Assembly: GCF_014596745.1 (NCBI RefSeq)
Contig: NZ_JABTCF010000001.1
Span: 62,001 to 126,000 of the forward strand
Reading direction: 5' to 3'
Source: Maribacter aquimaris
Lineage (GTDB): Bacteria > Bacteroidota > Bacteroidia > Flavobacteriales > Flavobacteriaceae
Length of the DNA: 64,000 nucleotides
The translations under genes were made by a program, and so were the position numbers. How positions within the stretch are numbered: the stretch's first letter is position 1; every line of letters starts with the position of its first letter. Of the stretch, positions 1 through 64,000 are shown in pieces. The notes beneath the pieces are model-generated. The model ran no database searches and was not told where the DNA came from. It was given only the letters and a program-made list of their open reading frames with translations.

Positions 1-1060
1 TCATAGTGTTCACCATGGCCTTGAAACATGTCACTGCATTGGCTTCATTCCCTGTTGATGCTTTTTGCTCTTCTATGAATTTTGTGGTGGATGACCAATA
101 AGTTTGCATCATTCCGAGATAATGCCCAGCCATTTCCGGAGTGGAATTCGTTTTAAAATCATGCATCATACTCACTTGGTCCACTGCCACTTCGGGTTTA
201 CGCCATGGACAAGTTATGACATCGAATCCCTTTATCGCAAAATAAGCTGCTGTAGGAAAGGCCTTCTCGTAATGCCAATCACAAATAACTACGGATTTCG
301 GGATCATTTCAATGGCCCTGGCTGTATTATTCATCGAAGCCTCCCACATTCCAATACCCGTTAGGGCACCATCAATCAGACGATCACCCCAAATCCATAA
401 CCGTGCTCCCCGTTGGGCTAAATGATTATTGATCTTAATCAATTCACCGGCAAATAAAGTAGCGGGATCCATCCCCTTACAACGTGGGCAATTATCATCC
501 GCTAAATAAAATACCTCGTCCATACCGGCATGAAAGGCGTCGGCTTCGAAAACATCCAAAATTTCATCCATCAAATCAAAAACTACCTCATGTACTTTGG
601 GATGTAAGGGACAATAACTCTTACAATACAAACCATCATCATTAGGCCAAACATAATTTTCTGGCAATGCAATATGTGGTGTTTCATCAAATTCCGGGTA
701 TACCTGCAACAATTTGGTATGTTCAGAATGCCAACTTTGATGGCCCAACAAATTTACTTGAGGTATTATATTGATGTTTAGTGTTTTACACTTGTTTACA
801 ATTTGCTTTACTTGAACCTTACTCAAAGGATTTCCCCCCCGTAATTCGGGTCTTGACTCATAGGAATAATTATAATCCACCCTTAAAACCAAGGTGTTGA
901 TTCCGTTTGGGGCCAATTCATTTTCCAAAAAATCGATAAACGGTCCAACCTGATCCGATGGTGGGGCGGATATACAAAACCCCTTTACTTCAAAAGTATT
1001 TTGGGCAATGAGGCACATGGACGGGGAAAGCAGTAAAAGGAAGAAAAATAAACGTTTCAT
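1..1060 (-). CDS. Family 20 glycoside hydrolase-like secreted protein (partial, C-terminus beyond window)
   Basis: About 353 codons are visible and the frame stays open to the window edge, so the 3' end is missing. Residues 1-20 form a signal peptide ending in LIAQ. The middle shows the pattern FHAGMDEVF at about 177-185; its adjacent Asp-Glu pair (D181, E182) matches the catalytic Asp-Glu pair of GH20 beta-N-acetylhexosaminidases. A Cys-rich CPRC follows at about 191-194. GH20 enzymes release terminal N-acetylhexosamines by substrate-assisted catalysis. I infer an exported glycosidase acting in the periplasm or at the surface. The N-terminal GH20 domain is not obvious, so this may be a divergent member; family placement is fairly likely and substrate is unknown. 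Confidence 0.65.
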   Translation of the reverse strand, partial: MKRLFFFLLLLSPSMCLIAQNTFEVKGFCISAPPSDQVGPFIDFLENELAPNGINTLVLRVDYNYSYESRPELRGGNPLSKVQVKQIVNKCKTLNINIIPQVNLLGHQSWHSEHTKLLQVYPEFDETPHIALPENYVWPNDDGLYCKSYCPLHPKVHEVVFDLMDEILDVFEADAFHAGMDEVFYLADDNCPRCKGMDPATLFAGELIKINNHLAQRGARLWIWGDRLIDGALTGIGMWEASMNNTARAIEMIPKSVVICDWHYEKAFPTAAYFAIKGFDVITCPWRKPEVAVDQVSMMHDFKTNSTPEMAGHYLGMMQTYWSSTTKFIEEQKASTGNEANAVTCFKAMVNTM

Positions 1061-1248
1061 AAGGCTCGGTTTTTGTACAAAAATTACCCAAAAGAAATCA
1101 GCATTGCTTCAAACCAGTAATTTGTTTCCCTATTTTTTTTGATTTTAAAGGGAATACTTTTTTTGTGATCTACCCCTTAAAAACAATTTTAAACAGTTCT
1201 TTTAATCCCCAAAGAGAGGCTATTCGAATCGTTATGATTATTTCCTTC

Positions 1249-1923
1249 TTAATTTTCCATGGCTTTCGCAATTGCAGCTTCTACCAAAGGAGCCATTACT
1301 TCATACCCCAATTTTGTAGGGTGGACTTCATCACGGGCATATTTCTTGGGCAATCCATTACGTTCATCGGCCATAACTGAAAAGTAATCAAGATAAACAT
1401 GATCTTCTTTTTCGGCATACGCACGCAACATGCTATTTAATTTTATTATTTTTTTTGACGGTTCCAACCCGGGTTTCCATGGATAGTCAAACACGGGAAG
1501 TACCGAGGAAATGACCACTTTTATACCATTGGCCTCAGCCAATTCCGCCATCGATTTTATATTATCGGCAATCATTTCCAGTGTCGACGGACCTGTATTA
1601 CCTGCAATGTCATTGGTACCGGCCAGTATGACCACTACCTTTGGTTGTAAGGCGATAACATCCTGGCGAAACCTTACCAGCATTTGTGGGGTAGTTTGAC
1701 CACCTATTCCCCTGTTGATATATGGTTTGCCTTCAAAAAATTCCGGAACGGTATTGATCCAGCCAATGGTGATGGAATTCCCCATAAATACAACCCTATC
1801 CTCATGGGCACCAGGTAAACCTATTTTGGCATTGTCTGCCCTAAACTGTTCTAGATTTGCCCAGTCCTGGGCTTGAGAAACGTTAATCATTAAAAAAGCT
1901 ACTAAAATAACTATAGACCTCAT
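1249..1923 (-). CDS. SGNH/GDSL-family hydrolase, exported
   Basis: A 224-residue protein with a signal peptide (residues 1-18, ending SQA). The SGNH blocks are in order: FMGNSIT with the nucleophile Ser50, a Gly near 74 in RGIGG, the AGTND block with Asn104, and DEVHPTKLG with Asp198 and His201. The family includes esterases, lipases and carbohydrate acetyl-esterases; the NSITIGW form of block I is common in Bacteroidota enzymes linked to glycan deacetylation, so an acyl- or acetyl-esterase is my best guess. It lies upstream of, and on the same strand as, the GH20-like gene, about 190 bp apart, which fits a shared glycan role. A perfect -7 box lies 29 bp before the start. Confidence 0.85.
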   Translation of the reverse strand: MRSIVILVAFLMINVSQAQDWANLEQFRADNAKIGLPGAHEDRVVFMGNSITIGWINTVPEFFEGKPYINRGIGGQTTPQMLVRFRQDVIALQPKVVVILAGTNDIAGNTGPSTLEMIADNIKSMAELAEANGIKVVISSVLPVFDYPWKPGLEPSKKIIKLNSMLRAYAEKEDHVYLDYFSVMADERNGLPKKYARDEVHPTKLGYEVMAPLVEAAIAKAMEN

Positions 1924-1951
1924 AAAATTTGAATGTAATGGATTAAGCTAT

Positions 1952-1959
1952 CAAAGATA
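1952..1959 (-). promoter_or_regulatory. -7 promoter box of the SGNH hydrolase gene
   Basis: On the minus strand this reads TATCTTTG, a perfect match to the Bacteroidota -7 consensus TAnnTTTG. It sits 29 bp upstream of the SGNH start codon. No convincing -33 TTTG is seen at the expected spacing. Confidence 0.45.
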
Positions 1960-2041
1960 CCTATTATCAAGAATAAACATACGCTGCCAGACCCTAAAAA
2001 TCGTCTTGGAGAAAACTTAATACCCTTGAATTGGTTTTCCT

Positions 2042-2680
2042 TTATAAGAAATCAGAAGCAGCGGAAGCCATGGCCTCAAAATCCTGGAAGAATTGTCCTA
2101 TATGCCTTCCATCCACTATAGCATGGTGGGCCTGTACCGATAAAGGCATCCATGTTTTTCCGTCCTGTTCAAAAAATTTTCCCCAAACGATTCGCGGCAC
2201 ACTATCGGAAGGGTGGTAATGCATAGCATGTTGTATGCTCGTAAAACTCACCCAAGGAAAAGTGGACATGAATAAAAAATCATCACGTCCTATCTCATCT
2301 TCCAGCGAAGGATTCGTTTTCATGTTTTCCATAATCGTCGAAGCCTTATCAAAAAACACATTAGAATCGTATGAAAAGTCCACCGAACAGAAACTAAAGA
2401 CATCCGCGACATCTGTCGATACCGTAAAGGAAGGATGTGCCAAAGGATGTTCCACTACTTCATCCCCTCGAATACGCCATCTAAATTCAGGGATTTCATT
2501 GGCTGTTCGGGCCAATAAATAGACCATACCAATATTAATTGGAAATTTATGATCCTTTAGAAAGGGGAGTAGTATGCTAATATCAACATTGGCGGTAACG
2601 TTGAAATGCGGATGGTTCATTTCCCGAAAAAAATCAAAATGCTTTTTGCGGTGCGGATTGCTGAAATCTACTTTTTTCAT
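2042..2680 (-). CDS. Chloramphenicol acetyltransferase-like acyltransferase
   Basis: A 212-residue protein, the usual size of a type A CAT subunit. The hallmark HHAIVDG motif is at about 185-191, containing the catalytic His and the structural Asp of the CAT fold, and the N-terminus (FSNPHRKKHFDFF) is also CAT-like. Family members use acetyl-CoA to O-acetylate a small hydroxylated substrate; many chromosomal Bacteroidota copies have no shown drug-resistance role, so the substrate cannot be named. Its start directly follows the stop codon of the upstream S10 peptidase gene, so the two are probably co-transcribed. No signal peptide is present, so it should be cytoplasmic. Confidence 0.8.
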   Translation of the reverse strand: MKKVDFSNPHRKKHFDFFREMNHPHFNVTANVDISILLPFLKDHKFPINIGMVYLLARTANEIPEFRWRIRGDEVVEHPLAHPSFTVSTDVADVFSFCSVDFSYDSNVFFDKASTIMENMKTNPSLEDEIGRDDFLFMSTFPWVSFTSIQHAMHYHPSDSVPRIVWGKFFEQDGKTWMPLSVQAHHAIVDGRHIGQFFQDFEAMASAASDFL

Positions 2681-4165
2681 TCAATATTTAGCGCTTTTTC
2701 CATTAGACATTGTTCGTTTTATAAAGACTCTAATATCCTCATTGGCCTGTTGCAGGTCCTCTTTTCTTAGGTACATCATATGTCCACTTCGATAGCCCTT
2801 AAATTCGAAGCGATCTTTCATACGACCACTGGGGTCCACTTGCCACATGGTGTATTTGGCATTGAAATAGGTAGTGGCACCATCGTAATAACCGGATTGT
2901 ATCAAAACATTCAAAAAGGGGTTTTGGGCCATGGCCTGACGAAGATTCTCCCTGGTATTGTCGTTTTCATTGTTCCATGGACGGACAGGCCCGAACATAT
3001 TGTATTTAATATCGGTCTTAAAATTCAATTCTTCCTGCAAATAGTAGTTGATGGCCGGGGTGAAACTGTGCGACCATGAGGATATCTCTGCATTATAGTC
3101 GGGCCGCCCACCAAACATTTGACGGTCTATTCCCAAATACCGTGAGTCTAACCTACCGGTGGTATAACCTTCGTCCTGCAACAGATGTTTCCAAAAATAC
3201 CGTGTTGATACGACCAAATTCTGGTCGAGGATCTCTTTTTCAGACAATCCGGAATAGTAGGCCATTTTTTTGGCAACAGCGTTTTTTTCAGCGCTGTCTA
3301 TAAATCCTCCCTTACTAAGGGCAGGAATCAATGTGTTTAAGGTAAATTCCTCGGTTTCGGGTAAGATTTCAAGGAGATCTTTTTGTTGTAATGCGGCAGG
3401 TAATTTTTTATGATGCCAAGCCGTAGCGGTAAAATAGGGTAGACTAATGGCATCAGAAACCGGTCCTCCTTTTCGTATAACCTTATAATCCGCAGGGGAA
3501 ACCATTATTACCCCATTCAAATACATCCATTGCTGGTTTTGCAAGGCCAATGAAAGTCCCATAACCCTTGTACCTCCATAACTTTCCCCGATAATGTATT
3601 TTGGGGAACGCCACCTATTGTTACGGGTAACAAAAGTGTTCAACCACTCCGCCAAATATTTAATATCGGCATTTATTCCGAAAAAAGTATCCCGGTTTAC
3701 CTCCTTACCTGTTTCCGGAATGGTACGTGAATAGCCTGTGTTGGCCGGATTTACGTAAACTATATCGGTAACATCCAATACGGAATAGGGGTTTTCCTTT
3801 ACACCGTATGGCTGTACAGGATATCCTTCATCATCAATTTTAAGCATTCTCGGACCTGTATATGCCAAATGCATCCAAACCGAGGCCGATCCAGGACCCC
3901 CATTAAAGGATATAAGCAACGGTCTAGAAGCGCGATCCTTTACATTATTCTTGGTATAATAGGTATAATGCAATGCTGCCATAGGTTTGCCAGATTCATC
4001 CCAAACGGGTTGTGTTCCCGTTTTTGCCGTGTAATTCAAAGGACTTCCATTTATGGTAACACTATGTTGTGTGGTAACAACGGTATCAACGGGAAGTTTT
4101 CGTTCTTGGGCATGCACTAGGCCAAAGCCTACAAGCAGACTTAAAATAAATAAAGTTCTTTTCAT
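2681..4165 (-). CDS. S10 family serine carboxypeptidase-like peptidase, exported
   Basis: A 494-residue protein with a signal peptide (1-19, ending VHA). The S10 oxyanion block FNGGPGSAS lies at about 88-95, and the nucleophile elbow GESYGG places Ser195 in the active site. The remaining catalytic residues fit Asp in QSGYYDGAT and His in YRSGHMMY near the C-terminus. S10 enzymes remove C-terminal residues from peptides, often at acidic pH; here the product is probably periplasmic and helps digest external protein. It is followed without a gap by the CAT-like gene. A perfect 6-bp inverted repeat lies just upstream of the start. Confidence 0.88.
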   Translation of the reverse strand: MKRTLFILSLLVGFGLVHAQERKLPVDTVVTTQHSVTINGSPLNYTAKTGTQPVWDESGKPMAALHYTYYTKNNVKDRASRPLLISFNGGPGSASVWMHLAYTGPRMLKIDDEGYPVQPYGVKENPYSVLDVTDIVYVNPANTGYSRTIPETGKEVNRDTFFGINADIKYLAEWLNTFVTRNNRWRSPKYIIGESYGGTRVMGLSLALQNQQWMYLNGVIMVSPADYKVIRKGGPVSDAISLPYFTATAWHHKKLPAALQQKDLLEILPETEEFTLNTLIPALSKGGFIDSAEKNAVAKKMAYYSGLSEKEILDQNLVVSTRYFWKHLLQDEGYTTGRLDSRYLGIDRQMFGGRPDYNAEISSWSHSFTPAINYYLQEELNFKTDIKYNMFGPVRPWNNENDNTRENLRQAMAQNPFLNVLIQSGYYDGATTYFNAKYTMWQVDPSGRMKDRFEFKGYRSGHMMYLRKEDLQQANEDIRVFIKRTMSNGKSAKY

Positions 4166-4170
4166 TGTAT

Positions 4171-4188
4171 TCCTGAATTTGGTCAGGA
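4171..4188. repeat. Inverted repeat upstream of the S10 peptidase gene
   Basis: Arms TCCTGA and TCAGGA are separated by six bases, five bases upstream of the S10 start codon on the minus strand. There is no adjacent T-run on either strand, so a terminator is unlikely. It could be an operator or a small hairpin in the 5' leader. Confidence 0.3.
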
Positions 4189-4259
4189 TTAAAAGTAGGG
4201 AATTTGTATGGAAAAACCCATTGGTTTACCCGACTTACGAATGAAGAATAGGGGAGGAA

Positions 4260-5024
4260 CTAGAATTTTTCAAAAACCCCAAGTCCAAATAGTGCAAAAT
4301 CATATTTTACGGGATCACTGGGGTCTAATTTACGAAGTGCGGTATCCAATTCCATAAGCGCCTTGGCATCATTCTGCTTACGTTGTAATAATCCGAGTTT
4401 TCTTGCTACATTACCAGAGTGCACATCCAACGGACAAGAAAGTTGTTTGGGTTGGATTTGTGTCCATAAACCGAAATCCACGCCTGTGGATGCATCCCTG
4501 ACCATCCACCGTAAAAACATATTGATACGCTTGGCTGCCGATCCTTTCAAGGGGTCAGAGATGTGCTTGGTGGTTCGTTGTTCGTGGGGTAATTCAAAAA
4601 ACACCTTCTTAAAGCCCGATATGGCGTTTTGTACCGAGTTGGCTTCGACATTGGCAGCAAATACGGCTTCCATTCCACCATGGTTTTGATAAATATGCCG
4701 AAGGCTCTGTATAAAATAAGTTAGGTCCCTACTATTAAAAGTGCGGTGAACAAATCCATCAAATCTTTCAAGGTCATTCGGCGTATGGTTCATGATGAAA
4801 TCATAGGGCGAATGATCAAGCAAGTCCATCATTCTTTTGGCATTGTTAATAATGCTTTTGCGATTCCCCCAGGCAATGGTCGCCGTTAGGAAGCCACTGA
4901 TCTCTATATCTTCCTTTAGGCTGAAAGCATGCGGTATTTGAATGGGATCACTATCCAAAAATTGTACTTGGTTGTATTCCTCAACTTTGACATCCAAAAA
5001 CTCCTTAAGTTCTTTTTGGGTCAT
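4260..5024 (-). CDS. TIGR02757 / DUF2400 family protein
   Basis: A 254-residue cytoplasmic protein recognisable as DUF2400 by the block [12 protein letters not shown] near residue 50 and the C-terminal block around [17 protein letters not shown] (about 197-213). The function is unknown. The C-terminal [10 protein letters not shown] segment (Asp200, His202), followed by [13 protein letters not shown], recalls the VDTHxxR segment of helix-hairpin-helix DNA glycosylases, which is only a visual resemblance. The start codon overlaps the stop of the upstream ABC ATPase gene (ATGA), so translation of the two is probably coupled. Confidence 0.85.
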
Positions 5025-5728
5025 AGTAGGGGTCTATTGGTAAAATCGGCCCATTCAATGCCCGATGCATCGGTAATAAGGCCATCTACCATGGTAAGTT
5101 TGCGATCGGCCAAATCCGCCAATTCTTTATTATGGGTTACAATAACAAAGGTTTGACCAAATTTATCACGCAATTCAAAAAACAATTTGTGGAGATTATC
5201 GGCACTCTCAGAGTCCAGGTTTCCACTGGGTTCATCAGCGAAGATTACCGAGGGGTTGTTGATCAAGGCCCTTGCAACGGCAACACGTTGTTGTTCCCCT
5301 CCGGATAATTCATTGGGCTTGTGGTGAAGGCGATGGGCAAGTCCCAAAAACTCCAACAATTCCTTCGCCCGTTTTTCTGCTTGGTTACGGGGTGTCTTTT
5401 TAATGAATGCAGGAATACAGACATTCTCTAGCGCAGTAAACTCGGGTAATAATTGATGAAATTGAAAAATAAAACCAATATTCTCATTCCGGAAGCGCGC
5501 TATTTCATTATCGGTTAAATCAGTGACTTCCACACCCTTTATCAACAACCTACTGTCTACCTTATTACTTTGGACATCCAAAGTGCCCAAAATTTGTAGG
5601 AGTGTGGTCTTCCCTGCACCCGAGGGTCCCACAATAGAGACGATTTCACCCGATTTAATATGTAGGTCTACTCCTTTTAATACTTGTAAATCCCCATAAA
5701 ACTTTTGGATATTGGTGGCTTGGATCAT
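5021..5728 (-). CDS. LolD-like ABC transporter ATP-binding protein
   Basis: A 235-residue ABC ATPase of the LolD/MacB group. The Walker A motif GPSGAGKT lies at about 34-41, the signature LSGGEQQR at 141-148, and Walker B VIFADEP at 161-167. The length is typical of stand-alone LolD subunits that power lipoprotein release from the inner membrane or export by MacB-type pumps; the partner permease is not in this window. The start is placed at the ATG before IQATNIQ because the open frame upstream of it is not LolD-like. It overlaps the DUF2400 gene by 4 bp. LolD assignment is likely but not certain among related ATPases. Confidence 0.85.
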
Positions 5729-5926
5729 TGATGCTTTTTTTACAGTTCGAAAATTAATCAATAGCCAAGACATACCAAAACAACGCGGTAGATAACAATA
5801 CTGTTTTCTTGTTTTATTTTAATGAATTAAGCGTTAAATTGTCATCCTATAATCTTTACGGGAAAAAAAGGTCCTTAAAAGGGGGAAAACGCACTTAGCG
5901 AACAACGTAAGTAACAAAATCACAAA

Positions 5927-6526
5927 ATGACACCATATAGAAGTTTTGAGGAATATGATTTGGAAATCACCAAAGATGTTCAAGAACGGTATGCTAAAAT
6001 AATTGAGGAAATAGGGGAGGACGTCTCACGGGAGGGATTGATGAAAACCCCTGAAAGAGCGGCAAAGGCCATGCTTTTTCTTACCCAAGGCTATGAGCAG
6101 GATGCGGCACAGATTTTAAAGAGTGCCATGTTCAATGAGTCGTACAATGAAATGGTCATCGTAAAGGATATTGAACTGTACTCCCTTTGTGAACACCATA
6201 TGTTGCCCTTTTTTGGCAAAGCACATATCGCCTATATTCCTGACGGACAAATAGTTGGTCTTAGCAAATTACCGCGCATCGTTGATGTATTTGCACGGAG
6301 ATTACAGGTTCAGGAACGATTAACCGAACAAATATTGGACTGTATCAACGATACCTTAAAACCCCAAGGTGTTGCCGTGGTGATCGAGGCTTCGCATATG
6401 TGTATGATGATGCGGGGTGTACAGAAACAAAATTCGGTAACCACTACCTCTGGATTCCGGGGAAGTTTTGTAAAAGAAGAGACCCGAAACGAATTTTTAA
6501 AGTTGATCAGTTCAAGCCTGTCCTAG
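5927..6526 (+). CDS. folE: GTP cyclohydrolase I (type IA)
   Basis: A 199-residue homologue of FolE, which converts GTP to 7,8-dihydroneopterin triphosphate, the first step of folate and pterin synthesis. The zinc ligands are visible as Cys88 and His91 in LCEHHMLPF and Cys159 in SHMCMMMRG, and the [10 protein letters not shown] block at 111-120 is intact. The extended N-terminus and length are normal for the family. It is divergent from the LolD-like gene across about 200 bp and is followed by a small membrane protein gene after about 70 bp. Confidence 0.96.
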
Positions 6527-6597
6527 GACGTACAACCAAATGTTCCCAAAATTGGCATTCTTATTGCTATGTGAATAATGGATCTATAATTTAAGAA

Positions 6598-6906
6598 ATG
6601 TCAAAAAATAAAGATAAAAAATACAAAACCCTATTCTTGGGGCTATTGTTCGACGGTATTGGAATGTTGTCGTTCGCCGTACCTTTTATAGGGGATTTTT
6701 CCGATATTATTTGGGCCCCGTTGGCAGGATGGTTGATGACCCGATTATACAAAGGTAAAATTGGTCAAGCCGCTGGATTGGTTACGTTTATCGAGGAAAT
6801 TATTCCAGGGTTGGATGTAGTTCCTACATTTACGATCATGTGGATTTACACCTATTTGATTAAAGGCACAAAAAAAGGAAAGACAATCGATATCAAAACT
6901 GATTGA
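6598..6906 (+). CDS. Small conserved membrane protein of unknown function
   Basis: A 102-residue protein. After a Lys-rich N-terminus (residues 2-12) there are probably three hydrophobic stretches at about 13-27, 33-45 and 75-92, separated by short polar loops and ending in a Lys-rich tail (KGTKKGK). The central segment contains FIEEIIPGLDVVPTFT, whose conserved appearance recalls small bacterial membrane proteins of undefined role. It lies about 70 bp after folE on the same strand and could be co-transcribed. I do not recognise a named function. Confidence 0.7.
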   Translation: MSKNKDKKYKTLFLGLLFDGIGMLSFAVPFIGDFSDIIWAPLAGWLMTRLYKGKIGQAAGLVTFIEEIIPGLDVVPTFTIMWIYTYLIKGTKKGKTIDIKTD

Positions 6907-6931
6907 TCATCTTTCCTTATTACTTTTTATT

Positions 6932-9187
6932 TTAAAAAGGTATACTTACCGCCATTGAAATGTTCCTTCCAATATTTGGAATCAAATCGGTTTTTAAGCG
7001 GGACAAATGCGAAATATAGGTTTTATCAAAGATATTGTTGGCGCTCAATCTTAGCTCGATAGGTTGTTTATTGAACATGAAACTACCTCCCAAGCCTAAG
7101 TCTACCAAATTGTAATTATCTGAAGGGGTTTCAAATTCATCTACCTTATTTTGCTCAAAAATAGATCTGAGTGTTATAAAGGCATATTCCTCACTCAGCC
7201 AGGTTGATCTACCATCTCCTTCTACCCGAATCGTATTCACTAATTTATTTGCAGGGATCAGCGGAAGATATTCATCATTTTTGCGTTTCCCGATCACGGT
7301 TTCAAAACTACTATTATAATGTAACCAATCTATTGGGTGTGGGTGTAAATGAAACCCGATTTCACCGCCATAGAGTTTAGCGTCTTCCTGTACATAAGCA
7401 AAAACATCGGCCTCATCTATGATTTCCCCATTCGGTTGAATAAAAATGTAATCATTGATATTATTGTAAAATCCGTTTACAAAAAACTCTATATGTTTGT
7501 TGGTATACTCCAATGAAATATCGGTTTGGAAATTTTTCTCATGGTTTAAGTCCGGGTCACCGATTTCATAACGATTTGTTCCTTCATGCGTTCCGTCAGA
7601 AGTCAATTCAGCTAAGTTCGGTGCGCGGAAGCCCGTCGCGAAATTGATCCTTGTGGTCACTTTGTTGAACAATTCCAATTTATAGCCCAAAGCGGCATTG
7701 AAACTATTAAAACTTCGATCAAGAATTTCCGATGTAAGCTTCATAGGTTCTTCTGAGCTAATATTCCTATGGTCGTAACGCAGTCCTAACTGCAATCCAT
7801 TTCGTTTTTCAAAATGAACGTGCGAAGTAGCCAAAACACCGATATCATTGGTTTTGGCATTAGGTATCAATACTTCCTCACCAAAATTGCTATTGGTTTG
7901 GTGCATACCCTGAACGCCGATTATCGTTTCAAACTTACCTAATTCCGGCAAGTGATATTCTGCGCTATAACTAAAAGTAGAGAGGTTCATGTCTAGGGCG
8001 GGGCCTTCTTCATGTACTTCCTCTTCATGTTCTTCTTCCCCTTCTTCCCCATGATCATGTTCCTCCTCAAACTCCTTTCTCTTGTTCATGATATAACCCA
8101 ATGAAACGTTGAGACTGGAATTGTTAAAATAGATACCGGTTTTTGAACTCAGAATATGATTATCTATTTGTTGATAAGGCAACTCTGGGTCACGGTCTTT
8201 TTCCTGTACCCCGATTTCCTCAGGGATTCCTAATTCTGTTGAATTAAAATTATAACGCAACTCTGTCTTTATGGTACTGGACTGATAACCCATTCCTGTT
8301 TTAAGGTCATATTCATTGAACCTCGAATTGGTCAATCGTTCACCATCACCGGTCTTATAGTCAATATGGGAGGCGTAGCTTCCCCTTAAAAGGAATTTGA
8401 GTTTATCTGTTGATGTTTTAATTCCGGCATTCGCCCCTAAACCTTGTGTATTGGTAAAATAATTTAAGTTCACATCTCCCTCCGTGTTATTGGGTTGTGC
8501 GAATTTTTCGGGATTGAAGTAAAGTACCCCACCCATGGCATCCGAACCGTATAGCAGGGAAGCAGGTCCTTTAATAACCTCTACACTTTCCAATCCAGCG
8601 TCATTGATACCCAAACCATGTTCACTTCCAAATTGCTGGTTTTCAAGACGCACTCCTTGGGCATAAACCAATACCCTATTCGCACTGAGGCCACGTATTA
8701 CGGGTTTCCCAATACCAACGCCAGTGGTAATACTCTCTACTCCGGCAATATTTGAAATACCCTCGGAAAGCGTTATTGCACCATTGCCCTTAAGCTCCTT
8801 GATATCGGCTCTTTCCACCTTCATGACATTCTCACTTTGTAATTTGTGAAAAGGTGTCGATACGATGATCTCCTCCATTTCTATAGCGGAGGGGACCAAT
8901 ACTATTTGCAAGGGGCCGGTATGGGAAGAAATGGCCATTTTCTGTTCAAATGTTTCAAAACCTAAAGAGGATATGACCAATTCAAAATTTCCATTGGGAA
9001 TATTGATGATTTCAAAAGAGCCATTGGTATTCGTCGCCGTCCCTTTTTCCAACTCTGGAAAATAAATGGAAACCTGACTTAAAGGGGTACCGTCCTCTGC
9101 ATTGGTAACGGTACCGATAATTGTATTTTGGGCCATACCCGTATAAAAGGATAAGGCCATAATCATGATTAGCAAAGTATGCTTCAT
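6932..9187 (-). CDS. TonB-dependent receptor with carboxypeptidase-like regulatory domain, probable metal uptake
   Basis: A 751-residue outer-membrane receptor. After a signal peptide (1-19) comes a carboxypeptidase D-like domain (about 20-110, starting IIGTVTNAEDGTPL), then a plug domain with ITLSEGISNIAGV and PVIRGLSANRVLVY, then the beta-barrel ending in a C-terminal aromatic (SIPF). A His/Glu-rich stretch at about 370-393, including EEHDHGEEGEEEHEEEVHEE, lies in a predicted extracellular loop. Similar His-rich loops occur in ZnuD-type zinc receptors, so I infer zinc or another divalent metal as substrate. The upstream small His/Cys-rich gene is 44 bp away and on the same strand, supporting a metal-uptake operon. 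Confidence 0.9.
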   Translation of the reverse strand: MKHTLLIMIMALSFYTGMAQNTIIGTVTNAEDGTPLSQVSIYFPELEKGTATNTNGSFEIINIPNGNFELVISSLGFETFEQKMAISSHTGPLQIVLVPSAIEMEEIIVSTPFHKLQSENVMKVERADIKELKGNGAITLSEGISNIAGVESITTGVGIGKPVIRGLSANRVLVYAQGVRLENQQFGSEHGLGINDAGLESVEVIKGPASLLYGSDAMGGVLYFNPEKFAQPNNTEGDVNLNYFTNTQGLGANAGIKTSTDKLKFLLRGSYASHIDYKTGDGERLTNSRFNEYDLKTGMGYQSSTIKTELRYNFNSTELGIPEEIGVQEKDRDPELPYQQIDNHILSSKTGIYFNNSSLNVSLGYIMNKRKEFEEEHDHGEEGEEEHEEEVHEEGPALDMNLSTFSYSAEYHLPELGKFETIIGVQGMHQTNSNFGEEVLIPNAKTNDIGVLATSHVHFEKRNGLQLGLRYDHRNISSEEPMKLTSEILDRSFNSFNAALGYKLELFNKVTTRINFATGFRAPNLAELTSDGTHEGTNRYEIGDPDLNHEKNFQTDISLEYTNKHIEFFVNGFYNNINDYIFIQPNGEIIDEADVFAYVQEDAKLYGGEIGFHLHPHPIDWLHYNSSFETVIGKRKNDEYLPLIPANKLVNTIRVEGDGRSTWLSEEYAFITLRSIFEQNKVDEFETPSDNYNLVDLGLGGSFMFNKQPIELRLSANNIFDKTYISHLSRLKTDLIPNIGRNISMAVSIPF

Positions 9188-9231
9188 AATGTTATGGATT
9201 AAAAATTAAAAAAATAAAATAATCTAGAACG

Positions 9232-9564
9232 CTACGAAGCGGTGGGGGGTCCCCTAAGGGAAAAATGAAGTTTTTGGTACTTACTTAAGAATGTATAGTG
9301 GTATGTAATCTTACTTGGTGCATCAATAACCAGTGGGCCAGGAATAAATACTATTGGAGTGGAACATAAAGGTGAAAGGTTGAAATCATGGAAAACACAA
9401 TCCAATTCCACTTCATGCATATGTAATTTCCCCACTTGGGAGCACTTTGTACTTTTATGATCGTTTAGGGCATGGGAAATCTTAATTATGGATGGTACAC
9501 ATAAGAAAACCACCAATAGCATAGCCATTAGGGACATTGATTTCTTATGCTTAATTAAGTTCAT
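9232..9564 (-). CDS. Small exported or anchored His/Cys-rich protein upstream of the metal TonB receptor
   Basis: A 110-residue protein with a hydrophobic N-terminal segment (about 10-31) and then a small domain with CSQVGKLHMHEVELDC (about 41-56) and a later Cys in LSPLC (about 67). His and Cys spacing suggests a metal-binding loop, but no family is recognised. It sits immediately upstream of the TonB receptor on the same strand. Comparable small DUF2946-like proteins accompany copper or zinc receptors in Proteobacteria; that is an analogy only. A perfect -7 box lies four bases before the start, which would give an almost leaderless mRNA. Confidence 0.72.
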   Translation of the reverse strand: MNLIKHKKSMSLMAMLLVVFLCVPSIIKISHALNDHKSTKCSQVGKLHMHEVELDCVFHDFNLSPLCSTPIVFIPGPLVIDAPSKITYHYTFLSKYQKLHFSLRGPPTAS

Positions 9565-9568
9565 TTTT

Positions 9569-9576
9569 CAAAGTTA
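9569..9576 (-). promoter_or_regulatory. -7 promoter box of the metal-uptake operon
   Basis: The minus strand reads TAACTTTG, a perfect TAnnTTTG. Its last base is four bases from the ATG at 9564, so transcription should start at or next to the start codon. No -33 TTTG is evident. Confidence 0.45.
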
Positions 9577-9612
9577 ACTAATAAACAACCTGTAAAAATT
9601 GTTAAGAAAAGT

Positions 9613-9918
9613 TTAATTATCCAGGAGAAAACCCAAACCGAGCCTTCGTAACATTTTCTTTTCCATATTCCAGAAAAATTTGAACTGACCAAAAAGCCAT
9701 CCAAAGGCAATTAACAAAACTTGATAGGTTGGAAATATTATCAATATTCGGATAACCCAATATATCCAAGGATTTGTTGTTTCACGATGCAACCCAAGAA
9801 ATTCGATTAGGGGCGCTGCAATTTTAACCGCTGTTGAACCGGTTACGGTGAACACGATAAAAATAACCACAATTTGAAAATTGGAATTTATGCCCCAACG
9901 TTTCTTCAATTTTTCCAT
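9613..9918 (-). CDS. DUF6787-family small membrane protein
   Basis: A 101-residue protein that I recognise as the flavobacterial DUF6787 type by its start (KLKKRWGINSNFQIVVIFIVFTVTGS, beginning at residue 3). Two hydrophobic segments at about 15-35 and 55-80 flank the loop ETTNPWIYW, and a basic amphipathic tail (NMEKKMLRRLGLGF) follows. The function is unknown. It is downstream of, and on the same strand as, the DUF6146 lipoprotein, with about 30 bp between them, so the pair is probably one transcript. Confidence 0.75.
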   Translation of the reverse strand: MEKLKKRWGINSNFQIVVIFIVFTVTGSTAVKIAAPLIEFLGLHRETTNPWIYWVIRILIIFPTYQVLLIAFGWLFGQFKFFWNMEKKMLRRLGLGFLLDN

Positions 9919-9948
9919 GCAAAATTTTAAAAGCAGCTAATATACCCC

Positions 9949-10407
9949 TTAAATCCGAGGTAAAAAAGGGCCCAACCTCTGGTTGTATTTACGTTGAAAA
10001 TATATAAAATAATTGTAAAGTTTATAGTTTACATCATAACCATAATCAATATTAGGGGAATAATCGATTTGCATTTCATATAAGTTCGGGTCGAACCTTT
10101 GTGGCTGAAGTACGCGTTGGTTCCATTCCTGCACGTAAATATTGTTTCTGTTTTCGAGATACGATTGGGAATAGTACCCTTCTGGTTTTGCGATGCTTTT
10201 CAGCCAAAAATCATAACCAGGTTCAATAATGATGATTTCATAACCAACGGCATCACTAGCGATTTTGATGGTATCACCCTCTTTTTGGGCAAAGGCTATT
10301 TTTTCATCCTCGTTTATGTCCACCGTTTCCTTGGTACTACCACAACTACTTGCAATGACCACCACTAAAATCAATACACCGAAAATTTTACAACATAAAT
10401 GTTTCAT
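9949..10407 (-). CDS. DUF6146-family lipoprotein
   Basis: A 152-residue protein with a lipoprotein signal: hydrophobic residues to about 20 and Cys22 in the lipobox-like SSCGS. The rest shows the DUF6146 pattern, with GYEIIIIEPGYDFWLKS and a Tyr-rich C-terminus (SPNIDYGYDVNYKLYNYFIYFQ). The role is unknown; it is probably anchored to a membrane facing the periplasm. It is followed on the same strand by the DUF6787 gene about 30 bp away. Confidence 0.78.
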   Translation of the reverse strand: MKHLCCKIFGVLILVVVIASSCGSTKETVDINEDEKIAFAQKEGDTIKIASDAVGYEIIIIEPGYDFWLKSIAKPEGYYSQSYLENRNNIYVQEWNQRVLQPQRFDPNLYEMQIDYSPNIDYGYDVNYKLYNYFIYFQRKYNQRLGPFLPRI

Positions 10408-10483
10408 GGCACTAATCGTTATTTCATGATTATTCAGTCCTTTTAAGCGATTGAACCTTACAACCTTATGCTTGTTTTAAGAT

Positions 10484-10514
10484 ACAAAAAAACCGCTTAG
10501 GAATTAAGCGGTTT
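10484..10514 (-). terminator. Rho-independent terminator of the DUF937 gene
   Basis: A 10-bp stem (AAACCGCTTA / TAAGCGGTTT) with a short loop; the A-run at 10486-10492 gives a T-run on the minus strand, downstream of the DUF937 gene. Confidence 0.75.
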
Positions 10515-10538
10515 CATATCATTGGGATTCATCCCGTT

Positions 10539-11174
10539 TTATTTTCCAAAAAGTCCACCGAGCAATCCGCCCAAGCCACCTTTCTTCTTGCTACCACCCA
10601 TTACCATACCGGCAACGTCATCAAGAATACTGCCATCACCGTCAGCATCCAATAAAGTGGTGATCAAGCTTTGGTTTTCTGCAGGTTGACCCCCCAACAT
10701 ACCTCCTAAAAGACTATTTAAGCCATTGGCATCACTAACATTACTTTCTGATTTCTGTTTGGCTAGGAATCCCATCACAATAGGTGCTGCAATTTTTAAA
10801 ATGCTCGCAACAGAACCAGCATCCAATCCTGATTTTTGGCTCAAGGCACTTTCTACCTGTGGTTGTTTATTTCCAAAGACGTGACCCAATATTCCGGCAC
10901 CATCACTCATTACGGAATCATCGACACCTCCTCCGAACAATCCGCCAAGATTATCCAGTATACTTCCATCATGCTTTGAAGAAAGCGCACTCATCAACCC
11001 TTCGGCCCCTTGTGGAGAAGAGGATACATTTTTTTTCATGGCACCCAAAATCAAAGGCATGGCCATACTCATTACATCAGCGGTTTTATTTTCAGGTTGA
11101 CCCGTTTGACCAGCAACACCGCTAATAAGTTGTTTGCCCATTGGGCTGTTTAGTAAATCTAATAATCCAGACAT
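10539..11174 (-). CDS. DUF937 domain-containing protein with EF-hand-like repeats
   Basis: A 211-residue DUF937 (YidB-like) protein without a clear signal peptide. It starts with GLLDLLNSPMGKQLISGVAGQ, typical of the domain, and has two related segments: HDGSILDNLGGLFGGG at about 68-83 and DADGDGSILDDVAGMVMGG at about 175-193. The second has the DxDxDGS spacing of an EF-hand loop. The C-terminus is Gly/Leu-rich (GLGGLLGGLFGK). The function is unknown. A clear terminator follows the gene, and it lies downstream of the hydroxyacid dehydrogenase gene, about 75 bp away. Confidence 0.82.
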   Translation of the reverse strand: MSGLLDLLNSPMGKQLISGVAGQTGQPENKTADVMSMAMPLILGAMKKNVSSSPQGAEGLMSALSSKHDGSILDNLGGLFGGGVDDSVMSDGAGILGHVFGNKQPQVESALSQKSGLDAGSVASILKIAAPIVMGFLAKQKSESNVSDANGLNSLLGGMLGGQPAENQSLITTLLDADGDGSILDDVAGMVMGGSKKKGGLGGLLGGLFGK

Positions 11175-11248
11175 GTTATAGTTAATTTTAATATTGGTGC
11201 CGTAATGTACAAAAAAGCAATTAAGTATATATTTCCTTAACTATAATC

Positions 11249-12199
11249 TTATTTCAAAAGAGCAATAATCTGTGTGGCCAATTCACTTCCAATCCGATCT
11301 TGGGCCTCACCTGTGGCAGCCCCAATATGTGGTGTCAACGATATTTTAGGGTGCATTAGGATTTTTATTTCGGGTTTAGGTTCTGACTCATATACGTCCA
11401 AACCTGCAAAAGACACTTTTCCTTCTTCCATGGCATCGATTAGAGCGACTTCGTCAATTACCCCTCCACGGGCAGCATTTACGATACCAACCCCATCCTT
11501 CATGATATCGAAGTCACGTTCACCAATAACATATTTCTTTTGGGCGGGTACATGCACTGAGATGAAATCCGCTTGCTTTAAGAGTTCTTCCTTCGATATA
11601 CCCTCAAAATCAAAAGAAACCGATTGGCCATCAAAGAAATTTACCGAAATGGTCGATTTTTCAATATAGGGGTCATAATAGACCACATTCATACCAATTC
11701 CCAAAGCAATTTTGGCGGTAGCTTGGCCAATTCTTCCAAAACCTATGACCCCTAGGGTTTTTCCCTTTAATTCGGTGCCACCGGCATAAGCCTTTTTAAG
11801 TTGCTTAAACTTACTATCCCCTTCCAAGGGCATATTTCTATTGGCATCATATAAAAACCGTACACCGCCGAACAAATGGGCAAAAACCAATTCAGCCACA
11901 GATTCTGAGGAAGCTGCAGGAGTATTGATGACATGGATGCCTTTTTCCTTGGCATAGGCCACATCAATATTATCCATTCCTACCCCGCCACGTCCAATCA
12001 GTTTCAGGGAAGGACATGAGTCGATAATATCTTTTCCGACTTGTGTGGCACCACGGACCAACAGTCCTACAATACCATTGTCATTGATAAATTTGACAAG
12101 TTGTTCTTGGGCTACAGTCGTTGTATTAACTACAAAACCTGCAGCTTCAAGCTCTTTTATACCCGTTTGGGAGATACCATCGTTTGCTAGAATATTCAT
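11249..12199 (-). CDS. serA: D-2-hydroxyacid dehydrogenase, likely 3-phosphoglycerate dehydrogenase
   Basis: A 316-residue NAD-dependent dehydrogenase. The substrate-binding block GRGGVGMDNID is at 69-79, the NAD fold at 149-160 (GVIGFGRIGQ), and the catalytic His is in LTPHIGAATGEAQDRI near the end. It lacks the C-terminal ACT regulatory domain of many SerA proteins, giving the short form. Because serC lies directly upstream on the same strand (11 bp), I infer it performs the first step of serine synthesis, oxidising 3-phosphoglycerate to 3-phosphohydroxypyruvate. Another 2-hydroxyacid substrate cannot be excluded. Confidence 0.85.
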   Translation of the reverse strand: MNILANDGISQTGIKELEAAGFVVNTTTVAQEQLVKFINDNGIVGLLVRGATQVGKDIIDSCPSLKLIGRGGVGMDNIDVAYAKEKGIHVINTPAASSESVAELVFAHLFGGVRFLYDANRNMPLEGDSKFKQLKKAYAGGTELKGKTLGVIGFGRIGQATAKIALGIGMNVVYYDPYIEKSTISVNFFDGQSVSFDFEGISKEELLKQADFISVHVPAQKKYVIGERDFDIMKDGVGIVNAARGGVIDEVALIDAMEEGKVSFAGLDVYESEPKPEIKILMHPKISLTPHIGAATGEAQDRIGSELATQIIALLK

Positions 12200-12210
12200 T
12201 TGATATAAGA

Positions 12211-13275
12211 TTAACCTTTTCGTTCCATTTCACTCATTACGTCAACCAACACCCCAACACTTTCAAGGGGTAGGGCATTGTACATAGAGGCTCTATAACC
12301 GCCGACTGAGCGATGGCCGTTAATTCCATTGATTCCCGCTTCTTTCCACAGGGCATCAAAGGTGTCCTTTAGTTTACTGTCAGTGAGGTTAAAGGTCGCA
12401 TTCATGTTCGAACGGTCTTCTTTTTTGGCAAAACCTTCAAATACAGGATTCAAATCAATTTCAGAATATAGTAATTGTGCTTTTTTCTCATTGATTTCCT
12501 CAATGGCAGCAATGCCACCTAGATTTTTAAGCCATTCCAAGGTCAGCATTGAGGTATACACCGCGAAAACAGCAGGTGTATTGAACATACTGTCCTTACT
12601 TATATGTACCTTATAATCCAACATTGAAGGAATTTCCCTGGAAACTTTACCAAGAATGTCTTCCTTGACCACTACTAATGTCGTACCTGCTGGACCCATA
12701 TTTTTTTGTGCCCCGGCATAAATTAGATCAAACTGGGAAAAATCCAATTGTCTCGAGAAAATATCGGAACTCATGTCACAGACCAATGGAATGTCCACTT
12801 TTGGGAATTTTTTCAGTTGGGTTCCGAAAATGGTGTTATTGGACGTGAGATGCAGATAATCCAAACCATTGGGTATGGTATATCCCTTGGGTATATAATT
12901 GAAGTTCTCATCTTTAGAGGAGCCTACTTCAATGACCTCTCCAAACAAACGCGCTTCCTTTAACGCCTTACTACTCCAAGTACCGGTGTTCAAATATCCC
13001 GCTTTTGTCTCAAGCAGGTTATATGCTACCATTAAGAATTCGAGACTGGCACCGCCTTGTAAAAACAGTGCTTTATATCCTTTGCCTTCCAACCCTAAGA
13101 GCTCCAGGGCAAGGTTGCGTGCTTTTTCCATTACTTCTACAAAATCCTTACTTCGATGTGAAACCTCGATCAAGGAAAGTCCAGATCCATTAAAATCCAT
13201 TACAGCCTCGGAGGCTTTTAGGAAGACCTCCTGTGGTAAAATACATGGACCGGCACTAAAATTATGTTTTTTCAT
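12211..13275 (-). CDS. serC: Phosphoserine aminotransferase
   Basis: A 354-residue PLP enzyme that converts 3-phosphohydroxypyruvate and glutamate to phosphoserine and 2-oxoglutarate in serine synthesis. It begins NFSAGPCILP, the typical SerC start, contains QGGASLEF near 73-80, and the PLP lysine is Lys191 in YAGAQKNMGPAG. The C-terminus HRSVGGYRASMYNA is conserved in the family. The serA-like gene follows 11 bp downstream. The acyl-CoA reductase gene lies upstream on the same strand, about 70 bp away. Confidence 0.95.
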   Translation of the reverse strand: MKKHNFSAGPCILPQEVFLKASEAVMDFNGSGLSLIEVSHRSKDFVEVMEKARNLALELLGLEGKGYKALFLQGGASLEFLMVAYNLLETKAGYLNTGTWSSKALKEARLFGEVIEVGSSKDENFNYIPKGYTIPNGLDYLHLTSNNTIFGTQLKKFPKVDIPLVCDMSSDIFSRQLDFSQFDLIYAGAQKNMGPAGTTLVVVKEDILGKVSREIPSMLDYKVHISKDSMFNTPAVFAVYTSMLTLEWLKNLGGIAAIEEINEKKAQLLYSEIDLNPVFEGFAKKEDRSNMNATFNLTDSKLKDTFDALWKEAGINGINGHRSVGGYRASMYNALPLESVGVLVDVMSEMERKG

Positions 13276-13348
13276 CTATGCTTGTAGTTTAGGGTTCAAA
13301 GATCATCAATTATATGGTAAAAATCAGTACGATTCATAATAAAATGGA

Positions 13349-14407
13349 CTATGTTTTTAACAGGAATTCAACAGTGTCAACACCATCGGCATAGTCCTTT
13401 AACGCGGGTTTCTGTGTTTTTCCAAAGTCCACTTCATCCTCGAATAAACCATGGGCCACTACACATTGCATCTTCCCTTTATTCGTTTTGATATGGTGTT
13501 TAAGTCCTTCAATTGAATCATATTCCTCATAAAACAATGTGGCGATAGGTGAGGAGTAACTAGGGTCTTCCTTAAGCATTAAGAATCCGTTTTCAAGGAT
13601 TTTAAATTCACTCATCAAATAAACCGCCTTATTATAATCGTAATTGTTCGCGTACTTTGCTTGATTGATTATGGGATTATAATCAAAGATCGCCTCGAAA
13701 AAAGGATCAAATCGATATCCCTTGGGCACAAAGACCTTTGATACACTTCTACAGCCCAATCCGTAGTATCTGAAAATATCCTCGCCCAAAGCAGTGAGCT
13801 GTTCTTTGGATTCCTTACCAGTGAGAACCGCCACGGAATTCCGATTTTTTCTTATAATATGGGGTTTGTGACTAAAATAATGCTCAAAATAACGGGCCGT
13901 ATTATCACTTCCCGTGGCGATGACCGCATCAAAATGCTCCAATTTGCCCTCAGTAAAAGCAATCCCATTTTTGAGGGCAGGGGTTTGCTCGATCAAGTAA
14001 TTGGCGATAAAAGGTAACAAAACCGCATCATTGGAAGATAACTTCACCAATGCCCTGTTGCCCGATAACAAAACGGAAAGAAAATCGTGAAAACCCACCA
14101 AGGGGATGTTTCCCGCCATGATTAAGGCCACTGTTTTTTGGTTGGATCTATCAATAGTATAGTCCGACAACCAATCCTTGAGGTTTTCTAAGGTCAGTAA
14201 TTCACCCCAGCTTTCCAGGGCAAACAATATATTTTCTTCTGTAAACCAGCCATTTTTGTGACCTGCCAAGGTAATGACCTCTTGCATCTTTTGGCCCAAA
14301 TCCTTGTTGAAGGATATCGACTCTGGTTTTTTACAGTATTCGGAATATTCCCGAAAGAATTTTCCAAGTTCAATAAAAGCATTTATTCTTTCCGCTTGGT
14401 CCGTCAT
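13349..14407 (-). CDS. LuxC-like acyl-CoA reductase
   Basis: A 352-residue protein of the aldehyde-dehydrogenase-like LuxC family. A nucleotide-binding type segment (KTVALIMAGNIPLVGFHDF, about 90-108) is followed by ATGSDNTARYF, then YYGLGCRSVSKVFVP, whose Cys fits the thioester-forming catalytic residue. Family members reduce acyl-CoA to aldehyde with NAD(P)H. It is transcribed divergently from a two-cluster ferredoxin gene, an arrangement familiar in Flavobacteria and suggesting a redox link, but the physiological substrate is unknown. The serC gene follows on the same strand. Confidence 0.85.
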   Translation of the reverse strand: MTDQAERINAFIELGKFFREYSEYCKKPESISFNKDLGQKMQEVITLAGHKNGWFTEENILFALESWGELLTLENLKDWLSDYTIDRSNQKTVALIMAGNIPLVGFHDFLSVLLSGNRALVKLSSNDAVLLPFIANYLIEQTPALKNGIAFTEGKLEHFDAVIATGSDNTARYFEHYFSHKPHIIRKNRNSVAVLTGKESKEQLTALGEDIFRYYGLGCRSVSKVFVPKGYRFDPFFEAIFDYNPIINQAKYANNYDYNKAVYLMSEFKILENGFLMLKEDPSYSSPIATLFYEEYDSIEGLKHHIKTNKGKMQCVVAHGLFEDEVDFGKTQKPALKDYADGVDTVEFLLKT

Positions 14408-14411
14408 AATA

Positions 14412-14443
14412 TTTGTAAAGAAATGAATAAGGGTTTACCTTTG
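14412..14443 (+). promoter_or_regulatory. Promoter of the ferredoxin gene, with -33 and -7 elements
   Basis: TTTG at 14412-14415 and TACCTTTG at 14436-14443 are 20 bp apart, the expected Bacteroidota arrangement. It is the best-formed promoter of this type I found in the window. A second -7 box for the opposite strand lies directly beside it at 14446-14453. Confidence 0.6.
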
Positions 14444-14445
14444 GA

Positions 14446-14453
14446 CAAAAATA
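14446..14453 (-). promoter_or_regulatory. Probable -7 box of the acyl-CoA reductase gene
   Basis: On the minus strand it reads TATTTTTG, a perfect -7 match, 39 bp upstream of the reductase start. It abuts the ferredoxin promoter, so RNA polymerase could probably not occupy both at once. No -33 element is seen. Confidence 0.38.
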
Positions 14454-14493
14454 AGAATGCTGAAGCGAATTCAGTTTAAAAGAGAAAAAAATT

Positions 14494-14847
14494 ATGGCAA
14501 TAATTATTACAGATGAATGTATAAATTGTGGGGCTTGCGAACCAGAGTGCCCCAATACTGCAATTTATGAGGCAGCTGATGATTGGCGTTACAGTGATGG
14601 CACCTCATTAAGCGGGGATGTTGTTTTGCCTAATGGAAAGGCTATAAATGCAGACGAGGTTCAAGAACCGGTCAGTGATGAAGTTTATTATATCGCACCC
14701 GATAAGTGTACGGAATGTAAAGGATTCCATGATGAACCCCAGTGTGCTGCGGTTTGCCCTGTAGATTGTTGTGTGCCCGATGATGAACATAAGGAGAGTG
14801 AGGACGAATTACTGGCCAAACAAAGATTCATGCATCCAGAGGACTAA
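14494..14847 (+). CDS. Ferredoxin with two 4Fe-4S clusters
   Basis: A 117-residue electron carrier. The first cluster motif is [12 protein letters not shown] (Cys9, 12, 15 and 19), and the second is [18 protein letters not shown] (Cys72, 75, 84 and 88), with the wider spacing seen in the Chromatium/Azotobacter-type 2[4Fe-4S] ferredoxins. A 40-residue insertion separates the two. It is cytoplasmic and likely passes electrons to a CoA-dependent or other low-potential enzyme. It is divergent from the LuxC-like reductase gene and ends before a strong terminator. Confidence 0.93.
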
Positions 14848-14905
14848 CGTAGACGCTTATTGTCTTGCCGTTAGGCATAAAACTTAAAATAAAACCAAGA
14901 AATAG

Positions 14906-14935
14906 GCCCGAACTACATTGTTCGGGCTTTTGTTT
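14906..14935 (+). terminator. Rho-independent terminator of the ferredoxin gene
   Basis: A perfect 7-bp stem (GCCCGAA / TTCGGGC) with an eight-base loop, followed by a T-rich tract, about 58 bp after the ferredoxin stop codon. Confidence 0.8.
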
Positions 14936-14968
14936 TGCCCGAAAAGGGTCAATAATCATTTGAAAAAC

Positions 14969-14976
14969 TATCTTTG
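14969..14976 (+). promoter_or_regulatory. -7 promoter box of ychF
   Basis: TATCTTTG, a perfect TAnnTTTG, 49 bp upstream of the ychF start. No TTTG is visible at -33. Confidence 0.42.
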
Positions 14977-15025
14977 CACACGATTTTGAAAATAGATTAG
15001 TTTTCAACCCTGAAATGTCTTTAAT

Positions 15026-16120
15026 ATGAAAGCAGGTATTGTAGGATTGCCAAATGTGGGAAAATCCACCTTATTTAATTGTTTGTCAAACGCTAAGGCG
15101 CAAAGTGCGAACTTTCCGTTCTGTACTATTGAGCCCAATATTGGCGTAGTCAATGTTCCTGATGCCAGATTGGGAAAATTGGAAGAACTCGTTGATCCCG
15201 AAAGGGTATTACCTGCCACGGTAGATATCGTTGATATCGCAGGTTTGGTAAAAGGGGCAAGTAAGGGGGAAGGACTCGGAAACCAATTCTTGGGAAACAT
15301 TCGTGAAACCGATGCCATTCTTCACGTGCTTCGCTGTTTCGACAATGACAATATTGTTCATGTTGATGGTTCGGTTGACCCTATTAGGGACAAGGAGACC
15401 ATTGATATGGAATTGCAATTGAAAGACCTTGAAACGGTGGATAAGAAGCTGGACAAGGTTAAAAGAGCCGCAAAAACCGGAAATAAGGAAGCCCAAAAAG
15501 AGGAGGTAGCACTTTTAAAGGTCAAAGAAGGACTGGAAACAGGAACATCTGTTCGCGCCCTTACCTTTTCCGATGATGAAAAAAAGGAATACATAAAACC
15601 TTTGCAGTTCATTACCGACAAACCGGTAATGTACGTCTGCAATGTAGACGAGGAAGCTGCAGTATCAGGCAATGCCTATGTTGACAGGGTCAAGGAAGCC
15701 GTTGCCAATGAGAAGGCTGAAGTAATATTTCTTGCCGTTGGTACCGAAGCGGATATTACCGAGTTGGAAACTTACGAAGAACGTCAAATGTTCCTTGAAG
15801 ATCTTGGACTCTCAGAGCCCGGTTCGGCAAAATTGATTCGTGGCGCCTATAAATTATTGGATTTGGAAACCTATTTTACGGCAGGTGTCAAGGAGGTTCG
15901 TGCCTGGACGATTCCTGTTGGCGCAACAGCACCACAGGCGGCAGGGGTTATCCATACCGATTTCGAAAAAGGCTTCATCAGGGCGGAGGTCATCTCCTAT
16001 GAGGATTATGTGAAGTACGGAAGTGAGGCAAAGGTTAAAGAGGCCGGGAAAATGCGCGTTGAAGGAAAGGATTATATAGTTCAGGATGGGGATGTTATGC
16101 ATTTTAGGTTCAATGTTTAA
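15026..16120 (+). CDS. ychF: Redox-regulated ATPase YchF (Obg-family)
   Basis: A 364-residue Obg-related P-loop protein, the standard YchF length. The P-loop GLPNVGKST starts at residue 7, the switch II segment is [14 protein letters not shown] near 70-83, and the TGS domain fills the C-terminus ending VMHFRFNV. YchF binds ribosomes and prefers ATP over GTP; its role is in stress and translation control. It is monocistronic here, placed between two terminator/promoter regions, with its own -7 box. Confidence 0.96.
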
Positions 16121-16239
16121 TATAACTTATTAATCCTATTACTTTTGATCGAAGGGAATAGGGAGTCTTCCATGGTTGGACATTGTATTTCTATTTTCAA
16201 CCAATACATTTATTGTTTTGAAAATCCTAGGTTGGCTGT

Positions 16240-17136
16240 ATGATCCAGAAAATACCTGCAGCCAATAGTGGAATAGTATTCGCCATAATCGGGGTAGTAT
16301 TATTTTCCGCAAAAGCCGTGTTGGTCAAGGTTGCCTACACCTATAAGGTTGACCATTTGACCTTATTGCTGTTTCGTATGGTTTTTGCCTTACCCTTTTA
16401 CCTTCTTATCGCTTTCTCCAAAAAACCATTACATTCAAAAGAAATCAATTACAAAGATTATTTGTGGGTGGTGTTTTTCAGATTTATCGGTTATTACCTG
16501 GCCAGTCTTTTCGATTTTATGGGGCTTCAGCATATAAAAGCAGGGTTAGAGCGTATCATTCTTTTCATATACCCAACAATGGTGGTCGTTTTATCATGGT
16601 TGATTTTTAAAAAAAGCATTTCTAAAATACAGATTATTGCCATTATTATCACCTATTTAGGTGTAATACTCACCTTTTGGAACGAAGAACCAATGAAGGA
16701 CGGTTCTGTTATTTTAGGGGGAATCCTGATTTTTTTCAGCGCTTTGACATACGCTTCCTATTTGGTCGGTAGTGGCTGGCTGATCCCTAAATTTGGGGTA
16801 ATGCAATTCACCTCATATGCCATGATCGTCTCTACGGTTTGTATCGTACTGCATTATTCGATGGTCAAAGGGTTTCAGCTTTCAACCTATCCCAAAGAGG
16901 TTTATTATTTAGGTATCGCCATGGCGATTTTCTCGACTTTGATTCCTTCCTTTTTGGTTTCTGCAGCCATAAAACGTTTAGGGGCCTCAACCTTTTCCCT
17001 ATTCGGGAGTTTAGGACCGGTATCAACGATCATTTTGGCTTTTTTCTTTTTGGATGAACGCATTACCATACTTCAAATTATTGGAATGCTGGTTGTTATC
17101 GGCGGCGTTACCCTGGTTTCGAGACAGAAAGCTTAA
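16240..17136 (+). CDS. EamA/DMT family transporter
   Basis: A 298-residue integral membrane protein with about ten hydrophobic helices arranged as two EamA repeats (about 12-145 and 155-295). The second repeat ends with SFVLVSAAIKRLGAST-like and FFLDERITILQIIGM, typical DMT features. These proteins export or import small metabolites such as amino acids or drugs; the substrate here cannot be told. It stands alone between ychF and the topoisomerase IV genes. About 190 bp follow before parE, with nothing recognisable in them. Confidence 0.88.
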   Translation: MIQKIPAANSGIVFAIIGVVLFSAKAVLVKVAYTYKVDHLTLLLFRMVFALPFYLLIAFSKKPLHSKEINYKDYLWVVFFRFIGYYLASLFDFMGLQHIKAGLERIILFIYPTMVVVLSWLIFKKSISKIQIIAIIITYLGVILTFWNEEPMKDGSVILGGILIFFSALTYASYLVGSGWLIPKFGVMQFTSYAMIVSTVCIVLHYSMVKGFQLSTYPKEVYYLGIAMAIFSTLIPSFLVSAAIKRLGASTFSLFGSLGPVSTIILAFFFLDERITILQIIGMLVVIGGVTLVSRQKA

Positions 17137-17330
17137 GAGTACAATGCATTTAGGGTGTCCATTTACTGTAAAAGACGTTTGGTATTCCCTACTTCAGGGA
17201 AGATTTAGAAACATATAGATTGAATTATAGGAACAAAATTGGTATTTTCGTTGTAGATTACTTTCTAAGCCAAAAGCTTTGAAAATTGCTTTGAAATTTT
17301 ATATTAGCAGGGATAAACCCCTGATGAACT
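17137..17330. other. Intergenic region before parE with no recognised feature
   Basis: AT-rich. No small open reading frame with a start and signal, no terminator and no perfect -7 box could be supported; TATATTAG near 17301 is a poor match. Confidence 0.3.
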
Positions 17331-19190
17331 ATGGCAGAGTCCCAATATACTGAAGATAACATTCGATCACTCGATTGGAAAGAGCACATTCGATTACGCC
17401 CAGGTATGTATATAGGAAAACTGGGAGATGGCTCTTCGGCCGATGATGGCATTTACATACTTTTAAAGGAAACCCTCGATAACTGTATCGATGAATTCGT
17501 AATGGGTGCAGGTAAGACCATCGAAATCACCATAAAGGATAAGATGGTACGTGTTAGGGATTATGGACGAGGCATTCCCTTGGGGAAAGTCGTCGACGTG
17601 GTCTCAAAAATGAATACAGGGGGTAAGTACGACAGTCGAGCGTTTAAAAAGTCGGTCGGACTTAACGGTGTAGGTACGAAAGCCGTAAATGCACTTTCCA
17701 GTTTTTTCGAGGTGCAGTCGTCAAGGGACAACCAAATGAAAACGGCCCAATTCGAACAAGGCAACTTAACTTTGGAGGAAGGTCCTGTTGACACTTCAAA
17801 ACGAAAGGGAACCCGGGTTACTTTTATCCCTGATGAGTCCATATTCAAGAATTACAAATACAGGAATGAGTATGTAGAACGCATGCTCAAAAACTATGTT
17901 TATCTCAATCCAGGATTGACCATTGTTTTCAATGGAGAAAAATTCTATTCTGAAAACGGACTGAAAGACCTGCTCGAGGACAACAATAATGCCGAAGATC
18001 TATTATACCCCATCATACACCTAAAAGGGGAGGATATCGAAGTGGCGATTACCCATAGTAAGACCCAATACAGTGAGGAATACCATTCCTTCGTAAACGG
18101 CCAACACACCACCCAGGGCGGAACACACCAATCGGCCTTTCGCGAGGCATTGGTAAAGACCATAAGGGATTTTTACGGAAAGAATTATGACGCCAGTGAT
18201 ATTCGAAAATCCATTATTTCCGCCGTTTCCATAAAGGTAATGGAGCCCGTATTTGAAAGTCAGACCAAGACGAAATTGGGATCCACCGATATGGGAGGTG
18301 ATTTTCCGACGGTCCGTACCTATATCAATGATTTCGTAGGGAAGTATTTGGATAATTATTTGCATAAAAATCCGGAAACCGCCGAAAAATTGCAACGGAA
18401 GATCATGATGGCCGAAAAAGAGCGAAAAGAACTTTCAGGCATACGGAAACTGGCGCGGGATCGGGCCAAAAAGGCCAGTTTGCACAATAAAAAATTACGG
18501 GATTGTCGGGTTCATTTGGGGGATATGAAGAATGACCGTAGATTGGACAGCACCTTGTTCATTACTGAAGGGGATTCCGCCTCGGGTTCCATCACCAAAT
18601 CACGTGATGTTAACACCCAAGCGGTCTTCAGTTTAAGGGGTAAGCCCTTGAATTCGTATGGCATGTCCAAAAAGATCGTATACGAGAACGAGGAGTTCAA
18701 TTTATTACAAGCCGCCCTGAACATAGAGGAATCTATGGAAGACCTGAGGTACAACAATGTTGTGATTGCAACGGATGCCGATGTGGACGGAATGCATATT
18801 CGGCTGCTATTGATAACGTTTTTTCTACAGTTTTTCCCGGAATTGATCAAGGAAAACCATCTCTATATCTTACAAACCCCCTTATTCAGGGTGCGTAACA
18901 AAAAGGAGACTATCTACTGTTACAGCGAGGAAGAGCGCAAAAATGCCATAACCAAGTTGACCGGTAAACCGGAAATAACACGCTTTAAGGGTCTAGGGGA
19001 AATCTCACCGGACGAATTCCAATTTTTCATTGGGGAGGATATTCGGTTGGAACCCGTGATGTTGGATAAAGCAATGTCCATAGAAAACCTATTGCAATTC
19101 TATATGGGCAAAAACACTCCAGACCGTCAGGAATTCATCATCAATAACCTTAAAGTGGAAATTGACTTAGTAGAGGAAAACCAATTATAA
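17331..19190 (+). CDS. parE: DNA topoisomerase IV subunit B
   Basis: A 619-residue type IIA topoisomerase ATPase subunit. The GHKL ATP site is marked by [11 protein letters not shown] (Glu47 and Asn51), DYGRGIPLG and [14 protein letters not shown]. The TOPRIM domain follows with TEGDSASGS and [10 protein letters not shown]. It is shorter than GyrB because it lacks the GyrB insertion, which with the neighbouring parC supports ParE. It decatenates daughter chromosomes together with ParC. The parC start lies 25 bp downstream on the same strand, so the two subunits are co-expressed. Confidence 0.95.
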
Positions 19191-19215
19191 ATCTAGATAA
19201 CCCGAATCTTTCTTT

Positions 19216-21894
19216 ATGGAAGAGAATGAAGAGCTGAACGAGGCACAAAACGAAAATTCACCAATCGAGGACAACACAGGAACTGATGACTCTGGCCATG
19301 CATTGACCAAGGTTACAGGTATGTACAAGGATTGGTTTTTAGATTACGCTTCCTATGTTATTTTAGAGCGTGCGGTACCAGCGATTGAAGATGGCTTTAA
19401 ACCCGTACAACGCAGGATCTTACACGCCCTTAAAGAGCTTGATGATGGCCGTTACAATAAAGTGGCCAATGTGGTAGGGCATACCATGCAATACCATCCC
19501 CACGGAGATGCCAGTATAGCGGATGCCATGGTACAGATTGGTCAAAAAGACCTGTTGATCGATACCCAAGGTAACTGGGGTAACATCTTGACAGGGGATA
19601 GGGCGGCCGCTTCCCGATACATTGAGGCACGACTCTCGAAGTTTGCCTTGGAGGTGGTATTCAGTCCTAAGATCACCGAATGGCAACTCTCTTATGATGG
19701 CCGTAAAAAAGAACCGGTTAACCTGCCCGTTAAGTTTCCTTTATTACTGGCACAAGGAGCGGAAGGTATTGCGGTCGGACTTTCAACCAAGGTGTTGCCA
19801 CACAATTTCATTGAACTGATAGATGCCTCCATAAAACATCTAAAAGGGCAACGATTTACACTTTTCCCTGATTTTCCTACAGCGGGAATCATTGATGTGA
19901 GCTCATATAATGATGGTTTGAGGGGAGGTAAGATCCGCGTAAGGGCCAAAATCAGCCAAAGGGACAAGAATACCTTGGTGATTAATGAAATCCCATACGG
20001 AACCAACACTTCTTCCTTAATCGATTCCATTCTAAAAGCGAACGAGAAAGGCAAGATCAAGATTAAAAAAATTGAGGATAACACCGCTGCGGAAGTAGAA
20101 ATCTTAGTACACTTGCCCAATGGTATTTCCCCAGACAAGACCATAGATGCACTGTATGCCTTTACGGCCTGTGAATCTTCCATTTCGCCCTTGGGATGTA
20201 TCATTGAAGACAACAAACCTCTTTTTATTGGCGTGACCCATATGCTGAAACAATCCACGGATCTTACTGTGGAACTCCTAAAGGCCGAACTTGAAATCAG
20301 ACTGTCGGAACTCGAGGAGCAATGGCATTTTGCCTCATTGGAGCGTATTTTTATAGAAAATAGGATCTATCGGGATATTGAGGAGGAAGAAACTTGGGAA
20401 GGAGTGATCAAGGCCATCGACAAAGGTCTAAAACCACACACCAAACACCTGAAAAGGGCCGTAACCGAAGAAGACATTGTTCGTTTGACCGAAATTCGAA
20501 TCAAACGTATATCCAAATTCGATATTGATAAGGCCCAACAGTATTTGGATAATTTGGAGGAAAGTATTGCCGAGGTAAAACATCACCTGGAGAACCTTAT
20601 TGAATTTGCAATCGATTATTTCAAAAATTTAAAGACCAAATACGGTAAAGGCCGCGAACGTAAATCAGAAATACGGATATTCGATGATATCGAGGCTACC
20701 AAAGTAGTCATACGAAACACGAAATTGTACGTCAATCGGGAAGAAGGTTTTGTCGGCACTTCGCTACGTCGGGATGAATACGTGACCGATTGTAGTGATA
20801 TCGATGATATTATCGTATTTACGCAAGATGGTAAGGCCATGGTGACCAAAGTCGACACCAAAACCTTTATCGGCAAGAATATTATCCATGTAGCGGTCTT
20901 TAAGAAAAAAGACAAGCGTACTACCTACAATATGATTTACAGGGACGGTAAAAGTGGCCCCACCTATATCAAAAGATTCAATGTGACCAGTGTTACCCGA
21001 GATCGACTTTACGACCTCACCCCGGGAAAACCCAATTCCCTTGTTCAGTATTTTTCAGCCAATCCAAATGGTGAGGCAGAGGTGGTCACCATCAACCTTC
21101 GACAGGTAGGTAGTATTAAAAAATTGAAATGGGACATCGATTTTGCGGATGTCATCATAAAAGGAAGAGGATCTAAAGGAAACATTGTTACGAAATACAC
21201 CGTTAAACGAATTGAATTGAAAGAAAAAGGGGTGTCGACCCTCAAACCTCGAAAAATCTGGTTCGACGATGTAGTCCGTCGTTTGAATGTAGATGGTAGG
21301 GGGGAGCTGCTAGGTGAATTCCGTGGCGACGATCTATTGTTGATCGTTACCCAGAAAGGAGTGGCCAAAACAATTTTACCAACCTTGACCTCCCGTTTTG
21401 ATGATGATATGATCATTCTAGAGAAATGGAACCCACATAAACCACTATCCGCTATTTATTGGGAAGGGGAAAAAGAACGGTTCTATGTAAAACGATTTCA
21501 GATTGAGCATCCCAATCGGGAAGATATGTTCATTTCCGAGCATCCAAAATCACATCTCGAATTGGTCTCCACAGATTGGCGCCCGGTTGCCGAGATAGAG
21601 TTTACAAAGCCTAGAGGCAAAGACCATAAACCAAACCTAACTATTGATTTAGAGGATTTTATATCGATTAAAGGAATAAAAGCTTTAGGTAATCAATTGA
21701 CTTCCGACAAAGTAAAGAACATCAATTTATTGGAATCTTTGCCCTATGAGGAACCAGCAGCTCCGGAAACCAGCGAAATAGAAGTGGTTGACGAAGAGGA
21801 TGTAAGCGTTGATACCAAGAAGAAACCAAAATCGGAAGATGACCAGAAAGAGAATCCTGATATCGATGACGAAGGACAAACCGCCTTATTTTAG
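19216..21894 (+). CDS. parC: DNA topoisomerase IV subunit A
   Basis: An 892-residue breakage-reunion subunit. The active-site Tyr135 lies in AAASRYIEARLSKFA beside Arg134, and the helix before it reads QYHPHGDASIADAM. The C-terminal part has a beta-pinwheel-like region, and the extreme C-terminus is acidic (EDDQKENPDIDDEGQTALF). The position matching Ser80 of E. coli ParC is an Ala here, which I treat as normal for this branch, not as evidence for quinolone resistance. An acidic N-terminal extension of about 30 residues precedes the catalytic core. It follows parE after 25 bp. Confidence 0.95.
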   Translation: MEENEELNEAQNENSPIEDNTGTDDSGHALTKVTGMYKDWFLDYASYVILERAVPAIEDGFKPVQRRILHALKELDDGRYNKVANVVGHTMQYHPHGDASIADAMVQIGQKDLLIDTQGNWGNILTGDRAAASRYIEARLSKFALEVVFSPKITEWQLSYDGRKKEPVNLPVKFPLLLAQGAEGIAVGLSTKVLPHNFIELIDASIKHLKGQRFTLFPDFPTAGIIDVSSYNDGLRGGKIRVRAKISQRDKNTLVINEIPYGTNTSSLIDSILKANEKGKIKIKKIEDNTAAEVEILVHLPNGISPDKTIDALYAFTACESSISPLGCIIEDNKPLFIGVTHMLKQSTDLTVELLKAELEIRLSELEEQWHFASLERIFIENRIYRDIEEEETWEGVIKAIDKGLKPHTKHLKRAVTEEDIVRLTEIRIKRISKFDIDKAQQYLDNLEESIAEVKHHLENLIEFAIDYFKNLKTKYGKGRERKSEIRIFDDIEATKVVIRNTKLYVNREEGFVGTSLRRDEYVTDCSDIDDIIVFTQDGKAMVTKVDTKTFIGKNIIHVAVFKKKDKRTTYNMIYRDGKSGPTYIKRFNVTSVTRDRLYDLTPGKPNSLVQYFSANPNGEAEVVTINLRQVGSIKKLKWDIDFADVIIKGRGSKGNIVTKYTVKRIELKEKGVSTLKPRKIWFDDVVRRLNVDGRGELLGEFRGDDLLLIVTQKGVAKTILPTLTSRFDDDMIILEKWNPHKPLSAIYWEGEKERFYVKRFQIEHPNREDMFISEHPKSHLELVSTDWRPVAEIEFTKPRGKDHKPNLTIDLEDFISIKGIKALGNQLTSDKVKNINLLESLPYEEPAAPETSEIEVVDEEDVSVDTKKKPKSEDDQKENPDIDDEGQTALF

Positions 21895-21906
21895 CTATTG
21901 ACCCCA

Positions 21907-22338
21907 ATGAGGAATTTTATTCAAGAATTCAAGGATTTTGCGATTAAGGGAAATATGATGGATATGGCCATCGGTATCATCATAGGTACAGCCTTTAACA
22001 ATGTAGTCAGTGTTCTTGTCAAAAAAGTAATCATGCCTCCTTTGTCCCTTATGACCGAGGATGTTCATTTGGCCGATAAAAAATACATTTTACGCGAAGC
22101 TGTTGGGAATGTGACCGAAGTTGCCATAGGCTATGGGGAACTTATCGAGGTGATTGTTGATTTTGCGATTATTTCATTTACTATCTTTGCAGTTATTAAA
22201 TTCATGAACCGCTTTAGAACCAAAGCGGAAGACCCCGCCAACAAAGAAGAAAAAACGCCTAAGAACATTGAATTGTTGGCGAATCTTGAGAAGCTCATGA
22301 AAGAGCAGAATGAAATTCTCAGGAATAACAAACAATAA
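21907..22338 (+). CDS. mscL: Large-conductance mechanosensitive channel
   Basis: A 143-residue MscL that opens under high membrane tension to release solutes. The start is placed at ATG 21907 (MRNFIQEFKDFAIKGN), not at the upstream TTG 21898. The first transmembrane helix follows with DMAIGIIIGTAFNNVVSVLV, the characteristic pore-lining segment; a periplasmic loop (about 50-73) leads to the second helix IVDFAIISFTIFAVIKFM. The C-terminal helix is charged. It begins 12 bp after parC, so it may be read through from the topoisomerase genes. Confidence 0.93.
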   Translation: MRNFIQEFKDFAIKGNMMDMAIGIIIGTAFNNVVSVLVKKVIMPPLSLMTEDVHLADKKYILREAVGNVTEVAIGYGELIEVIVDFAIISFTIFAVIKFMNRFRTKAEDPANKEEKTPKNIELLANLEKLMKEQNEILRNNKQ

Positions 22339-22371
22339 TAACAAGTCTAGTAGGACTGAAATATTAAACAG

Positions 22372-22379
22372 TACCTTTG
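22372..22379 (+). promoter_or_regulatory. -7 promoter box of the sterol desaturase-family gene
   Basis: TACCTTTG, a perfect TAnnTTTG, 16 bp before the start codon of the next gene. No -33 element is seen. Confidence 0.42.
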
Positions 22380-22395
22380 CATTAATTAAAAAATT

Positions 22396-23352
22396 ATGGA
22401 TTTCACCAACCCCCTGGTATACGGAGCGCCCTGCTTTATAGCATTTATTTTATTGGAATTAGCCTATAGTAAGACCCATGGAGACGATGATCTCTATGAA
22501 TGGAAAGACTTGTTCGCTAGTGGTTTTATGGGAGTTGGCTCCGCAATCATCGCCCCATTGATCAAATTGATTTCCGCTATTGTCATATTCGAATTCACTT
22601 ATGAATTGTTCAATCCCGTAGTTGATGGGGTTCGAACCAATATCATGGGGTATGCCTCATTTGGCTATGCCTGGTATATTTGGTTGCTCTGTCAATTGGC
22701 CGATGATTTTACATATTATTGGTTTCACAGGGCCAATCATGAAGTACGTATTCTTTGGGCTGCGCACATTGTGCACCATTCATCCGACAACTTCAATCTT
22801 GGAACAGCCGTGCGAAACGGATGGTTTACCATTTTATACAAGCCATTGTTCTACATGTGGATGCCGGCATTGGGTTTCCCTCCCGAAATGGTCGTCGTCT
22901 GTTTAGGTATCGAGGCACTATGGCAGTTTCAATTACATACCGTATACGTGCCTAAAATGGGCTTTTTGGAAAAAATATTCAATACGCATACCATGCACCA
23001 GGTACATCACGCCCAGAACGTTGAGTATTTGGACAAAAACCATGGTGGATTCCTCAATATCTTCGATAAAATCTTTGGTACCTGGAAAGAGTACGATGAG
23101 AATATCGATGTGAAATATGGAGTTATCCATGCCCCAAAATCCTATAATCCCGTAGTAATCCTTACCCATGAATTCAAGGATATCTGGAACGATGTAAAAA
23201 AATCAAAGAAATTCTCCCATGCCTTAATGTACATTTTCGGACCTCCGGGTTGGAGTCCGGATGGCAGCACATTAACCGTAAAACAACAACAACGGCTTTT
23301 TAAGCAACAGAAGGGCCATAATCCGAAAACAGCCTACACAAGACCCAATTAG
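22396..23352 (+). CDS. Sterol desaturase / fatty acid hydroxylase family protein
   Basis: A 318-residue membrane protein with several hydrophobic helices and the conserved His clusters of the superfamily: HRANHE (about 114-119), HIVHHSS (about 126-132) and HTMHQVHHAQNVEY (about 198-211), with a further His in NHGG. These bind a di-iron centre that hydroxylates or desaturates lipids. Bacterial members often hydroxylate fatty acids or carotenoids; the substrate here is not known. It is convergent with terC, with 15 bp between the genes. Confidence 0.88.
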   Translation: MDFTNPLVYGAPCFIAFILLELAYSKTHGDDDLYEWKDLFASGFMGVGSAIIAPLIKLISAIVIFEFTYELFNPVVDGVRTNIMGYASFGYAWYIWLLCQLADDFTYYWFHRANHEVRILWAAHIVHHSSDNFNLGTAVRNGWFTILYKPLFYMWMPALGFPPEMVVVCLGIEALWQFQLHTVYVPKMGFLEKIFNTHTMHQVHHAQNVEYLDKNHGGFLNIFDKIFGTWKEYDENIDVKYGVIHAPKSYNPVVILTHEFKDIWNDVKKSKKFSHALMYIFGPPGWSPDGSTLTVKQQQRLFKQQKGHNPKTAYTRPN

Positions 23353-23367
23353 GAATAAGGGATCGGA

Positions 23368-24192
23368 TTATAGTTGATCCCCATTCATTTTCTTAACAGG
23401 TGGGGTCTTCTTGTTTTTCTTCATTTTCATATTAAAGAATTCGACCATTAACGAAAAGGTAATGGAGAAATAGAGGTACCCTTTTGGAATAACCCCAACT
23501 TCATTACCAAAGACCACTAAATGCGATAAATGGGCCGATTCCGCAATCAGCATAAATCCGATTAGAATCAGAAAAGAGAGCCCCAAAACTTGGATCGAAG
23601 GATGTTTGTTGACAAATTCACCCACAGGATTGGCGAACAACATCATGATCAATACGGAGATTACCACCGCAATGATCATTAAGACCAAGGCGTCATTGGG
23701 GTTAGGCGATATACCATTGGTCATTCCTATGGCAGTCAAAATAGAATCGAAGGAGAAAACAATGTTGATTACCGTAATTTGAATAATCGCATTCATCAAA
23801 GAGGTAGAGCGGTGGCTTGTAACTTCCCGTTCATCATGGCCTTTGTCCTCTATTTTTTCATGGATCTCACTTGTACTTTTATAAAGCAGAAACAGCCCTC
23901 CTGCGAACAAAATCAACCCTTGTCCGCTAATCCCACCTGATATCCACTCACCATCCAAAACCCAAAAAGGTTTTTTCATACTGGTCAGTAACGAAATCCC
24001 GAACAACAATAGGATACGCATGACCATAGCCAGGACTAATCCCAAGTTGGTTGCTTTCTTACGTTGTTTTTTTTCTAATTTCCCGGCAGCAATGGATATG
24101 AAGATAATATTATCTATACCCAGGACAATCTCAAGAAAGGTTAATGTGAGTAATGCCACCCAGGCATCAGGACTCGCTAAAATATCGAACAT
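23368..24192 (-). CDS. TerC family membrane protein
   Basis: A 274-residue protein with about seven transmembrane helices. The TerC hallmark is present as LEIVLGIDNIIFISI (about 19-33) and a second conserved block as VFSFDSILTAIGMTNG (about 145-160). A long charged cytoplasmic loop (about 110-135, including HEKIEDKGHDEREVTSH) separates the two halves. The acidic in-membrane residues are thought to bind metal ions; the family is linked to tellurite resistance in name and to manganese export and exported metalloproteins in function. A small lipoprotein gene lies directly upstream on the same strand with 2 bp between. Confidence 0.88.
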   Translation of the reverse strand: MFDILASPDAWVALLTLTFLEIVLGIDNIIFISIAAGKLEKKQRKKATNLGLVLAMVMRILLLFGISLLTSMKKPFWVLDGEWISGGISGQGLILFAGGLFLLYKSTSEIHEKIEDKGHDEREVTSHRSTSLMNAIIQITVINIVFSFDSILTAIGMTNGISPNPNDALVLMIIAVVISVLIMMLFANPVGEFVNKHPSIQVLGLSFLILIGFMLIAESAHLSHLVVFGNEVGVIPKGYLYFSITFSLMVEFFNMKMKKNKKTPPVKKMNGDQL

Positions 24193-24194
24193 GG

Positions 24195-24572
24195 TTAGTT
24201 GGTTTTTATGGCTGTTCCCCTAGATTTATTAGGGTCACCTACAATATTATATTCAAATGTATAAGAATTATCGGTAGTGCTCAATATTTTCATGTGAACC
24301 GATTTTTCCTCGGCCTTGTTCTTGGGATGCATCTTCTTTACGATATATTCACAATCATTGATCCACCGAACTGAGGAACTATCCGATTTCCCCTGAAAGT
24401 AATCGATTTCCAAGGCCCCTGAACGCACAAAAGTAGTACTGACCTCCTTATCACCTATAACTGTGGTAAAAGTGAATTTACCGTCCTTAAAAACCTTACA
24501 GTCCCTTTGTGGCTGATAACATGAGGCAAGAAGTAACAATAAAACGAATGAAACAATAAATCCTTTATGCAT
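24195..24572 (-). CDS. Small lipoprotein of unknown function upstream of terC
   Basis: A 125-residue protein. The start is placed at ATG 24572; the frame also opens at a GTG two codons earlier. A lipobox LLASC puts the anchored Cys at about residue 18. The mature part has CKVFKDGKFTFTTVIGDKE and later WINDCEYIVKKMHPKNK, with two Cys after the lipid Cys. No domain is recognised. It ends 2 bp before terC starts, suggesting translational coupling and perhaps a linked envelope role. Confidence 0.72.
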   Translation of the reverse strand: MHKGFIVSFVLLLLLASCYQPQRDCKVFKDGKFTFTTVIGDKEVSTTFVRSGALEIDYFQGKSDSSSVRWINDCEYIVKKMHPKNKAEEKSVHMKILSTTDNSYTFEYNIVGDPNKSRGTAIKTN

Positions 24573-24633
24573 AAACACAAAATAAAGAATTTAGTAGCAC
24601 ATAGCATATGTTGTATTCAAATAAAATTTAAGA

Positions 24634-25014
24634 TTAGCCCTCATAGCATGTAAAACTTCCATCGCTATAGAAAATAACGATTTTATCTATGGATTTCTTC
24701 CCTTTGGCCTTTGGGATGTTTTTTTCAATATTTTCCAAAGCAGGGGCAAGAGGCTTCACTTCAGGTACTTTAGTAGTTGTTTTTTTTGAGGCAGGAAAAC
24801 TACCTTTTCCTTCCAACAACCAATACAGGTCCACTTCAGGAATCGCCTTGACGACTTTCATCACAAACTCCAGACTAGGTTTATTTCTTCCTGAAAGTAA
24901 GTGGGAGATACTGGACCGCTGCACCTTGATCTTATCCGCAAAAGAAGAAGCCGACAAGTCGTAATAGCGAAGAATTTCCTCCAAACGTTTTATAAAATCA
25001 CCAGTGTTTACCAT
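24634..25014 (-). CDS. XRE-family helix-turn-helix regulator
   Basis: A 126-residue DNA-binding protein. The XRE HTH occupies about residues 8-62, with LSASSFADKIKVQRSSISHLLSGRNKPSLEF showing the two helices and the turn. A Lys/Pro-rich linker follows (KVPEVKPLAPALENIEKN), and the C-terminus ends KIVIFYSDGSFTCYEG, a short tail that seems conserved in this flavobacterial type. The ligand is unknown. It is divergent from the M14 gene. Its own promoter and start codon carry two of the palindromic boxes described separately, so autoregulation is probable. Confidence 0.9.
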   Translation of the reverse strand: MVNTGDFIKRLEEILRYYDLSASSFADKIKVQRSSISHLLSGRNKPSLEFVMKVVKAIPEVDLYWLLEGKGSFPASKKTTTKVPEVKPLAPALENIEKNIPKAKGKKSIDKIVIFYSDGSFTCYEG

Positions 25015-25040
25015 TGTAATTTATTGGAATACAAAGGTAA
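25008..25040. promoter_or_regulatory. Two operator-like palindromes at the XRE gene start
   Basis: TTACC-AT-TGTAA (25008-25019) covers the start codon and ATACA-AA-GGTAA (25029-25040) lies upstream, 21 bp apart, two helical turns. The second contains the regulator's -7 box (TACCTTTG on the minus strand, 25032-25039), so part of its match may be promoter, not operator. Confidence 0.5.
25032..25039 (-). promoter_or_regulatory. -7 promoter box of the XRE regulator gene
   Basis: On the minus strand it reads TACCTTTG, a perfect TAnnTTTG, 18 bp from the start codon and embedded in the second palindrome. Confidence 0.48.
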
Positions 25041-25120
25041 TAAAAAGATATTCCATCAGGAGTGAATATATCCATAATTGATAGTTCATAATTAAACATA
25101 AACTTCATTTAAAGTATGAT

Positions 25121-25156
25121 AATAAACTGATATACTATATTATAAGATAGTTTATT
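25121..25156. repeat. Long-loop inverted repeat between the XRE and M14 promoters
   Basis: Arms AATAAACT (25121-25128) and AGTTTATT (25149-25156) are perfect complements with a 20-base AT-rich centre. It lies between the two palindrome groups. A cruciform, a further protein site or chance in AT-rich DNA are all possible. Confidence 0.35.
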
Positions 25157-25187
25157 GCAATATCATAATGGATAGGAATGCCTTTGA

Positions 25188-25264
25188 TTACAATTCTAAA
25201 TAAAACACATTACAGATGTAAACAACATAATATACAATTGTAAACACAGTGATTACAAATGTAA
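25188..25264. promoter_or_regulatory. Four phased operator-like palindromes upstream of the M14 gene
   Basis: TTACA-AT-TCTAA (25188), TTACA-GA-TGTAA (25210), ATACA-AT-TGTAA (25232) and TTACA-AA-TGTAA (25253) are spaced 22, 22 and 21 bp start to start. Two are perfect palindromes. The last lies where the -33 region should be, before a near -7 box TACCTTAG at 25278-25285. Bound protein on one helical face could repress or activate the M14 gene. Confidence 0.65.
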
Positions 25265-25308
25265 TTTATTATGATGTTACCTTAGCGGCGTTGAAATAAA
25301 GATCAAAA

Positions 25309-26421
25309 ATGGCAATTACCCAAGACACTTATAATTCAGTAAAAGAAAGGACCTTAAAAGGTAGGTACATAACCTTAGATCATATAAAACCGATTCTTGA
25401 CAAGCTACCAGATAATTTTCAAGTTCAGGTTATGGGTCACTCCGTTAATAAGTCCCCCATTCATGCGGTTACTTTTGGAACCGGTAAGATCAAAATATTG
25501 ATGTGGTCACAAATGCATGGAAATGAATCCACCACGACCAAAGCCGTTTTTGACCTGTTTAATCTATTCCAATCGAATTCCAAGGGCTATGAAGCTATTT
25601 TAAGGAACTGTACCATTAGGGTTATTCCAATGCTCAATCCTGATGGGGCTAAAGCCTATACCCGTATCAATGCCAATAAGGTTGATTTGAACAGGGACGC
25701 CCAGGAAAGGACTCAACCAGAAAGTAATGTGTTGCGTAAGTGTTATGAGGATTTTCTGCCTGACTATTGTTTCAATCTTCACGGGCAACGTACCATATTC
25801 AATGTAGGGAACACCCCAAAACCGGCCACGGTTTCATTTTTAGCCCCTGCTTTTGATGAAGAACGCAGTATTTCCCCCTCAAGGGCACAAAGTATGCGTT
25901 TGATTGTTGCGATGAATAATGTGTTACAAAACTTGATACCTGGTCAAATTGGACGCTATGACGATGGTTTTAATGCCAATTGCGTGGGCGACACCTTTCA
26001 AATGTTGAATATCCCTACCATTTTATTCGAAGCAGGCCATTATTTCGACGATTATGAACGGGAGCATACGCGTAACTATATTTTTACAGCACTGCTTACT
26101 GCCTTGGAGGTGATTTCAGGGGACATCGTCAATAGTTTTAAAAAGGAAGAATATTTTGGCATTCCCGATAACAACAAATTGTTTTATGACATATTGATAT
26201 CAAATGCACACATTATCAATCCCAGGAAATACAAGTCCGGGGACGCTATCGGGTTACTCTTTAAGGAAACACTTCAAAATGAGCAAATTGCTTTTATACC
26301 CCACATCGAAAAGTCCGGAAATCTTCAAAATTATTTTGGACATAAAACCTATGACTGCAGTCAAGAAAGTGATCTATCTGCATTAAAAAACCAAACTTTC
26401 TGGAACCTCATAAAGTCCTGA
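25309..26421 (+). CDS. M14-family zinc carboxypeptidase, cytoplasmic
   Basis: A 370-residue metallopeptidase without signal peptide. Zinc ligands are His70 and Glu73 in SQMHGNESTTTKA and His158 in FNLHGQRTIF; the Glu of LFEAGHYFDDYE fits the catalytic residue. PMLNPDGAKAYTR and NKVDLNRDA are M14 substrate-binding features. M14 enzymes cut C-terminal residues from peptides or amide groups from modified amino acids. The cytoplasmic location suggests peptide turnover or cell-wall peptide recycling. A phased palindrome array lies upstream and an Lrp/AsnC regulator gene follows. Confidence 0.87.
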   Translation: MAITQDTYNSVKERTLKGRYITLDHIKPILDKLPDNFQVQVMGHSVNKSPIHAVTFGTGKIKILMWSQMHGNESTTTKAVFDLFNLFQSNSKGYEAILRNCTIRVIPMLNPDGAKAYTRINANKVDLNRDAQERTQPESNVLRKCYEDFLPDYCFNLHGQRTIFNVGNTPKPATVSFLAPAFDEERSISPSRAQSMRLIVAMNNVLQNLIPGQIGRYDDGFNANCVGDTFQMLNIPTILFEAGHYFDDYEREHTRNYIFTALLTALEVISGDIVNSFKKEEYFGIPDNNKLFYDILISNAHIINPRKYKSGDAIGLLFKETLQNEQIAFIPHIEKSGNLQNYFGHKTYDCSQESDLSALKNQTFWNLIKS

Positions 26422-26429
26422 TTTTGAAC

Positions 26430-26453
26430 ATAAGATTCAAAAAACAATCTTAT
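26430..26453. repeat. Inverted repeat between the M14 and Lrp genes
   Basis: Perfect 8-bp arms ATAAGATT (26430-26437) and AATCTTAT (26446-26453) with an eight-base loop. It begins 9 bp after the M14 stop codon and could be a weak terminator or an operator for the Lrp gene. No clean T-run follows. Confidence 0.38.
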
Positions 26454-26508
26454 ATTACATTTTTGTTAAAAAATTACAACTTTTATTATGTTTAATTTCT
26501 TAATTACG

Positions 26509-26516
26509 TATTTTTG
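26509..26516 (+). promoter_or_regulatory. -7 promoter box of the Lrp/AsnC gene
   Basis: TATTTTTG, a perfect TAnnTTTG, 13 bp before the start codon. Confidence 0.48.
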
Positions 26517-26529
26517 CACCAAAGATTAA

Positions 26530-27015
26530 ATGACCATGACAAAAGTAAAATTAGACGAGATTGACCACCAGATTTTGGATATGTTGATCGATAACACAAG
26601 AACCCCTTTCACCGATATAGCCAAAAAATTATTGATTTCAGCAGGTACGGTACATGTACGTGTCAAAAAAATGGAAGAAGCCGGAATCATTCGTGGTTCC
26701 TCCCTGACTTTGGACTATGTAAAGTTGGGATATGCCTTTATTGCCTATGTAGGTGTTTTCTTGGAGAAAACGCATCAGACTAAATTTGTATTGGAGCGCT
26801 TGGAGCAAATTCCAAATGTCACCGTTGCCCACATCACTACTGGAAAATTTAATATTTTCTGTAAAATCAGGGCTAAGGATACCAATCATGCGAAGAACAT
26901 CATCTTTAAGATTGATGATATTGATGGGATCAGCAGAACTGAGACCATGATTTCCTTGGAAGAAAGTATCAACGATAAAAAACGTTTGATGCATACGATT
27001 TTCAACGAGTTGTGA
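26530..27015 (+). CDS. Lrp/AsnC family transcriptional regulator
   Basis: A 161-residue regulator. The N-terminal HTH is at about 10-60 (DEIDHQILDMLIDNTRTPF, then SAGTVHVRVKKMEEAGII). The C-terminal RAM domain (about 72-150) carries the amino-acid-binding fold, with HITTGKFNIFCKIRAKD. Family members sense amino acids and act as multimers binding several phased sites. The target genes are unknown. The neighbouring M14 peptidase would supply amino acids, and its upstream palindromes are also candidates for this protein. A Met two codons in is an alternative start. Confidence 0.9.
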   Translation: MTMTKVKLDEIDHQILDMLIDNTRTPFTDIAKKLLISAGTVHVRVKKMEEAGIIRGSSLTLDYVKLGYAFIAYVGVFLEKTHQTKFVLERLEQIPNVTVAHITTGKFNIFCKIRAKDTNHAKNIIFKIDDIDGISRTETMISLEESINDKKRLMHTIFNEL

Positions 27016-27041
27016 TATTCCTTATAACACTATAATTCATC

Positions 27042-27070
27042 TCCCAAAGACTATGTTTTTGGGATTTTTT
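27042..27070 (+). terminator. Rho-independent terminator after the Lrp/AsnC gene
   Basis: A 7-bp stem (TCCCAAA / TTTGGGA) with a nine-base loop followed by six T. It spans a possible upstream start at 27053 for the next gene, which argues for starting that gene at 27083. Confidence 0.75.
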
Positions 27071-27082
27071 AGCTTGTGGCCT

Positions 27083-27601
27083 ATGCGAATCAATGAATTG
27101 AAATCTTCAGAATACGACCCTTATTACAAAACCTATTTGGATGTTTTGGGCAATGTTGAATTGTTCGACACCTTGGGTTCACAATTAAATAATTTCCCTC
27201 AATTTATCAGTAGCATTCCTGATGAAAAACTAAATTATGCTTATAGTGAGGGGAAATGGACCATTAGTGAGGTTTTGGTTCATATTTTGGATACGGAACG
27301 GGTTTTCCAATATCGGGCATTGCGGTTCATACGTGGGGACGAAACACCTTTACCGGGTTTTGACCAAGATTTATATGTACCCAACTCCAATGCGGCGAAC
27401 CGAACTAAACAAAGTATCATTGAGGAGTACAAGGCAATTCGTCAATCAACGAATGCCCTTTTCTTTTCTATGGACAAAAAAGCGCTACATTATATGGGTA
27501 GGGCCAGCAATGCCCCAATGAGTGTCGCGGCATTGGGCTTTATTATCTGCGGACACCAAAAACACCATAGAAATGTAATTCGAAACAGCTATTTAGGATA
27601 A
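27083..27601 (+). CDS. DinB-superfamily protein
   Basis: A 172-residue four-helix-bundle DinB-like protein. The start is placed at the ATG giving MRINELKSSEY, since an earlier ATG lies inside the upstream terminator. A conserved WTISEVLVHILDTERVFQYR (about 58-77) and a closing GFIICGHQKHHRNVI (about 150-164) carry the His residues that bind a metal in the family. DinB-like proteins include metal-dependent hydrolases and bacillithiol transferases; no specific role can be assigned here. It is convergent with the next gene with a 4-bp gap. Confidence 0.82.
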   Translation: MRINELKSSEYDPYYKTYLDVLGNVELFDTLGSQLNNFPQFISSIPDEKLNYAYSEGKWTISEVLVHILDTERVFQYRALRFIRGDETPLPGFDQDLYVPNSNAANRTKQSIIEEYKAIRQSTNALFFSMDKKALHYMGRASNAPMSVAALGFIICGHQKHHRNVIRNSYLG

Positions 27602-27605
27602 GATT

Positions 27606-27929
27606 TTAAAGTTCCTCATTAAAATCATCCTCGGATTGTAGTTCAAATTCCTTACCACCCAAGCTGTCTTCGAATTCAGGTTGTTGCCTTGGCTCCAAAC
27701 CTCGTTCCATATTCTCCTCGAAGTTCGAAATGAAATTGGCAAGACTCTTACTTATTTTCACCAAATAAACCGTGTCATCGGTTCGTAATTCTACCGTTTC
27801 AATGATTTCACCGCGCACATTCCTAAAAGTGATGATATCATCGTCACCATAACCATTGGGATAGGTCTCGATAAGTTTAGCCGCTAAATGATGGTTTAAT
27901 TTTTTGTAATCGATTAGTTTTCGGATCAT
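27606..27929 (-). CDS. Conserved hypothetical acidic protein
   Basis: A 107-residue protein that I do not recognise. It begins MIRKLIDYKKLNHHLA and has a central segment with DDIITFRNVRGEIIETVELRT, a likely beta-rich core, followed by DDTVYLVKISKSLANFISNF and an acidic tail. No signal peptide or membrane helix is seen. It lies upstream of, and on the same strand as, no other close gene except that aroB precedes it with about 117 bp between. The start is the only plausible ATG. Confidence 0.6.
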   Translation of the reverse strand: MIRKLIDYKKLNHHLAAKLIETYPNGYGDDDIITFRNVRGEIIETVELRTDDTVYLVKISKSLANFISNFEENMERGLEPRQQPEFEDSLGGKEFELQSEDDFNEEL

Positions 27930-28046
27930 GATAGTTTGGTTTAAGTGATCATTCTAAAAATCAGTTATTCATATATCCAAACTAGCCAATATTCCAACAT
28001 AATTAATCAAAGAGTTGTAAATCAATGATTTTAGTATATGAAGCCC

Positions 28047-29108
28047 CTAATCTTTGTAGTAAGCAAAAGCCCCTACATACAAATCATTGGGTATTTTCAC
28101 GTCTATGACCGGATTTCCGATGGATTCCAATAGTACAAAATTAATATTCCCGTGCGAATTCTTCTTGTCGAATTTCAACATGGATAGAATGGCGGTGATA
28201 TCGCTGGATGTGAAATCAACTTTTGGGTACCATTTTAAAAAGGAGGTTTTGATATCTTCCAGGTCCTCTGTGGGCAATCCTGTCAATTTGTTCGAAAGAT
28301 AGGCTTCCAACACCATTCCCACAGCTATGGCCTCTCCATGTAAAAGGGTTTCCTTACCATCGTTTTCAAGAAAATAAGATTCAACAGCGTGACCTAAAGT
28401 ATGTCCGAAATTCAAGATTTTCCTTAAATGCTGTTCCGTGGGATCCTCAAGAACGACCCTGTTCTTAATGGAAACCGAAGTGTATATATCTTCCCCTATG
28501 GTGTCTAGGTTGTTGAGGGACTTTAATTTTTTCCAATACGAAGCATCCTGAATCAGGCCATGTTTCAACATTTCCGCAAAGCCACTTCGCATTTGCCGGT
28601 CTTCAAGGGTTTCTAAAAAAACAGTGGAGACCAACACCATCTTTGGCTGGTTGATCACGCCAATCTGGTTTTTTAAAGACCCTAGATCCACACCGGTTTT
28701 ACCTCCAACGGAAGCATCTACCATAGATAAAAGGGTCGTAGGAATATTAATGAAATCAATCCCTCTTTTATAGGTTGAGGCAACAAAGCCACCCAAATCA
28801 GTCACCACTCCACCCCCAAGGTTGATCAACAGGCTTTTTCGGTCAGCATCCATATCCGACAAGGCTTCCCAAACATGGGTACAAGCCTCTATATTCTTAT
28901 GTACTTCCCCTGCCTTAATCTCGATCAGATCAAACGGAAATGCATTCGCCATGGTCTTCTCAAATACAGGCAAACAATGTTCCTTGGTATTTTCGTCCAC
29001 AAGGACAAAAACCTTGGAATAGGTTTGCTTACCAAGATAATCCTTTAATTGTAAAAAAGCATTCCCATTAAAATGGACGGCGTAAGAAGAAGTTGTGATC
29101 GATTCCAT
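28047..29108 (-). CDS. aroB: 3-dehydroquinate synthase
   Basis: A 353-residue NAD- and metal-dependent enzyme that converts DAHP to 3-dehydroquinate, the second step of the shikimate pathway. The NAD-binding GGGVVTDLGGFVAST (about 97-111) and FINIPTTLLSMVDASVGGKTG (about 118-138) are intact, and metal ligands fit ILNFGHTLGHAVE and LLHGEAIAVGM. The length is normal. It stands alone, divergent from proline dehydrogenase. Confidence 0.95.
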   Translation of the reverse strand: MESITTSSYAVHFNGNAFLQLKDYLGKQTYSKVFVLVDENTKEHCLPVFEKTMANAFPFDLIEIKAGEVHKNIEACTHVWEALSDMDADRKSLLINLGGGVVTDLGGFVASTYKRGIDFINIPTTLLSMVDASVGGKTGVDLGSLKNQIGVINQPKMVLVSTVFLETLEDRQMRSGFAEMLKHGLIQDASYWKKLKSLNNLDTIGEDIYTSVSIKNRVVLEDPTEQHLRKILNFGHTLGHAVESYFLENDGKETLLHGEAIAVGMVLEAYLSNKLTGLPTEDLEDIKTSFLKWYPKVDFTSSDITAILSMLKFDKKNSHGNINFVLLESIGNPVIDVKIPNDLYVGAFAYYKD

Positions 29109-29172
29109 ATTTCATTTATCTAAAACACAAAATAAACGTTATTTTTAATGATAGGAATATAAAATCTGTGAT

Positions 29173-29180
29173 TATATTTG
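29173..29180 (+). promoter_or_regulatory. -7 promoter box of the proline dehydrogenase gene
   Basis: TATATTTG, a perfect TAnnTTTG, 22 bp before the start codon. Confidence 0.42.
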
Positions 29181-29202
29181 ATACGTTAAATTATGGCATA
29201 AA

Positions 29203-30369
29203 ATGGACCGAATTTTTGAGGATACTTCAAAGGCATTTGCATTAAAATCAGATTCTGAATTAGAGCGTGCTTACTTTTTGTTTAAAATGATCGCCAATGA
29301 ACCCCTAGTACGTATTGGCACTGCAATGACCAACTTCGCCCTAAAGGCACATCTTCCTGTGGATAAATTGATAAGGGCAACCGTATTCGACCATTTTTGT
29401 GGAGGGATAAGTGAGGCCGATTGTATGCCAGTGGTCGACAGGATGTTTGAAAAAGGGGTGAGTGCTGTGTTGGACTATTCCGTGGAGGGACAAGATGATG
29501 AAGACCCCTTGGATTTTGCCTTGGGCAAAACCTTGGAGATCTTGGATTTTGTCAAACAGAAAGAAGCAATACCCTTTGCTGTTTTTAAACCTACAGGATA
29601 CGGCAGATTGGCTTTGTTCGAGAAGGTGACCCAAGGGGATACCCTTTCGGATAAAGAGTTAGCTGAATGGGGAAGGGTAGTGCACCGTTTCGATAAAACC
29701 TGTAAAAAAGCATTTGATTTGGATGTATCATTATTGATCGATGCCGAGGAAAGTTGGATGCAGGGGGCTGCGGATCAGCTCATAGGGGAAATGATGCGAA
29801 AATACAATAAAGAGAAAGCCGTAGTTTTCAATACAATACAGTTGTATCGATGGGATCGAATGGAATATCTAGAAGAATTGTATGCAAGTGCCCAAAAGGA
29901 AGGTTTTAAAATCGGAATTAAAACCGTTCGTGGCGCCTATATGGAAAAAGAGAACCTACGTGCCGAGGAAAAGGGATACAAATCCCCCATTTGCGCGACC
30001 AAAAAGGCCACCGATGAAAATTTTGATGCCTGTACGCAATATATTTTAGACCGGTTGGAATGCATTTCACTATTCGCCGGAACCCATAATGAGGAAAGCA
30101 GCTATTTTCTTATGCAGTTATTGAAAGACAAGGGACTGGCCAAAAATGATGAACGTATTTGGTTCGGACAGTTATACGGTATGAGTGACCATATTTCCTT
30201 CAATCTTGCGGACCAAGGGTACAATGTTGCCAAATATTTGCCTTTTGGACCTGTGCGCGACGTTATGCCGTATTTGATTCGAAGAGCGGAAGAGAATACC
30301 TCGGTAGCCGGACAAACAAGTCGGGAACTTACACTATTGAAAAAAGAAAGAAAAAGAAGGAAAATCTGA
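29203..30369 (+). CDS. Proline dehydrogenase
   Basis: A 388-residue monofunctional proline dehydrogenase (PutA N-terminal type) that oxidises proline to pyrroline-5-carboxylate with FAD. The TIM-barrel ends with YLPFGPVRDVMPYLIRRAEEN (about 346-366), the usual FAD/substrate motif, and KTVRGAYMEKE (about 240-250) is conserved. No separate P5C dehydrogenase is in the window, so the second step must come from elsewhere. It is convergent with the DUF4258-like gene, 12 bp apart. Confidence 0.93.
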   Translation: MDRIFEDTSKAFALKSDSELERAYFLFKMIANEPLVRIGTAMTNFALKAHLPVDKLIRATVFDHFCGGISEADCMPVVDRMFEKGVSAVLDYSVEGQDDEDPLDFALGKTLEILDFVKQKEAIPFAVFKPTGYGRLALFEKVTQGDTLSDKELAEWGRVVHRFDKTCKKAFDLDVSLLIDAEESWMQGAADQLIGEMMRKYNKEKAVVFNTIQLYRWDRMEYLEELYASAQKEGFKIGIKTVRGAYMEKENLRAEEKGYKSPICATKKATDENFDACTQYILDRLECISLFAGTHNEESSYFLMQLLKDKGLAKNDERIWFGQLYGMSDHISFNLADQGYNVAKYLPFGPVRDVMPYLIRRAEENTSVAGQTSRELTLLKKERKRRKI

Positions 30370-30381
30370 TTGCCGGAGGGT

Positions 30382-30762
30382 TCAAAATGCTACATTTTCA
30401 ATAATGGCACTATCTGGGCAATTACGAACAGTTATTGTTGAAGGCTCATTCTTGATCACCCCATCAATGACATAGGTTCGGCATGGAGTTGATTCCGTAT
30501 CACTATTTTTGAAATCCACTTCCCCTTCTCTTAAAAAATCGGCAATGGAAAGGGAATCCAATTGTTGATGGTCTATCAATTGTTGAACTTCATCAGAATA
30601 GGAAAGCGGCTTAGAACGAATGTCCTTCAGTGTTCTACAATTTGGGAAGTAACAAAATTCCACGCCTGTTTCTTCTGATTTCTTTTTAAGGAAGATCGTT
30701 AAAAAAACAAGTCCGATAGCAAGCCCAATGAGATAAAATCCTAAACGTTTTAAAAATGCCAT
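30382..30762 (-). CDS. DUF4258-like membrane-anchored protein
   Basis: A 126-residue protein with one N-terminal hydrophobic helix (about 6-26), then a Cys-containing segment GVEFCYFPNCRTLKDIRSKP (about 33-52), a polar helical region, and a C-terminal beta region with Cys in TPCRTYVIDG and RNCPDSAI. The layout resembles DUF4258-type flavobacterial proteins, but I recall this only moderately. It would be anchored in the membrane with the domain probably in the periplasm. The function is unknown. Confidence 0.62.
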   Translation of the reverse strand: MAFLKRLGFYLIGLAIGLVFLTIFLKKKSEETGVEFCYFPNCRTLKDIRSKPLSYSDEVQQLIDHQQLDSLSIADFLREGEVDFKNSDTESTPCRTYVIDGVIKNEPSTITVRNCPDSAIIENVAF

Positions 30763-30843
30763 GTACGTATTTGATGGTTTTCAATAAAACCGCAAGATAG
30801 GCTTTTGTTCAAAAAAAGACCTTCTTTTTAACGTAAGTACCCT

Positions 30844-32043
30844 TTAAAATATCAAGAAATTTATGTCACTGTATTGCATGTCGAACCATTCCCCTACAGC
30901 CTTACTGGTAAGGATACCATGGTAAATATAGAGTCCGTTACGCAACCCCTTGTCAAATCGAAGTGAGTTTTCCAATCCGCCATCTTCCCCCAACTTTAAA
31001 AGATAGGGTGTAAATATGTTACTGATCGAAATGGAAGCCGTTTTAGGATAGCGCGATGGTATATTGGGAACACCGTAATGGATAACACCATATTTCTCAA
31101 TGGTGGGTTTGTTGTGGTCGGTAATCTCACTGGATTCAAAACACCCGCCCATATCAATACTTACATCGATAATGACAGCACCTTTCTTCATATGTTCCAC
31201 CATGGTATTGGTAACCACTACTGGGGAACGCTCCCTACCGCGCACGGCACCAATGGCCACATCACATCGCTTTAAAGATTTCAATAGATTTTTTGGTTGG
31301 ATGGTGGAAGTATAGACCGTTTGTCTCAGATTGGTCTGGATATTCCTGAGTTTAGTAATCGAATTATCAAAAACCTTTACATTGGCACCAAGCCCTATGG
31401 CCGATCGCGCCGCAAATTCACCTACGGTACCGGCACCGATAATGACTACTTCCACAGGGGGCACACCACTGATGTTTCCAAACATGAGGCCATTGCCCTT
31501 ATTGGTTGCCGCCATAAGTTCGGAAGCTATCAATACAGAGGAAATCCCAGCGATTTCACTCAAGGATCGCACAGCAGGGTACTTGCCATCATCATCCCTA
31601 ATAAACTCAAAGGCAATCGCGGTTAAGCGTTTCTTGGCCATTTGTTCAAAATACGCTTTCTGTTGTGTTTTTATCTGAAGGGCAGAAATTATGGTAGTCT
31701 GGGGATTCAGCAATTCAATCTCTGAAAGGGTAGGGGGCTCTACCTTTAATATAATAGGACAACCAAAAACCTTTTTAATGTCATTCGTTACTTCCGCTCC
31801 TGCATTGGTATATTCAAGATCGGTAAAATGGGCACCTTCCCCTGCACCTGTTTCAATGAGCACCCGATGCCCATGGGCAGTTATGGCATTAACCGCATCT
31901 GGGGTTAAGCAAATACGCTTTTCTTGATATTGGTTCTCTTTGGGTATGCCGATAAATAGATCGCCTTTCTGTTTCAATACTTCAAGAGTCTCTTCTTGTG
32001 GTAGCAATTGTGACTTGCTAAATGGCGAGGATGGTTGCTTCAT
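30844..32043 (-). CDS. ald: Alanine dehydrogenase
   Basis: A 399-residue NAD-dependent enzyme that interconverts alanine and pyruvate plus ammonia. The substrate block KENQYQEKRICLTP (about 43-56), catalytic Lys/His region, and the NAD fold with VVIIGAGTVGEFAAR (about 201-215) and VIIDVSIDMGGCFESS (about 292-307) are visible. The start is placed at ATG 32043; the seven codons before it begin with TTG. It is longer than many Ald proteins at the N-terminus. Nothing adjacent looks co-transcribed. Confidence 0.92.
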   Translation of the reverse strand: MKQPSSPFSKSQLLPQEETLEVLKQKGDLFIGIPKENQYQEKRICLTPDAVNAITAHGHRVLIETGAGEGAHFTDLEYTNAGAEVTNDIKKVFGCPIILKVEPPTLSEIELLNPQTTIISALQIKTQQKAYFEQMAKKRLTAIAFEFIRDDDGKYPAVRSLSEIAGISSVLIASELMAATNKGNGLMFGNISGVPPVEVVIIGAGTVGEFAARSAIGLGANVKVFDNSITKLRNIQTNLRQTVYTSTIQPKNLLKSLKRCDVAIGAVRGRERSPVVVTNTMVEHMKKGAVIIDVSIDMGGCFESSEITDHNKPTIEKYGVIHYGVPNIPSRYPKTASISISNIFTPYLLKLGEDGGLENSLRFDKGLRNGLYIYHGILTSKAVGEWFDMQYSDINFLIF

Positions 32044-32214
32044 ACGGTTTACTTCTAATCGCAAAAAAATAACGATAAAAGTAAATTTACAACTTTATAA
32101 TGAAATTTTTATTGAATTTTAATCAAGGAATACCGGTTGCGGTAATCAAAATTTCAAAGGCAACCAGCCTTTGGGTATGTGCTGAAAGTCTTCAGCCTAC
32201 TTTCAAACTTCCCA

Positions 32215-32826
32215 CTAAAATAATTTCGTACAGGCCTTGATGAATGATTGACTATTAATTTTGGTTTCCACAGCGTGACCGGAACCATCTTCCTGATTAT
32301 CAACTACCTTATCTGATTCAGTCTCCGTCATTTGCTTTTTTTTTAAGCTTTGGAGTTCGGCATCAATAGCTTCCAAATCAATACCATGAACATATTTATC
32401 ATACAATTTTATACGGATAAAATAAACTATGGGTATAATGATCATACAAATCGGTAACAACCACCAAATGTTTTCGGTATCGACATAGTCATCGGAATCG
32501 AATATCACTTCGAAAAGTTGGAAGGCATACATTGCAATAGGAATGAGAATGATATGGTACCACCAATTTTTTGAGGTCATAAACCATATGACCATTAAGT
32601 ATAGAGGCACTATCTTACTCATTAAAAACCAGACGTACATAGAAACATCTTCAAACCCTCCATTTCCTATGGTAATACCCAAAAATGAAATAGTGGCTTC
32701 CGGATCTTCTGGCAAATAATCATACATCTTATAGAGAAAAGGGGATATCGCTATAAAAAATATGAAGATAGATTCTATGATTAATTTCTTTTTTGCCCGT
32801 TTTTTCGCCTTCAAATCAGTCATCAT
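32215..32826 (-). CDS. Conserved membrane protein of unknown function
   Basis: A 203-residue protein with about four transmembrane segments (about 16-31, 64-82, 88-108 and 120-140), two acidic loops (EDPEATISF and DSDDYVDTE), and a charged C-terminal coiled region (AIDAELQSLKKKQMTETESDK). The N-terminus is Lys-rich (KAKKRAKKK). No domain is recognised. It stands downstream of the small lipoprotein gene, and a terminator separates the two. Confidence 0.7.
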   Translation of the reverse strand: MMTDLKAKKRAKKKLIIESIFIFFIAISPFLYKMYDYLPEDPEATISFLGITIGNGGFEDVSMYVWFLMSKIVPLYLMVIWFMTSKNWWYHIILIPIAMYAFQLFEVIFDSDDYVDTENIWWLLPICMIIIPIVYFIRIKLYDKYVHGIDLEAIDAELQSLKKKQMTETESDKVVDNQEDGSGHAVETKINSQSFIKACTKLF

Positions 32827-32874
32827 CTAATTAGTAAATCTATAAGGCGCTAACGTAAGACTTCGCTAATTAGT

Positions 32875-32903
32875 ATAAAAAAAGGGACAATTTGCATTGT
32901 CCC
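32875..32903 (-). terminator. Rho-independent terminator after the small lipoprotein gene
   Basis: Perfect 7-bp arms GGGACAA (32884-32890) and TTGTCCC (32897-32903) with a six-base loop, next to an A-run at 32877-32883 that gives a T-run on the minus strand. Confidence 0.78.
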
Positions 32904-32928
32904 TCGATAAACGGTTAAAAAAATCGGA

Positions 32929-33063
32929 TTATATCTTCTTTTTGATTTTTGTTTTATCTATTCCTTGTTCGTACAATTGGTCCTCATCGGAAGTTGAGTT
33001 TGGTTCACAAGAAACAGCCAATAGGGTTGCACAAGCCAATGCGCAAAAAAGTAATCTTTTCAT
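32929..33063 (-). CDS. Small lipoprotein, 44 residues
   Basis: A short minus-strand gene. Its product starts MKRLLFCALACATLLAVSCE; the signal peptide ends with the lipobox LAVSC, putting the lipid Cys at residue 19. The mature part is acidic and then Lys-rich, with YEQGIDKTKIKKKI at the end. It lies between a promoter region with direct repeats and a strong terminator, which supports it as a real monocistronic gene. The ending recalls short flavobacterial lipoproteins of unknown role. Short open frames can occur by chance, but the lipobox and terminator make this one convincing. Confidence 0.72.
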   Translation of the reverse strand: MKRLLFCALACATLLAVSCEPNSTSDEDQLYEQGIDKTKIKKKI

Positions 33064-33138
33064 TTTTTGAGGGTTTTTAAAATTAGTAATTGGTTGATAA
33101 CGATGTGAATGTAGGAAAAAAAAACGAATCGTAATGCA

Positions 33139-33211
33139 TTTCGTCGAAAAAAACCTACATTTTACCCTGAAAAATGATGCTTTTATCGAAAAAAATGGAT
33201 TTCATCGAAAA
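33139..33211. repeat. Quasi-periodic repeats upstream of the small lipoprotein gene
   Basis: TTTCGTCGAAAA (33139-33150), TTTTATCGAAAA (33181-33192) and TTTCATCGAAAA (33200-33211) share a TTTnnTCGAAAA form. A weaker TTTACCCTGAAAA at 33161 gives spacing of 22, 20 and 19 bp. The set lies 76-148 bp before the lipoprotein start and could be binding sites for an unknown regulator. Confidence 0.45.
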
Positions 33212-33256
33212 GTAATACTAAAAATTCGCCCGATTCGTTGCAAGCACCTTTAAAGA

Positions 33257-33667
33257 TCAGGGTAGGCTCAATTCGCGGGTGGTGCGATCAATCATTTGAA
33301 TAACCACCACGACTGCATCATCGGGGATAAGGGATTCGATTTTTTCGGACCATTCCATAAAAATCCAAGCATCGGAATTAAAATAATCCTCAATACCAAA
33401 ATCATAGGCTTCATTCTCATCATTTAATCGATAAAAATCAAAATGATAGGCCAACAACTGGTTGTGTTCATCATGATACTCGTTAACAATGCCAAAAGTG
33501 GGACTATTGGCCTCATCAACACCGCCCAATTGTTTTACCATAGCTTTAATCAAGGTTGTCTTCCCAGCACCCATTTCCCCATTAAAACAGACGATTTTTG
33601 AAGGTAGGGCCTTAATCAGTTTATCGGCTACTTCAGCAAGTTGGTTTTCGGTGTAGGTGATATCCAT
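33257..33667 (-). CDS. tsaE: tRNA threonylcarbamoyladenosine biosynthesis ATPase
   Basis: A 136-residue TsaE, an ATPase that helps TsaB and TsaD form t6A37 in tRNAs reading ANN codons. The P-loop GEMGAGKTTLIKAM lies near residues 31-44 and a conserved SPTFGIVNEYH follows at about 57-67; the C-terminus keeps WIFMEWSEKI. The start is placed at ATG 33667; the frame extends two codons upstream to a GTG. It lies 12 bp downstream of porX on the same strand and may be read with it. Confidence 0.93.
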   Translation of the reverse strand: MDITYTENQLAEVADKLIKALPSKIVCFNGEMGAGKTTLIKAMVKQLGGVDEANSPTFGIVNEYHDEHNQLLAYHFDFYRLNDENEAYDFGIEDYFNSDAWIFMEWSEKIESLIPDDAVVVVIQMIDRTTRELSLP

Positions 33668-33679
33668 TTTCACAAAGAA

Positions 33680-35224
33680 TTATTTAGGCTCCAACACGAT
33701 AAAGGGGATGACCATTTCCTCCAATGATACCCCGCCATGTTGATACGTGTTTCTATAATAACTTACGTAGTGGTTGTAATTGTTGGGATAGGCAAAAAAG
33801 AGATCGTTCTTGGCAAAAATGAACGAACTGCTCATATTGATACTCGGTAAATGAATATCTGCAGGGTTTTTAGCCTCCAAAACATCCTTTTCCTCATAAC
33901 TTAAACTTCGCCCTGTTTTATATCTGAGGTTTAAACTCGTTTCCTTATCCCCAATAACCTTAGAGGGCTGTTTGACGTTAATCGTACCATGGTCAGTGGT
34001 CAATATCAATTTAAGACCCATTTGTTGGGCTTGTTGGATTATATCCAATAGGGGTGAGTTTTTAAACCAACTTAGCGTCAAGGAGCGATACGCCTTATCG
34101 TTCGAAGCCAATTCCTTGATCACTTCCATTTCGGTCTTCGAATGGGAAAGCATATCCACAAAATTGTAAACGATGACCGTTAAATCATTGTTTTTCTGCG
34201 ATTTGAAATTTTGGGACAACTGTTTGCCCTGTTTAAGACTACTTATTTTATGGTATTCCCATTTAAGGGGTAATCCCAATTGTTTCAATTGCGCCCCTAA
34301 AAATTTATCCTCATAGAGATTCTTACCTCCTTCTTCGGTATCGTTTTTCCACCAATCGGGAAACTTTTTTTCCATCGCTAAGGGGGTAAGTCCAGAGAAA
34401 ATGGCATTTCTGGCATATTGGGTGGCGGTAGGGAGAATACTGAAATAAGATTCCTCCTTGATTTTATTGTAAAACGGACTAACCGTTGATTCGAAAGCCA
34501 ACCATTGGTCATATCTTAAATTATCGATGACAACCAACAAAGTGGGAGTATCTATGATTTCGGGTTTTATCCATTTTTTGAAAAGGTTATGTGACAAAAC
34601 AGGCCCATCATCCTCTATGAACCAGTCTTCGTAGTGACGTTCTACAAATTTTCCAAATTGATTATTGGCCTCGGTTTTTTGGGATTCCAAGATTTCAATC
34701 AAGCTGGAATCCTCTATATTTTCGAGTCGCAGTTCCCAATGTATCAACTTCCTGTACAAATCGATCCATTCCCCATAAGAATTGACCACAGACAGGTCCA
34801 TTGCTATTTTCCGGAATTCTTGCTGATAATCGGCTGTAGTACGTTCCGATACCAAACGGGAATGATCCAGGTTCTTCTTTAGTGACAATAATATTTGATG
34901 GGGGTTGACGGGCTTTATCAGGTAGTCGGCGATTTTTGAACCGATGGCCTCTTCCATGATAAGTTCTTCCTCACTCTTGGTGATCATGACCACAGGAATC
35001 GATGAATTAATCAATTTGATCTCACTCAAGGTTTCCAATCCGGAAAGACCCGGCATATTCTCATCCAAAAAAATGATGTTCACAGGGGTTTTCTGGATTT
35101 CTTCCAAAGCTTCCTGTCCACTTTTGCAAGTAACAACCTCGTAATTCTTGTTTTCGAGAAAGAGAATATGTGGTTTTAAAAGGTCAATTTCATCATCGAC
35201 CCATAGGATTGTTATCTTGTTCAT
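33680..35224 (-). CDS. porX: T9SS response regulator PorX (receiver plus PglZ domain)
   Basis: A 514-residue two-domain protein. The receiver domain starts MNKITILWVDDEIDL and has phospho-acceptor Asp54 in FLDENMPGLSG. The C-terminal two thirds form an alkaline-phosphatase-fold PglZ domain, with TLLVVIDNLRYDQWLAFE and LTTDHGTINVKQ carrying metal ligands. PorX controls type IX secretion genes with the sensor PorY and sigma factor SigP, and the PglZ domain is a zinc-dependent phosphodiesterase in studied homologues. The upstream 30 codons of the open frame are excluded as non-homologous. It is divergent from the HD-domain gene. Confidence 0.93.
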   Translation of the reverse strand: MNKITILWVDDEIDLLKPHILFLENKNYEVVTCKSGQEALEEIQKTPVNIIFLDENMPGLSGLETLSEIKLINSSIPVVMITKSEEELIMEEAIGSKIADYLIKPVNPHQILLSLKKNLDHSRLVSERTTADYQQEFRKIAMDLSVVNSYGEWIDLYRKLIHWELRLENIEDSSLIEILESQKTEANNQFGKFVERHYEDWFIEDDGPVLSHNLFKKWIKPEIIDTPTLLVVIDNLRYDQWLAFESTVSPFYNKIKEESYFSILPTATQYARNAIFSGLTPLAMEKKFPDWWKNDTEEGGKNLYEDKFLGAQLKQLGLPLKWEYHKISSLKQGKQLSQNFKSQKNNDLTVIVYNFVDMLSHSKTEMEVIKELASNDKAYRSLTLSWFKNSPLLDIIQQAQQMGLKLILTTDHGTINVKQPSKVIGDKETSLNLRYKTGRSLSYEEKDVLEAKNPADIHLPSINMSSSFIFAKNDLFFAYPNNYNHYVSYYRNTYQHGGVSLEEMVIPFIVLEPK

Positions 35225-35340
35225 AGTATGCGAACTATATTTAATGAGACCTGAATATGAATTGCCTTTTCCTGAAGATCGATCCAGCAGCAAGCAATAG
35301 GACATGCCCATTTCATATAGGGGTTATCGTTTCAATTGTA

Positions 35341-35348
35341 TAACTTTG
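35341..35348 (+). promoter_or_regulatory. -7 promoter box of the HD-domain gene
   Basis: TAACTTTG, a perfect TAnnTTTG, 22 bp before the TTG start. Confidence 0.42.
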
Positions 35349-35370
35349 ATCATTATTTAAAAAAGCCATT

Positions 35371-36600
35371 TTGACAAATTCAAACAAGCTTAAAATATTC
35401 AATGATCCAATTTACGGATTTATTAGAATTCCAAGTACTCTTATTTTTAACCTTATTGAAGAACCCTATTTTCAAAGGTTGCGCAGAATATCACAAATGG
35501 GGTTATCCTATTTGGTGTATCCAGGAGCGCATCACACCCGTTTCCATCACGCCTTGGGATGTATGCATTTAATGCAGCATGCCATTCAAGTGCTTCGTTT
35601 TAAGGGTGTTGAAATTTCCAAGGAGGAAGAAGAAGGGTTGCTAGTGGCCATATTGCTACACGATATTGGGCATGGCCCTTTTTCCCATGCCATGGAGCAC
35701 AGTATTGTGGAGGGTATTTCCCATGAGCATATTTCCCTGCTTTTTATGAAAGAACTCAATAAAAAGTTTAACGGAAGTTTAACGCTCGCCATTGAAATCT
35801 TCCAAGGCGTATATTCCAGAGGTTTTCTAAACCAATTGATGTCGAGTCAACTTGATATGGACCGGATGGATTATCTGAAAAGGGATAGCTTTTATACGGG
35901 TGTGGCTGAAGGCAGTATCAATGCTGAACGTTTGATCGGTATGCTCAATGTGGTAGACAACAAACTGGTCGTTGAGGAAAAAGGGATTTATTCCGTTGAG
36001 AAATTCCTTATGGCCAGACGTTTTATGTATTGGCAGGTATATCTGCACAAGACAGGCTTGGTAGCGGAGCAATTATTGATCCGTGTCTTAAAAAGGGCCA
36101 AGGAACTTTTGGCCAAGGGAGAGCATTTGAATTGTAGCGAAGCACTGTTGTATTTTATGGAGCATAAAATTGACATGAATAACTTCAATGCCACTAATTT
36201 GGATAAATTTTCCCATTTGGATGATATCGACATTTTATCAGCACTCAAACAATGGCAATATCATGGGGATTTTGTGCTCTCTACTTTGTGCGGTATGATC
36301 ATTAATAGAAAATTGCTCACCATAAAACTCAAGAATAAGTCGATTTCCCCTAAAAAATTAAATGAACATTTAAAAAAAATCAAAGAGCTTTGGAAGCTTT
36401 CCGATGCGGAAACCGCATATTTTGTTTTTACTGGGGAAATATCAAATAGAGCATACAATATTGACAAACAGAATATTAATATCCTTAGGAAGGATGGTAA
36501 ACTTAAGGATGCCGCCAAAGCTTCCGACCATTTGAATTTGAAAACACTTTCAAAAAAAGTGACTAAATTTTATATCTGTTACCCCAAAGAAACGGTTTAA
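35371..36600 (+). CDS. HD-domain hydrolase (dGTPase-like)
   Basis: A 409-residue HD-superfamily protein. The start is TTG at 35371 because no ATG is available before the conserved N-terminus (KLKIFNDPIYGFI). His residues in RFHHALG and the His-Asp pair in AILLHDIGHGPFSHAMEH (about 93-110) form the metal-binding core; SSQLDMDRMDYLKRD supplies the later Asp. Related proteins hydrolyse dNTPs or other phosphate esters; substrate here is unproven. It lies upstream of lpxD by 23 bp but has its own promoter, as does lpxD. Confidence 0.87.
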   Translation: MTNSNKLKIFNDPIYGFIRIPSTLIFNLIEEPYFQRLRRISQMGLSYLVYPGAHHTRFHHALGCMHLMQHAIQVLRFKGVEISKEEEEGLLVAILLHDIGHGPFSHAMEHSIVEGISHEHISLLFMKELNKKFNGSLTLAIEIFQGVYSRGFLNQLMSSQLDMDRMDYLKRDSFYTGVAEGSINAERLIGMLNVVDNKLVVEEKGIYSVEKFLMARRFMYWQVYLHKTGLVAEQLLIRVLKRAKELLAKGEHLNCSEALLYFMEHKIDMNNFNATNLDKFSHLDDIDILSALKQWQYHGDFVLSTLCGMIINRKLLTIKLKNKSISPKKLNEHLKKIKELWKLSDAETAYFVFTGEISNRAYNIDKQNINILRKDGKLKDAAKASDHLNLKTLSKKVTKFYICYPKETV

Positions 36601-36610
36601 CTATTTTTCT

Positions 36611-36618
36611 TACTTTTG
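36611..36618 (+). promoter_or_regulatory. -7 promoter box of lpxD
   Basis: TACTTTTG, a perfect TAnnTTTG, only five bases before the ATG. Transcription should begin about at the start codon, implying a leaderless mRNA. Confidence 0.42.
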
Positions 36619-36623
36619 TCACC

Positions 36624-37661
36624 ATGGTATTTACAGCAGGTCAAATTGCGGGCATTTTAGAAGGAGAAGTTGAAGGTAACCCTGAGATTTCAGTACACAA
36701 ACTCGCCAAGATAGAGGAGGGCGAAATAGGTTCGTTGACATTTTTAGCCAATCCCAAATACACCTCTTACATCTACACTACAAAGGCCTCAGTGACCATT
36801 GTAAATAAAGATTTTGTTCCGGAACAGCATATTGAAACCACCATGATCAAGGTGGATGATGCGTATGAATCCTTTTCAAAACTCTTGCAATACTACAATG
36901 AGGTTAAAAATAATAAAGTTGGGATAGAGTCCCCAGTCTTTAAAGCCGATGACGCCGTTTATGGTGATAATTTCTATCTAGGGGCGTTTGCGTATATTGG
37001 AAGTAAGGTGATTATTGGAAACAATGTTAAGATCTATCCCAATGTATTTATAGGTGATAATGTAAGAATTGATGATAATGTCACCATATTTGCAGGAGCC
37101 AGAATATATTCTGAAACCGTAATCGGTAAGAATTGCATGATTCACAGTGGTGCGATCATAGGTGCGGATGGTTTTGGATATTCCCCAAATAAAAACGGTG
37201 AATTCATAAGGGTTCCCCAAACCGGGAATGTTGTTCTGGAAGACAATGTCGATGTTGGTGCAGGCACCACCATTGACAGGGCCACATTAGGTTCTACCTT
37301 AATAAAGAAAGGGGTTAAATTGGATAATCAGATTCAAATCGCCCATAATGTAGAAATCGGTAAAAACACGGTTATTGCTGCACAAACGGGTATTGCCGGT
37401 TCGGCGAAAATTGGCGAAAATTGTATGATCGGCGGACAAGTGGGTATTGTTGGTCATATTACGATCGGAAATAATGTAAAAATTCAGGCCCAATCAGGTA
37501 TTGGCCGAAATATAAAGGACAATGAAGTATTACAGGGATCTCCTGCATTAACGTATGGGGATTTTAATAAGTCTTATGTTCATTTTAAGAACCTACCTAA
37601 GATTGTAAAGAAAATTGAAAAACTGGAAAAAAAGATTGACAGTGATCAAAACAACGGATAA
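36624..37661 (+). CDS. lpxD: UDP-3-O-(3-hydroxyacyl)glucosamine N-acyltransferase (first copy)
   Basis: A 345-residue LpxD that adds the second 3-hydroxyacyl chain to UDP-glucosamine in lipid A synthesis. An N-terminal uridine-binding domain (about 1-100) is followed by a left-handed beta-helix built from hexapeptide repeats (about 100-310), and the catalytic His lies in LDNQIQIAHNVEIG (about 233-246). The C-terminal helix is Lys-rich. It is the first gene of the lipid A cluster and overlaps the next gene by 20 bp at the chosen start, so the two are translationally linked. A second lpxD-like gene lies 2.8 kb further on. Confidence 0.92.
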   Translation: MVFTAGQIAGILEGEVEGNPEISVHKLAKIEEGEIGSLTFLANPKYTSYIYTTKASVTIVNKDFVPEQHIETTMIKVDDAYESFSKLLQYYNEVKNNKVGIESPVFKADDAVYGDNFYLGAFAYIGSKVIIGNNVKIYPNVFIGDNVRIDDNVTIFAGARIYSETVIGKNCMIHSGAIIGADGFGYSPNKNGEFIRVPQTGNVVLEDNVDVGAGTTIDRATLGSTLIKKGVKLDNQIQIAHNVEIGKNTVIAAQTGIAGSAKIGENCMIGGQVGIVGHITIGNNVKIQAQSGIGRNIKDNEVLQGSPALTYGDFNKSYVHFKNLPKIVKKIEKLEKKIDSDQNNG

Positions 37662-39042
37662 ACAAAGAACAATTGCAAAAGAGGCTACGCTGAAAGGTGT
37701 AGGCTTGCATACAGGGGAAAATGTTACTTTGAAATTCACCCCTGCCCCTATAAACCATGGTTATGCATTTAAACGTGTTGACTTGGAAGGAGAGCCTATT
37801 ATAGAGGCTGATGCCAACTATGTCATCAACACCCAAAGAGGCACCAACCTAGAAAAACGTGGGGTCAAAATCCATACGTCGGAACATGTTTTGGCTGCTT
37901 TGGTCGGATTGGAAATCGATAATGTGATCATTGAATTGGATTCTCCGGAACCTCCTATTATGGATGGCTCTTCCAAGTTCTTCGTTGAGGCCTTGGAGAA
38001 CGCGGGTATTGTTGAACAGGAAGCAGACCGCGAGGAATACATCGTTAAGGATGTCATATCGTATAAAGATGATGCCACAGGAAGTGAAATAACAATAATA
38101 CCATCCGATACTTATCAAATCACCGCAATGGTAGATTTTGGTACAAAAGTGTTGGGGACACAGAATGCTACTTTGCACAAGCTATGCGATTTCAAAAAGG
38201 AAATAGCGGATGCACGGACCTTCAGTTTTCTTCACGAACTGGAAACCCTTCTCGAAAATGGTTTGATTAAAGGCGGGGACCTTAACAACGCCATTGTTTA
38301 TGTAGATAAGAAGATTTCGTCAAAAACCATGGAAAAACTCGAAAAGGCTTTCAATAAAAAGAAGCTTTCGGTAAAACCCAATGGTATCCTGGACAACTTG
38401 ACATTGCACCAACCCAATGAAGCCGCTAGGCACAAATTACTCGATGTGATTGGGGATTTGGCCTTGGCCGGAATACGGATTAGGGGTAAGGTAATTGCGA
38501 ATAAGCCGGGTCATTTTGTGAATACCCAATTCGCAAAGAAATTGTCCAAGATCATTAAAATGGAAAGGCGCAACAATATTCCTAAATATGATTTGAGCAA
38601 GCCTCCTTTGATGGATATCCATCAGATTATGGCCATGCTTCCACATAGACCTCCTTTCTTATTGATCGATAGGATATTGGAACTTTCTGACCAACATGTG
38701 GTAGGAATGAAGAATGTCACCATGAACGAACCGTTTTTTGTAGGACATTTTCCAGACGCACCGGTAATGCCTGGTGTACTGCAGGTTGAGGCCATGGCCC
38801 AAACTGGGGGAATCCTCGTATTGAGTACCGTTCCCGACCCTGAAAATTACCTTACATTGTTCATGAAAATCGACAATGTCAAATTTAAACAGAAAGTACT
38901 TCCAGGGGATACCCTTATTTTCCACTGTAGTTTAATTTCACCCATACGACGGGGGATATGCCATATGCAAGCGTATGCTTATGCCAATGATAAATTGGTG
39001 TGTGAGGCCGAAATGATGGCCCAAATCGTAAAAAAGAACTAA
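37642..39042 (+). CDS. lpxC/fabZ: Bifunctional UDP-3-O-acyl-GlcNAc deacetylase / 3-hydroxyacyl-ACP dehydratase
   Basis: A fused enzyme typical of Bacteroidota. The LpxC domain (about 1-305) removes the acetyl group committing lipid A synthesis, with Zn ligands visible in SEHVLAALVG and NEAARHKLLDVIGDLAL. The FabZ domain (about 325-465) dehydrates 3-hydroxyacyl-ACP in fatty acid synthesis and has MLPHRPPFLLIDRI and HFPDAPVMPGVLQVEAMAQ. The start is taken as the GTG at 37642 (VIKTTDKQRTIAKE), which suits related starts; TTG codons at 37615 and 37636 are alternatives. It precedes lpxA by 3 bp. Confidence 0.93.
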   Translation: MIKTTDKQRTIAKEATLKGVGLHTGENVTLKFTPAPINHGYAFKRVDLEGEPIIEADANYVINTQRGTNLEKRGVKIHTSEHVLAALVGLEIDNVIIELDSPEPPIMDGSSKFFVEALENAGIVEQEADREEYIVKDVISYKDDATGSEITIIPSDTYQITAMVDFGTKVLGTQNATLHKLCDFKKEIADARTFSFLHELETLLENGLIKGGDLNNAIVYVDKKISSKTMEKLEKAFNKKKLSVKPNGILDNLTLHQPNEAARHKLLDVIGDLALAGIRIRGKVIANKPGHFVNTQFAKKLSKIIKMERRNNIPKYDLSKPPLMDIHQIMAMLPHRPPFLLIDRILELSDQHVVGMKNVTMNEPFFVGHFPDAPVMPGVLQVEAMAQTGGILVLSTVPDPENYLTLFMKIDNVKFKQKVLPGDTLIFHCSLISPIRRGICHMQAYAYANDKLVCEAEMMAQIVKKN

Positions 39043-39045
39043 TAT

Positions 39046-39831
39046 ATGAACCAACCGCTTGCCTATATTCATCCAGGCGCCAAAATTGCGAAAAATGTTG
39101 TCGTTGAACCTTTTACCACCATACATAACAATGTTATCATTGGGGATGGTACTTGGATCGGTTCCAACGTTACCATAATGGAAGGGGCCCGTATCGGAAA
39201 AAATTGTAATATTTTCCCAGGTGCGGTAATCTCCGCTTCTCCCCAGGATTTAAAATATGAAGGGGAAGAAACCGTAGTGATCATTGGTGATAATACCACC
39301 ATACGCGAATGTGCGACCATTCACAAAGGCACTTCCGATAGAATGAAAACGGTTATAGGAAAAAACTGTTTGATTATGGCTTATTGCCATATTGCCCACG
39401 ATTGTCTAGTAGGTGATAATTGTATTTTTTCCAACAATTCGACATTGGCAGGACACGTAACCATAGGGGATAATGTTATTTTGGCCGGTTTAGTGGCCGT
39501 ACACCAATTTGTATCCATCGGAGGACATGCTTTTGTCACAGGAGGGTCTTTGGTACGTAAAGATGTACCCCCTTATGTTAAAGCGGCACGTGAACCTTTG
39601 TCTTATGTGGGAATCAACTCTGTCGGACTTCGAAGAAGGGGATTTACCTCTGAGAAAATACATGAGATACAGAATATATATCGTATCCTGTATCAAAAAC
39701 ATTACAATAATACCCAAGCGGTCCAGATTATTGAGGCCGAAATGGAGGCCACTCCCGAACGGGATGAAATTCTTCAATTTATCAGGGATTCACAACGCGG
39801 TATTATGAAAGGTTATTTTAGTACTAATTAA
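39046..39831 (+). CDS. lpxA: UDP-N-acetylglucosamine acyltransferase
   Basis: A 261-residue LpxA that transfers a 3-hydroxyacyl group to UDP-GlcNAc, the first lipid A step. Nearly all of residues 1-190 are hexapeptide repeats forming a left-handed beta-helix, with the catalytic His in AYCHIAHDCLVG (about 119-130). The C-terminal helices include KIHEIQNIYRILYQKHYNN. The length is normal. It is 3 bp after lpxC/fabZ and 8 bp before efp. Confidence 0.95.
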   Translation: MNQPLAYIHPGAKIAKNVVVEPFTTIHNNVIIGDGTWIGSNVTIMEGARIGKNCNIFPGAVISASPQDLKYEGEETVVIIGDNTTIRECATIHKGTSDRMKTVIGKNCLIMAYCHIAHDCLVGDNCIFSNNSTLAGHVTIGDNVILAGLVAVHQFVSIGGHAFVTGGSLVRKDVPPYVKAAREPLSYVGINSVGLRRRGFTSEKIHEIQNIYRILYQKHYNNTQAVQIIEAEMEATPERDEILQFIRDSQRGIMKGYFSTN

Positions 39832-39839
39832 ATTTATAT

Positions 39840-40406
39840 ATGGCATCAACATCAGATATTAGAAAAGGATTGTGCATTAAATACAACCACGACATTTATA
39901 AGGTTATTGAATTTTTACATGTAAAACCGGGTAAGGGTCCGGCTTTTGTACGAACAAAACTTAAAAGTGTAACAAGTGGCAAAGTGGTCGACAACACCTT
40001 TTCTGCAGGTCATAAAATCGAAGACGTACGTGTTGAAACAAGATCTTATCAATATTTATATGCGGAAGGCGATACCTTTCACTTTATGAATACCGATGAT
40101 TACAATCAGATATCACTTCAGAAAAGCTCTTTGGATGCTCCTGATTTGTTAAAAGAAGGTGAAGTTGTGACCATTTTGTTCAATACGGAGGACAGTATGC
40201 CTTTATCTGTGGATATGCCTGCCAGTGTTATTCTGGAAATAACCCACGCAGAGCCTGGTGTTAAAGGAAATACCGCTACAAATGCCACCAAACCGGCAAC
40301 CGTGGAAACCGGTGCAAGGGTCAATGTTCCCCTTTTTATCAATGAAGGGGATAAAATCAAGATCGATACCGAAAAGGGTAATTATATGGAAAGGGTAAAG
40401 GAATAA
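39840..40406 (+). CDS. efp: Elongation factor P
   Basis: A 188-residue EF-P that rescues ribosomes stalled at polyproline. The tip loop reads VKPGKGPAFVR with Lys32 at the modification position, the Lys type rather than the Arg type. The three beta-barrel domains and the C-terminal GDKIKIDTEKGNYMER are normal. Placement between two lipid A genes is interesting but consistent with a growth-linked operon. Confidence 0.96.
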   Translation: MASTSDIRKGLCIKYNHDIYKVIEFLHVKPGKGPAFVRTKLKSVTSGKVVDNTFSAGHKIEDVRVETRSYQYLYAEGDTFHFMNTDDYNQISLQKSSLDAPDLLKEGEVVTILFNTEDSMPLSVDMPASVILEITHAEPGVKGNTATNATKPATVETGARVNVPLFINEGDKIKIDTEKGNYMERVKE

Positions 40407-40441
40407 ATACCTAACCAGAATATTGAAAATCACTTTATGCC

Positions 40442-41374
40442 ATGAGATTTCCTAGCCCACACACCCTTGAACAACTTGCGACCATAATAGATTGTTCCTA
40501 TGTAGGTTCCCCGGATTTTAAGGTTTTGGGAATGAACGAGATCCATGTAGTGCAAAATGGGGAAATAGTCTTTGTAGACCATCCAAAGTATTACGATAAG
40601 GCCTTAAAATCAAAGGCTTCGGTTGTTTTGATAAACAAAGATGTGGAATGCCCCGAAGGAAAAGCATTGTTGATATCTGACGATCCGTTTAGGGATTTCA
40701 ACAAACTGTCTAAATTCTTTCGACCTTTCCAACAAAGTACGTTATCGATATCCAGTTCTGCCAAAGTTGGGGAGGGTACAATTATCCAACCCCATGTATT
40801 TATCGGTAATAATGTGACCATTGGGAAAGATTGCCTTATACATTCCAATGTCAGTATTTATGATAATTGTGTAATAGGGGATGGTGTTACCATTCATGCA
40901 GGTACCGTATTGGGTGCCGATGCCTTCTATTACAAAAAAAGACCTGAAGGATTCGATAAACTGATTTCCTGTGGGCGCGTTGTTCTTGAGGATTATGTTG
41001 AATTAGGGGCCTTGTGTACGATTGACAAAGGGGTAACCGGGGATACTACGATAAAACGAGGTACCAAATTGGACAATCAAGTACACGTTGGCCATGATAC
41101 CGTTATTGGGGAACTGTGCCTAATAGCATCACAGACAGGCATAGCAGGTTGTGTGATTATTGAGGATGAAGTTACCATATGGGGTCAAGTCGGGACCAAT
41201 AGTGGAATAACAATTGGCTCCAAAGCCGTAATCATGGGACAAACGGGAGTAACAAAATCCGTTCCTGGGGGTAAAAGTTATTTTGGCACCCCCATTGAAG
41301 AATCCAGGGAGAAATTAAAGCAATTAGCTTACGTGAAAAAAATTCCCGAAATTATAGCAAAATTAAAAGAATAA
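40442..41374 (+). CDS. LpxD-like acyltransferase (second copy)
   Basis: A 310-residue hexapeptide-repeat protein of the LpxD family. The N-terminal domain (about 1-95) has the LpxD-like VLINKDVECPEGKALL, and the beta-helix includes DNQVHVGHDTVIGELC, which keeps the catalytic-type His. The sequence differs from the first lpxD gene throughout, so it is a paralogue and not a tandem duplicate. Both may be LpxD enzymes with different acyl-chain preferences, or this one may use another nucleotide sugar. It follows efp by 36 bp and is followed by sucD. Confidence 0.82.
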   Translation: MRFPSPHTLEQLATIIDCSYVGSPDFKVLGMNEIHVVQNGEIVFVDHPKYYDKALKSKASVVLINKDVECPEGKALLISDDPFRDFNKLSKFFRPFQQSTLSISSSAKVGEGTIIQPHVFIGNNVTIGKDCLIHSNVSIYDNCVIGDGVTIHAGTVLGADAFYYKKRPEGFDKLISCGRVVLEDYVELGALCTIDKGVTGDTTIKRGTKLDNQVHVGHDTVIGELCLIASQTGIAGCVIIEDEVTIWGQVGTNSGITIGSKAVIMGQTGVTKSVPGGKSYFGTPIEESREKLKQLAYVKKIPEIIAKLKE

Positions 41375-41409
41375 CCCCGTTATGGCTTTTCAAATAATAA
41401 GCTATGGCA

Positions 41410-41417
41410 TATTTTTG
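41410..41417 (+). promoter_or_regulatory. -7 promoter box of sucD
   Basis: TATTTTTG, a perfect TAnnTTTG, 24 bp before the start codon. Confidence 0.45.
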
Positions 41418-41441
41418 TGAATAAAATAAAATAAAACCTTT

Positions 41442-42314
41442 ATGAGCGTTCTAGTCAACAAAAATTCCAAAATAATTGTTCAAGGATTTACCGGTAGCGA
41501 AGGAACCTTCCACGCAGAGCAAATGATAGCTTATGGTACCAATGTAGTTGGTGGTGTTACTCCGGGAAAAGGAGGGCAAGAACATTTAGGAAGACCTGTA
41601 TTCAATACGGTTGAAGAGGCTGTTGAAAAAGTAGGGGCTGACACGACCATTATTTTTGTGCCGCCAGCCTTTGCCGCTGATGCCATTATGGAAGCAGCTA
41701 GTGCGGGTATTAAGGTAATCATCACGATTACAGAGGGTATTCCGGTTGCCGATATGGTCAAAGCGGCCGATTACATAAAGGATAAGGATTGCCGATTGGT
41801 TGGACCCAACTGTCCCGGGGTTATCACGCCAGGAGAAGCCAAGGTTGGGATTATGCCTGGTTTTGTTTTTAAGAAAGGTAATGTTGGTATCGTATCCAAA
41901 TCAGGTACACTCACGTATGAAGCAGCCGATCAGGTTGTTCGCCAAGGATTGGGAATCACTACCGCCATAGGTATTGGAGGAGATCCTATCATCGGAACAA
42001 CAACCAAGGAAGCCGTTGAATTATTGATCAATGACCCGGAAACCGAATGTGTTGTAATGATCGGTGAGATTGGAGGACAATTAGAGGCCGATGCCGCCAA
42101 GTGGTATAAGGAAAGCGGAAGTAAAAAACCCATTGTAGGATTCATCGCTGGGGAAACAGCTCCTGCAGGTAGGACCATGGGACATGCAGGTGCTATCGTA
42201 GGAGGAAGTGATGATACAGCCCAAGCCAAAAAGGCCATTATGAGGGAATGTGGAATCAATGTTGTTGATTCCCCTGCGGAAATAGGCATTAAAGTGAAAG
42301 AGGTGATGGGATAG
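41442..42314 (+). CDS. sucD: Succinyl-CoA ligase subunit alpha
   Basis: A 290-residue alpha subunit of the TCA-cycle enzyme that makes ATP or GTP while releasing succinate from succinyl-CoA. CoA-binding is marked by [18 protein letters not shown], and the phospho-His lies in [19 protein letters not shown] (about 245-263). The beta subunit gene sucC is not in the window. Its own promoter and terminator make it monocistronic. Confidence 0.96.
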
Positions 42315-42351
42315 ACTACCTCTGTCAAAATTTCATATCGAAGATTTACCC

Positions 42352-42398
42352 TCCCGATCGTTCTGATGATTACTCAGCATTATCGGGATTTTTTTCAA
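42352..42398 (+). terminator. Rho-independent terminator of sucD
   Basis: Stem TCCCGAT (42352-42358) / ATCGGGA (42382-42388) with a long loop that contains an inner pairing (CTGA/TCAG), followed by a run of seven T. Confidence 0.7.
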
Positions 42399-42416
42399 CT
42401 TTGGATAAACATATCC

Positions 42417-42424
42417 TATATTTG
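42417..42424 (+). promoter_or_regulatory. -7 promoter box of fabG
   Basis: TATATTTG, a perfect TAnnTTTG, 27 bp before the start codon and just after the sucD terminator. Confidence 0.45.
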
Positions 42425-42451
42425 ATAACCAACAGCATAAAGAATCAATAA

Positions 42452-43198
42452 ATGAAACTGTTAGAAGGAAAAAATGTAATAATCACGGGAGCCAGTAGGG
42501 GAATAGGTAAAGGCATTGCCCTCGTATTTGCTGATCATGGGGCCAATTTGGCCTTTACATATAGTTCAAGTGAAGGTCCTGCCTTGGAATTGGAGAAAGA
42601 ATTGATGGCCAAAGGAGTAAAGGCCAAGTCCTACAAGAGTGATGCCGCTAGTTTTAAAGCTGCCGAAGAACTTGTTTCGCAGGTATTGGAGGATTTTGGT
42701 GGTATTGACATCCTAATCAATAATGCAGGCATCACCAAAGACAATCTTCTCATGCGAATGGCCGAGGACGATTTTGACCAAGTGATCGAAACCAACTTAA
42801 AATCGGTCTTTAACATGACAAAGGCCGTACAACGTACCTTCCTCAAACAAAGAAAAGGTTCTATCATTAATATGAGTAGTGTCGTTGGTGTTAAGGGAAA
42901 TGCCGGACAATCAAATTATGCCGCCTCCAAAGCCGGTATGATCGGCTTCACAAAATCAGTGGCTTTGGAACTGGGTTCCAGAAATATTCGTTGCAACGCT
43001 ATAGCCCCTGGATTCATCGAAACGGAAATGACCGATAAACTTGACGAAAAAGTGGTTCAATCATGGCGTGATGAGATTCCTTTGAAACGGGGTGGGACTC
43101 CGGAAGATATTGCAAATGCTTGTCTTTTCCTTGCCTCTGACTTATCCTCCTATATTACTGGGGAGGTTTTGCATGTCAATGGGGGAATGTTAACCTAA
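42452..43198 (+). CDS. fabG: 3-oxoacyl-ACP reductase
   Basis: A 248-residue NADPH-dependent reductase of the SDR type, the second step of each fatty acid elongation round. The cofactor motif GASRGIGKG is at 12-20, NNAGITKDN at about 90-98, catalytic Ser in NMSSVVG, and Tyr/Lys in NYAASKAG (about 151-158). The GGMLT C-terminus is typical. It precedes the VWA gene by about 66 bp. Confidence 0.95.
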   Translation: MKLLEGKNVIITGASRGIGKGIALVFADHGANLAFTYSSSEGPALELEKELMAKGVKAKSYKSDAASFKAAEELVSQVLEDFGGIDILINNAGITKDNLLMRMAEDDFDQVIETNLKSVFNMTKAVQRTFLKQRKGSIINMSSVVGVKGNAGQSNYAASKAGMIGFTKSVALELGSRNIRCNAIAPGFIETEMTDKLDEKVVQSWRDEIPLKRGGTPEDIANACLFLASDLSSYITGEVLHVNGGMLT

Positions 43199-43264
43199 CA
43201 CAGGTAACGAACTACGTATCGACCATAGTCCAATTGGTCCAAATGGCTTCTAGTTTATAAAGAA

Positions 43265-45298
43265 ATGCAAACAACAACAGTACTTGCGATTATATTAGCT
43301 GCAATAGCTGCCCTGTTGGTTATTATTTTTCAATATTACTACAGGCCTAAAACAAAAGGAAAGCAACGGTTACTGCTTTCCTTTTTGCGTTATTTGGCTG
43401 TATTCTGTACTTTTTTGTTATTGATAAACCCAAAGTTCATTAAAAAAAAGTTCTTTTTGGAGAAATCCAATTTGATCGTACTGGTCGATAATTCTTCGTC
43501 AATCAAGAATAGCATTGGCCAAAATCAGGTAAATGCGATCCTCAAGGAGCTTGATGCATCCGATAATTTAAAGGATAAATTCAATATCCAACAATATGGA
43601 TTCGGTAGGGAATTGAGGGTTCTGGATAGTTTGACTTTTAATGAAAACGCTACGGATATAGCAAAAGGAATCAAAACCTTAAATACCATTTTCGATCACT
43701 CCCAGAGTGCCATTGTACTCTTAAGTGATGGCAACAATACCTTGGGGGATGATTATGAATACTACGGCAATCAGCAAAAATCCACAATATTTCCTTTGGT
43801 TGTGGGAGATACCACGAGGTATGATGATTTGAAGATCGTCCAGGTCAATAGCAATAAATATGCATTTCTAAAGAACAAGTTTCCTCTTGAGGTTTTCGTA
43901 TCGTATGATGGGGAGGATCGTATAGCTTCCATGTTTAAAATAACAATGAATGGTCAAACGGTACACTCCGAAAGGCTGGAATTATCCAAGAACAACAATT
44001 CGGCATCAATAAACGTCCTTTTAAATGCAGCTACAGTAGGTTTGAAGACATTGAAAATAAGTCTCGACCCTTTGGAAAACGAAAAGAACATTGCCAATAA
44101 CATCAAAAACATTGCGATAGAGGTGATTGATGAGAAAACCAACATCGCCATTGTCTCCGAACTGTTGCATCCAGACATTGGTGCTTTGAAAAAATCCATT
44201 GAAAGCAATGAACAGCGCTCGGTAGAGCTACTAAAACCCTTGGATGATTTGGGGAAATTGAAGGATGTGGATTTGATCATCCTATATCAACCGACACCAT
44301 CGTTTAGTAAGCTATATGATTTTATTGCAAAATCCAATATAGCCACCTTTACGATCACAGGTCCAAAAACAAATTGGAATTTTCTCAATAAAATTCAGAA
44401 TTCCTTTTCAAAAAACAGTTATGACCAAGCTGAGGAAGTGAGTCCGTTAGTCAACAAAGGCTTCAATAAATTCAATATTCCCGATATCGATTTTTATAAT
44501 TACCCCCCGTTGGAAACCAACTTGGGCGAAACCATGATAATTAAAAACCACTACGGGTTATTGTCCCAAAAGATCAAGGGAAGTGATATAGGGGAACCCT
44601 TATTGGTCATCTTGGATGATGACAAAAGGAGGGAGGCCGTCCTTTTTGGTGAAAACCTATGGAAATGGCGTATTCAAAATTATCGGGAGCAGCAAAACTT
44701 CAATCAATTTGATGAATTGATCGGCAAAATAATACTATACCTCTCGGTCAATGAACCCAAAGACCGATTGGTCCTGGATTATGAATCTTTTTATGACCAT
44801 GGCAACGATGCCAAGATAACCGTCAACTATTTTGATGAATCATTTACTTTCGACCCCAATGCCCAGATCACGCTACAACTAAGAAAGCAAGGGGCGAATA
44901 CAGTGCAAGATTTCCCCATGCTATTGAAAGGAGGGTATTACGAGACTGATTTAAGTAATATGCCATCAGGGGAATATGCCTTTTCCGTAAAAGTTGAAGA
45001 TGAAAATTTGACTAAATCAGGAAGTTTCAATATCTTGGATTTCGATGTCGAAAAGCAGTTCACATCGAGTAATTACAAGAAAATGGAAAGGCTTGCGGAT
45101 GGTACTGGAGGCAAGTTGTATTTTCCAAAGGATACCCATATTCTTATAGATGACTTATTGGCCAATGACCAATTCAAACCTATACAGAAAAGCGATGAAA
45201 ATGTCGTACCTTTGGTTGATTTCCGGTTTCTTTTAGGATTAATAATCGCAGCGTTGTCTGTGGAGTGGTTTATAAGAAAATACAACGGATTAAATTAA
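43265..45298 (+). CDS. VWA-domain membrane protein
   Basis: A 677-residue protein with two N-terminal helices (about 5-23 and 38-54), a von Willebrand A domain starting LIVLVDNSSSI with the MIDAS residues Asp75, Ser77 and Ser79, and a final membrane helix (LLGLIIAALSVEWFI). The fold and topology resemble BatA-like aerotolerance membrane proteins, but the length and the long periplasmic region do not fit any named subfamily I know. It is directly followed by the prohibitin-like gene (1-bp gap), suggesting a membrane complex. Confidence 0.82.
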   Translation: MQTTTVLAIILAAIAALLVIIFQYYYRPKTKGKQRLLLSFLRYLAVFCTFLLLINPKFIKKKFFLEKSNLIVLVDNSSSIKNSIGQNQVNAILKELDASDNLKDKFNIQQYGFGRELRVLDSLTFNENATDIAKGIKTLNTIFDHSQSAIVLLSDGNNTLGDDYEYYGNQQKSTIFPLVVGDTTRYDDLKIVQVNSNKYAFLKNKFPLEVFVSYDGEDRIASMFKITMNGQTVHSERLELSKNNNSASINVLLNAATVGLKTLKISLDPLENEKNIANNIKNIAIEVIDEKTNIAIVSELLHPDIGALKKSIESNEQRSVELLKPLDDLGKLKDVDLIILYQPTPSFSKLYDFIAKSNIATFTITGPKTNWNFLNKIQNSFSKNSYDQAEEVSPLVNKGFNKFNIPDIDFYNYPPLETNLGETMIIKNHYGLLSQKIKGSDIGEPLLVILDDDKRREAVLFGENLWKWRIQNYREQQNFNQFDELIGKIILYLSVNEPKDRLVLDYESFYDHGNDAKITVNYFDESFTFDPNAQITLQLRKQGANTVQDFPMLLKGGYYETDLSNMPSGEYAFSVKVEDENLTKSGSFNILDFDVEKQFTSSNYKKMERLADGTGGKLYFPKDTHILIDDLLANDQFKPIQKSDENVVPLVDFRFLLGLIIAALSVEWFIRKYNGLN

Positions 45299-45299
45299 A

Positions 45300-46124
45300 A
45301 TGAATAATATGGATAAATTACCTAAAATAGCATTACCAGCAGTATTTGTACTAATAGTCTTGGTGATATTGATATCAAAATCTGCAATTACGATTGACTC
45401 GGGTGAGGCCGGGGTCCTTTACAAAACTTTTGGTGGGGGTGTCGTCACCGATGAACCACCCTTGGGAGAAGGTTTTCATATTGTTGCCCCATGGAACAAA
45501 GTATTTGTATATGAGGTGAGGCAGCAAGAGGTCCTTGAAAAAATGCAAGTATTGTCATCCAATGGATTGGAGATTAAATTGGAATCATCCATTTGGTTCC
45601 AACCAAAAATCGAATTCTTGGGGAAATTACACCAAGAAAAAGGCTCTGAATATATTCAACGGGTTTTATTGCCAACCATACGTTCTGCAGCAAGGAGTGT
45701 CGTAGGCCGTTATACCCCTGAGCAACTATATTCCAGCAAGCGGGATGCCATTCAGCAGGAAATTTTTGAGGAAACCCAAAAAATCGTTGATGGACAGTAC
45801 ATTCAATTAAACGAAGTTTTGGTACGTGATGTAACCTTACCTCCGACTATTAAGGAAGCTATTGAACGTAAATTAAAGCAAGAGCAAGAATCCTTGGAGT
45901 ACGAGTTTAGATTGGTTACGGCCCAAAAAGAAGCTCAAAAAGTAACTATAGAGGCACAAGGTAAAGCCGATGCGAACCGTATTTTAAGTGCTTCCTTGAA
46001 TGATCAGATCTTGAAGGACAAAGGTATCGATGCTACCTTGGAACTTTCCAAGTCACCCAACACGAAGATCATAGTTGTCGGAGGAGGCGAATCAGGTCTT
46101 CCATTAATTTTAGGAAATAACTAA
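45300..46124 (+). CDS. Prohibitin/SPFH family membrane protein
   Basis: A 274-residue protein with one N-terminal transmembrane helix (about 9-26), an SPFH domain (about 31-200, with GEAGVLYKTFGGGV and VRDVTLPPTIKEAIERKL), and a C-terminal coiled coil ending LPLILGNN. Prohibitin-like proteins form membrane rings that scaffold proteases or other complexes. It starts at ATG 45300 immediately after the VWA gene. It ends before the his leader region. Confidence 0.88.
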   Translation: MNNMDKLPKIALPAVFVLIVLVILISKSAITIDSGEAGVLYKTFGGGVVTDEPPLGEGFHIVAPWNKVFVYEVRQQEVLEKMQVLSSNGLEIKLESSIWFQPKIEFLGKLHQEKGSEYIQRVLLPTIRSAARSVVGRYTPEQLYSSKRDAIQQEIFEETQKIVDGQYIQLNEVLVRDVTLPPTIKEAIERKLKQEQESLEYEFRLVTAQKEAQKVTIEAQGKADANRILSASLNDQILKDKGIDATLELSKSPNTKIIVVGGGESGLPLILGNN

Positions 46125-46177
46125 ACTGTTGGATAATGTACATTTCAAAGAAAGAATTGTGCAATTTTGAACAAATG

Positions 46178-46208
46178 TTTTGTGAATTGAAAATAAGTTA
46201 TAATTTTA
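46178..46208 (+). promoter_or_regulatory. Promoter of the histidine operon
   Basis: TTTTG at 46178-46182 and TAATTTTA at 46201-46208 are separated by 18 bp, close to the -33/-7 pattern (last base of the -7 box differs). Transcription would begin only a few bases before the leader-peptide start at 46217. Confidence 0.48.
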
Positions 46209-46216
46209 CATTCGTA

Positions 46217-46270
46217 ATGAAGAATCAAAATACACATCATCATTTTTACACTGGCTCTCAAGCAAGGTAA
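46217..46270 (+). CDS. Histidine operon leader peptide
   Basis: A 17-codon reading frame starting MKNQNTHHHFYTGSQAR. Three consecutive His codons (46235-46243) are followed by Phe and Tyr, and the gene precedes hisG by about 100 bp. This fits a His-codon leader whose translation controls an attenuator: if the ribosome stalls on the His codons, bases 46257-46263 (CTCAAGC) stay free and can pair with GTTTGAG at 46306-46312, the 5' arm of the terminator. I know of His leaders in other phyla with more His codons; three is few, but the position and the matching antiterminator make this likely. Confidence 0.72.
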   Translation: MKNQNTHHHFYTGSQAR

Positions 46271-46298
46271 AGATGTATTGTAGTATTACAAAATATTT

Positions 46299-46333
46299 AA
46301 AACCCGTTTGAGCAATCAAACGGGTTTTATTTT
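46299..46333 (+). terminator. Attenuator terminator before hisG
   Basis: Perfect 13-bp arms AAAACCCGTTTGA (46299-46311) and TCAAACGGGTTTT (46316-46328) around the loop GCAA, then a T-run. Its 5' arm can instead pair with CTCAAGC at 46257-46263 in the leader peptide, one G-T wobble, which would open the terminator. Confidence 0.8.
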
Positions 46334-46372
46334 TAAACTCTTTTGATTTCTTGAACCTAACAAAAGAAGAAA

Positions 46373-47230
46373 ATGACAAAACTTAGAATTGCGATCCAAA
46401 AATCGGGCCGTTTGAATGAGGATTCCCTTGAGATCCTTAAAAATTGTGGAATCTCCATAGATAATGGTAAAGATCAGTTAAAGGCATCTTCACGGAATTT
46501 CCCCATGGAGGTCTTTTACCTACGTAACGGGGACATACCCCAATACCTACGTGATGGGGTAGTGGATATCGCCATAATCGGTGAAAATGTATTGATTGAA
46601 AAAGGTCAGGGTATTGACATTACCGAAAAATTGGGATTTTCAAAATGTAGGGTTTCCTTGGCAGTCCCTAAATCGATGAAGTATACTTCTGTCAAGGATT
46701 TTGAGGGCAAACGCATAGCCACTTCCTACCCCAACACGGTTATCGCTTATTTAAAGGAAAAGGGGGTCAATGCCGATCTGCATATTATCAATGGTTCTGT
46801 TGAAATAGCCCCGAATATTGGACTTGCGGATGGAATTTGCGATATCGTTTCAAGTGGCAGTACGCTTTTCAAGAACAACCTTAAAGAAGTTGAAGTAATG
46901 TTGAAGAGTGAAGCGGTTTTGGCTGTTTCACAAAAAATCACCGACGAGCGCAAGGCTATTTTAACAAAGCTGCAATTTAGAATCAAGTCGGTCTTACAGG
47001 CCCGACAGTCCAAATACGTGTTGCTGAATGCCCCGAACAACAAATTGGATGATATACTGAAATTATTGCCCGGGATGCGGAGTCCCACAGTTTTACCTTT
47101 GGCGGAAGAAGGTTGGAGTTCGGTACATACCGTAATCAATAAGGATAAGTTCTGGGAAGTTATCGATGAATTAAAGCAAGCGGGTGCCGAGGGTATTTTA
47201 GTTTGCCCTATCGAGAAAATGGTGCTTTAG
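46373..47230 (+). CDS. hisG: ATP phosphoribosyltransferase (long form)
   Basis: A 285-residue HisG, the first and feedback-controlled enzyme of histidine synthesis, joining ATP with PRPP. The length and C-terminal regulatory domain (about 215-285) are those of the long HisG form, which works without HisZ. The PRPP-binding SSGSTLFKNNLKEVE segment (about 161-175) is present. It starts about 100 bp after the leader peptide and ends 8 bp before the GNAT gene. Confidence 0.96.
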   Translation: MTKLRIAIQKSGRLNEDSLEILKNCGISIDNGKDQLKASSRNFPMEVFYLRNGDIPQYLRDGVVDIAIIGENVLIEKGQGIDITEKLGFSKCRVSLAVPKSMKYTSVKDFEGKRIATSYPNTVIAYLKEKGVNADLHIINGSVEIAPNIGLADGICDIVSSGSTLFKNNLKEVEVMLKSEAVLAVSQKITDERKAILTKLQFRIKSVLQARQSKYVLLNAPNNKLDDILKLLPGMRSPTVLPLAEEGWSSVHTVINKDKFWEVIDELKQAGAEGILVCPIEKMVL

Positions 47231-47238
47231 TTATTGGT

Positions 47239-47682
47239 ATGGAAGACAATTTAAAACTAGAATTGATTCCTTTTGACAAAATGGAATCGATTCTACCCTT
47301 GGTTTATAAGCTGAATCAAGGTAAGTTTTCCGAAGCTTTGCTCAAAAGTCGCCTACAGCCGATGTTGGGTATGGGAAGTTACCAATGCATAGGTGTTTAT
47401 GACAGTGACATATTGATCGCATGTTGCGGATTCTGGGTCCTGAATAAATTGTACAATGGCAAACATATTGAGCCTGATAATGTTTATGTAGAGGAATCAT
47501 ATCGAAGTAAAGGGATTGGTGAACTGATGATGTCATGGCTTTTTGAATATGCGAAAAGTATTGATTGTACGACCGTAGAGGTTAATTGCTATGTACACAA
47601 CGAAAAAGGAAAAAAGTTTTGGCAAGGTCATGGTTTTGAACCATTAGGATACCATATGATTAAAAAAATTGAGGAACGTTAA
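47239..47682 (+). CDS. GNAT acetyltransferase inside the his operon
   Basis: A 147-residue GNAT protein. The start is taken at ATG 47239, just after hisG; an earlier in-frame ATG lies inside hisG. The acetyl-CoA motif V[RQ]xGxG is present as YRSKGIGELMM (about 88-98), and DNVYVEES and EVNCYVHNEKGKKFW match motifs A and B. The substrate is unknown. It sits between hisG and hisD with no space for a separate promoter (gaps of 8 bp and 1 bp), so it is co-expressed with histidine synthesis genes. Confidence 0.85.
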   Translation: MEDNLKLELIPFDKMESILPLVYKLNQGKFSEALLKSRLQPMLGMGSYQCIGVYDSDILIACCGFWVLNKLYNGKHIEPDNVYVEESYRSKGIGELMMSWLFEYAKSIDCTTVEVNCYVHNEKGKKFWQGHGFEPLGYHMIKKIEER

Positions 47683-47683
47683 C

Positions 47684-48970
47684 ATGAAAAAGATTTACAA
47701 TCCCAAAAGATCGGAATGGAGCACTGTATTAAAGCGTCCTACACAGACCGTAGCCGATATTGAACAAACCGTTGAGGCCATTTTTAAAGAGGTACAGAAC
47801 GATGGAGATACCATCTTAAAAAAGTATACCGAAAAGTTTGATGGGGTTATTATAGATGGGTTTCTGGTTTCTGAACAGGAAATCGAGGAGGCTAAAGCAT
47901 TGGTTTCCCAAGAATTGAAAGAGGCTATATTGTCAGCAAAGAACAATATCGAAGTATTCCATAAAGCCCAAAAAACGGATAGGGTAGCGGTAGAAACTGC
48001 AAATGGGGTACAATGTTGGCAGGAAAAACGACCTATACAAAAAGTTGGACTATACATTCCCGGTGGTACCGCGCCCTTGTTTTCCACTATTCTAATGCTT
48101 GCCGTACCCGCTACTATTGCAGGTTGCGAGGAATTGGTGTTGTGCTCCCCTCCTAATAAGGAAGGAAAGATCCACCCGGCTATCTTGTTTACGGCCAACT
48201 TATGTGGGGTAACCAAAATATTCAAGGTAGGCGGCATACAGGCAATCGCTTCGATGACTTTTGGTACTGAAAGCATTCCGCAAGTCTATAAAATCTTTGG
48301 CCCCGGTAATCAATTCGTCACTGTCGCCAAACAAATTGCGACCAAATATGGGATTGCTATCGATATGCCGGCAGGTCCCAGTGAGCTTTTGGTCCTTGCC
48401 GATGATTCGGCAAACCCTGCCTTTGTGGCCTCCGATTTATTAAGTCAGGCCGAGCATGGTGTCGATAGTCAAGTAATTTTGGTGTCGACTTCCAAAGAAA
48501 TAATCGCGGCAGTTGAAATTGAAGTTGAAAAACAACTTCAGGAATTACCACGAAAAGAAATTGCCGAAAAGGCCATCGCCAACAGCAAATTGATTTATGT
48601 AGAGGATGATGCCACCGCCAACGACCTGATTAACGAATATGGTCCAGAACATTTTATCGTTTGTGTGACGAATGAGGATTACTTCATCGATAACATTAAA
48701 AATGCAGGTTCGGTATTTATCGGCGATTACACCCCCGAAAGTGCAGGCGATTACGCCTCTGGAACGAATCACACCCTACCTACCAATGGCTACGCCAAAC
48801 AGTATAGTGGCGTAAACCTGGATAGCTTTATGAAAAGTATGACCTTCCAGAAAATATCGAGAGAGGGTATAGTGGAAATTGGAAAGACCATCGAGGTAAT
48901 GGCAGAAGCGGAAGGTTTATATGCCCATAAAAATGCGGTAACACTTCGATTACAAAGTCTAAAGGATTGA
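47684..48970 (+). CDS. hisD: Histidinol dehydrogenase
   Basis: A 428-residue HisD that carries out the last two oxidations from histidinol to histidine with NAD and zinc. The start is placed at MKKIYNPKRSEW. The motifs GGTAPLFSTILMLAVPA, MPAGPSELLVLAD and AGDYASGTNHTLPTNG (the latter with Zn/active-site His) are intact, and the C-terminus has the expected helices. It is directly after the GNAT gene and 42 bp before hisC. Confidence 0.96.
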   Translation: MKKIYNPKRSEWSTVLKRPTQTVADIEQTVEAIFKEVQNDGDTILKKYTEKFDGVIIDGFLVSEQEIEEAKALVSQELKEAILSAKNNIEVFHKAQKTDRVAVETANGVQCWQEKRPIQKVGLYIPGGTAPLFSTILMLAVPATIAGCEELVLCSPPNKEGKIHPAILFTANLCGVTKIFKVGGIQAIASMTFGTESIPQVYKIFGPGNQFVTVAKQIATKYGIAIDMPAGPSELLVLADDSANPAFVASDLLSQAEHGVDSQVILVSTSKEIIAAVEIEVEKQLQELPRKEIAEKAIANSKLIYVEDDATANDLINEYGPEHFIVCVTNEDYFIDNIKNAGSVFIGDYTPESAGDYASGTNHTLPTNGYAKQYSGVNLDSFMKSMTFQKISREGIVEIGKTIEVMAEAEGLYAHKNAVTLRLQSLKD

Positions 48971-49012
48971 TAATAGTACGAAAGGCCAAAATACGATTGA
49001 AAGAATAAAGAA

Positions 49013-50059
49013 ATGTCAGAATTCAATTTAAATAATAGTATTCGGGAGAATATAAAAGGATTACAACCGTATTCATCGGCAAGGGATGAATATGTTTCCG
49101 ATGGTACGGAGATGGTTTTCTTGGACGCCAATGAGAATCCGTTCGAGAATGGTGTAAATAGATATCCCGATCCTCAACAACGTAACCTTAAAGCGGTATT
49201 GGCGGAACAAAAAGGAGTCAATGCCAATAACATACTTTTGGGAAATGGGAGCGATGAAGTATTGGATTTGATATTCAGGGCCTTTTGTGAACCGAAGGTC
49301 GACAATATTATTTCCCTTCCTCCTACGTATGGCATGTACAAGGTTTTATCGGGTATCAATGCCGTGGAAAATCGTGAGGTACTCCTGACCAAGGATTTCC
49401 AATTGGATACGAAAGGCATTTTAAACGCCGTAGATGGGAATAGTAAGATCATTTTCATTTGTTCCCCCAATAATCCTACCGGAAATAGCATTGACGAAAG
49501 TGACATCTTGTACCTTTTGAATAATTTTGATGGATTAGTGGTCATTGATGAGGCATATATCGATTTCTCGGATAAGGATAGCTGGTTGAAACGCTTGGAT
49601 GGATTTCCAAATCTAATTGTTACCCAAACCTTATCCAAAGCCTATGGGTTGGCAGGTATTCGATTGGGATTGTGTTTCGCATCAGCACAAATAACAGCCG
49701 TTTTGAACACCATAAAACCACCGTACAATGTGAACGAACTAACCCAAAAGCGGGCGTTGGAGCAAGTTTTAAAAACCGAGGTTTTACACGTTGAGGTTGG
49801 TCAGATATTAGCAGAAAAGGAACGTTTGTTGAAAGTATTGCATGAAGTGTCCTATATAAAAACGATTTATCCCTCAGATGCTAATTTTATACTTGTTGAA
49901 GTAGACGATGCCAACGAAAAGTATAGGCAGCTACTGAAAAAAGGTGTAGTGGTTCGAAATAGGACAACACAGCCCCTATGCGCGAACACACTGCGGTTCA
50001 CCATTGGCACCAAGATGGAAAACGAAAAATTGATCACCGCTTTAAAGGAAATAGCATAA
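49013..50059 (+). CDS. hisC: Histidinol-phosphate aminotransferase
   Basis: A 348-residue PLP enzyme converting imidazole-acetol phosphate and glutamate to histidinol phosphate. The conserved [11 protein letters not shown] starts near 33, [11 protein letters not shown] at about 149-159, and the PLP lysine lies in [16 protein letters not shown] (about 203-218). The C-terminal [13 protein letters not shown] is typical. It is followed by hisB with 1 bp between. Confidence 0.95.
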
Positions 50060-50060
50060 C

Positions 50061-51194
50061 ATGAAAAAAGTTTTATTTATAGATCGGGATGGCACTATCA
50101 TCAAAGAAACTGTCGATGAACAGATCGATGCGTTCGAGAAAATGATCTTCTATCCGAAAGCCTTTACTTTCTTAGGTAAAATTGCCAAGGAATTGGATTA
50201 TGAACTGGTCATGATAACCAATCAAGATGGGTTGGGAACCGATGTTTTTCCTGAAGAAACATTTTGGCCCGTACATAACTTCATCCTTAAATCATTTGAG
50301 AATGAAGGAGTGGTTTTTGACAAGGTCTTTCTTGACCGTACGTTTCCCCATGAGAATGCCAATACCCGAAAACCGGGAACGGGGTTGTTAACGGAATATT
50401 TTTCAGAGGAATACGATTTGGCCAACTCTTTTGTAATCGGAGATCGGTTAACCGATATGGAACTGGCTAAAAACCTGGGTTCCAAAGGAATATTTATCAA
50501 TGACAACACCAATTTGGGTACTGATGAGATTTCGGTGAAAAGGGAGGAATTGGATAGCGTGATCGCGTTGGAGAACAATGATTGGGAAAAGATATACGAG
50601 TTTCTCAAGCTGAATGATCGCACTGCTGAAATTACACGGAAGACCAACGAAACCGATATTTATATCAAATTAAACCTCGATGGTACTGGAAAAAGTAACA
50701 TTGACACAGGTCTTTCTTTTTTTGACCATATGTTGGATCAATTGGCAAGACATGGTCAAATGGATTTGGATATCAAGGTGAAAGGTGACCTTGAGGTAGA
50801 TGAACACCATACCATAGAGGATACTTCCATAGCATTGGGAGAGGTATTCCATAAAGCACTAGGGAACAAATTGGGCATTGAACGATATGGCTTCTGTTTA
50901 CCTATGGACGATTGTTTGGCGCAGGTCGCCATAGATTTTGGAGGACGCAACTGGTTGGTTTGGGACGCTGATTTTCAACGGGAAATGATCGGAAAAATGC
51001 CTACCGAAATGTTTTATCACTTTTTTAAATCATTTACCGATGGTGCTAAGGCCAACCTGAATATAAAAGCTGAAGGTAAAAATGAGCACCATAAGATTGA
51101 AGCTATTTTCAAGGCCTTTGCCAAGGCCATCAAAATGGCGGTAAAACGGGATGTAGAGAAGATGGTTTTACCTTCGACTAAAGGTGTTTTATAA
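50061..51194 (+). CDS. hisB: Bifunctional histidinol-phosphatase / imidazoleglycerol-phosphate dehydratase
   Basis: A 377-residue fused HisB. The N-terminal HAD phosphatase begins FIDRDGTII with nucleophile Asp8 and Asp10, and has a Zn-type loop. The C-terminal dehydratase (about 180-377) carries the His/Glu metal motifs [14 protein letters not shown] and [17 protein letters not shown]. Gene fusion is common in this phylum and in Gammaproteobacteria. About 120 bp separate it from hisH. Confidence 0.96.
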
Positions 51195-51314
51195 AGTACT
51201 AGGCACAGGCTTAGATGTGCAAAGAGATAAAACAGGAAAAGAAAATAAGATGATCATTACATATAAAGAACAACCAACCTTGTACTTCGTTCCTTTAACT
51301 TTTTACTTTAATCT

Positions 51315-51896
51315 ATGAGAATTGTAATAATTAATTATGGAGCAGGGAATATTCAAAGCATCAAATTCGCTTTTAAACGATTGGGATATGATGCCCTATT
51401 GACCGATGATGTCGAGGAAATAAAAAATGCCGATAAGGTTATATTCCCAGGGGTAGGAGAGGCCAGTAGTGCCATGAAAATGCTTAGGCAAAGCGGATTG
51501 GATACCTTGATTCCACAACTGAAACAACCCGTGTTGGGTATTTGTCTCGGCATGCAACTTATGTGCAATAGTTCAGAGGAGGGAGACACCAAGGGGTTGG
51601 GGATTTTTGATTGTGATGTGGTCCGTTTTTCAAATAAAGTCAAAGTACCGCAAATCGGTTGGAATGCCATTACAGCATTGAAAACAAATCTGTTTAAGGA
51701 TATTGTCAAAACAGAATATATTTACATGGTCCACAGCTATTACGCCCCTTTGTGTAAAGAAACCATAGCTACCGCCGAATATGGAATTCCGTATAGTGCC
51801 GCATTGGCCAAGGACAATTTTTATGGGGTACAGTTCCATCCCGAAAAGAGTAGCACCGTGGGGGAACAGATATTAAAGAACTTTTTACAATTATAA
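51315..51896 (+). CDS. hisH: Imidazole glycerol phosphate synthase glutaminase subunit
   Basis: A 193-residue class I glutamine amidotransferase that supplies ammonia to HisF. The nucleophile Cys77 is in [11 protein letters not shown], and the catalytic His and Glu lie in GVQFHPEKS near residues 177-185. HisH and HisF form the synthase heterodimer. It follows a 120-bp gap after hisB with no clear promoter or terminator in it, and abuts hisA by 1 bp. Confidence 0.95.
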
Positions 51897-51897
51897 T

Positions 51898-52623
51898 ATG
51901 CGTATAATCCCGGCTATTGATATCATCGATGGTAAATGTGTAAGACTTTCCAAAGGAGACTACAGCACAAAAAAAATATACAACGAAAATCCGTTGGAGA
52001 TTGCCAAGGAATTTGAATCCCATGGAATAAAACACCTGCATTTGGTCGATTTGGACGGAGCTAAATCACATCAGATCATCAATCATAAGGTTTTGGAGCA
52101 GATTGCGGTCAAAACCAAATTGAAAATTGATTTTGGGGGTGGATTAAAGCGGGATGAGGATTTGAAAATTGCCTTTGAAAGTGGTGCCAATCAAGTTACA
52201 GGCGGTAGTATTGCGGTTAAGGACAAGGAAACTTTTTTGAATTGGCTAGAACGTTATGGTCCCGACAAAATAATATTAGGTGCAGATGCCATGAATGAAA
52301 AAGTAGCGGTTTCAGGTTGGTTAGAGGAGTCAAAGGAAAACTTGGTGCCCTTTATCCAATCGTATCAAAAAAGGGGTATTACCTATGTTATATGCACCGA
52401 TATTAGTAAAGATGGTATGTTGGAAGGCCCTTCATTTGAATTGTACCAAAAAATATTGGAAGAGGTTCCCGACCTTAAGTTGATCGCCTCGGGAGGCATA
52501 TCGACGTTTGATGAGCTTCCAAAGTTGGCAGAACTGGGTTGTGAGGGGACAATTATAGGAAAGGCGATTTACGAGAATAGGATAAGCCTCAAACAATTGG
52601 AGACTTTCATCCTATCGTCCTGA
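51898..52623 (+). CDS. hisA: ProFAR isomerase (HisA)
   Basis: A 241-residue TIM-barrel that isomerises the 5-aminoimidazole ribonucleotide intermediate in histidine synthesis. It starts [16 protein letters not shown] with catalytic Asp8, and phosphate-binding [11 protein letters not shown] and [11 protein letters not shown] with the second Asp (near 177) are intact. A 72-bp gap follows before hisF. Confidence 0.95.
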
Positions 52624-52697
52624 TCGCCACATAAAGCATCAGTGTAAATGGAAAACCAAACACCATCGGATTAATAATTACAAAATATCAATAAGAA

Positions 52698-53453
52698 GTG
52701 CTTACAAAAAGAATCATACCTTGTTTGGATATTAAAAATGGCAGAACGGTCAAAGGCATTAATTTCGTTGATCTTCGCGATGCGGGGGACCCCGTGGAAC
52801 TCGCTGAGATCTATGCCCGTGAAGGTGCCGACGAATTGGTGTTTTTAGATATATCGGCCACTGAGGAGAAACGAAGGACATTGGCCGATTTGGTATACCA
52901 CGTGGCTGAAAAAGTAAATATCCCATTTACGGTCGGTGGAGGCATCTCTTCGGTAGAGGATGTTGATGTCTTACTCCATAACGGAGCCGATAAGGTTTCG
53001 ATTAATTCTTCAGCTGTAAAGAATCCACAATTGATCAATGACTTGGTAGCTAAGTTCGGCTCACAATGTATTGTTGTGGCCATAGATGCCAAGGTTATTG
53101 ATGGCGAATGGATCGTGCATTTGGTAGGAGGGAAGGTACCTACGGAAATCAAACTCTTTGACTGGGCCAAGGAAGTCGAGGAACGTGGTGCCGGTGAAAT
53201 CCTTTTTACCTCAATGAACCACGATGGGACCAAAAATGGGTTTGCCAATGAGGCCTTGGCCAAATTGTCATCGGAATTGAATATTCCGATTATTGCCTCC
53301 GGTGGTGCAGGCAACATGCAACATTTTACAGATACCTTTATCAAAGGAAAAGCGGATGCAGCCCTGGCCGCAAGTGTTTTTCATTTTAAGGAAATAGAAA
53401 TAAACGATTTAAAAAAGGAACTCCGATCAAAAGGGATTCCTGTACGATTATAA
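52698..53453 (+). CDS. hisF: Imidazole glycerol phosphate synthase cyclase subunit
   Basis: A 251-residue TIM-barrel that closes the imidazole ring using ammonia from HisH. It starts with GTG: the product [20 protein letters not shown] matches the usual HisF start, including catalytic Asp11. The second phosphate motif and catalytic Asp sit in [15 protein letters not shown] (about 173-187). It is 50 bp before hisIE at the chosen start. Confidence 0.95.
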
Positions 53454-53504
53454 AAACCATGTTCTTGGATATTTAAGATGTTCAAGGCGTTTAAAACATA
53501 TAAA

Positions 53505-54101
53505 ATGGATATTGATTTCAATAAAAACAGTGACGGACTCGTTCCGGCCATCATTCAAGATGCAACAACTAAAAACGTTTTAATGTTGGGGTATATGAAC
53601 CAAGAGGCGTATCAAAAGACCCTGGATACCAAAAAGGTGACTTTTTATAGTAGAACCAAAAAGCGTTTATGGACAAAAGGGGAGGAAAGTGGCAACTTCC
53701 TGAATTTGGTGGAGGTTAAGAACGATTGCGACCAAGATACCTTATTGGTTCGCGTAAATCCTGTTGGACCTACCTGCCATAAAGGAAGTGATACCTGTTG
53801 GAATGAAGATAACAAACAGGAATTCGGCTTTTTGTCCGAATTGGAAGCGGTTATTGCACAACGCAGAAAAGCGGCCGATGGCAGTAAATCCTATGTAGCT
53901 TCATTGTTCGAAAAAGGCATCAATAAAATTGCACAAAAGGTAGGGGAGGAAGCTGTTGAGGTGGTCATAGAGGCCAAAGATGACAATGATGATCTGTTCT
54001 TGAATGAAAGTGCTGATCTTCTATTTCACTATTTAATACTGTTACAAGCTAAAGGGTATGCCCTTAATGACATTGTAGAGGTTTTAAAGGGAAGGCACTA
54101 A
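53505..54101 (+). CDS. hisIE: Bifunctional phosphoribosyl-AMP cyclohydrolase / phosphoribosyl-ATP pyrophosphatase
   Basis: A 198-residue fused HisIE. The start is placed at MDIDFNKNSDG. The HisI half (about 1-105) has WTKGEESGNFL and the zinc motif CDQDTL plus CHKGSDTCW. The HisE half (about 110-198) has the metal/phosphate-binding KVGEEAVEVVIEAKDDNDD. It ends the operon, 42 bp before a convergent gene with no clear terminator between. Confidence 0.95.
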   Translation: MDIDFNKNSDGLVPAIIQDATTKNVLMLGYMNQEAYQKTLDTKKVTFYSRTKKRLWTKGEESGNFLNLVEVKNDCDQDTLLVRVNPVGPTCHKGSDTCWNEDNKQEFGFLSELEAVIAQRRKAADGSKSYVASLFEKGINKIAQKVGEEAVEVVIEAKDDNDDLFLNESADLLFHYLILLQAKGYALNDIVEVLKGRH

Positions 54102-54142
54102 AACTTCCTTCAATATTGTATTTGTACAAGTAAGGGATCTTA

Positions 54143-54517
54143 TTATTCATGAGATTCAGCCCATAGGTCAAGAATAGTAATCAACTCTTGGGTATTTAGG
54201 TATACCTTTTTACTATAATAACGTCCACGGGGCCAATCTACCGGATCGGCTGCTTTTTTGGCATCCATGGTAATATCCAGGATAAGCTCTGTGGCATTCT
54301 CACAGTCACACTCTTTCATACCATCGGCAATTTTCTTGTAGGCTTCCAAAGTTTTCCCGGAGTAATAAACCTGATGATCAAAATTGTGGGCCTTTAAGGC
54401 CTTTTTGGAATGGGACAGGGCATACGTTGCCCTACTGTAAACCGCTGAACAATCGTCATCAATGGTGCCAGGAAGAATAGACACTAGAAAAAGGAATAAT
54501 AGAATTAATTTGTTCAT
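54143..54517 (-). CDS. Small exported protein of unknown function
   Basis: A 124-residue protein with a signal peptide (1-16 or so, ending LPGT). The mature part contains three Cys: one in DDDCSAVY (about 22) and two in KECDCENATE (about 70-72). Conserved-looking WPRGRYYSKK (about 98-107) follows, then ITILDLWAESHE. The content suggests a small helical periplasmic protein; no family is recognised. Confidence 0.7.
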   Translation of the reverse strand: MNKLILLFLFLVSILPGTIDDDCSAVYSRATYALSHSKKALKAHNFDHQVYYSGKTLEAYKKIADGMKECDCENATELILDITMDAKKAADPVDWPRGRYYSKKVYLNTQELITILDLWAESHE

Positions 54518-54718
54518 AGGTACTTAAGTTTTGGATCAACTTTTAGTTGAACGTTATAATCAAGTTGATATTGTAGGAAATAACTTATATTTTAAGATAC
54601 TTACCCTTATTCATATTCCTTCTTAACCTACCTCGAAGAGACCCTTCCAAAATAGTTACCTACGTTAAGTTTTTCTAAAAACGATTTAGCTTCATATTTA
54701 ATACCTTAATTTTATGAT

Positions 54719-55867
54719 ATGGCTATGAATTTGAGAAAAGGATTTCGTTTTACTACCTACGATGCTCCTGAGCAATCCCCTTTTGATAAACTCTTCGAGA
54801 TTTTTCAAGAGTTGATTACACATACTTCCGGTGATGTGGATGAGGCATTGGATTGGTTACGGGAATTGGATAAGGAATATGGGCTTACCGATGAGAACTA
54901 TACCATTGATGATTTTATCGAGGACCTAAAGGCTAAAGGATTCTTAAGGGAAGAATTCGAGGATGGTGGTGGCGATGGGGAAGGCGAGGAAGGAACCCCG
55001 GGAAATCTAGCGATTACCGCCAAAATGGAACGTATTATCAGGCAACATGCCTTAGATCAAATTTTCGGAAAATTAAAACGCAAAGGTTCCGGTAACCATA
55101 GAACGAACAAAGCAGGACAGGGCGACGAGCATACGGGTGACTTTAGGGAATATAGATATGGAGACGGATTAGAGCATATTTCAATGACCGAAAGTCTTAA
55201 AAATGCGCAAATCAATAATGGCGTTGGTGACTTCTCATTGACTGAAGATGATTTGGTTGTTGAAGATACCCACTTCAAGGCCCAAATGAGTACGGTTTTA
55301 ATGATCGACATTAGCCATAGTATGATTCTCTATGGTGAAGACCGAATTACCCCTGCGAAAAAGGTAGCGATGGCATTGGCCGAATTGATTACCACGAGAT
55401 ATCCCAAAGACACATTGGATATACTGGTTTTTGGAAATGATGCTTGGCCCATATCCATAAAGGAACTCCCGTATTTAAAAGTAGGTCCATACCATACCAA
55501 TACCGTAGCAGGGTTACAATTGGCGATGGACATACTGAGGCGAAAGCGAAATACCAACAAACAGATTTTCATGATTACTGATGGTAAACCCAGTTGCCTG
55601 AGGCTACCCGATGGTACGTATTATAAAAACAGCGTAGGTCTCGATGATCATATTGTGGAGAAATGCTATAATATGGCCAGTCATGCCCGAAAACTGCATA
55701 TACCCATAACTACCTTTATGATTGCCCAAGACCCTTATCTTAAGCAATTTATAAGACATTTTACCGAAGCCAATAAAGGCAAGGCCTTCTTTACGGGGTT
55801 GACCGGTCTGGGAGAAATGATCTTTGAGGATTATGAGGCAAACAGAAGAAAAAGATTAAAAGGTTAA
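54719..55867 (+). CDS. VWA-domain protein, predicted partner of the AAA+ ATPase
   Basis: A 382-residue cytoplasmic protein. An N-terminal helical region (about 1-80) is followed by a Gly/Asp/Glu linker, and the VWA domain lies in the second half with the MIDAS motif MIDISHS (Asp197, Ser199, Ser201). The closing YEANRRKRLKG is basic. The pair VWA plus AAA+ resembles BchD/BchI of Mg-chelatase and the MoxR-CoxE type pairs, though it need not work on tetrapyrroles. It is 48 bp before the AAA+ gene. Confidence 0.82.
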   Translation: MAMNLRKGFRFTTYDAPEQSPFDKLFEIFQELITHTSGDVDEALDWLRELDKEYGLTDENYTIDDFIEDLKAKGFLREEFEDGGGDGEGEEGTPGNLAITAKMERIIRQHALDQIFGKLKRKGSGNHRTNKAGQGDEHTGDFREYRYGDGLEHISMTESLKNAQINNGVGDFSLTEDDLVVEDTHFKAQMSTVLMIDISHSMILYGEDRITPAKKVAMALAELITTRYPKDTLDILVFGNDAWPISIKELPYLKVGPYHTNTVAGLQLAMDILRRKRNTNKQIFMITDGKPSCLRLPDGTYYKNSVGLDDHIVEKCYNMASHARKLHIPITTFMIAQDPYLKQFIRHFTEANKGKAFFTGLTGLGEMIFEDYEANRRKRLKG

Positions 55868-55914
55868 AATACTAATTTACCATTCCTGTGGTAACAGGAA
55901 TCACAAAAAAGCAT

Positions 55915-57384
55915 ATGAACTTGAAAAAGGAACAAATAACAACACTTGGGGAGCTAAAAAAAGCCGGCTATAAAACAAAAAGCATCAAGGATGAACTTCG
56001 TGACAATCTACGGGAGAAAATAAAAAAAGGGGAGGAATCCTTTCAAGGGGTTTGGGGCTATGAGAATTCCGTGATACCCGAATTGGAACGAGCTATACTA
56101 TCGCGTCATAATATCAATTTATTGGGATTACGGGGCCAGGCCAAAACCAGGTTGGCCCGATTGATGGTGGATCTCCTCGACGAGTGGATTCCTTTCGTTG
56201 AAGGTTCTGAAATCAATGACGACCCTTTCAATCCCATTTCACGTTACGCAATGGAATTGATAAAAGAGCAAGGAGACAATACACCGATAACATGGCTTCA
56301 CAGGAGTGAACGGTTTTATGAAAAATTAGCCACCCCGGATGTTACCGTGGCTGATTTAATTGGGGATGTGGATCCCATTAAGGCCGCAAATCTTAAACTG
56401 TCCTATGCCGACGATCGCGTTATCCATTTTGGAATGATACCGAGGGCCAATCGTTGTATATTCGTAATCAATGAGTTGCCCGATCTCCAATCCAGAATCC
56501 AAGTTTCATTGTTCAATATATTGGAGGAGGGTGATATTCAGATTAGGGGCTTTAAATTACGATTACCCCTTGACCTTCAATTTGTCTTCACTGCGAATCC
56601 AGAGGACTATACCAATCGCGGAAGTATTGTGACACCACTCAAGGATAGGATAGGATCCCAGATTCTGACGCATTATCCCGAAGACATTCCAACAGCACGA
56701 AAAATAACGGCCCAGGAATCCAATTTGGACCAAAGACAGATAGATACCGTATATGTTCCGGAAATCGCAAAAGACCTCTTGGAGCAAATCAGTTTTGAGG
56801 CACGAAACAGTGAATATGTTGATGCCAAAAGTGGGGTTAGTGCCCGAACCAGTATCACGGCATTTGAAAATCTATTAAGTACCGCAGAACGGAGGGCTTT
56901 GATAACCGGAGCCGAAAAAACAACCGTAAGGCTGAGCGACTTTATGGGAATTATACCGGCCATTACCGGTAAGATTGAATTGGTGTATGAAGGGGAACAG
57001 GAAGGTGCGGATACCGTTGCTGCCATTCTAATCGATGAAGCGGTAAAATCGCTATTCACAACCTATTTTCCAGAGATTAAAAAATTGGAACGCAAAGATG
57101 AGGAAGGACCCTATGACGAACTTGTAAGTTGGTTTTTCCAAGGGGAAGGATTTGAACTTTTGGATGAATATACCGATACTGAATACAAGCGGGCTCTTGA
57201 TGACGTGCCTCCGCTGGGTCAATTGATCAAGGAAAACAATCCTGAAATCCCAAAAGAGGATAGTTATTTTTTAAAAGAGCTATTACTTTGGGGATTGGTC
57301 GCCCATAAGAAATTGAGCAAGCATCGATTCTCGGAAGGTTTCCAATTCAAAGATCTTTATGGAAGCTATTTCAGTGGACTCTAA
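55915..57384 (+). CDS. AAA+ ATPase, MoxR/BchI-like
   Basis: A 489-residue AAA+ protein, start chosen at the ATG giving MNLKKEQITTL. The Walker A is GLRGQAKTR (71-79), Walker B FVINELPDL (183-191) with Asn before the Glu instead of the usual Asp, sensor 1 near Asn228 in FTANPEDYTNRGS, and a probable Arg finger at 245. This layout matches Mg-chelatase I-like and MoxR proteins that remodel a partner carrying a VWA domain. The preceding gene encodes such a VWA partner. A bidirectional terminator follows. Confidence 0.82.
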   Translation: MNLKKEQITTLGELKKAGYKTKSIKDELRDNLREKIKKGEESFQGVWGYENSVIPELERAILSRHNINLLGLRGQAKTRLARLMVDLLDEWIPFVEGSEINDDPFNPISRYAMELIKEQGDNTPITWLHRSERFYEKLATPDVTVADLIGDVDPIKAANLKLSYADDRVIHFGMIPRANRCIFVINELPDLQSRIQVSLFNILEEGDIQIRGFKLRLPLDLQFVFTANPEDYTNRGSIVTPLKDRIGSQILTHYPEDIPTARKITAQESNLDQRQIDTVYVPEIAKDLLEQISFEARNSEYVDAKSGVSARTSITAFENLLSTAERRALITGAEKTTVRLSDFMGIIPAITGKIELVYEGEQEGADTVAAILIDEAVKSLFTTYFPEIKKLERKDEEGPYDELVSWFFQGEGFELLDEYTDTEYKRALDDVPPLGQLIKENNPEIPKEDSYFLKELLLWGLVAHKKLSKHRFSEGFQFKDLYGSYFSGL

Positions 57385-57398
57385 TAGCTTAGAAACAT

Positions 57399-57428
57399 AA
57401 AAACCTTCCAAAATATGGAAGGTTTTTT
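57399..57428. terminator. Bidirectional terminator between the AAA+ and sensor kinase genes
   Basis: Stem AACCTTCCA (57402-57410) / TGGAAGGTT (57416-57424), flanked by A-run and T-run, between convergent genes. Confidence 0.8.
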
Positions 57429-57453
57429 ATTTTCATAATCATCTATTTCCCAT

Positions 57454-58944
57454 CTAAACGTGATAGGCCGGTAATTTAAAGATAAAAGAACTTCCTTCCT
57501 TAGGTTTGCTAAGTACGGTGATGGTTGTATCGTGTAAATCCATGATTTTTTTCACGATGGCCAATCCTAAACCGTGTCCCTGTTTTTTAATGCTACTATC
57601 AACCTGCTTATAGCGGTCGAAAATAAAGGGCTGTTCACTTAAAGGAATGCCTGTCCCCGTATCCCTAATGTTAATCTCAACCTGGTCATTATTCTGTTTT
57701 ATGGAAAGTACTACCACTCCCTTTGGCGGAGTATATTTTAGGGCGTTTTCCAAAAGATTCTGCAAGGCACGCTCAACAAGGCCTATATCCGCAAAAACCA
57801 TACAATTCTCTTGGGCGTTATTCAGATGAAGGTCTATTTCTTTCTGTTGGGCCAATACATTGAATTTTGCAATAAGGTCATGCGATAATTCCGTAATGGA
57901 AAATGGCTCCTTTACCGGGGTTATCTGTTCTGCCTCAAGTTTTGAGTATTCAAACAATTGATTGATCAATTTGGATAACTTATCCGCATTGTCATAAGTG
58001 ATTTGTAGGTATTCCTGCTTTTCCGTGTCGGTTAGGGAATCCTTTTTCATTTGCATGGTTTCAATATAACCTTTAAGAATGGCCAAGGGAGTTCTAAGGT
58101 CATGGGAAACATTGGCAATGAGCTCCCTTCGTAATTGATCTACGGATTTCATTTTATCAAGGTTACCCACAATGGTATCCGCCATTTCGTTGAAGGTGTT
58201 GGCAAATACCTCAATATCCGAGTTTTTGGGGTTCTCGATCCTAGCTTCAAGATCACCTTCCTGAAACCTTCTTACCGTGCCGGTCATAAGCCTTAGGTTT
58301 TTCGTAAGAAACCATATACTTATAAAACCAACGATACCAGCAAAGAGTATGGCTAGGAGGGAAGCTCCTATACCCAAATTGGAATAATAGCGTCCGATCA
58401 AGGTATCACTTACCTGTTGTAACTCTTGCCCAGCCAGAATAATGTAGATATACCCTTCCTTACCCTCAATATTATAAGGTGCTGCGGAAAATATTTTCTT
58501 TTCTTCAGGATTTCTTGGGTTATCCCCCAAAATATATTTCTCCCCCTTGGCCGCAATAAATTGCTTTATAGGGGCTGTCGATACACTTTTTACATCAGAA
58601 TCCGCACTATGGTCCAAAACAACGGAATATAAAATATGCCCACTTTTGTCGGTTAGATACACTTCAATGCTGCGGTTAACGGCCATCATATCGTGCATTA
58701 GATCACCGAACAACGCTTTGTTCACACTACCATCAACCAAAAAGGGGGACGCATCCTGAAATTTTTCCTCTATAAGATGATTGGCTAAACTGGCATTTAT
58801 CTTTTGTATGGTCGCCTCACTATGCTTATTGTCAAAATATCCTGTGATAAATATGTACGAAGCCCCTATGACCACGATCAATATTATAAAAGCGAGCCAT
58901 AATTTTTTTACCAGTCGCGGTGTTAAGGTTTTATCCGTGCTCAT
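57454..58944 (-). CDS. HAMP-domain sensor histidine kinase
   Basis: A 496-residue kinase. Two membrane helices (about 15-34 and 186-212) bracket a periplasmic sensor, then a HAMP domain (about 212-265). The HisKA domain has the phospho-His281 in NVSHDLRTPLAIL, and the ATPase domain has N, D and G boxes (NLLENALKYT, DTGTGIPL, HGLGLAIV). It phosphorylates the response regulator with which its gene overlaps by 4 bp (start and stop share ATGA). The signal sensed is unknown. Confidence 0.92.
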   Translation of the reverse strand: MSTDKTLTPRLVKKLWLAFIILIVVIGASYIFITGYFDNKHSEATIQKINASLANHLIEEKFQDASPFLVDGSVNKALFGDLMHDMMAVNRSIEVYLTDKSGHILYSVVLDHSADSDVKSVSTAPIKQFIAAKGEKYILGDNPRNPEEKKIFSAAPYNIEGKEGYIYIILAGQELQQVSDTLIGRYYSNLGIGASLLAILFAGIVGFISIWFLTKNLRLMTGTVRRFQEGDLEARIENPKNSDIEVFANTFNEMADTIVGNLDKMKSVDQLRRELIANVSHDLRTPLAILKGYIETMQMKKDSLTDTEKQEYLQITYDNADKLSKLINQLFEYSKLEAEQITPVKEPFSITELSHDLIAKFNVLAQQKEIDLHLNNAQENCMVFADIGLVERALQNLLENALKYTPPKGVVVLSIKQNNDQVEINIRDTGTGIPLSEQPFIFDRYKQVDSSIKKQGHGLGLAIVKKIMDLHDTTITVLSKPKEGSSFIFKLPAYHV

Positions 58945-59639
58945 TCTATAACGTCTTCATTAAATTTATACCCAACGCCCCAGGTGGTCAATATAAAATT
59001 GGGGTTTGCCATATCGGACTCAATTTTAGCCCGTAAACGATTGATATGGGAATTTACCGTATGTTCATACCCTTCAAAATTGTAACCCCATATCATATTC
59101 AACAATTCAGAGCGCGTATAATTTCGGCCGGGATTGGATGCCATCAATACCAACAACTCAAATTCCTTTGGACTAAGCTCTATTTTCTGACTATCCAAAA
59201 GGACTTTTCTTTTCTCAATATTGATTGTCAAATTCTCGGCGTTTATGGCTAACGTGTTTTCCTTCTTTTCCACCTTTATCTCGGTCCTACGTAAAACGGC
59301 CTTGATCCGGGCAAGTAGCTCTCGAATACTAAAAGGTTTGGTCATATAGTCATCAGCACCTATCTCCAAACCAAGAACCCTATCGATTTCTTCGGATTTT
59401 GCGGTAAGCATTATAATGGGTGTATTCTTTACAGCCCGAAGCTTTTTGCAGATTTCAACGCCATCCATAGTGGGTAAGGTCAAATCCAGGAGAATCAGGT
59501 CATAATCGTTTTCCAAGGCCATATGGAGTCCCTCTTCCCCATCCATCGCCTTGGATGTGGTGTAAATCAGGTCGGTAAGATGGATCTCCAATAGTTTGAT
59601 TATCTCGGGATCATCCTCTATTATTAGAATATTTTTCAT
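58941..59639 (-). CDS. OmpR/PhoB-family response regulator
   Basis: A 232-residue regulator. The receiver domain has Asp52 in LILLDLTLP as the phosphorylation site and Lys in TKPFS. The C-terminal winged helix (about 135-230) shows ELSPKEFELLVLMASNPG and RSELLNMIWG. The start is placed at the ATG giving MKNILIIEDDPEI. It is translated with the kinase gene. Direct repeats that look like its own binding site lie 28 bp upstream. Confidence 0.93.
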   Translation of the reverse strand: MKNILIIEDDPEIIKLLEIHLTDLIYTTSKAMDGEEGLHMALENDYDLILLDLTLPTMDGVEICKKLRAVKNTPIIMLTAKSEEIDRVLGLEIGADDYMTKPFSIRELLARIKAVLRRTEIKVEKKENTLAINAENLTINIEKRKVLLDSQKIELSPKEFELLVLMASNPGRNYTRSELLNMIWGYNFEGYEHTVNSHINRLRAKIESDMANPNFILTTWGVGYKFNEDVIE

Positions 59640-59666
59640 ATTTGTAATTACGAATAAAATCAAAAG

Positions 59667-59686
59667 TTATCACAGAATTATCACAG
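59667..59686. promoter_or_regulatory. Direct-repeat operator upstream of the response regulator
   Basis: TTATCACAG occurs twice (59667-59675 and 59678-59686), 11 bp apart start to start. On the other strand this reads CTGTGATAATTCTGTGATAA, close to the E. coli Pho-box pattern CTGTCATAWAWCTGTMAY. The spacing suits two tandem half-sites for an OmpR/PhoB-type dimer; autoregulation is likely. Confidence 0.55.
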
Positions 59687-59893
59687 CAGGATTAAACTTT
59701 GGGATAATACCTGTTGACTGTCCTTCAAAAAAAATGTGACCAACAAGTACTTAACCTACTAGTAGTTGAATATTTGGAAGTGTCCTTACAATATACCATT
59801 CATATTTCATAAAACGAATTGGGGGCTATCTTAAATGATAGATCAAACGGTTGTTATTGGTTTGTAATAAGTCCGTATCAAAAGTTTATCCTT

Positions 59894-59913
59894 TTGTGAC
59901 CCTTCTGTTATAC
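59894..59913. promoter_or_regulatory. Related 11-bp-spaced repeat before the lipoprotein gene
   Basis: TTGTGACCCTTCTGTTATAC aligns to the previous operator (CTGTGATAATTCTGTGATAAC) at about three quarters of positions with the same half-site spacing, on the opposite strand. It ends about 33 bp before the lipoprotein gene's start codon. It is a weaker site. Confidence 0.42.
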
Positions 59914-59946
59914 TATCCCCGTTAGTTTGTCCCTTAACTATTAAAC

Positions 59947-60840
59947 ATGAAAAAAATGGACAAATTAAATTTTAAGTACGTATTTATGGTGATGTCAGTT
60001 GTACTGGTATCATCCTGTAATGTAAACGACGACGACGTTGAGGAACCACAGAACACTGCACTGACCTTGGCAATTGACGGGTTGGAGGATTTGGGTGCGG
60101 ATTTCCGCTACGAGGGTTGGGTAATTGTAGATGGCGCACCAGTGAGTACAGGTACCTTTTCGGTAAATGCGAATGGGGAACTTTCCCAGACATCCTTTGA
60201 TATTGATGCTGTTACGTTGGAAAGTGCCACAAAGTTCGTTTTATCCATTGAGCCCAATCCAGACCCTTCCACTTCCCCGGCAGATACAAAAATATTCGTA
60301 GGCGATTTTAATGGGAATTCCGCCGCTTTAACCACAGGGACAGTGGCTCCCACCTTTGATGCCATTTCAGGTAAATTCATCATCGCAACACCTACCGGCA
60401 TGGGTACTGAAGAAGAAAAGTATAGCGGAATCTGGTTTTTGGACAACAGTTCTGGTAGTGCTGAAAACGGATTGGAATTACCCGCCCTTGAACCTGGATG
60501 GAAGTATGAAGGTTGGGTGGTTATCGACGGTATTCCTGTCACCACAGGTACATTCACTTCCGTTTCAGGTAGCGATGAAGCAAGTATGTTCAGTGGCACA
60601 AACCCTGGGCCTCCATTTCCTGGTGAGGATTTCTTGGTCAATGCTCCAGAAGGTCTAATGTTCCCTACAGATATTAGGGGCAAGGTTGCCGTAATCAGCA
60701 TTGAACCTTATCCTGACAATAGTCTTGCACCCTTTACTTTAAAACCTTTAGCGGGAATGATACCTGCCGATGCAATGGGCGTTCAGGAAATAAGTAGTAA
60801 CGTGAATGGGAGTTTCCCTTCCGGCACCGCAATGCGATAA
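59947..60840 (+). CDS. Lipoprotein with duplicated RskA-like domain
   Basis: A 297-residue protein with a lipobox (VLVSSC, lipid Cys at about 24). After a short acidic linker there are two related domains: YEGWVIVDGAPVSTGTFS (about 55-72) then VLSIEPNPDPSTSPADTK, and YEGWVVIDGIPVTTGTFT (about 195-212) then VAVISIEPYPDNSLAPFT. The pattern of a Trp-Ile-Val-Asp-Gly strand, a Gly-Thr-Phe strand and an SIEP segment resembles the extracellular domain of RskA anti-sigma factors. Neither a membrane helix nor an anti-sigma domain is present. It is divergent from a two-component system gene pair. Confidence 0.8.
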   Translation: MKKMDKLNFKYVFMVMSVVLVSSCNVNDDDVEEPQNTALTLAIDGLEDLGADFRYEGWVIVDGAPVSTGTFSVNANGELSQTSFDIDAVTLESATKFVLSIEPNPDPSTSPADTKIFVGDFNGNSAALTTGTVAPTFDAISGKFIIATPTGMGTEEEKYSGIWFLDNSSGSAENGLELPALEPGWKYEGWVVIDGIPVTTGTFTSVSGSDEASMFSGTNPGPPFPGEDFLVNAPEGLMFPTDIRGKVAVISIEPYPDNSLAPFTLKPLAGMIPADAMGVQEISSNVNGSFPSGTAMR

Positions 60841-60856
60841 GCTATTTATAACACCT

Positions 60857-60896
60857 AAAAAAAGCTCCTTGAAATTGATCAAGGAGCTTTTTTTTA
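60857..60896. terminator. Terminator after the lipoprotein gene
   Basis: Stem with AAGCTCCTTG (60862-60871) and CAAGGAGCTT (60880-60889), flanked by A- and T-runs; usable in both directions between convergent genes. Confidence 0.8.
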
Positions 60897-60911
60897 TAAC
60901 TATCAATCCCT

Positions 60912-61394
60912 TTAATCCCAAGAATCAATTTCATCATTGATCCTATTGAAATCATAGGCTCCTATTTTATCTTTCCGATGTTTAAACGTAACCAAGGTCA
61001 ATACTAATAACATTACATATAAAAAAGTGATGAATACCCCTATTGGAATAAAAGTTGCGGGTATCACATGACTTTCAAAATCGCTATAACTCAATAAAAT
61101 GGAAATGGTTTCAAAAAGCTTGTAACTATATATCACTAAGATCACATAGAGTGTAAACTCCAAATTGCGCATTTGGGGATCGGTGATCTCTTCTTCCTTG
61201 ATTTTAAACCATATCGCATAGAGGTATGCAAAATGTACTAGGGTCAATAAAGGGAAGATATAGTTATCGAATTTAAAGAAATAGAATTTATTGGTATAGA
61301 GTCCATAAAAACTAAATATGTTCAATAAAAGTAAGACACTTACTGAAAGTATGAGACAACTTTTCCACGACAACAATCGCGTTATTAATTTCAT
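60912..61394 (-). CDS. Small membrane protein of unknown function
   Basis: A 160-residue protein with about four transmembrane helices (about 11-30, 43-62, 75-95 and 115-138). The N-terminus is ITRLLSWKSCLIL, and the end has a polar tail (HRKDKIGAYDFNRINDEID). No domain is recognised. It has its own stretch of upstream DNA with no clear promoter match. Confidence 0.68.
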   Translation of the reverse strand: MKLITRLLSWKSCLILSVSVLLLLNIFSFYGLYTNKFYFFKFDNYIFPLLTLVHFAYLYAIWFKIKEEEITDPQMRNLEFTLYVILVIYSYKLFETISILLSYSDFESHVIPATFIPIGVFITFLYVMLLVLTLVTFKHRKDKIGAYDFNRINDEIDSWD

Positions 61395-61564
61395 GTTTAA
61401 TTGGTTTCTGGGGTATTGGGGACCCCCTTTGCTACAAATAAAACGAAAAGCTATAGCTAAAATTCAAAATAATCGATAAACGACATTTTATGTTGTCAAG
61501 AATAGAAATAGTGTGGTCAAAACCCAATAATTGCCTTGCCACACTTTCCCTTATGTTTTTGTGG

Positions 61565-62005
61565 TCAATTGATCCAATGTTTCTTCTGCGCCGAATTGGC
61601 GAATACTACCAGACCGGCACCAATAACGATTAGGACTATTGGCATAACGACCCCTTGGGCAGTATCATAAACTTCAACGGCATTGGTCATAAAATAGGAG
61701 TATCCCATTTGTGTCAAAATACCCAAAAGTGAGACCATCAATATCATTTTGGCCCATTTCTTACGGATGAGTAAGGCTATACATCCCAAAACCCCACCCC
61801 AAACAGCAAAAGCAAATGCTGCGGTAGCCCATGCCGGCGTATTTTCCATTAAGGCCAACTGTTCCATTGGCATGGCCGCTTTCATTTCCTCGGTCATAAA
61901 GGCCTGGCCCAAATAGGCCATTGCCCCCATAAGATTCCATATCAGAGCCACAATACTTACAATCCAGTACCAGACAGGTACTTTTACTTTACCATGGCTT
62001 ACCAT
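61565..62005 (-). CDS. Small membrane protein, 4 helices
   Basis: A 146-residue protein with four helices (about 11-34, 58-80, 85-105 and 118-138) and a loop with FMTEEMKAAMPMEQLALM after the first. Similar proteins are widespread in Bacteroidota and Proteobacteria and have no known role; some are wrongly labelled as sugar transporters. The start is placed at MVSHGKVKVPVWYW. Confidence 0.72.
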   Translation of the reverse strand: MVSHGKVKVPVWYWIVSIVALIWNLMGAMAYLGQAFMTEEMKAAMPMEQLALMENTPAWATAAFAFAVWGGVLGCIALLIRKKWAKMILMVSLLGILTQMGYSYFMTNAVEVYDTAQGVVMPIVLIVIGAGLVVFANSAQKKHWIN

Positions 62006-62069
62006 ATTATTTTTGTTTAGTTGATTACGTAATTAAAATACAAAAATTATGGCAGTTATAATTAAACTG

Positions 62070-62077
62070 TAATTTTG
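62070..62077 (+). promoter_or_regulatory. -7 promoter box of the TruA-like gene
   Basis: TAATTTTG, a perfect TAnnTTTG, 17 bp before the start codon. Confidence 0.45.
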
Positions 62078-62094
62078 GGGCAAATAATTCACCA

Positions 62095-62880
62095 ATGAGG
62101 CAGCAACGGTTTTACTATTTGATCAATGTCCAATATTTGGGTTTTAGGTTCAGTGGTTGGCAAAAACAACCCGGCCAAAAAACCATCGAAGGTATGATCA
62201 CCAAGACCCTAAAGTTTATTATGCCCAATGTTCAGTTCAAGATATTGGGTGCCGGACGAACGGACTCAAAGGTCTCTGCCTTGGATGCCGCATTTGAGCT
62301 TTTCATAAACGATGTACCTATTAAGGACCATGCCGTTTTCTTGGAGCTTTTCAATGAAAATTTACCTTCCGATATTAGGGTGACAGGAATCAAGCAAGTA
62401 GATGAATCCTTTAACATCATTAAAGATCCTAAAACCAAGGAATACATTTATCTTTTTTCTTTCGGTTCAAAGAACCACCCTTTCAGTGCCCCGTTTATCA
62501 CTAATATCCTTGAAAATTTGGATTTGCAGGCCATGGTCAAGGCCACATCCTTTTTTGTGGGTTCCCATGATTTCACCTCCTACACGGTGAAAGCCCAAAA
62601 AAACAAACAACGATTACGGACCATAGAAGTATGCGAAATTCGGGAAAATACCCTTTTTAAGGCCAATTTTTTTCCTGAAAAATCCTATGCACTCCACATT
62701 AAAGGGAAAGGATTCATGAGATATCAGATACGAATGATCATGGGAGCCTTGATCCAATTGGGAAAAGGGGAGTTGTCCATGAATGATATCGAGGAATCCC
62801 TTTCCTCCCCCGGTTCCTTAAAACTGACAAGTGTCGCCCCTGGGTCAGGACTCATGTTGCATAGCATAGAATTCAGATAA
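62095..62880 (+). CDS. Divergent TruA-family tRNA pseudouridine synthase
   Basis: A 261-residue protein. The N-terminal YLINVQYLGFRFSGWQKQPG matches TruA, and the catalytic Asp is Asp57 in GAGRTDSKVSALD. In classical TruA this reads GRTDAGVHA; the neighbouring residues differ here, so this is a divergent paralogue. TruA makes pseudouridine at positions 38-40 of the anticodon arm. Flavobacteria can have more than one member; the second may modify a different site or RNA. It is followed by corA with 47 bp between. Confidence 0.82.
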   Translation: MRQQRFYYLINVQYLGFRFSGWQKQPGQKTIEGMITKTLKFIMPNVQFKILGAGRTDSKVSALDAAFELFINDVPIKDHAVFLELFNENLPSDIRVTGIKQVDESFNIIKDPKTKEYIYLFSFGSKNHPFSAPFITNILENLDLQAMVKATSFFVGSHDFTSYTVKAQKNKQRLRTIEVCEIRENTLFKANFFPEKSYALHIKGKGFMRYQIRMIMGALIQLGKGELSMNDIEESLSSPGSLKLTSVAPGSGLMLHSIEFR

Positions 62881-62927
62881 AGGAAAGACCTCTATTACTT
62901 TTAGTATATTTATATAAATATCGTTAC

Positions 62928-64000
62928 ATGGCCAAAAAGAAGGACGTTTTAAAAAGACAATTCAAAAGACATAAAAAAGTTGGTAAAGCCCCTGGAACGA
63001 TAACCTATATGGGGCATCGGGAAGCCGTTGAGACCAAGGTCACGATTATTGAGTATACCGATAGTCTTCATAAAATCCATTATCCCGGGGATGTTGGGCA
63101 AATTGTCGCCCATAAGGATACCCCTACAACCTCATGGGTCAATATCGTAGGTTTAAGTGATGAGTCTTTTATTGAAAAGGTAGGTTTCCACTTTGGTTTA
63201 AATTCATTGATTCTTGAAGACATCGTAAATACCCAACAGCGTCCGAAAATCGACGAATACGAGGATTATATTTTTGGGACATTCAGAATGGTCTACATCA
63301 ATGACAATAATGAATTGATCGGGGAACATGTAGCCATGGTGCTCATGCAAAATTGTGTATTGGTCTTTCAAGAACTTGATTATGATGTTTTTAATGGGGT
63401 CAGGGATAGAATAAGTGCTAAATCGGGACGGATCAGAACCAAAGACTCCGATTATTTGTTTTTTGCGCTGTTGGATTCCATCATAGATAATTACTTTGTC
63501 GTTTTGGAACATATTAGTCACAAGATTGAAACCTTGGAAGATGAGCTCTATGAAAATCCCACCCCTGAGGTAGCCCGTAACATACAACAGTTAAAAAAGG
63601 AAGTCCTTAAAATACGCCAATGGATTTTCCCGGTAAAAGAACTTGTAGGTCGATTGATCGATTCTGAAAATCCGCTGATCAGTAAGGATACCAAATTTTT
63701 CCTAAGGGATGCCCTTGATCATTCCTTTGAAATTAACGAGAGCTTGCAGATTTATCGTGAAATGGCCATGAGTTTAATGGAAATGTACATGAGCAATATG
63801 AGCAACAAGATGAATGAGGTCATGAAGGTCCTCACGATTATGTCCTCTATCTTTATTCCATTGACTTTTATTGCCGGTATCTATGGAATGAACTTTTCAC
63901 ATATGCCAGAACTACATTGGAAATATGGTTATTTCCTCATTTGGGGCATAATGATTGTCGTATTTATCGGGATGGTATTCTTTTTCAAAAAGAAAAATTG
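62928..64000 (+). CDS. corA: CorA-family magnesium/cobalt transporter (partial, cut at the window end)
   Basis: About 357 codons are present without a stop; only a few residues are likely missing. The large N-terminal cytoplasmic domain leads to a long helix and two C-terminal membrane helices. The signature YGMNF (GMN at 320-322) ends the first helix, and a second membrane helix (YFLIWGIMIVVFIGMVFFF) and a Lys-rich tail follow. CorA pentamers move Mg2+ (or Co2+, Ni2+) into the cell. The start is placed at ATG 62928. Confidence 0.94.
   Translation, partial: MAKKKDVLKRQFKRHKKVGKAPGTITYMGHREAVETKVTIIEYTDSLHKIHYPGDVGQIVAHKDTPTTSWVNIVGLSDESFIEKVGFHFGLNSLILEDIVNTQQRPKIDEYEDYIFGTFRMVYINDNNELIGEHVAMVLMQNCVLVFQELDYDVFNGVRDRISAKSGRIRTKDSDYLFFALLDSIIDNYFVVLEHISHKIETLEDELYENPTPEVARNIQQLKKEVLKIRQWIFPVKELVGRLIDSENPLISKDTKFFLRDALDHSFEINESLQIYREMAMSLMEMYMSNMSNKMNEVMKVLTIMSSIFIPLTFIAGIYGMNFSHMPELHWKYGYFLIWGIMIVVFIGMVFFFKKKN

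Follow-up and report, generated by a model that had tools for sequence, protein, structure and literature searches.

Between a regulator gene of the XRE family and a divergently transcribed M14 carboxypeptidase gene, Maribacter aquimaris carries a series of short palindromic boxes. Which protein binds these boxes, and why are they so regularly placed? We addressed this question in the window, the whole stretch of 64,000 nucleotides that was analysed, and in related genomes of the Flavobacteriaceae. In our main reading, to which we assign a probability of about three in four, the boxes are operators of the adjacent XRE protein, and their two groups are held at a constant rotational phase, most likely because a repression loop acts on both promoters.

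Boxes, promoters and genes of the locus

An initial annotation, made from the letters of the window, listed six palindromic sites that start at 25008, 25029, 25188, 25210, 25232 and 25253, with spacings of 21 bp in the first group and of 22, 22 and 21 bp in the second. All six sites were recovered and the spacings are exact. Compared with TTACAnnTGTAA, the sites have 1, 2, 1, 0, 1 and 0 mismatches, respectively, and the two perfect palindromes noted at the time are those at 25210 and 25253. The annotation had also cautioned that the 25029 site contains a -7 box. This caution was justified, as the weakest of the six sites (2 mismatches) falls on the -7 box of XRE, TACCTTTG, read on the minus strand (25039-25032), and it was therefore dropped as an operator. 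The features are as follows.

24634-25014, minus strand: XRE-family regulator gene, 126 aa (Pfam HTH_3), single copy in the genome
25008-25019, no strand: O_X, putative operator TTACCATTGTAA, overlapping the XRE start codon at about +9 to +20 of XRE transcription
25032-25039, minus strand: XRE -7 promoter box TACCTTTG, fitting the TAnnTTTG consensus (PMC9723704)
25040-25187, no strand: AT-rich spacer, the putative loop, with no strongly conserved block
25188-25199, no strand: S1, putative operator TTACAATTCTAA, 65 bp upstream of S4
25210-25221, no strand: S2, putative operator TTACAGATGTAA, perfect, in a slot that is often empty in relatives
25232-25243, no strand: S3, putative operator ATACAATTGTAA, 21 bp upstream of S4
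25253-25264, no strand: S4, putative operator TTACAAATGTAA, perfect, the right anchor, 245 bp from O_X
25279-25286, plus strand: M14 -7 promoter box TACCTTAG, which is TACTTTTG or TACATTTG in relatives
25309-26421, plus strand: M14 zinc carboxypeptidase gene, 370 aa (Pfam PF00246, 47.9 bits), the putative divergent target

Promoter positions were computed with the -7 box, of consensus TAnnTTTG, set at -12 to -5 (PMC9723704). On this scale, S4 is centred at about -33 of the M14 promoter and spans about -38 to -27, and in relatives the -7 box begins 25 bp after the start of the box in the S4 slot. O_X is kept in most XRE-bearing loci, where it is the left anchor of the phase-locked distance described below. 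Among relatives, the commonest spacing between boxes is 21-22 bp, and the distance from S4 to an upstream box peaks at 63-66 bp.

Single sites mean little because the motif at up to two mismatches shows no excess across the window (53 matches vs 49.8 expected from shuffles); the signal thus lies in clustering and conservation. By comparative evidence, the boxes appear to be functional, with the consensus TTACAWWTGTAA. The phased pair TACANNTGTA-N10..14-TACANNTGTA has two matches in the 4.86 Mb genome, which overlap and both lie here, and the reversed control pattern has 0. It is present at the same locus in 11 of 12 Maribacter genomes, with one off-locus match among all of them. Perfect boxes also stand singly at other places in the genome; their contexts are unrelated, several are intragenic and none is part of a phased pair, and a search of the genome by isolated perfect boxes and phased pairs revealed no wider regulon. 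A single off-locus phased-pair match was recorded at G009:C135:20567-20597 (L127).

The XRE protein matches HTH_3 (PF01381) at 30.7 bits against a cut-off of 23, which places it in the XRE / HTH_3 family. Its AF2 model, built as a monomer, has a confident five-helix HTH domain (helices within residues 4-68), followed by a disordered linker and a C-terminal beta hairpin (111-125) that holds the conserved motif IVIFYxDGSF. The flexible linker and the conserved hairpin may have a role in oligomerisation. Across 139 XRE proteins, the recognition helix QRSSISHLLSGRNKPS hardly varies, and the nearest PDB folds found by Foldseek include C.AhdI, C.BclI, SinR and the 434 repressor (2or1, 3cro). As expected of an autoregulator, a palindromic putative operator lies at the gene's own promoter or start and is conserved with the gene.

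The M14 gene was found in 306 of 397 family genomes, and the M14 of the nearest relative, M. polysiphoniae, is 92% identical. Its product has no obvious signal peptide and is thus probably cytosolic. An Lrp/AsnC gene lies downstream of M14 and is syntenic with it; in L045 and L021, which belong to the same MAG, about 770 bp more lie between M14 and the Lrp start than in other loci. A second M14 paralogue (G000:C1:172003-173055, L031) is 36% identical, has a longer open frame, is conserved in Maribacter and lacks the phased box pair.

Boxes follow the XRE gene across the family

We compared 158 non-redundant Flavobacteriaceae loci, comprising the 80 nearest M14 loci (the first set), 5 from the Maribacter group and 73 from across the family. 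Most of the 80 nearest loci have boxes, mainly TTACAWWTGTAA. A divergent XRE gene is present in 141 of the 158 loci (in L045 only partly, at a contig end), and every one of these 141 has at least one box with at most one mismatch within 170 bp before M14, while 116 of them have two or more. Such a box occurs in only 2.4% of shuffled upstream regions. Among the 17 loci that retain M14 and lack XRE, 15 have no box and 2 have one relic box. The association between box and XRE is strong (Fisher p 4e-19, with kinship ignored). On the best M14 tree, whose support is moderate, XRE was lost in about 6 events, 3 of them on well-supported branches; with so few losses, an independent-pair sign test cannot reach significance.

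The XRE-less loci of the first set keep the order lipoprotein, gap, M14 and Lrp, usually with TerC beyond the lipoprotein. No XRE orthologue was found elsewhere in any of the 14 XRE-less genomes tested, and the phased pair is absent from 13 of these 14; the remaining one has a single off-locus match (G013:C381:6808-6838, L159). The two relic boxes belong to L067 and L081, recent losers of XRE and sisters to the XRE-bearing L072. Each occupies the S4 slot; the box of L081 is perfect and that of L067 has mutated, a picture that resembles decay following the loss of XRE. By contrast, Lrp is present in all 80 first-set relatives, whether or not they bear boxes. Homologous regions without boxes, or a spacing free to drift, had been named in the initial annotation as evidence that would speak against its idea; the comparison was run and did not speak against it.

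Outside the Flavobacteriaceae, XRE homologues from other Bacteroidia families share about 30-47% identity and, in most cases, the helix QRSS[IV]SHxLSGRNKPS. They adjoin other genes (by eye TypA, RecF, a TonB-dependent receptor, Fmt and others), and those without an M14 neighbour have a box near their own start (L264-L271, L273 and L275). XRE autoregulation thus looks ancestral, and control of M14 looks specific to the Flavobacteriaceae and near kin. In two loci of family f33 without M14, L264 (1906-2183) and L266 (1207-1461), a second box cluster lies about 206-209 bp from a strong box near the XRE start, which suggests that the loop may predate its M14 partner.

Helical phase between the two box groups

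In 133 loci, the distance was taken between the best XRE-side box and the M14 box just ahead of the -7 box; seven XRE-bearing loci have no scorable XRE-side or promoter box. The distance is 245 bp in the window. Across the loci, distances cluster at 202-204, 211-214, 221-226, 230-236 and 241-247 bp, with peaks at about 204, 213, 223, 233 and 244 bp, and are empty at 205-210, 215-220, 227-229, 237-240 and 248-254 bp. About ten of the 133 loci fall outside the main peaks (e.g. 174, 179, 189, 255, 258, 259, 270 and 454 bp). The best-fitting period is 10.5 bp, with a Rayleigh R of 0.70, and thinning by tree to 97 tips leaves R at 0.67; none of 2000 sets with a jitter of up to 5 bp rose above 0.38. 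When disjoint tree pairs are compared, 36 of 66 differ by 0-2 bp. A difference of 3-14 bp is seen in 19 pairs, and in 13 of these it is 9-12 bp (binomial p 0.002 for uniform steps). These quantised natural distances show two operator groups with helical-phase-dependent spacing, as is expected of a looping repressor.

Other distances show no such lock. Pooled ATG-to-box, box-to-ATG and ATG-to-ATG distances give R values of 0.20, 0.17 and 0.22, and the intergenic length controls, M14-Lrp and XRE-lipoprotein, give 0.16 and 0.10. Within classes of box position, start-codon distances are partly periodic (R 0.36-0.67) because the boxes sit near fixed positions relative to the starts. In some loci the left box falls on a TAnnTTTG match some 30 bp before the XRE start, and the phase of these loci is nearly equal to that of loci with a box at the start codon (3.3 vs 2.5 bp of 10.5). 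The same-face phasing proposed in the initial annotation is thus supported, and it extends to both groups, which are separated by about 220 bp; the phase lock between the groups is a new point. Whether all sites lie on precisely one face of the DNA varies with the value taken for the helical repeat, and the phase is constant either way.

The length of the spacer varies by helical-turn steps among relatives. Its GC content is 19%, and IHF-like matches are mildly enriched (16 loci vs 4.6 in shuffles). A curved spacer was considered and dropped, as A-tract periodicity at 10-11 bp was not found. A weak TTTAAAGTA element is seen in the spacer of 14 loci, and another weak element, TTTAAAGTAT...ACTGATAT, at 25104-25140 of the window, is shared by a few relatives (e.g. 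L248 and L227).

A proposed repression loop and its alternatives

We propose that XRE dimers occupy O_X at the XRE start codon and the phased array S1-S4, whose promoter-proximal end covers the region around -33 of the divergent M14 promoter. With the rotational phase between the two groups fixed across some 200-245 bp, or 20-23 helical turns, the bound dimers would be able to touch and to close a DNA loop between the divergent promoters. The loop would repress both regulator and peptidase until a signal, possibly related to peptides or amino acids, releases it. Since S4 lies across position -33 of M14 and O_X lies within the first part of the XRE transcript, occlusion is the simplest action, and it is from this promoter overlap that we infer repression and not activation. 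The phase lock over 20-23 turns finds its best explanation in XRE-XRE contact between the groups, that is, in a repression loop. In its broader form, the proposal is that a small non-phage XRE with a beta-hairpin C-terminus loops divergent promoters across most Flavobacteriaceae, and that selection keeps the loop at whole-turn lengths, hence the discrete 10.5-bp spacer classes; this we hold to be slightly better than an even bet.

In an alternative reading, XRE would control both promoters locally, and the phase would arise from something else kept on one face of the DNA, e.g. a curved or HU-wrapped spacer or contact between two promoter complexes, with no XRE-XRE loop. Both anchors overlap promoters, and the low GC content and mild IHF-like enrichment of the spacer would fit. 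However, the pooled phase follows the boxes and not the start codons (0.67 vs 0.17-0.22), classes with differing left-box positions have nearly the same box phase, and the spacer has neither the A-tract periodicity nor a conserved block, so that we consider local control unlikely. An origin of the palindromes by chance in AT-rich DNA, or by common descent with no function, would agree with single boxes being no commoner than chance in the window, but such an origin is refuted by the comparative data and is scarcely credible: qualifying boxes are rare in shuffled regions and universal in the XRE-bearing loci, and they are gone or decaying where XRE was lost.

Two other proteins have to be weighed as binders. 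Lrp-type proteins bind phased multiple sites, and the Lrp/AsnC gene downstream of M14 is syntenic with it, which makes its product a candidate for the array. Yet this gene does not explain the array: none of the 80 first-set relatives lacks it, not even those in which the array was lost with XRE, and boxes also accompany XRE homologues elsewhere for which neither an M14 nor an Lrp match was seen; binding by Lrp is largely refuted and seems very improbable. A repressor of the CopY/BlaI family, with TACANNTGTA as its operator, is equally hard to sustain. The core of the cop box is identical to the box core here (PMC7253601), and the genome has two PF03965 genes, but no TACANNTGTA palindrome lies near either of them and the boxes follow the presence of XRE. 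The binder is almost certainly the XRE protein and not Lrp/AsnC, as far as comparison of loci can tell. Of the cooperative control of regulator and peptidase suggested in the initial annotation, joint control by an autoregulating XRE is upheld, with boxes that track XRE through its losses and sit at the starts of its homologues, whereas Lrp/AsnC as a binder is not.

Comparison with known systems

The looping XRE proposed here resembles the phage lambda CI OL-OR system and the 434 repressor in its HTH_3 fold with a 434-like DNA-binding domain, in several short palindromes about two helical turns apart, and in autoregulation, divergent promoters and a putative loop. Unlike these repressors, it is cellular and has a 12-bp operator, TTACAWWTGTAA; unlike CI, it lacks the CI-type C-terminal domain, and its disordered linker is followed by no more than a beta hairpin of 15 residues. 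The CI OL-OR loop of lambda is about 2.4 kb, whereas the loop proposed here would be about 200-245 bp. C proteins (C.AhdI, C.BclI) and SinR are likewise small HTH_3 regulators and among the nearest PDB folds, and autoregulation by C proteins acts through palindromes close to the start of their own genes. However, their operators differ, and the partner here is a peptidase instead of a restriction-modification or biofilm gene. In LacI and GalR repression loops, experiments show that the spacing of operator pairs must keep helical phase (e.g. PMC1762422). The operator pairs here also have helical-phase spacing, although the regulator family is unrelated and the phase dependence comes from natural orthologues and not from engineered spacings. 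The CopR-CopY cop box shares the TACANNTGTA core, but those regulators are winged-helix PF03965 proteins that respond to copper, and the XRE/M14 locus has no PF03965 gene.

To our knowledge, most of what is known about looping repressors comes from a few model systems with engineered spacing, and transcription control has been little studied in this phylum. The open-licence literature searched held nothing relevant on phase-locked orthologous loops, on XRE with M14 or on the motif in Bacteroidetes, and the main text of the F. psychrophilum TSS paper does not mention the gene pair. At this locus, natural variation over an entire bacterial family brings a phase requirement to light, and about a hundred natural loop lengths become usable for testing looping theory. 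If the loop is real, nature would have repeated a helical-twist experiment in about a hundred lineages. What the locus offers is a regulator with its putative operator, one target locus and a loop open to experiment; in addition, a dedicated regulator is linked to an M14 peptidase that is widely conserved, uncharacterised and probably cytosolic.
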